From Gelatoporia subvermispora B (Eukaryota > Basidiomycota > Agaricomycetes > Polyporales > Gelatoporiaceae), in contig KB445793.1 of assembly GCA_000320605.2 (NCBI GenBank), positions 1,413,771-1,444,985 of the forward strand: a DNA stretch of 31,215 nucleotides. The letters are read 5' to 3'. A program made the translations under genes and the position numbers. Under the pieces are notes generated by a model, which did not search any database, was not told the origin of the DNA, and saw nothing but the letters and a program-made list of their open reading frames with translations. Of this stretch, positions 1-31,215 are shown piece by piece; the stretch's first letter is position 1, and each line of letters starts with the position of its first letter.

Positions 1-566
1 TTGAATGGCACTAGGGGGAGGAGAGAGTCTATATACGGACAGGCGACCAGCTGCTACATGGAGCTGCCCAGGACTTGAGATGCTACATACTACACTAAAA
101 AACTATGACGACTATGGGCTGCGTGGCCTACGGCGTCCAATGGGCGGCTAGGACAGGATGCGATAGCACGCTGTAATACCGGATATGTGCCGGCCCGGGG
201 AACCGCCATAGGAACGACTACCGAGGGCCTTCCAGCTCAACGGAGGACGAGCGAGGAAAGGACGGAAGTCAAAGCCGGAGGCTACGCCCCCGCTCCACAA
301 GAGGCACGAAGCGGAACTTGACACGGCGCGCACTCTGGCAGACCGGAGGCGGACCTGGAATACCACGGAAGATAGCCCGGGAGCCGCGTTTCCGCACCAC
401 GAGACATCGGAGCCGGCCTTAGCGCATTGGTAACGGGACGCAGCGCGCGTGGAGTTCAGACCGGACGCATCGAGTTCCAATTAGAAGGGTTCGGAGGCGG
501 GACACGCCCGTGGTGGCACTCGCCCCGGAAATGGGCGTACAGGATTCGCATTACACTCGGGACTAC

Positions 567-1563
567 CTAATCACGGGGCGCGTCGACACGGCGGCGCCCT
601 TCGTATGCCGGAGCTGGCTCAACAACACCCTCCACATCTTCGGCGGGCCAGTCCCCAAACAGCAATCCGGCGAGGTGCATAAGGCACTCTTCAACCTCTC
701 CAAATACCAGCGTGCGGCGGGGCTGCGCGCCCGAGTGCGCGCGGAGTAAACCAAGGTAGTGGCGGGCCCTCCGGAACAGCTCCCGGTCGACATCGGCTGT
801 GCGGACATAATTAGCAAGACCACATGCGAGCCGGTCCGACAACTCACGGCCAAACATCTCTATGGTCTCGTCGAGCAACAGCGATCGCTCGTGCATGCGC
901 TCCGGAAGGGGCTCGTACGCCGGACGCCAGAGACGGAGGCGCTCCGAGAGGAACAACATTCCGGGGGCGTCGTGGATACGGGTCAACCTGAAGTCAAGGT
1001 GTGCGGTGATGCTGGAGAGCTCCCGGAGCGAGAAGGACATGGGGACTGGGACACCGGTGCTCCGGAGCAGCTGAGCGTAGCTGTCGAAGAGGGCCTAGTC
1101 CCGGAGCAACGTCAACTCGGGGCGATTGGGTGCGACGGGAAACACGACGACTCACCACAAGGGTCCGGGTCCGACCGGCCCACCCGAGCCAGAGGTGGAT
1201 TTCATCGGGGTCAAACACGGGTTCGCGCTGAACCTCGGAACGGAGTAAAACACCGGCGGCATTATACCCCTCGAGCACCTGCGCGATGGCAGTCGGAGAG
1301 AGGCGCAAGCGAAGGGAAGGCACGACAGAAGCCATGGGGATTACGACAGACGGGGCGGCGACGGAGGGGGCTCCGGGAGGGGGCTGGAGAGGGAGTGGGG
1401 CTCGAGGAAGGGTCCGAAATACGTCCTGGATGGCCCCTTGGAGGGCACGCATCACGGAATCGGCCGGAAGCACATCGAGCCATTCCACAATGCGGTGGGA
1501 GTCCATCACAGATGGCGCAACAAGGCGACGGGGAAGAGAGCGACGGGGGCGGGTCCGTACCAT
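567..1563 (-). CDS. Two-exon gene of unknown family, left copy
   Basis: Exon 1 runs 1563-1156 (136 codons). An intron of 61 nt follows (GTGAGT donor, CTAG acceptor, 1155-1095), then exon 2 at 1094-567. The product would be 311 residues. I do not recognise the family and see no zinc knuckle, catalytic motif or membrane segment. The N-terminus is arginine-rich (MVRTRPRR), residues 50-75 are proline-rich, and the best conserved stretch contains LSPTAIAQVLE and DEIHLWLGWAGRTRTLV just before the intron. The second exon is helical-looking and rich in R, L and E. The right-hand copy at 30572 has an exon 1 of exactly 136 codons, an intron at the same place, and about three quarters identical residues by eye. 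Two diverged copies both staying open argues that this is real coding sequence, perhaps a Gag-like or accessory protein of the element. Confidence 0.6.
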
Positions 1564-1740
1564 CACGCACCGGTGCGATGGGATAACATCCCCGGAGGTG
1601 GATATGGGGGGCAGCCGATATACCGCGCGGGGACCAGCGGAAAGGCGACACATACCCGGAATAGGACGGGATCTCTTGCGCCGTCGGAACAAGGGAGAAC
1701 AGAGAGGAGACCTTGGATATTGGGCCTAGCGACAAGCGAT

Positions 1741-1945
1741 GCGATTCACTGTGCAGCGGCACGGAGGCGACATGGAACAGCGGTTCCAGCGAGTAGCGAG
1801 GCGATTCACCGTGCAGCGGCGCGGAAGCGACAGGGAACAGCGGTTCCAGCGAGTAGCGAGGCAATTCACCGTGCAGCGGCGTGAAAGCGACAGGGAACAG
1901 CGGTTCCCGCGACAGGCGACGTGATCCACGGTGTAACGGGGGTCG
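1741..1945. repeat. 60-bp tandem repeat in the leader of the left element
   Basis: Three consecutive 60-bp units start at 1741, 1801 and 1861, followed by a partial unit. The core is CAGCGGTTCCAGCGAGTAGC with only a few changes between units. Isolated fragments of the same core (CAGCGGTTCCAGC) recur near 1994 and 2102. A 60-bp period keeps every reading frame, so several overlapping ORFs cross it, but I cannot say that it is translated. Confidence 0.9.
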
Positions 1946-2790
1946 ACGCAACATCGGGATGAATAGAGGCCCAGGCAGATCGGAAGAAAACAGCGGTTCC
2001 AGCGAGAGGCGACACAACTCGCTGGGCAGCGGCTTAACTCACTGGGCAGCGGCTCGGATGGGACATCGGAATGGGCAATGACCCGAGCGGAGCGAGAGGG
2101 AACAGCGGTTCCAGCAACGGGGGCACCAGTCTCCGGGCATCGGCACGGAGGCGACGAGGGGGTAGTGGTCAATGACGCCGGAACCACGGAGCACCGGGTG
2201 GGGGCATGGAGGCGAGGAGGATACGAGGGTGCTGCCCCGAAAGTAGTGTCGGATCGGCGGTAACGGGGTGGGGGGTATGAGCCTGGGACGATTCGGAAGG
2301 CAGATAGGGAGCGGGAATGGAAGGGAAGGAGGAATATAGGGGGAAAGGGAAGAGAAGGGAGGGGCTTCCGGACCCCCTGGGAAGGGACACCATATTCCAG
2401 CCTTACGGCTCCGCACCTGCAGTAGATTGGGACACGCACACGCACAATCGGATTTCGTTGACATTCCGGAGCTCGATTTGTGGGTAGCTAAGGAAGCCCG
2501 CGCACTTAGAGGAACAAGTCCAGAAACACCTGCGCTCTCTCTAAGTACGGGACGGACGACCCCCCCGGAGCCTCCAACTAGTCCTTATTCCCTAACGCCT
2601 TGCATCCGTCGTCCACCGCCTGACTCCCACGGACCTGGGAGGTCGTACTCGATCTCGACTGCGCCCTACCCCAAGCATTACAACGCGCGCAAATATGGCA
2701 CCCCAATATGGAAGGGGACCTTCCGATGTTGTCTACCGGGGCTATGGCGCCTACATACGTCTGTGTAGCAATAGGCCATTTTCCTGATGC

Positions 2791-2930
2791 AGGGCTTTTG
2801 GGCTCGGCTCGGGCTTTCGAAAGTTCAGGCCGGGCCCTGACAGCGGGCTTCAAGACGGCTTGGGCTTGGCTCGGCCCGGCTCCACAAGGGCCTGCCCGGC
2901 TCAGCTCGGGCTCGAAAGCCCGGCCCGGCA
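2791..2930. repeat. GGGC/GGCTC-rich low-complexity patch
   Basis: Dense repeats of GGGCTCGGCTCGGGC type, with the palindrome CTTTCGAAAG at 2814-2823 and a reverse-complement-like echo (GCTCGAAAGCCCGGCCCGG) at the right end. It may be the remnant of a small palindromic element. No coding capacity is claimed. Confidence 0.55.
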
Positions 2931-3699
2931 CAATACTACTCGCAGAAGCTCTCTTTATGCTGTGAAACGTGATGCTGTGGACCGTGGTTCCGTGATCCGT
3001 GGTCCTGGTGATGTATGGGTGAGGCTAACGAGCTTCTATTTGGTAGAGGGGATTCTGTTGGTCACAACGGTGTGTCATGACTTTATGCACGCTGCAGAGC
3101 TACGAATGAAGGCACCCGCAGGTACGCGACTGTATCGAAGTCGACAAGTTCACCAAAGGAGGAGCTGGAGACTGCAGTGAGTCAGGTGACGGATAGAACA
3201 ACTGTAGGACCATTGCTGATCAGTACCTATAGCAGCACAGCGGAGGGTCTGCAGATGAAAATGCAGATGTGACAAGGTGAAGAGGGGATCTACCGGGCTG
3301 ACTCGCAGACATTCGAAGAGGAAGCGCGATCCAATAGTAGTGAATACGCGGTAGCGGCGTACTTGAGTCAAAACTTGAAGTGTTGTAGTTACATCGATGA
3401 AATCAATTCCAAAATTTGCTTACTGATTATAATCCCGAACAAATGGCGAGCGTGAGCTGGAGTACTGGGCTGGTATTACTACAGGGCTACGCGTGACTAC
3501 GACGCTACATGCTACGGAACTACGGGACCTACGGTGGGCTACGGTGCTACCGTGCTACGGCACTACCGGGCGCTATCTAGTGCGTGACACACAGTGGTAC
3601 CGGCTACAAGGACTCTACAAACATGGGACTTGGCTACGGCCCTACGAATTGCTATGAGACCTATATTCTGGCCTGTAGGTTCCCACCGTTTTGCAGATG
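2931..3699. other. Gene-free stretch, including a CTACGG-rich patch
   Basis: No supported gene on either strand. Around 3480-3590 the sequence is an irregular run of CTACG and CTACGG words. A weaker run of CTAC words occurs near 50-110 in the left element. Confidence 0.5.
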
Positions 3700-4234
3700 C
3701 AATATGAGATGCCTGCAAATACGAGATTTGACGTAGGAGACACAGTGATATTCATGCGTATATTGGACATGCAGAAAATACCAGTAACCTTGATGTATAC
3801 TCTGGACATGCATGCAGCTCCTGCATACACCAATAAATCCAACATATAACCTGTTATAGAGAGTGAGAGAGATTTTGCGTACTCGACAAGACTTAACGAG
3901 ACTTGACATGGATGTCCGTAGGAAAAGGCAGTCGCAAATCAAGCTCGCAAGTTTGCGACCTTACGATGAGGGGTGTGGCGCGTTGGGAGGAAGTATCTGT
4001 GGATCGGGGCCAGGAACTGGTCACTGTCAACGCATGCATCTAAGGTCTCCAGTACGCTAAATTTCTCTCACTCTCTATAACAGGTTATATATTGGATTTA
4101 TTGGTGTATGCAGGAGCTGCATGCATGTCCAGAGTATACATCAAGGTTACTGGTGTTTTCTGCATGTCCAATATACGCATGAATATCACTGTGTCTCCTA
4201 CATCAAATCTCGTATTTGCAGGCATCTCATATTG
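3700..4234. repeat. Near-perfect 184-bp inverted repeat with a 167-bp spacer
   Basis: The left arm is 3700-3883 and the right arm is 4051-4234, in reverse orientation. I count about five mismatches in 184 positions, so the arms are roughly 97% identical. The transcript of either strand would fold into a long hairpin. Both arms keep the same open frame of about 55 codons, containing IFMRILDMQKIPVTL on the plus strand of the left arm; I do not recognise that peptide. It could be a foldback element, a MITE-like element or a local inverted duplication. I found no convincing target-site duplication. Confidence 0.9.
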
Positions 4235-4239
4235 TGCCT

Positions 4240-4400
4240 CTGACAGAACTCAATCACTACGGTATTCCCTGCTTCGAATGTGATATCTGTAGGGTGATCA
4301 GATCACACCTTTGACAGAATTCAAATACACATGGTATGGCTGCTTCAAATCCGCTTACAGCAGAAGTACCATTAACCTACACATATGACCGCTTCGAATT
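4240..4400. repeat. Degenerate direct repeat, period about 70 bp
   Basis: The words TGACAGAA(C/T)TCAA, starting near 4241 and 4312, and CTGCTTC(G/A)AAT, near 4268 and 4339, recur in the same order. A third CGCTTCGAAT occurs near 4391. The copies are diverged and the alignment was done by eye. Confidence 0.4.
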
Positions 4401-4817
4401 CACTTGTGGAAAAAACTACCATCAAGATGGGTGTTCACAGCCACAAACCCTTGCCATGGATCAGTTGGATGTGGACATCTGATGGACGCAAGGGACACAA
4501 ATATCAGCACAGTCTCAAGAACCAGGATACCGGCCGGAGAACTGTATATAAGGTCCTTTAGGTGTTCTCCACCAGCTAGGCCAACATCCCACCCAGTTAC
4601 ACTGACACGCTAGTTATTTCGCCGCTTGCACGCCGAGTTAGTCAAGCTCACCTCAAAAGCAGATTGGATAATTGATCACAGTGTCGCGACGCTCGTATAT
4701 ACCTCGCACACAAAGTAAGATTTGTGGTTTCGTATTACCAAACAGTGTACACAACAGGTCTCGACTGTGTCCGAACTGCATGATCAGCCGTCATAATACA
4801 TTGTAGTGCACATCGCT
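4401..4817. other. Gene-free stretch
   Basis: No coding, RNA or repeat feature recognised between the degenerate repeat and the end of the PPWD1-like pseudogene. Confidence 0.5.
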
Positions 4818-6990
4818 CTACATCAATTTGATTATCTGGATGTCCTTAGATGGCTTATCGAGTTTGTTTGACGATCTCAATTGCATGGACAACCTCCAGT
4901 CCTGACAAGGTCCCAACAAGGTCCTGACAAAAATTTGTATCTTTCTTGTCGAGCCGTAGCGTTGCATTATTTGAGAAGAAGAATTGCGGCCCCTTGGTAC
5001 CGGACCGGCGTTCGCCATGCTGACTGTACACGGCCTAATGTCGCGTTATTAACCACAAATTAGCGCCCACAAAGGGGAAGATCCTACCAGTCATGCTTCA
5101 ACACATCCATGAACTCATCCTCGAATTCGGCGCCCCAAATGGATGTCCTGCACGTTCCATCCCCAAGCGGGTCTCCAGTCTGGATCATGAGCTTTGGAAT
5201 AACACAATGGAAGATGATGCCCTCATAGTAGCCGCTATGAGCATGGCCAACAAAGTTTTCGACGGCTTTGGGCGCCTGTTGGGGGAATAGGGCAAGTGCA
5301 TGTCGCCTAGTGTAGTGTGGATCGTCGCGGTGTTCGCCAACGGAGACAGCGTGCATTTGCAGAAAGCAGGGGTCGATGGCGTAATAAATTGTTCATCCCG
5401 TGCGAGTTGTTCATTGAAGATGGCTCGGTCGTCGGACTTCTCATCCCTGTACCTTGTAAGCAACGACCAAATCGTATTCGAAATGTCGACTTCTCCGCGA
5501 GCAGCGGGTTTACAAATACGGCGGCCGCCTAACAAGGTCCATTCAGAAATTCGTACATCCCTGGAATGAGTAATCCGAACATACCACCGTCGTCAAGCCC
5601 TTCTTAGCCAGGGCACCTTGGTAAAGTGGAACGTTCATAAACGCACTGTCTCGTTCCCAGAAGACTTTGATCCGCATTCCAAGAACACGGCTATCAGGCC
5701 CTGGGAGCTCTAGTCCCCTCTCTACGGCACATATCGTCCATCCTGTACATGAAAGGTGCCAACTTGCTGCAGTTCCCGCATAACCGCCAGGGACTCATCG
5801 CACTTGTGCGTCAGCTTGCAGCTGAGGGAGGAGAACATTCATATTTGGACTAGGGCATAGTATCAAAATTTGTTGCATTCTAAAGTGGTAATATCGTTAC
5901 CTTCTGTATTCTAACAGATCTGCCACGCTTTTGTATGACCACAAGCCGGGAATTTTTCTTTGGTTCGAAGAATTGCCAGTACTCGACGAAGCCTCCCTCG
6001 TCTGCGGTTATAAGAGCGTTGTATCGGCCATTGTACTGATGACCTATGCCAGATCATTCAGGAATGTCAGTCAGCAATTGACGCACTGTCATGATCGGTG
6101 TAACTTGTCAATAATTTCCAGCCGCTAGCTAGTACTCCTCCCTTCGTGCAGTCGAGCTGTCCCGATGTTCTGTTTTGAGCTGCAAGTTAATGAGAAAGAT
6201 TGAAGCAGAGGTGCAGGAACAACGCATACTATGAACTGCTAGGATACCCTGCGCCTACCCTTCCGACGTACTCAGTAGCATGCATGTTGGGTATCACTCA
6301 GCTTCATCATGCTGATCATATCTAGAATGTGCGATAAGTAAAGGTCATCAAGCCTGAAGTAGGTCTGGCCTACCAAAGTTCACGACAACGAATACCTTGG
6401 CTGCGCCGTCCTCCGCAACACTCGCAGGCAGCTAGCCGTCCGCACTGCTGAGACGAAGGCTATCTGCGCAAGATGTGCACAGTAGTGCTTGACGACTTCG
6501 ATTCCCTGCTCGTTGCTCCCACAGCCTCAGATGTTCGTCAATATGTGTCGAATGGAGGAACTAGGCCCTGAATACGCGAACGACGAGGGGTCAGATTCCT
6601 ACATAGGCAGAAGGGAGATTATCCATGTACCTTGTCATAACACAGAGGTCAAATCACGTCTGTGGATGAAACTTTGAAGAGACGACCTGAGCCTGGAATG
6701 TGATCCATGCATAGCTTCTCACGTGCAAGGATTGACGTACCATTCGTCAGTTAGCAACCCTGTCAACTCGATACGGAACATGTGCACACCGCGACATTTC
6801 TTCTTTTCTTCGCAGTTCCGCTACCCGGTGCGTGCGATGGCATGGGCATAGGTCCAATGTCATCGTATCGTCGTCCGCTCCGCCTGCCTGCTGAGCCGAT
6901 GCGACCGTCTCTTGGGCCTGCAAAGCTGCACGCACGAGCGCACCAGGTTTGTGCATTGGGTTGCGCAACGATGCTCTCGAGTAGTGCCTG
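4818..6990 (-). pseudogene. PPWD1: PPWD1-like WD40/cyclophilin peptidyl-prolyl isomerase, degraded
   Basis: Functional members of this family carry an N-terminal WD40 propeller and a C-terminal cyclophilin domain and are linked to the spliceosome. Read on the minus strand, the pieces appear in the right order. There is an N-terminal DDIGPMPMP-like motif (near 6865-6830), then WD40 fragments such as QGIEVVKHYCAHLAQI (near 6500), and DEGGFVEYWQ followed by GLWSYKSVADLLEYRR (near 6000-5900). A linker with [10 protein letters not shown] follows, then the isomerase domain: [46 protein letters not shown] and finally MANAGP. Domains switch among all three frames and stops are frequent; one frameshift lies near 6864. 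The catalytic-loop motif usually FHRVIP reads FHCVIP. It is a clear pseudogene; the 5' end lies within about 80 bp of the KDZ terminal repeat at 7051. Confidence 0.9.
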
Positions 6991-7050
6991 GGTTGAGTCA
7001 GCGACTGGAAGGGATTGACAACACCCGAATGAAGGCGGAGGTGCAGGCGT

Positions 7051-7105
7051 CCCTGTAGCCGTTTCTCAAAACAGGCCTAATATGTTAGGCGCCCGATTTG
7101 CAAAA
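7051..7105 (+). repeat. Left terminal inverted repeat of the KDZ element
   Basis: Begins CCCTGTAGCC and contains AACAGGCCTAATAT and TTTGCAAAA. Against the reverse complement of 18998-19052 I count about 40 of 55 matching positions without any gap. Confidence 0.65.
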
Positions 7106-7106
7106 C

Positions 7107-7657
7107 GGCCACAAAGTGCTAGGGTTTTGGAAAATGCACCTGGGGCACTTAATCAATTATCCCTTAGATTCTGGGTTAGTTATACAATATTTTGACCTTT
7201 AGAATTTTTCGGAAAACTCCGTTGCAGTCACTACATGACACTACAAGATAAATCTACAGCTGCATTGATCAAAATGGCAAGATACATCGGAAATCGGGAC
7301 TAGATATATCAGTAATCGGGACTAGATACAGGTGATCAAATCTCAGCTACATAGCACACATCTGCACAATAATCTAATTGAATCCAGCCGACGATTCATC
7401 GCTGTACTCTCGGAATCAATTCTCAGGCACAGCCGAAAGGTGGAATTACTAGGGTGTGGGCTTCGGGCGTAGTTGTCGCAAATTAGATGTTAGGCATTGG
7501 GTATTGGACGTCGGGCGCTGTGCATCGGGCGCTGTGCGTCAGGCATCAGAGATGGGTGTCGGGCATCGGGAGATGGGGGGGCAAAAGATATGTTAAAACC
7601 ATGACGGACAGGTATCGCTTGAAGAATCTAACTTGGGAGAAGCTCAGCTTGCATCGT
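7107..7657. repeat. Left subterminal region with GGGCGCTG-type repeats
   Basis: No gene lies between the terminal repeat and the transposase stop. At about 7489-7578 short words such as TCGGGCGCTGTGC and TCGGGCATCGGGAGATGGG repeat with a 14-19 bp spacing. Such subterminal repeats often bind transposase in other superfamilies; here that is only a guess. The rest of the stretch is AT-rich with no feature I can name. Confidence 0.5.
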
Positions 7658-10600
7658 TCATTCATCGTCGCTTGCAGAATCATCAGGATCGTTCATGACT
7701 ACCTTAACAAGAGTCATGGATGGGCGGATCGGCATGCTTGTATATGAGAGCGGATCAGACTTGACGATAGTGGTTGCATTGTTCCGGATAGTAGACCACA
7801 TTTCCTCCCATTTCCTGGCCAGTGTATGCTCAGAAGCTGCATGCTCAGCAGCGTATGCTGCAAGCCCCTCCTGGAGAGCGTCGTCCTTGACCACACGGCG
7901 AGATTCTTGGCTAGTCCAACATTTGGCAGACCACTCGCAGAAAGCGATCGACTGTCGCATTTCTTCTTCCAGCAAGACCACTTCTTCCCACTACCGGAGA
8001 ACACGAGCCCGTGTCTTGGCCCATTCAACCCGGAGAGCTACCGGCATTGAGTTATAAATAAGATGAGTGTATAGCTTGAGAACAAACATACCTTCTTGCA
8101 TACTTTCACTGCCATCGTCATCCCTATCAAGAAGCTCTCCAACACCTTCTGCATACCAAATCCAAGACAGTGTTCGTCGACTCTCCCCAAGCGCCACAGT
8201 CCCCTGGATTACTTTGCCTCCAACATTTTCACCAGCCTGCCGACCGGCGACCATGCGTACAGCTTGCCAAGTTGCCTTTTCCTGCTCCGTCAAGACGCGT
8301 TCATTAAGTCCACGAACATCGTCGTCGAGGAGGGGTCAAAGCTCCTGCTCCCACTCGCCAGGACCTTTAAGAATCAGCAAAGCTGCCCAGGCACGGCGAT
8401 ACTGATGCTTGGCTTTGAGGACATGCTTGTCGATGGTCTTGTGCCATTGCCTTGCACGCGTCTGTGCATAGTTGCCAACAGAATTCTTGGTCTTGAAACG
8501 AGAGGCAAAGAGTCGATTGCGAAGTTGGTGGCAAAGATCATGCAAAGCCTCATGCGCTTGGCCAACTCGAAGGCGCTCTTCGATCTCGATAAGAGATGTG
8601 CTGCAGATGGAACTGCAAGCGGCATTATCCGTGATGTCTGAAGGTAAATAGAGGCAAATGGTCTCCGGTTCTTGGGACAAGACAGGGTCATCTTCAGGCA
8701 GGGTAATATGGCGTGAGAGTTGAGGCATGTGTACAGCTTGCACTTCCTGATACTGAAGGATCCGCTGACGAAGTGCAGAACGACGATCATGTCGCAGGGC
8801 AGCGTCAAGAGCGTGCAGATGCGGTTCATTTTCAAGCTCATCGCGGAGGGTAATTCAAGTATCCAGCCATTTAGAGTAAGACAACTGCATGAACTACGCA
8901 CTGCTGACCCTCTAGCTCTAAGCCACACACAATGAATGCCAACGGTGTTGAATCAAGAGATGCCTGGCCTCCGCTTGCATGCCACGAATGTTCTTCTGCA
9001 AGATCAGCTTTGATTGCGGACATTGTGACCGCTAAGATATACATAAGTCACCCCGCACACCGGCATTGAAGCGCAGAACTTACTTGGTTTGGCTGCTTTG
9101 TAGGGGCAAGGCAGCGACATGTTGGCCTCCCAAGCTATAATCGCCTTCTCCCACTGCGTGACTTCTGCTGATTGTTCCTTGCGCAGCATGCTGTCGAAAG
9201 CAATGAATTCTTCCTGGTGTTCGTAGTATTGCTTGACGCCCTGAACCATGCGCCGAAGAAGCAAATCCCCTAACACAAATTTAGCGGATGAAATCACACT
9301 AGCTGTCCATGACTAACCTAAGCCAACCATTTTCTTCCAATCGGCGTAGCCACAGAAGTCATCAATGGTTTCTCTGCGCGAGGAGGGGCCCATCTCCTTC
9401 ACACTGGGCGCCACCTTATTGAGACCAGGCCAACAGCGTTCACAGCCCTCGCCGTCTGTGTACCCAACCCCCCTACGATAATTGTAGGAGTAGGGGCCTT
9501 GGCAGGGCTCACCGTGCCCCACCAAGTGCGCCTTGTTGATCTTGGGAATGATCGAGGTGCGCGATAGCTTCATGTGGAGCTGAGAAGGAAGAGCCGGCAT
9601 GCGGGTCCAGAACTTCTTGAAGTATTCGCATGCAATGTCGTAGGATGCGATTATCGTAAGGTATACAATGCCCAGAATGCTTGACAAGAAGACGTAGTCC
9701 ACATTACAAAATCTGGAAAGCGATCAGCAGGGACACACACAGAACACGTGAGACGGACCTTTCTCCTCGCTGCAAATCCCCTAGGCCGTTAGGGCGGAAG
9801 GTTTCATGTCGGGAACACGACGCTGCTGCCACTCCGGTGGCACTCAGGGTCTTGGACTTTTTCAGATTTGCTAAATTGACGGCCTTGAAGGTAGAGCAAG
9901 TGCTAATCTGGATGTGATTCAAATGAGCTATCGTAGTCTACTGTCCAGAAAATAATAGATAAATACCTCATCTTCAGACATGAACCGGCTGATATGCTCC
10001 ATGTACTTGCTGTGCTCAATGTAGTATGACCATCCTGGAGATAAGGTGACGTCGGTGATTTTTGACTTCCGACTGCGACCCTTCAGCCGGAAGTTGCAAT
10101 CCTTGGACACGAAGAGGTTATATTTGAATCTAATCTCGCTTGAATTACTCAGGCGTTGCTAGAGAGAGCACAAATAAGACTTACAAGGTGGCGGGGTCTG
10201 CCTTCTGCCAATCACTTGGCAGATTCTTGTTAGGGTGGGGACATGCACGGCACTGGACGGCGAGAGAACCCTCCATTGTGCCAGCTACACCAGTGGGGTC
10301 ATGTGCGCGGCCTCCACGCTTTAACATTTTAATGTTTCGCCACTCTCGTATAACAGTCATAAACGCGGGGAGTCGGTCCTGGTTACTGGGTATGAGTAGA
10401 TGAAAGGAGCATGAGATTCATCAAACTTACCGGAAGCTTTGTAAGGTGTCGACTGTCCATCAAATTCTCCAGTGAGCGATAGAAGTCATATGCGGTAATG
10501 TTGCCCTGAAGGTTCTGCGAGTGGAATTGGTGCAAGACGGCCATTGTGAAACACGTCTCTGGATCAAGTACGGTGGCTGGCCACCAGCTAGCGCATAGAC

Positions 10601-11432
10601 ATTGTGTACAATGTTCTAAGCCAAGGTTGCAATGGCAGAACTTGACCTTCACCCGATGAATGCCGTTCACATGAACGACAACTATGTCGCGTGGGGGCGT
10701 CGACATGGGACAGTGTGTGTTGGGCTGGTGTCCGAGTTGAACGTCTGCGCCGATGTCGTGTAACGATGTCCTTTCAAAAAAGGAGCCGTTCCAACGCTAC
10801 ACCGCAACAATGTATCAGAGGACAAACAAAATAGACAGGTTGGTAATGCACCTCAATTCGATGGAGAGGCAACGATGCATGGCTGCCTCGCATGCAATCA
10901 CTACACAGCAAGTCGCCTCCAAAACATTCCATGCAGCGATAGGCTGAGGCCCCTATGCTGCATCGAGGACACCCTAAATCTTTTGCCCACCCTCGACCCT
11001 CTAGGCACAGCAGCTCGTCCAAATATTTCTGACGTTTTATGATCCAGGTTGTGAGAGGGGAATCCTGAATTGGAGGTAAAGTGATGCTTTGAAGTATGAA
11101 GGTAAGGTGCAATATACGGAGTTCTCATATCGCTTGGCACGAGTGGACGTCTCGACTGTGATGCCTGCAAGCTCGTGAACCAACACAGATGTTGTCAGAG
11201 TAGAATCCGGGGGCCATTGTTCTGTTGGGTACGGCTTGTCACAGTTATAAGCTGGCAACGCCTCAGGAACAGATGCCTTCTCAAGCGGATGGCTCTCGAC
11301 ATAAAGACGGCGTTGGTCATTGAAAAGTGTGAACGTGCTGGCATCGTGGGTGGGAGTAATGTGATCAGCGTGGACGTAGATTGTGGGCTGGGCGGTGACC
11401 TTGCGCTTCTTATGTTTCCGTGGGGCCGACAT
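7658..11432 (-). pseudogene. KDZ-superfamily transposase with N-terminal CxC2 cysteine cluster, two nonsense codons
   Basis: Cut-and-paste transposase with an RNase H-like core. Exons by splice signal and phase are 11432-11118, 11064-10852, 10796-10431, 10378-10185, 10138-9967, 9907-9759, 9712-9318, 9269-9084, 9031-8898, 8836-8092 and 8037-7658. They add up to 3249 nt (1082 aa) with all phases matching. Residues 137-173 form the CxC2 cluster (CPRC, CMEC, CSDC, then two His). The core holds VDY (D475), ASYDIAC (D495), a VGHGEPC motif and TDGEGCER (E558/E561). These acidic residues are the likely catalytic set, an assignment made from memory. The C-terminal third is alpha-helical. In-frame TGA at 8336-8338 falls where the family has Arg before PLL, and TAG at 7991-7993 falls before WEEV. 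The intron between exons 9 and 10 has weak signals (GTAGTT, ATGAG). The 2OG gene lies just upstream on the same strand. Confidence 0.93.
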
Positions 11433-11728
11433 AGGTGGTGTGTGCAAGCGTGCGAATCTGAGCGAGAGTCACTAGGCGCCATTCAACACCATTCAAAGCA
11501 GGTCACATGACATTTAACATGTTCGCCACAAGTAGCTACAGAAGAGAAGGAGATGCTCTATCCACCACCAGAGAACGCTACCTCACAGTCGGCTGAGAGG
11601 CTCTGCACTTTAGAGAACCGCTCGAGAGAATTCCCCCACCGTGTAACATCGTTAGAGTGCAATTCCCTATGTAACTCCGGTCGCTCGAGCTCCAAATTAG
11701 CCTCCGTGAAGAAGTTGTATTCGACATG

Positions 11729-13500
11729 TCAGAAAAGGCCTCCAGCAGCGAAAGACACCATCGCCCAACGTCTTTCTCCTGGTTGGATGCATGTATTGCC
11801 GTGCTCCAACACTGCAGATGGGATATAGACCAAAGATCCTAGGGGAAACTGTATAGCCACTCTGAGCGGGCGGAGCACAAGATGGCCTCCTTTCCTATGG
11901 TCAAATTTGCCACCAGCAATAATACCACACAACCCCGGGGCGAAGTTGGCTGCATCCCTATGCTCATAAGTTGTCGCGTTTGGGCTGAGGTTGAATGATA
12001 CCATTGGGAACGGAGTAACATCGAACAGCTTACGGAGGTCGGGATATTGAGCCATCAGAACGTCCAATATCGCCACGTAGTACCTCCATAACTTAGGAAA
12101 GTAGCACGCAAATGTATCTAGATAGCGGGCAATGAGCTATTCAGAAAAACAAGAATTGAGGAATAACAATCACAGTTCACAAATCCTGCAATACGTTGTA
12201 AAGCCGGCGTGTTGCACAGATCGGCCAGAATACCCTGCCGTCGAGCTGAATGGCTCTTGTTCATGGGAAGCTGTTGTCCGCCGCCGAAGGAGAACCCGGT
12301 CGATATTGACGCATAGTTGCCCCGCCGGTGATCCGAGTGTTGCAGGCCTATTCGCACTCGCGCAGCCTCCATTGCTGTTTCTGCATCGCGCATGCATAGG
12401 TCCCAGGGCTCGCTGCCGCTTGGCTTGCCAACTAGCATGGCAAATATAGTGTTCGACTCGTCAACGAGTGCGGTTGGTGTCCTGGGAAAAGGCAGTGAGG
12501 CCAATCTTCAACGGTTAGGGGGTCAAGAACATACCGGCCGTCCCATGCAATGATGTCCAGGCCATCCCTTGTCACATCCTCCAGGGTAAACACCCTGTGC
12601 TCCACCACCCGCCGCTGTCCGATCCAACCCCCTAGCGCTGCCGGTAATGCACCGACGTTCTTGCTGACTGTATGCGCCTTCAACTCTTTGTACTTCTTGA
12701 ACAGGGAGAGCTTGATCCTGCGGTCCGAGAGCGGCATGAGTTGCTTCTTCCTCGATATCTTCTGCCTGCGAAGCTTACGCTTCCGGAGTTTCCGCGAAAC
12801 ATGTTCGCTTGGGGTCTGAGTTGCCGGTGTTGCAGATCTGGTGGACTGTGGTTGCTCAGTGAATGAGGGGCTGCAAGAGTTGCCCCAGCCACAGTTGGAC
12901 TGCCCTGAGGAAACTGTGGCAGGTGAATGGACAGGCGGAGGAGAAGGCAGAGGGGACTGTGGAGGAGATGGTGGAGAAGGCAGAGGGGACTGTGAAGGAG
13001 AAGGTGGAGGAGACGATGGGGGAGACGATAGCGGGGATAGCGAGAAGTCGTCGCAGCTTCTTGAATCCGTTTCGTCGTCGACCGTAGTTCCTGTAGCTGC
13101 GTCAGAGCGGCGCAAAAGATTCTCGAATGTGCCGTTGAATCGTAGAACAGATGGCTCTTGAAGGGTGAAGGGCGAGTATTCGGCGCCACTTCTTGTCTGT
13201 GGACCAGTGAATATCAGGGCTGCTGCAGTACCATGACTATTTCTACACACCTTGCGCATGGACGTTAACAATGAAAAAAGAAAGCAGTTGACTCGCTCTT
13301 GAACTGTAGCAGGATGGAGTGCGAAACGAATGAGTGGCAGCAGATGAGTACTGAACATGAGCGCCTCCGGACTTGTGCCGCTTAATGCGCTATGGCGTCA
13401 TGCATTCTAACTTAAATGGAATTCTACTTACATTCACTTGCCTGCTCGACAGGATCCTCCATATCATTTGTTCAATATCAGGGGTCTTCGACCTTGCCAT
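11729..13500 (-). CDS. TET/JBP-like 2OG-Fe(II) dioxygenase, C-terminus cut by a premature stop
   Basis: Exons are 13500-13432, 13364-13251, 13196-12535, 12481-12181 and 12136-11729; phases agree and the product is 517 aa. Residues after RKTRSGAEYSPF form a Ser/Pro-rich linker, followed by a basic, possibly nuclear-localising stretch (RKLRKRKLRRQK). The oxygenase domain follows: ALVDESNTIFAMLVGKP, HRRGNY, FSFGGGQ and RIAGF. The double-stranded beta-helix keeps YEHRD (H441, D443), LEHGN (H494) and ERRW (R504/505), the residues expected to bind iron and 2-oxoglutarate. Related fungal TET/JBP proteins oxidise 5-methylcytosine in DNA; activity here is inference. The TGA at 11729-11731 follows AAGGLF. 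Beyond it the same frame stays open to 11558 and reads HVEYNFFTEAN onward, which is what family members have after that point, so about 56 residues are lost. The start is the first ATG with a clean GTAAGT donor behind it. Confidence 0.85.
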
Positions 13501-13747
13501 TGTGCTTCTCTTGTATACTACTGGGACTACGCATCTCCTCGAATAGACTGATAATTTAGGGCTCCTGTAATTATTTATACCGCCTAAACAACGGTACTAT
13601 TGCAAGTGATGCAACATATTATGACTCGTTCACACTTCTGAGGAGAGGAGAGGGTATCCAAATCGATTACAAACAACTGACAACACATGCAGTAACAACA
13701 TAGACAACAACACATGACAGCGACAAACAATAACGACAGCGAGACGA

Positions 13748-15464
13748 CTAGAACTGATGCTCGGGCGGCGGCGATGGAGGTACCAACTTGACATAGCTAA
13801 ACTGATGCACCTGGCGTTCGGTGATGGCCTTCTCATACACCCTAAGACCCTCCTCCTTGGTCAAGAAGCAGTTGTATACTGCTCCCTTGACCTGGACGAC
13901 AAAATCGGCACAGTCCAGCCTGCTGAATGGTTAGTTTAGTACCTGTTTGAAAGCGACTACACTTGCCAATCATCGAACACCCCAACCTGCAGCCCACGGA
14001 ACACCACCACGCAGCCAGCATCAACAAGACTCACGCCCGGGTGGAGATATGATGGCGGGATCAAGAGATAGTTCCGGTTATGGCCAGGTGTCCAGTCGTC
14101 TAACGGAAAGTTGAGAACATTACTCAGCCTATCATGAATGAACCCTCTCACCTGACACAACAGTACGATAATGGTTCAGTGGATAATGGTACAGAGCATC
14201 CCTGGCATCGATCTGGTCGAAGACGTCTTCTGCTGCATCCAACGTGGGATACCCCTTGAAGATCGCACAAGAGAAGCGGTGGGTAGCCTCTACCACGTCA
14301 TCCCTGTAGCTCATTAGTTACCCGATCACATGAGACGCCGCGTAACACACCAATCAGTGTAAACACCGGGGCCTCTGCCACACATTACGACATACGCTTC
14401 ACACACAGGGGGAGCCGTCACCTCTGAAATGATACCATATGCGACCTCAGTTGACAACGGCGCCCTCTTACGCAAGACGCACACGTACCTTTGACAAACA
14501 ACGGCCAGTCCGACCTAATGCCGCACTTGCGCAACTTGTAAACAAAAGTGTTGCTACCACCACGAGCAAGGGAAGCGGCCTCGTACCTGTAAGCGCATCA
14601 ACACGGCATTCTGACACGATGACGAATCACTTACCAGTAGGGCGTCTTCATCGTCAACACACCAGGTACTATCGCAGCGTACCGTGGGGGGCAATCGTCC
14701 TCCTCAGCAAGCCTACTTGCTGCATAACGCCGCTGAGCAATGGTGTCAGTGAATGGGGCACCAGAGTAGCTGTGCGCCGGGAAGTGATGCTCAGGGATGA
14801 TGGCGGGGAGGTCGCCTAGGTCAACTACAACATGACGTATGCGAGCCGGGGGAGATGTAGGTAGGGAGAAAGGTTTCGCTGTAAGAGATGAAGACGTTGA
14901 GCTGGGGGAGGGAGGATGGGAACACGACGAAGTAGGGGTGGGAGGACGGGAAAACAATGACATAGGAGTGGGAGGACACGAGTCAATACCAGCACATAAT
15001 GTATTCGACCCTAACTGCAACGCTACGCTGTCCCTGGCAATTCAAACGTCCGACGGCGATTGCTTCCGAGTACGCAGGTGTGATTGTGCAGTCGAGGAAT
15101 TTTGATCTGGCGAGCGAGGCCAATCGACGGGGGAGCCAGGTCGACTGTGAAGGGACACCCAGTTGGGCTTTCCGCTCGCACAATCTCTCTCAGATGTGAA
15201 CGTGCAATCCGATGTCGGCGATGGGTTGGGCGACGGCCGACCAACGGGTGATGGCGGGCTGCTGTGCTCTTGCGGCAGAGAGTGATCTGCCCAGTCTGCT
15301 TGAGGCATTAGCCAGCGGGTCGTGGTTGACGATGGTTACTCACTGATTGATTGATCGTCATCCTCACTCTCAAGGAGCAACGCCAGCTGCAAGGACTCCG
15401 CCAGCATGTCGACGCCGCCTCTTTGGCCGTCGATGACATCAGCGGACGCACCGGCTTCGGCCAT
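13748..15464 (-). CDS. Protein with two viroplasmin/RNase H1 N-terminal-like domains
   Basis: Seven exons: 15464-15344, 15295-14635, 14586-14489, 14423-14351, 14303-14152, 14099-13967 and 13919-13748; phases agree (470 codons). The first 260 residues are acidic, then Ser/Pro-rich and low in complexity. Domain 1 (about 304-345) reads YVVMCGRGPGVYTDW and then SCAIFKGYPTLDAAEDVF. Domain 2 (about 394-440) reads CVVVFRGLQVGVFDDW and then KGAVYNCFLTKEEGLRVY. This is the small fold found before RNase H in eukaryotic RNase H1 and in caulimovirus viroplasmin; it binds RNA/DNA hybrids or dsRNA in studied cases. No RNase H domain follows. The intron after domain 2's tryptophan is GC-AG (GCAAGT donor). 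A TGA at 15042-15044 breaks exon 2 unless a 51-nt intron with a weak GTACTC donor removes it; both readings keep phase. The gene's specific role is unknown. Confidence 0.78.
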
Positions 15465-15866
15465 ACCAAAAGCCCCGGGCAGACGGCAAGCACCCAACGA
15501 GAGGTAAAGGAAAGCAGAGAAAGAGAGAAGAGAGGACGACCTGCGATGGCGTCCAGGATGCACAAGGGGTGGTTTATATATGGTGGAGAGTCCTGTTTGG
15601 GGCTCCGCCGGGGCTTGCCATAGACACGTCAGCAGGGTCCGTGCGCAACACGTGAAGTCTCACGTGAAAAAATAAAATAAAATGGTACGACTGAGGGTCG
15701 ATCCCGGAGAGAAGCAAAATAATTTGATGGAGACAAGTTTACCGCTAGGCCAACTTACCAGACGAAGGTGTTGAAAAAGGAGACGGTGCATACCCTTCAC
15801 AGAGTGGGATGGCGCCGCGCGTTTCATGTGCTGACGCGCCCTGCTTCTTCTGCGCCGTTTTTGAAC
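15465..15866. promoter_or_regulatory. Divergent promoter region with paired CACGTG boxes
   Basis: This 400-bp gap separates the start codons of the viroplasmin-like gene (minus) and the fourth gene (plus), so it should hold both promoters. Two perfect CACGTG palindromes lie at 15649-15654 and 15661-15666. CACGTG is the classical site of bHLH factors; binding here is not shown. A GA-rich stretch precedes them near 15500-15535. Confidence 0.45.
15683..15759 (-). other. tRNA-like sequence (degenerate tRNA or tRNA-derived)
   Basis: Read on the minus strand from 15759: a 7-base 5' arm GGTAAGT, an A-box-like TGGCCTAGCGG, a B-box-like GATCGACCC, then TCGTACC, which can pair with the 5' arm at five of seven positions. 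A T-rich run like a pol III terminator follows (15661-15682). The D stem and the anticodon stem pair poorly, so I do not call a functional tRNA or assign an anticodon. It may be a tRNA pseudogene or the head of a SINE. Confidence 0.4.
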
Positions 15867-18503
15867 ATGGGTAAGAAAAAGAACCCGAAGGTTTGTGGAC
15901 GCAAATCGCAATGGACGAAACAGCAAAATCAGTATCTGCTGAGCCGTCTTCCTGACTGGCAGGCTGCTCAGAACCGCAGCCAGGTCGGAAGGTTCTATGA
16001 TCGCATTACCGTCTTCTGCCTTCTTGTCTGGGGACCGGATATAAAGACAGACGCTGACAAGGAGGAGATTTTTGACGAGCCGGAGGATGACGAGCTGCTA
16101 GAGATACCTGGAATCAGCTCTGGGACTGAGGAAGACCAACAGAAGAGGCGAGAGGAGTTTGAAAAACTTCGAAAGGTTAGCTCTACTCTTTACAAAGCTA
16201 GTAATGTGCTAAAGACACTTGCCGTTAATCAGCAACTCATAGGCTGGTTTTCACGTGAGGGCAGGAAAGTGTCCAGGCTTGGTGACAGCAAGGAGGTCAA
16301 GCAGTTGTTTGCCGCTATCTTGAAGGAGGCGACAAAACCTCCGCGCAAGTCCTCTGTGCTCGTCCAGTACCAGAAGATCTACTATCAGGACAAGATCAAG
16401 GCTACATTTGAGGTCAAGTACAAGAAACTTTACGAGACCTGGGAAAAGAGCTGCAAGGAGGGTACCACCGATCCAGAGAAGCCTCCCACTGCAGTCAAGA
16501 TTCGAAATGAAGTTGCGACGGAGAAATGGCGTAATGAGACCCCAGAGTTCCGTCATCAAGTTCGCTTGCTTCGTGATGAAGAATATGAGAAGGAGGTTCA
16601 AGATATGAAGGACCTGCAAGATGCGCCGGAGCCGGATAATGTCACACTGTAAGCCGTTGTCTATGTTACTGTTGCAGCGCCTGAGAGCTCGCTGCAGATC
16701 CTTACAAGCAACAGCCGTAATTGTGCAATCACTCGCAGATGGTCTGGCAGCACGCTATGGCATAGTGGCATCCATCCTACTCGCAGGGCCTATCCCTGAG
16801 AAGGGTGGCGTTCTGGAGGTACGCAGGTTAGTGGGGCTATATTAGGGCTCAAATAGAGAACTCACCGCTTGTGTTAGCGTCCACTCAGGCACAACTCAGG
16901 GCTGGGAAGCGCAGATTTGGCCAAAATCGGACCCTGATGGATTCACACAAGTAGAGACGGTCATGCTGCGATTTGCTGACAAGGCATTCCGTGAGTATTA
17001 TATACATTTACTCCTTTGATATCTAAAAAAGGATGTGTCCAGCCGTCAGCGTTCGGAATGCGCATGCACAGAAGTATATGGCAAACGCACCAGGTTCCAA
17101 TGCTCCTGCTGCCAATCTATGCGACGCTCCCACAGGATCACCCATCGCCCTCCACACAGAGCCGCATACAGAATCTACTCAGCCAGCTGAGATAGCGCCT
17201 GCAACCCGGGAGCGCTCCGCCGGATCGCCCAAGCGAACGTTCAAGAGCAAGCCTCAACGAGCATATCGCAGCAAGAAAGCAGCAAAGAAAGGATCTCACA
17301 AGAAGACTAGACAGACTGTGGTAGAGGAGGCAGTGGCGGTGACGGAGGAGGAGGAGGAGGAGGGGGAGGAGGAGGAGGAGGGAGGGAGGGGGAGGAGGGA
17401 GGAGGAGGAGGAGGCTGTCTCTAGCCAGAGCGAGGGAAGCGAGAGGGATGAGCCAGAACTTGACAGCAGCTCCGGCTCAAGCCGATCTGCTTCTCCGCTA
17501 CCTCTCTCATCCAATCCGCGGCGGTCTGAGCGTCGGGCGGTAGGTGCGGGCCGCATTCAAGAGCATGTGAACACTCCAAATGTGGCCACGTCACAGCCGC
17601 CGTCTGACCCGCCGTCCTCGTCGTCGTCTCCGCTGCAGCCGCCGCAGGTTGTTGTATCCTCTGTCGCCCCTGCTGAGGACCAGCCTAGAACCGTTCGTCA
17701 TCCAGCTACTCCGGTTCAATCTGCTAGCGGCACTCATCCCTGTGGGCCTGAGCCTCTTACCCCTCCTCCTACTCAACACTTGCCAGCCTCATCATCTTAC
17801 TGTGGTGGTTTCGGGACTCCACACCAAGACAATGCTGTGACTGCCAGAAATCTGGACAAAGTTACTATCAATGCCCCTGATCTCGCTGGCTGTTCCAACA
17901 AAATGAAGAAGCACTACAGCCTCCTGCTAGATACGCCTGGCTGGAATCCGGCGTGGGTGCTGTGTCTTCATCGATACATAGCGTTTGAACGTAGGCTCGG
18001 ATTCACGGTATGTATTCTATTCTATATACCATACATAAGTCCTAAGTTAAGGCCAGTCCAACGACTACCGGATCGCTACTGCGGAGCGACCTGTGGACAT
18101 TGGGAGCTGGATCAAGTGCGGGCGTCCAGAGCTCAGCCCCAAGTTCAGCAGCTTCGATCGGTTTACTCAACAGCTTGAGGCATGGTGGAAGTCCATGCAG
18201 CCTGCTGAACGTGGTGATGGTACCTTGCGCTCAAAGAATATCCCGCCTGCTAGCTGGGAAGGGCTTCATCGACCCGGAAGGAACGGCTTGTTTCTCGTTC
18301 TTGTTGGCTTGCTGTGGTGGGGCCGTGAGCTCTACAAGCAGGGAAAGCCGACGGATGCTGGTTCTCTCACGCGGTGGGTGCTCCTACTGGATGACGTGGC
18401 TTGGGTTCTCGAGGCGCAGATCACAGTATCCCTGGCGTCACCCATAAAACGCAAACTTCCAGCCCTTGAGAGGCCTGCGAAGAAGCAGCACACAGGTGCC
18501 TGA
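15867..18503 (+). CDS. Large basidiomycete-specific protein of unknown function, intact fourth gene of the KDZ element
   Basis: Exons are 15867-16648, 16698-16826, 16878-16990, 17043-18007 and 18057-18503. Phases agree and the frame is open for 811 aa. An earlier in-frame ATG exists at 15768, but MGKKKNPKVCGRKSQW resembles the start of relatives. Regions in order: a helical, charged N-terminal part (to about 260); a compact segment with ARYGIVASILLAGPIPEKGG and VHSGTTQG (about 262-341); a long low-complexity stretch with an acidic run (about 440-465, from a GA-rich microsatellite at 17341-17412); and a C-terminal module containing FERRLGF, IGSWIKCGRP, FTQQLEAWWKSMQP and LVGLLWWGRELY. I recognise the domain set from many unannotated agaric proteins but know no function and see no catalytic motif. 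It is the only gene in this element without a premature stop, and it diverges from the viroplasmin-like gene. Confidence 0.78.
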
Positions 18504-18997
18504 TACCTGGATTAGCTTTGTTCATCTATGGACTCGTCGTGTATGCCTCCTGTTTAACATGCCCCAATATATGCTACATCTGAGATTTGTCGGGATATTA
18601 CCAATTTTGTCAAAATGGGCGGAGAAAGCGCGGGCCGTGCCCAACGGGGCGGGCGAGCGAGCGGGCCGTGACAGGCTCCATGCGGTGGGACAGGGGGGCA
18701 GCTGCTCGGATAGCGTGCAGGTACAGCCGACAAATCAGGTGCAGCAGGCACACAGGTACGCCCGACGAGGCGGGCACAGCAGGCGCGCAGGTACAGCCGA
18801 TGAGCGGCATGAACAGCATGCAGGTACACCTAATAAGGTGAGCGCCATAAGCACCAGACACAGTGGCAACAGATGCGCAATAACAGAACATCTGGATTGG
18901 GACTTAAGCAACAAACATAAATGCAACCCAACATGTGACCACTGAACTTATCAGGGTTATTATTGGATTATTCATATCTCAAAACGGAACTAGGGTC
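18504..18997. repeat. Right subterminal region with a 35-bp minisatellite
   Basis: No gene. About four units between 18719 and 18860 each begin GGTAC(A/G)CC and continue through a GCAGGC or GCATGCA word, with a period of about 33-35 bp. The region just before (18620-18690) is GGGC/GCGG-rich. The remaining sequence up to the terminal repeat has no feature I can name. Confidence 0.6.
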
Positions 18998-19052
18998 TTT
19001 TGCAAAACTGTCCACTGCTATATTGGGCCTGTTATTCAAATTGGCTACAGGG
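18998..19052 (-). repeat. Right terminal inverted repeat of the KDZ element
   Basis: On the minus strand it begins CCCTGTAGCC at 19052 and continues with AACAGGCCCAATAT and TTTTGCAAAA, in register with the left repeat at 7051. Confidence 0.65.
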
Positions 19053-20979
19053 AGGAGTGGGAGGTGCACGGTGCGACATAGCTAGACACAATGCGAGAAA
19101 CATTGAGTCAGGCACGTGACAATGGATTGTTCTGCTCATGCGGAACTTGGAAGTGGAGGCGATGGTGGACTCGGGTTCGATGCTGCAGTCCCGGTGGCGA
19201 GTATGGCAAAGGTGCGAGAGAACGTGAAAGTTAAGCGAGAAGCGGAGAGCATGTTGTAGAGAGTGAAGGAGGATTATACGGAGTGCACGAAAGAGAGAAG
19301 GGGGAAAGGATTGCGGAAGGAGGAGGTGGAGGATGACTGGGATGGAAAGCCGAAGATGAAGCTGCGTGTCTGCGTCTTGTCTTGTCCACAGGGTTACTGA
19401 CCCAGAAGACTGCTCGCGTCCCTACCACAGCTCACGCGGGACTCGTCTGATATGCTGGGTTGATTGTACAGATGCTTGGGGAGTAGTGAGTGTTATTGGC
19501 ATGCAGGGGACTGCAACTGATTCCCGCCGGGTTACAAAATATATTCTTTCTTTCTCACTGGGAATTTTTTCCGGCGCGCGGCAGGTTTTAACTATGCGCC
19601 TGCCTATGTGGGCGTCATGGACGCACACATCTGGGCCGGAGCGCCTGGTTCGATGTTCTCGGGGTACTAGGAGAGGCTGCGCATGGGGTGAATGGTCGGA
19701 GTTTATTACTTGCCGCTACGAGTAGAGATCACAAACGGATCACAGATCTAAATCCGTCGTGCAAATCTCTGAGAAGACACTATCTAATGAAAAAGTAGGT
19801 TCCCGGAATCGTATGGGTGTCTATCTCACCTTCAATTGCCTCCATCTCTCCAGCAGCCGAATGTGGCGCTAATTCATGTGAATGGATGTGGACCCGTAAT
19901 CTACACTGTACTCTCATTTAGGTCGCAAGAACAGGGTAGTGGGCAATTGGCAGGTAAGGTGGCTAATGTATTGTCCAGTTATAAACAATCTTCAAAACGC
20001 AAACACTCAACTTCCAGGCCAAAATCTGGACAATGTCCTGGATGCGAGTGTTTGGTGTTCTAAACAGGTGCTCTCAATAAATTATGGGCAATGACAAGAG
20101 TCTTCTTTAAACACTTTGATGTTTTTGTCGAGCAAGAAAGGCTCTACGCAGCTATGTGCCGCCTCAGATGCGGCGCTCTCCTGGCATCCAAGATGTCCCT
20201 GTTGGTTATCATTGCCTCATTTACCAGGCCTCTGGTGCCCATTGCCCCGTACTGATCTCTGCGCTCTGATTACTCCTGACGCCCGGCAGGAGAGCCGCCC
20301 TAGGACCACGCAGACGCTCGCATCAGCAAAATCTCCATTCTGATTTATCCACTTTGAGCCACACTTTCCCACCTACTTTTGGCTGGGGACAGCTACTTTG
20401 ATCGCTTTTTTTACTATTTTCCCTTTACCGTTCTAATATCCCAGTATCACGTGCGCAAGTGGTAGGAAAAGCAGATAAAAGTACCAAAAGTCGTACAAGC
20501 GCCATTAGTCATCCAGCGTCACTTGTGGCGCTTTCGGCTGATAGTCAAAGACGTGCGCAAAAGACGTGTAGAAGTAACAATAGTCGTGCAGAAGTAATGA
20601 TAGCTGTACAAAGCATGTCAAAGTCAGCGAAGCCGCGAATTCAAGCTGCATACTATGTCCTCAAATTCTAATTCACACTATTAATATTTGCTTCCGAGTC
20701 GTGTGTACCACTGACGTGAAGTTCTGTCAAAAGATTGCAGTACAGTGACCTATCTCTTGCGTGCACGTAACGTCTGGAAGACACAGTCTATCATGAGCAT
20801 CAAGAGAGAAGGGAATATGAGTCTTCTTAGACTCACTGTGAACATACAGTAAACAACGGCTGTAGTACTTCCTCTTAAACCTGTTCCACGAGATGCAGCT
20901 GCTGACCCTGAGCCTTGGTTGAAGGACGTGGCCTTGCTGCACAGCCACTCAGAGTCGTGAATTATGTTGGAGGAGCTTG
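19053..20979. other. Gene-free stretch between the KDZ and Plavaka elements
   Basis: I see no supported gene. Bases 19220-19345 are purine-rich (GAAGGAGGAGG-like). Near 20440-20640, short AAAGT/GTCGTGCAGAAGTAA words recur imperfectly, with a pair of about 20 bp at 20569-20609. ORFs here are short and match nothing I know. The 3' end of the Plavaka element, including any terminal repeat, should lie in this stretch, but I could not identify it. Confidence 0.5.
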
Positions 20980-22806
20980 TCATGTACATGCAAATAGTAT
21001 ATCGAATGCGTGGTGATTGATATAATGGTTGAGATAGAATGAGTCGAATTTCTCAAGAGACTGGTACGGCTCGAGATCAATAGGGACTTCTTCCATGGGA
21101 AATCGTGGCATGAGATGTGCGGCACGCTCGATCGTGTCCAAGTGGATAATGGCAAGGTACAGACTTCCATCTGATGCAAGGTACTCCGGCTGAACCAGCC
21201 ACATGCCCGTCTGCTTGTCTGGACCGTTGCCGATTACTTGATACCAGTGGACTACAGCGCAAGGATAAACAGTACGGCGGTACTTGAAAGATATGAAGAG
21301 CTTGACCCGGGCAACACCGCGTCCATGAATGCTTTTGTCAGAGGGATCCAGGCTGACGAAGACACAGTCAAAACGATACCCGCCGCCAAACCATGATGGA
21401 GTTGCGCGGATGTGTTCTCTCCGCATCCCTTGGATACCAGAGGGATCACTCGGTGCAAAATACGTAGCGGCCGCAGAATAGTATGTGTAGACCTTCTCCC
21501 GGAACTTTGGGCACACGTCAATATCAACTTCAGAAGATGTTTGCATAGTGTTCTTCGATGTCTGATCATATAGAAATCGTCGAATTAGTTCCAGGAGACA
21601 TGGCTGACGGACTTGAAGTGCAAGCATGCGAACATCTCTAGAAAGGGTTCGCTCTGTGATGGAAGTCAAGGGACTGAAATCGGTACAAGTAACAATGGGT
21701 AGATCGAAGAACATACGATGCGTGCGTGCGAGTCTGGCTTTTGACGCTCCTCGTGGTTCATCAACTTCTGGCTCTTCCGACGAGTCTTTGTCTTGGGCCT
21801 CCTCTTTGCCTTGGTTGTCCTCCTGTTGAGTGCCGTCGTGTTCGCTCGCTCGCATGCTGTTGCGCACTGCACAAGCTGCCCAAGGGTTCAATATCTCTAA
21901 GTTGTCCAGAGCCAAATCTATCGCAATATTAGCATCATATAATCACAAGTGATTTGAAAGAAATGATGAACCATATGAGCGACACACGTCTACCATGAGG
22001 TTCCCATCTAGCAGGCCTCGATGCTTGAGGTCAACACACAGTGTGGCCAATTTGTCCATGCGCTGGTTGGTCTGGAGCATCTGTCCGAGTGCATTATACC
22101 TATTGGAACGACGCTAGGGCTCCTTGACGGCCTCAATGTGCTTTGACTCAGTTATTGATGAGTCTAACCCATTCGGCGCCCCGTACTGCTCAATGAGATA
22201 CCTCCAATGTGATAGCGAGTGCTGGCGAGGCAAGGCAAACCCATCTGGCCGAACGCCCGTTGTTTGAAAGATAGTCCGATACTTGTGAAACCTCTTCAAG
22301 GCGTCGTCCAGGTCACTTAGGGTTGTGTTAGTGAAAAAACTACAGCGTGCGATGTAACAGAAATCTAGAAATGCTCAAATGGCCTTGACCATTTTTGCTG
22401 GTACGTAGCCAACAATGGCAGGAAGCCAGACCTGAAGTTTGTGTCATCCTGTGCGATGCATTGTGCAACGTTAAGAACAAACCTTCATCAATGCCTTGGA
22501 GTCATTCCCGGTCCACTGTTTGAATCCCCGCCCTTCTGGGAATCTGCGAAGACCTGTGAAGGGAGGTGCGACAGCAATTCTGTACATGTTTCTGTCAATA
22601 CCTTCTTGAAAGCCATTGATGTAATCTCACCGTCTGTCGATATCTGCCATAATCTCGTTTGCTCAATTTTGCCCATGCGTGATCTTCAGATACTGCTCCA
22701 CCCACGTTACAAGGTGGTCCTTGAACGTGCCTTTGATAAGCTGATGAAGTATATCGGGTGAGAGTAACCTGTTGATATCAGCTCGCGGAAAGTCGTCCGT
22801 AAATGG

Positions 22807-25800
22807 CTGTAAAGAAATGAGTCAGCTTTGTCAGAGTCTTGAGAAGATGACATGAGAAAGGAAAGTTCAAAGGAGAGTCTGAAAAAAGCTGTAGAAGTCG
22901 AAATTCTTGCACCGACAGTGCTGGTTCAAGCATGTTTGTGTGCCACTCGCACATGAATCCGTATTGCAGAAGCTCAACGTCTAACGTGTACCTCAAGGTC
23001 AGCACAAACACGTTACACCCAATCTTCTTGTATGTACACACCTTCGGTGAAAGTCTCTTGATGTCGTTGAGTCAATGGTGAGGCTTGCAATTGGCGAAGT
23101 CTGTGTGTTTGCAGTAGCAGGAAAGATCGCCAACCTCCGTATCAGTATCAACCCCTCAAAGACGATGAGCTCAGCCTGTTCTGCGACACCTTCGATTTCC
23201 TCAGCCGAGCACCGTCTTAAGTGCCGGACTAGAAGGATGGCTGAAGGTGTAGCACTGAGTGTGGATGTTGATGTCGCTGAAGAGTGGCAACGTTGAAACG
23301 TCGTCCATGCTGGTACACAATGCCCTAGACCATGCCCATTTCATGCTAGTGGACGGTCGGGTATTTGATATCACCGTGGGTAGCCCTTCTTCGGAGCGTC
23401 CATGACAGTCTTGATGAACCAGTGAAGGTGTTGACAACAGCAAGATGCTCCGAGATCGGAAGCATCCAAGGAAGCACAAGCTGTGGGAGGCTTGTTATGA
23501 GGGCCTATGCACACACTATGCTCCTGCAGAAACTTGGTCAGTCGGTCAAGACAAAAGCTGTCATAAGCTGAATAAGGCAGTACCGTCTAAGAGCACCTTT
23601 CCACGCAAGCTCAGGACTGCATAGGACAGGCTTCTGGTAGTTACACATTGGTGCAGTGTTCATCAAGCACGTAGATGTGCTGGTGTGCAGCCCGCAATTC
23701 CCCATAGAGGGCACATTGCGCCTATCGTGTTTATGCCATCAGTTTTTGGGCGGGAACACATGATACTTGACACACCTTGCAGGATTGAGTGGTCGCTCAT
23801 AACTGTTCACGACTGGGGATATCACAGTCCTGGGTCAAGAAGTACATGTCTGACACCAAATAGTCGAGGGCAATAGGTGATCGGCATACCTCGAGGACGA
23901 TACCGTGGAACAGGATAATACAGCGTCTGCAATTGTGCACGCTGGTTGCGACGCCGTGAAGGTTGCGCGCCGTGGCAGAGCATCTGCACCGGGGAGATGG
24001 GTAATGACACGGCTCATAGACGATGGTCTGGATACTAGCACCGGGCTGTGGGAACAGCCAGCGGATAACAAGAGCGGCGTGCTACGATGGACCGAGGTGC
24101 TGAGACTACCGGGCGCACTAATCTCAGCCGGGTCATCAGAGACAAGGACTGGATGATGAACGCTGAACGGCCATGGGAGAACAATCCCAGGACAGACAGA
24201 CGAAGCGAAGCGCTCGCCGACGAGCACACATCAAGACAGCATGGGCAGGGAGGTCTCGAACGCAGGATCGATGCTGTTCACACATCGAGCAGATTGCCTC
24301 ATGGAACGCCAGCCCGAGTACGCAGAGCATAGCGTATGTGGTCAGCTTGTCCCAGTCCGCATGCAAGACGAACACAGCCAGATCAGTGAAGACACAGGCT
24401 ATCTTCGCTTGTTTTCACGTCGCGAAGATTGCGTGCCTGTTTCCCCTTCAGCCTGTAGCGCTTGAAGAATCTAAAAGCCGAAAATAACGCCAAATTCCTG
24501 TCCTCGTTGTGGAAGTTGAGGTGCGCCTCAAACGTTCATGGGTGACGATTTCGTGTGCAAAGACGTGCATGAGGAGCGTGGGGAGGGCAAGGCACAAGTA
24601 TATGCTCGAAGGAAATCATGAACATAAACGGCTAAGAGGTAGAGATGGATATGGAGCAAAAATGGAGGGGAGGAACGTCGTCCAGAGCACGAGGAAGCCC
24701 GGCTACCCACGATCGTACTGATCTTCCAACCTCAAACACAGATACAGCGGATCTTCCTCATTCCTACACTTCAGCCTTGTCCTCCTCCTGCATGATGCGC
24801 TCGTACGCTTGTTTGGCGGCTTGCTCTTCGAGATACCCGTGCATCGTATTGGTGCCGTCGACGAGGTCCGCGTATTTGCGAGCACGGACTGCGGACAATC
24901 AGCGACGACTAGCAGTTTAGCACGATGTACTTACTGTAGAGCACAACCACAACATCCACCGAATCACCATTTGCCTGCAGCCGAAGGATGATCAACCAGA
25001 TAGCTTTCCATCCGTGCTCCTCAAGAAGCTCATTGAGCTTGTTTCGCCAAGCTGGACCATCCTGAGCATCTGGAAATGCAGAGCAGCATGTGTGGATGTA
25101 CTGTGGGAGGACTGTTGCATCCTGATATCGGTTGATGTCGAGCTTGGATTGAGGGATGCGAGGGGTGGAGGCGGAGGCGGAGGCGGAGACGGCAGCAGCA
25201 GCGGTGGCTATGCGTCAAAGTCAACTTCCAAATTCGGCGCCAACATGAGGGGTGAGCAACGAGAGTCGGCTGGTGCACCCAAGGAAGAAATAGGTCGATG
25301 CTGCGGTAGATATATGGGCTTTGTGCACACGATGCCCTAAAGAGATGTCGCAATTTTGAGCGAATACTGTAGGAGGTCTTGCACGCATGGACGCTTGGCT
25401 TGGCGGGAGGTCGCGCCCGGTCTTGCGTTCGCGATGCTCATAAGACTTCCGACATCGGAGTATGATACATCGTCTTGCTGCTTGGATGTGAGCAGCTAGA
25501 TGTATATGCTGTCTGATCAGTGTGCTGAGCGAGTGGTCGATCTTCTTGATATGATGGCATTTCGAGGGACAGGCACGCTTGGGAGAATGTGACATGCGAA
25601 AGTATGGGGCTGTGGGGACGTGCGCTCCTACAATCAATTTGTGCAGACTGCACGGGCCCGTAGTTTTGCAGATCAACCTTGGCAGTATATAGCCGATCAC
25701 CACAGGTGTCCGTGTGCTTGGAACGTCCGTGGCTTGCGAGGTGCTTGTTATCGAATATGGCGAACAGGGAGGCAAAGCGCGTGCCGAAACGAGTAGATAA

Positions 25801-25919
25801 AGAGTAAAGCGAGAACGGAAAAATGAAAGAATATCTACAGACTGAAGTGAAGCTGATAGGCACCAAGAGGAGGCGCATAGAGAAATTCGGGATAGCAAAT
25901 AGGTTGATCAGGAGCTTAC
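22807..25919 (-). other. 3.1-kb intron of the Plavaka gene holding foreign sequence
   Basis: The flanking exons end ...VAKIV (GTAAGC donor at 25919) and resume [10 protein letters not shown] after TTTCTTTACAG (ending 22807), which is the uninterrupted family motif in the right phase. Other introns of this gene that I could place are about 45-65 nt. The extra 3 kb carries the gene piece at 24764-25214. The rest (22813-24700) has unrecognised, broken ORFs, for example one with the peptide QHLHWFIKTVMDAP near 23430. No transposase or reverse transcriptase signature is seen inside. Confidence 0.7.
24764..25214 (-). CDS. 3' part of an unrecognised gene nested in the Plavaka intron
   Basis: An open frame from 25214 to 24935 joins in phase, across a 46-nt intron (GTAAGT donor, CCGCAG acceptor, 24934-24889), to 24888-24764. 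It ends ...QEEDKAEV and a TAG. It encodes about 134 residues: an Ala/Ser run first, then HGWKAIWLIILRLQ and DLVDGTNTMHGYLEEQAAK. There is no ATG in frame. A possible start (MLAPNLEVDFDA) at 25246 is one frame off, so the 5' end is frameshifted or missing. I do not recognise the protein. The clean splice and biased composition suggest a captured host gene fragment rather than chance. Confidence 0.42.
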
Positions 25920-28281
25920 CACAATTTTTGCTACAGTACCGTAGCCATTCCAGAGATCACCGGAAGGCATATGTGCAATCAGATACTCCGTATATTCTTG
26001 GCAGCGACGGAGTGGATTCTCGTCAAAATTTGGTAAACGCCCGGTACATCTGTATAATGCAACTTAGTGTGTTTCATCGAACTTTGACTACTCATCTATA
26101 TCACTTACTTAGGGCACCATCCTTGTACAATACATCCCAGCAGGGCTTGTTCGGGATAGTCAGCAATATACGGGCCAATTCCATATATTGCGCGACGAAA
26201 GTGGCCATCGGGGCATCGAACTACCTCCCACTGGGTGAAATTTGGTTCCAATTTTGCAAGAATTTTCGACAGCGTTGTGTGTACTAGCTGTCTTCGGAAT
26301 GTGCGGAATTCAGAGTCGTTTGCATATTTCTTGTCCGCTAATAGAGGTTCAGATGGTTGCAGCGAAGATGAGTAATTAACTTACTCTTTGGAATTGCGAA
26401 GAACCCAATGACAACAACTGAGTTCCGATGGGCACGCCGGACATTATTATGGATATTCCCAATGGAAAGGTATAGTGGATAATATTCATTCTGCCCTGTC
26501 CCGACAGAAACTGTGGTCTTGTCACTACCGAGGATGATCGGCACAAAAATCGAACCATGGGTCTCTGAATCAGCGGCAATCTGAGTCTAAAACAAGTGAT
26601 TAAGTTCTCGGAATAGAGAATAGAAGAGGGAAATGGCGACTAAAAACTCACAGCTTGCGACCATGCCCAGTCTCCTGGCATAAAGTCTTTGCGGCGCAGG
26701 CCACCGCCTTCCTTTTGGGGCACGTGATCTTAGATCGGTGTATAGTCAAATTTGTCCTTGAAGTCCGGATTTGCCAGGATGTGCTGGATCACAGCGCGAG
26801 GATCTCTGTACCAGACATCATAGTCGGCTAGCTGCCACGCTGGTGGTGATCCATCTGAATCTATGTCACCGGTATAGTTAAGACTAAGTGGCTCCCATGG
26901 GACGTCGCCAAGGGGTATCGAGTCAATCATATCGTACAGGGACTTGTGTCCCTGGAGAGGCGGTGAGCCATTGTGTTTGGCCAGTGTTGCTGCCCAGAGA
27001 AGTGAGAGAAAATCAACATCACCCGCTGACATCTGATTCTTAGAGTAAATGAAGTCGGCGGTTTCGAAGTGAGTCCGGTCGGTGAATGGATGGTATGGAT
27101 TAGGATTGGATGGTGGTCAATCTGGAGGTGGAGCGTCTTTCGGAAGGAACTCTCCATTGCTATTGCAAGGTCGTGCTGTTTGTCTTTGTAAGGTATAACG
27201 CTGAGCTCTCGAATATGGACCACTTACCATTCAACTGATGATGTGGTTCACGAATATACCCTTCCTCGTCTTCTTCATACACTTCCTCACCTTTATCCGC
27301 ATCTTGGACTTGCGCAGATTTTGCTGCTTTTGCTGCTTTTGCTGCTTGCGCCGCTTGCGCTTCTGCTTCTGCCGTCGCTTCCACAGCTTCTGCAGCTTCT
27401 GCAGCAGCTTCCGCTGCTCGAAGAACTTCAGGATCCACCTTTGTCAGCTTTTGCGGCTTTGGTAGTCACTTTGTGATATAATCATACCTTCGACAACCTC
27501 TTCATCTATATCCTCTTTCCCTTCTTGTGAGTGACCTACTTCATTGTTGTCGTTGTCATCATCATCATAGGTTCCGTGGCTATATTCGCCTTCATCTTCA
27601 TCATCGGAGTCATTGTCAACTAGATCTGGCATGTCCTTGAAAGCATCGCTGGGGTAATCTTGGTTCATGTCCACACCCGGAATGCGTCCATACCTAGTTC
27701 TGTTGGGTCTAGGAGTGCTTTCTGCGTCGACTATTTGCCAAGCTAGTTCATCGTCAAACGTGTCCGACAAGATGAACTCCTCGTAGGGATTGCTGGTCTC
27801 TTCGGCATCCTCGTCGTAATACTCATTTTCATCATGAGCGTGTATTGCGTGAAGTGCAGCATCCATGACCTCGAGCTGCTCCTGATATTCTGGGTCGGAC
27901 TGCTCATCGATTTCGACTTGCATGGTGTCTTCGTCGGGCCAGATCTCGTTGATGAGTTGACGGATGTCACCGTGGGCCTCCGCGGCAGGTGACGCTTCAG
28001 AAGAGTCTTGCTGAGATGTGCGTCCTGCGAGGATGAATCGCCACTGTTTCGAGTATAGATAACGGCCCATACTTACCTGGGTCGCTGCCCATGGACTCCA
28101 CTATACGTCGATTTCGCCTAGTTGCACGATCGCGTATGATCGGTAGTGGTAACTGGCCTGGATGGCAGTAATCTATGTGCCGTCTCATCCCCGAGTTCGT
28201 AATGCACTTCTTAGTGCACGTCGGAGCAAACGGACACAAGTATCGGTGCGGCTTCTTCTCGCGACGTCGAGATCGCGGCAT

Positions 28282-28515
28282 GACAAACGAGAGGAAAGAA
28301 TAATAGACCAAGTAGTGATTGCGGGTGAGTGCTGTAGTCTACATGAGGATGGAACAAGAAGTATGGGCCGCAGGATCACGTATCGTGTGGTCTCCGAGAT
28401 AATCTCCGGCCCCATGTAAGTGGTCCAATCGTGATAAGTCCGCCTTCCACACCCGATTTGGGCGCCCAAACTTGAACCACTGACAACTCACCACACACGT
28501 ATCTCTGACTTCATT
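28282..28515. promoter_or_regulatory. Short intergenic gap between divergent genes
   Basis: The gap of 234 bp between the Plavaka start (minus) and the next gene's start (plus) should contain both promoters. No clear TATA box or palindrome stands out. Confidence 0.3.
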
Positions 28516-29683
28516 ATGGTCATCACTACTCGTCCTTGCAACGCCACAAAGCATCCTGGCCTTCGGGCTCGAGGCGACCCGGACGAGCTCGCAGAGGCTG
28601 CTGCGAAGAAAAAAGAAAGACTAGCGAAGCAGTCGCGGCGCGCGCGAGACACAGACAAGAAGAAGACCAGGGCTCAGAAGGTGGCACGATTTGAGGATGA
28701 GTTGCTCGATGAGATGAATGAGGAAGATCGCAAGGCCGCAGAGATCAAACCTCCACGAGTGAAGAAGAAAGGCTCTGAACGCCGTGAGTGCAGTCTAGTC
28801 AGCATTGCCTGTTCATGCCCACTGGTCACCATGTCTTAGAGCCTGCGGAAGCAGAACGAGCTGCTACAAAGGTCTTAGAGCCGACCGAGACCGATGAGAA
28901 CGAAGATTGGGCCGGAGCTAGCTCCCAAGTAGAGCCGGATGAAGTTAGTGTTGATGGCGCTTCTGAGACAGAGTTGGTCAAGAAGAAAACCAGCAAAAAG
29001 AAAGCGACCACAAGAGACGAGATCGAGAGCTTGCGTGTGCGTCGACGGACCATACCCATCGTGGAGGACCAGGAGGACAAGTCTGATGAAACTGATATGG
29101 AGACGCCTCATGCATCTCAGAAGACACATGGCCAGAACAAAGGCAATGCTAATCCGGGCATGTAAGTAGTACTTCTATTCTAGTCCATCTGCGTCTACCT
29201 CGTTGACTTACTATGTCCGTGGAAACTCTGCCCCTCTGCGCCTCCATGCTGTACTTCTGGAATCTCCTCCACAGCGATGACTCGCGGTCACAAATTCCCT
29301 TTCCGTCCTACAATAACAACTTCTCCGACGATGTAAGCAGCGCACAGTGGGGTAGCACTAGCAACAGGAAGAATACCTCTACATTGGCAAGAACTGTGAC
29401 GGAGACTGCGCCAGCGGCTACTGCCAAGACTCGGGGAGGGAACAGAGGGAGGGGGAGAGGACGCGGGGCTGGCACTACAGGACGTGTAGGTAGAGCAAAC
29501 CATGGCGAACAGGATGACGTGGAAGTTGCACAAGAGGCAGCTGGGACAAAACGCAGCACCGCGATCTGTGAAGACGATCCAAGCAATCAAGACACGAACG
29601 ATAGAGTCAGAGCTGGTGCTAGAGGGCGCAGTGCAGGGCGTGCAGGGCGTGCAGGGCACGGACGCGGACGCGGAGGGGAACAC
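28516..29683 (+). CDS. Basic, charged protein of a repeat-associated basidiomycete family, 3' end truncated
   Basis: Exon 1 is 28516-28783, the intron is 28784-28839 (GTGAGT...TTAG), and exon 2 is 28840-29161. A probable third exon starts at 29275 after CCACAG; phases agree. The protein begins MVITTRPCNATKHPGL, an N-terminal signature (R-P-x-N-A-x-x-HPG) that I associate with proteins repeated across agaric genomes. It continues as a Lys/Arg/Glu-rich coiled coil and ends in an RG-rich segment (RGGNRGRGRGRG). From 29684 the frame runs into the flanking repeat element, so the true end is lost. Function is unknown. The head-to-head arrangement with Plavaka might mean that it is an accessory gene of that element, but this is not shown. 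Confidence 0.58.
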
Positions 29684-30132
29684 TGTAATGCTTGGGATAG
29701 GGCGCAGTCAAGATTGAGTACGACCTCCCGGGTCCGTGGGAGTCAGGAAGTGGACGGCGGATGCAAGGTGCTAGAGAACAAGGGCTAGTTGGAGGCTCCG
29801 GAGGTCGTCCGCCCCGTGCTCAGAGGGAGCGCAGGTGCTTCTGGAATTGTTCCTCTTAGTACGCGCACTTCCCCAGCTACTCTCAGGTCGAGCTCCGGAA
29901 TGTCAACAAAAATCAGATTGTGCGTAGGCGTGTCCGAGTCTACTGCAGGTGCGAAGCCGTAAGACCAGAATATGGTGTCCCTACCGAGGGGGTCAGGAAG
30001 GCCCCCCCCCTCCCCCGCTCCTCCACCGCTATATTTCCCCTTCTGTTCCGAACCTCGCAACTGCACGCTTCCCTCGAGGCCGCGGATCTGGTGATACCCT
30101 CGGGGCAGAACCCTCGTTACCTGCTCGCATCC

Positions 30133-30432
30133 ACACCGCTACGGAGGAAGCCTCGTCGCCCGCCCCTGGAACCGCCGTTCCGTGTTGCGCCCGTGCCGCC
30201 GCACGGTATATCACATCGCTTGTCGCTGGAACCGCTGTTCCATGTCGGCTCCGTGCCATTGCGCAAGAAACCGTGTCGCCTGTCACTGGAACCGCTGTTC
30301 CGTGTCGCCTCCGTGCCGCTGCACGGTGACTCGTGTCGCCTCTTGCTGGAACTGCTGTTTCGCGTCGCTTCCACGCCCCTGCCCGGTAAATCGCATCCCT
30401 TTTGTCGACGGAACCGCCCTTCCATGTTTCCC
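30133..30432. repeat. 60-bp tandem repeat in the leader of the right element
   Basis: Units start at about 30133, 30193, 30253, 30313 and 30373, with the core CTGGAACCGCTGTTCC. This is the reverse-complement counterpart of the left element's unit, with the same 60-bp period but more divergence between units. Confidence 0.85.
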
Positions 30433-30571
30433 CCACGTTGTTCCGCGCCCCGCCAGGACCACCTTTTTCCGTCGAGTCCCGGACACCTGTCGCATACCCG
30501 CTGGGCTTCGCGCGGTATATCGGCCGGCCGTGCTCTTGGAGCGGAGACGATATTGTCCCCTCCGGTGCGAC

Positions 30572-31215
30572 ATGGTACGCACTCGCCCCCGCCGCACTCT
30601 CCCCCGCCACCCTGTCCTGCAGTCGGTAACGAGTTCCCGCAGCATCGTGGATCGGCTTGATGCGCTTCCGGCTGATTCCGTGATACATGCCCTGCGAGGG
30701 GCTGTCGAGGACGTATTTCGGGACCTTCCCCGGCCCCCCCTTCCCCTCCAGCTTCCTCCCAGAGCCCCCACTGTCACCGCCCCCGCTCCCGCGCTTTCAA
30801 TGGCCTCCGTTGCCCCTTCCCTCCGCTCGCGTCTTTCTCCGTCTGCCATTGCGCAGGTACTTGAAGAATACAATGCCGCTGGTGTATTGCTCTGTTCCGA
30901 AGTTCAGCACGAGCCCATATTCGACCCCGACGAGATCCATCTGTGGCTTGGATGGGCCGGTCGGACCCGGACCCTTGTGGTAAGTTGTCGCACGCTCCGC
31001 CCGGCCCCTCACCCTAGTTGACGCTACTCCGGGGTCAGGCGCTGTTCGACAGCTACGCGCAGCTTCTTCGGAGCACCAGTATTCCAGTGCCGTTGTCCTT
31101 CTCGCTCCGAGAAGTCTCCAGTATCACTGCGCACCTTGACTTCAGGTTGACCCGCATCCACGACGCTCCCGGGATGTTGTTCCTCTCAGAGCGCCTCCAT
31201 CTCTGGCGTCCAGCA
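30572..31215 (+). CDS. Two-exon gene of unknown family, right copy (partial)
   Basis: Exon 1 is 30572-30979 (136 codons), the intron is 30980-31038 (GTAAGT donor, GTCAG acceptor, 59 nt), and exon 2 runs from 31039 in phase to the window end. It starts MVRTRPRRTLPR and keeps DEIHLWLGWAGRTRTLV before the intron and ITAHLDFRLTRIHDAPG after it. It is the homologue of the gene at 567-1563. No stop or frameshift is seen in the 195 codons available. Confidence 0.6.

Follow-up and report, generated by a model that had tools for sequence, protein, structure and literature searches.

The four-gene element in the window

The window, by which we mean the whole 31,215-nucleotide stretch of Gelatoporia subvermispora B contig KB445793.1 that was analysed, contains a transposon of 12,016 bp (7044..19059, plus strand) with 5'-CA...TG-3' termini. 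Four compact genes lie inside it, as the original prediction had proposed. A KDZ transposase gene with a CxC2 cysteine cluster (7658..11432, minus strand; 11 exons in our own model) is interrupted by two premature stops, a TGA at 8336..8338 and a TAG at 7991..7993, both on the minus strand. The TET/JBP-like dioxygenase gene (11729..13385, minus strand) has exons at 13385-12535, 12481-12181 and 12136-11729 and a premature TGA at 11729-11731 (minus strand); a further first exon at 13500-13432 is possible, though the frame failed to join. A gene for a protein with two Cauli_VI (RNase H1 N-terminal / viroplasmin) domains, g3, follows at 13748..15464 (minus strand; 7 exons, own model), with a premature TGA at 15042-15044 (minus strand) that is intronic in the deposited model P0002. 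The last gene, g4 (15867..18503, plus strand; 5 exons), is open over 811 aa and encodes a protein that no Pfam family matches above the cut-off. In our own models g4 alone is intact in this copy, against two stops in the KDZ gene and one each in the TET and viroplasmin genes, so the intact gene of the original prediction stands. Remains of a Plavaka transposase are also found in the region, at 26730-27116.

The ends were placed from the target-site duplication (TSD), GGAGGTG, which is 7 bp long and perfect on both flanks (7037..7043 and 19060..19066; sequence and TSD scan). The right end was also placed from a copy on C22, whose homology to the window element stops exactly at 19059. The left end, CAGGCGTCCCTGTAGCC (7044..7060, plus strand), and the reverse complement of the right end, CACTCCTCCCTGTAGCC (19043..19059, minus strand), share the motif CA-N4-TCCCTGTA. 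Matching inverted ends had been predicted at 7051 and 19052. Inverted arms are present there (7050-7105/18998-19053; 56 nt, 73% complementary), but they are subterminal, and their perfect 11-bp core, TCCCTGTAGCC/GGCTACAGGGA, begins 6 bp inward of the true ends on both sides. We rejected 7051/19052 as termini because the CA..TG ends with the TSD sit 7 bp further out.

A blind scan for CA/TG plus a 7-bp repeat at three loci, restricted to that repeat length, gave nine pairs (two in the window, two at C16 and five at C14). Six of the nine lack the end motif and are probably chance, so a TSD is weak by itself; the pair accepted at each locus was the one with CA-N4-TCCCTGTA at both ends. The motif forms a 14-bp imperfect inverted end in all three delimited elements. 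All three also have 5'-CA..TG-3' termini, which were a criterion of the scan and are backed by homology breaks, and perfect 7-bp TSDs, those of the other two being CGTCTAT and GCGCCTG. The window repeat, GGAGGTGCA, runs 2 bp past 7, so by length alone the 8-bp duplication of Zisupton, which lay outside the scan, is possible there, but CA..TG with 7 bp holds in three of three. When the elements were scanned for the end motif, both outer ends were present in each, and a single extra match was found inside them, at window position 14294 on one strand.

Related elements in the same genome

The search for other copies with the same ends and gene set found two complete four-gene elements, C16:606845-619379 (C16b) and C14:889640-902004, each with a perfect 7-bp TSD. 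KDZ, TET, g3 and g4 have identical order and orientation in the window, C14 and C16b elements. The delimited elements therefore number three, all from one genome, in which the analysis covered six of the 10 TET loci (those other than C18, C1, C21 and C12). Within this genome we saw neither KDZ genes of the family with ends elsewhere nor a failure of the four genes to occur together, the two outcomes named beforehand as refuting the proposal. A single end pair encloses the TET, viroplasmin and g4 genes with the transposase in three of three elements, which supports the predicted bounded unit.

In a BLASTN comparison of C14 with C16, homology begins and ends precisely at the called termini. C16b is inserted into an intron of a different KDZ gene, and once its flanks are joined this host gene can be modelled with no stops and no frameshifts. 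Joining the flanks of C14 leaves an open frame that runs on, with similar repeat units on either side. The C14 family has one further copy, C8, which is 98% identical over 5.2 kb in two pieces. The KDZ genes of C14 and C16b were each modelled with 10 introns, 0 stops and 0 frameshifts, and g4 has four introns in all three elements. The g4 models contain two stops and one frameshift in C14 and one frameshift in C16b; those of g3 contain one stop in C14 and two frameshifts in C16b, the spliced g3 models of both being reliable only near the two Cauli_VI domains. These copies may therefore be damaged too. C16a, which is more diverged, retains KDZ, TET and part of g4 with no recognisable viroplasmin gene, suggesting that this gene is dispensable or was lost there.

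C14 and C16b are the closest pair for all four genes; pS is 0.71-0.88 and pN 0.22-0.46. The four genes diverge in step, with synonymous sites saturated or nearly so and protein change constrained, and the g3 and g4 proteins maintain 37-62% identity among the delimited elements. By this measure the accessory genes appear to be conserved parts of the element. The recurrence of the four-gene unit as separate, long-diverged elements suggests that each of its genes works for the transposon. Between recent copies, which differ by few changes, dN/dS was 0.35 for KDZ, 0.66 for TET (0.46 for the TET domain), 0.16 for part of g3 and 0.67 for g4 of C3/C22. The C8 TET gene carries one stop and the C22 g4 gene three.

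Recent copies also record how the element has decayed. CpG transitions account for 72 of the 93 differences between C8 and C14 (odds ratio 20.4) and for 81 of the 180 between C3 and C22 (odds ratio 7.5). The one control of similar age, a neighbouring repeat pair that is 4.3% different, gave an odds ratio of 2.8. Among other controls, a gene duplicate (14.5% different) had a CpG rate of 0.236 versus 0.122, the left/right repeats (22% different) 0.188 versus 0.235, and a 187-nt inverted repeat one CpG difference in six; pairs of TET-less KDZ elements were too diverged (26-31% different) to serve as controls. The CpG-transition excess is as expected of methylated DNA, judging from these alignments, and the decay suggests that TET gave the copies no protection after insertion. 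RIP was rejected as its cause on two counts: the C-to-T differences are dominated by CpG, not CpA, and the composition indices of the element resemble those of its flanks.

Assignment of the gene products

Profile searches, which had been advised for four domains, matched KDZ (PF18758, E 2.5e-57, full profile 1-217) and CxC2 (E 3.2e-36) in the window transposase and Cauli_VI (PF01693, E 1.3e-20, 73.8 bits where the cut-off is 21, in two stretches) in g3, while Tet_JBP stayed under the Pfam cut-off. The window oxygenase scored 18.5-22.2 bits with Tet_JBP (PF12851; Pfam's cut-off is 34.9), with a best E of 8.8e-5 on one exon, and the C16a protein 15.9 bits; three of five family members matched at E<=0.1. 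A Tet_JBP Pfam scan of the genome gave no match, and its controls gave none either. The H-x-D ... H motif and the arginine that follows it are invariant in five of five aligned TET sequences (alignment A2). The role of that arginine is general background. The two histidines and the aspartate are described as iron ligands in the portion of PMC12730594 that deals with these enzymes. PDB sequence searches with TET returned only weak matches to unrelated proteins, no TET structure among them, and a single-sequence structure model of one TET exon (pLDDT 44.5) was unusable for fold comparison with CcTET.

The g3 domains resemble the hybrid-binding domain of RNase H1 and the caulimovirus viroplasmin (PF01693). 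Domain 1 matched human RNase H1 (3bsu) weakly (E 0.15), as did domain 2 with 1qhk (E 0.21), with the Trp aligned. Unlike RNase H1, which has a C-terminal catalytic domain, the whole window protein gave Cauli_VI only in the Pfam scan, with no RNase H catalytic domain, and the two lysines of RNase H1 are replaced in domain 2. The double Cauli_VI is present in g3 of C14 (1.3e-20) and C16b (2.1e-21) as well. No family reached the Pfam cut-off for g4, and PDB sequence searches gave only weak matches to unrelated proteins. Relatives of g4 were found in Mycena and Marasmius by protein-database searches, and the structure predicted for the Mycena relative from a five-row alignment is mainly helical (pLDDT 43.7). 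These searches yielded one protein for g4, one for g3 and three for the g4 alignment; two of those five rows are the host's own proteins and one is a repeat. As each search scored only some 8000 candidates, the lack of a match in them carries little weight.

A proposed role for the accessory genes in the transposon

A bounded KDZ unit with a TET gene is not new, although the bounded unit, viroplasmin gene included, had been proposed as such. The observation that TET/JBP genes lie next to KDZ genes in basidiomycetes goes back to Iyer et al. (2014, PNAS), as cited by PMC12730594, to which the window element adds delimited ends, TSDs and a four-gene unit. TET-carrying Kyakuja transposons with defined ends were reported in Agaricomycetes, Polyporales included, by Kojima (December 2025, PMC12730594), where CA..TG termini and a 7-bp TSD are given as the Kyakuja signature. 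The window element shares with them the KDZ transposase, the internal TET/JBP gene, both parts of that signature and an Agaricomycete host, and is a variant of this known kind. It may differ from Kyakuja-1/2_LB, for which the relevant passages of that paper give no TIRs, in its 14-bp imperfect inverted end. KDZ1, KDZ2 and KDZ3 of Cryptococcus neoformans also have a KDZ-domain transposase and measure about 9-11 kb, but are described in part of PMC12810828 as having TIRs of 139-241 bp, CxC1 and TSDs of 8 bp or 4-8 bp, in contrast to the 7-bp TSD, CxC2 and short end motif found here.

The probable explanation, in our judgement, is that the locus holds a decayed Kyakuja-type (KDZ) cut-and-paste transposon, a single four-gene unit in which TET, g3 and g4 have the roles proposed below. 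Were it instead a standard TET-positive Kyakuja, the viroplasmin gene and g4 would be chance-captured passengers without a role. There is precedent for such capture in the Pleurotus Helitron helpo1.3, whose cargo includes a viroplasmin gene, capE (according to the part of PMC4289320 that treats it), and the lack of a recognisable g3 in C16a and the stops or frameshifts in several C14 and C16b models of g3 and g4 fit as well. The capE capture, however, is described on one long copy of a Helitron, whereas g3 belongs to three KDZ elements that have diverged from one another. We rejected passengers as an unlikely reading because g3 and g4 occur in the same place and orientation in three of three delimited elements, with protein identity kept despite (near-)saturated synonymous sites; the four g4 introns common to all three also speak against it. 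It is far less probable still that a KDZ+TET element lies beside, or nested with, a separate carrier of g3 and g4. Other transposon remains do occur nearby (the Plavaka transposase at 26730-27116) and nesting was observed at C16, but in each delimited element one end pair and one TSD surround all four genes, and the scan for internal ends gave only the one-strand match at 14294. This composite, already unlikely in this genome, was rejected since a single end pair with a TSD encloses the four genes.

Constraint at the protein level would also fit a domesticated cassette whose four genes jointly serve the host and not the element. We regard this as highly improbable, as the copies are still bounded by transposon ends, have inserted into introns or genes and show nesting, and in our models every gene of the window copy except g4 has at least one premature stop. 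A further alternative concerns only the oxygenase, which, instead of erasing 5mC, might write or edit a different mark (either 6mA or an oxidised base used as a signal). CcTET, which is said to be closely related to the Kyakuja TETs, acts on 6mA too (PMC12730594, in part), oxidised methylcytosine is reported to build up over transposons in Coprinopsis and Laccaria (sections of PMC12730594 and PMC8889193), and the strong CpG decay points to persistence of methylation or of a mutagenic derivative of it. Against this, the protein is too distant from solved structures for residue-level claims, and we think another mark improbable.

For the four-gene transposon, what is known of the family suggests that the KDZ transposase, of the DDE type and with the CxC2 zinc cluster for DNA contact, would recognise the CA-N4-TCCCTGTA ends and cut the target with a 7-bp stagger. 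The TET-like oxygenase likely counters silencing of the element, we infer: it would oxidise methylcytosine on or around the element, so that, where the host methylates transposons, the genes stay expressed or the ends can still be used. With less assurance, g3, lacking an RNase H catalytic domain, may bind RNA:DNA hybrid or double-stranded RNA, and so might weaken RNA-guided silencing or keep the oxygenase on element DNA that is being transcribed; g4 could be a partner or adaptor. A bolder and doubtful version has a transposon lineage with a stable, co-evolving anti-silencing module of transposase, demethylase, dead RNase-H1-like hybrid reader and linker g4, in which the reader would steer the demethylase to element DNA under transcription (R-loops) or block RNA-guided methylation. 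If this were true, the CpG scars would document an arms race between the element and host methylation.

With these results, 'TET genes near KDZ transposases' becomes a delimited four-gene element with two extra genes under constraint, which makes the escape of fungal transposons from DNA methylation testable gene by gene. The viroplasmin protein is predicted to bind RNA or RNA:DNA hybrid and to matter for TET action, and the strong CpG-transition record in TET-bearing copies places an unexpected constraint on how well TET may protect its own element.

Boundaries and gene content of the window copy

Gelatoporia subvermispora (Polyporales) is a white-rot wood fungus, and the window corresponds to C3:1413771-1444985 of its genome (37.7 Mb, 52 contigs). 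The element was delimited to the base, from CA at 7044 to TG at 19059, with GGAGGTG flanking both sides. The inverted arms that the original prediction took for the ends were present (7050-7105/18998-19053, 73% complementary) but are subterminal and do not form the boundary. A diverged, decayed copy at C22:531168-534550 matched the right part of the element at 90-93%, and similarity ended directly after ...GTG, equivalent to 19059/19060. The sequence directly left of this copy is a 21.8-kb run of N (C22:509351-531130), in which its left part may lie hidden; an insertion of ~850 bp was seen near the copy's right end (C22:533280-534132; L009 8280-9132). Since a blind scan of three loci for CA/TG with identical 7-bp flanks returned nine pairs, six of them without the end motif, a target-site duplication (TSD) was accepted only if CA-N4-TCCCTGTA was also present at both ends.

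Three of the four genes lie on the minus strand. The KDZ gene (7658-11432, 11 exons; KDZ 2.5e-57, CxC2 3.2e-36) is followed by a putative TET/JBP-like oxygenase gene (TET, 11729-13385, first exon uncertain), whose Pfam score is under the cut-off and whose assignment draws on conserved ligands, position and the literature. The third gene, g3 (13748-15464), encodes two Cauli_VI domains (PF01693, 1.3e-20). The fourth, g4 (15867-18503, plus strand, 811 aa), gave no family above the cut-off in a Pfam scan; its reading frame is open, as expected of the intact gene originally described. A g4-family match (E 1.1e-5) was found in Marasmius crinis-equi (P0004), where the source name, 'SERTA domain-containing protein 3', looks unrelated to the protein's architecture. 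Going by the gene models, the window copy is damaged: the KDZ model has two premature stops, at codons 872 and 969 of 1079, both past the catalytic domain; the TET model has one at the C-terminal boundary of its TET domain; and the g3 model has one in the linker, a stop that is intronic in the deposited G. subvermispora B model CERSUDRAFT_92358 (P0002), by eye the same gene spliced otherwise.

Other features were noted in the neighbourhood. A Plavaka transposase domain (PF18759, E 2.3e-18; 26730-27116, minus strand), 7.7 kb right of the element, marks another transposon remnant. Inverted, GC-rich, coding-like repeats of 1.5-1.9 kb, 75-83% alike, occupy the window's edges (734-2690 and 29684-31215); a third copy, ~96% like the right one, lies at C3:1405990-1407580 (L011 ~990-2580), and two ORFs from these repeats matched no family in Pfam. 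A 187-nt inverted repeat (3700-3886/4048-4234, 97% complementary, 161-nt spacer) is hairpin-like or MITE-like. An exon of a cyclophilin-type peptidyl-prolyl isomerase (PF00160, 1.5e-15) lies at 5084-5392 (minus strand), with an 82-85% similar piece ~7 kb past the window's right end (L012 9261-9852).

Related copies and marks of insertion

Per-protein genome searches led to further loci, of which those on C22, C16, C14, C8 and C23 were read and the TET loci on C18, C1, C21 and C12 were left out. Two copies with the same ends and gene set were recovered: C16b (C16:606845-619379, 12,535 bp, TSD CGTCTAT) and C14 (C14:889640-902004, 12,365 bp, TSD GCGCCTG). BLASTN homology between them starts and ends exactly at the element termini. 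Modelled with a purpose-written spliced aligner, KDZ has 10 introns and neither stops nor frameshifts in both copies; TET has no stops in either, with no frameshifts in C16b and two in C14. Both g4 models have four introns, with one frameshift in C16b and two stops plus one frameshift in C14. The g3 models each contain two Cauli_VI domains and are poor outside them (two frameshifts in C16b, one stop in C14). Given these lesions, some genes of both copies may be damaged as well.

C16b sits inside a KDZ intron of a more diverged element, C16a. Removal of the insert with one TSD copy leaves a 50-bp GT-AG intron and a C16a transposase free of stops and frameshifts. Joining the C14 flanks gives an open frame that runs through, with similar repeat units on either side. 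Both patterns point to insertion of the unit as a whole.

KDZ and TET are both present in C16a itself, as is the C-terminal part of g4; no g3 was recognisable in it. A second C14-family copy (C8:112021-122533, 98% over 5.2 kb) is flanked by N runs, the left of which would contain g4. Its ~5.3-kb insert (C8:113557-118905, L054) shows a 9-bp overlap at the junction, which suggests another transposon with a 9-bp duplication. In the 10 kb read at C23, TET was present and nothing matched KDZ, g3 or g4. By hand-grouped search rows, the genome holds at least 38 KDZ loci and at least 10 TET loci, with both within ~5 kb of each other at six; within this large KDZ population, the four-gene unit therefore represents one sublineage.

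Conservation of the four genes

The window copy, C14 and C16b were compared pairwise after stop codons were dropped. C14 and C16b were the closest pair in every gene (KDZ 65%, TET domain 64%, g3 domains 62%, g4 62% in the N part and 56% in the C part), while pairs with the window copy gave 54% for KDZ, 47-49% for the TET domain, 37-43% for the g3 domains and 37-41% for g4. Synonymous differences were saturated or almost so (pS 0.71-0.88) versus pN of 0.22-0.46. This pattern indicates that all four genes diverged together with their proteins kept, which argues against passenger genes.

The Trp and Lys of the RNase H1 N-terminal domain serve hybrid binding. In domain 1 of g3, a weak alignment with human RNase H1 (hybrid-binding domain, 3bsu, E 0.15) covers the Trp and one Lys, and the C14 protein has two lysines at the aligned site; RNA or hybrid binding by this domain is plausible. 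Domain 2, the best conserved stretch, keeps the Trp and has Asn in place of the lysine in all four sequences (C14 and C8 being near-identical), and such binding by it is doubtful. A Pfam scan of the window protein found no RNase H catalytic domain. Elsewhere, C34:50206-50786 holds a further piece with a Cauli_VI match and similarity to the g3 protein (58% over 55 aa, E 3.1e-7); among the matches listed, none to KDZ, TET or g4 falls within 40 kb of it.

CpG transitions and relation to known elements

Between the C8 and C14 copies, 72 of the 93 differences in 5152 aligned sites were CpG transitions (0.090 per CpG position versus 0.005 elsewhere; odds ratio 20.4, 95% interval 12.5-33.4). The window copy and C22 differed by CpG transitions at 81 of 180 differences (odds ratio 7.5, 5.4-10.3). 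The sole control of similar age, the repeat pair at the window's edge, gave 2.8 (1.7-4.4), and controls are too few to assert that the excess is specific to TET elements. In the CpG comparison, a gene duplicate 14.5% different gave 0.236 versus 0.122, and repeats 22% different gave 0.188 versus 0.235; KDZ pairs without TET were dropped as a control, their divergence being too high. The simplest reading of these substitutions is that the elements had been CpG-methylated. If so, TET, whatever its action, did not keep its own copies methylation-free after insertion.

TET-containing Kyakuja elements with CA..TG ends and 7-bp TSDs are described from Agaricomycetes, including Polyporales, in PMC12730594 (December 2025), where escape from methylation is proposed for them. 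Its main text mentions neither viroplasmin nor Gelatoporia, and none of the papers listed by a literature search, with the supplements of PMC12730594 and Iyer 2014 outside its scope, deals with KDZ elements that carry a viroplasmin gene. From the elements compared within this one genome, the unit is best taken as a TET-containing Kyakuja lineage with two further conserved genes, g3 and g4, a combination that appears to be new.
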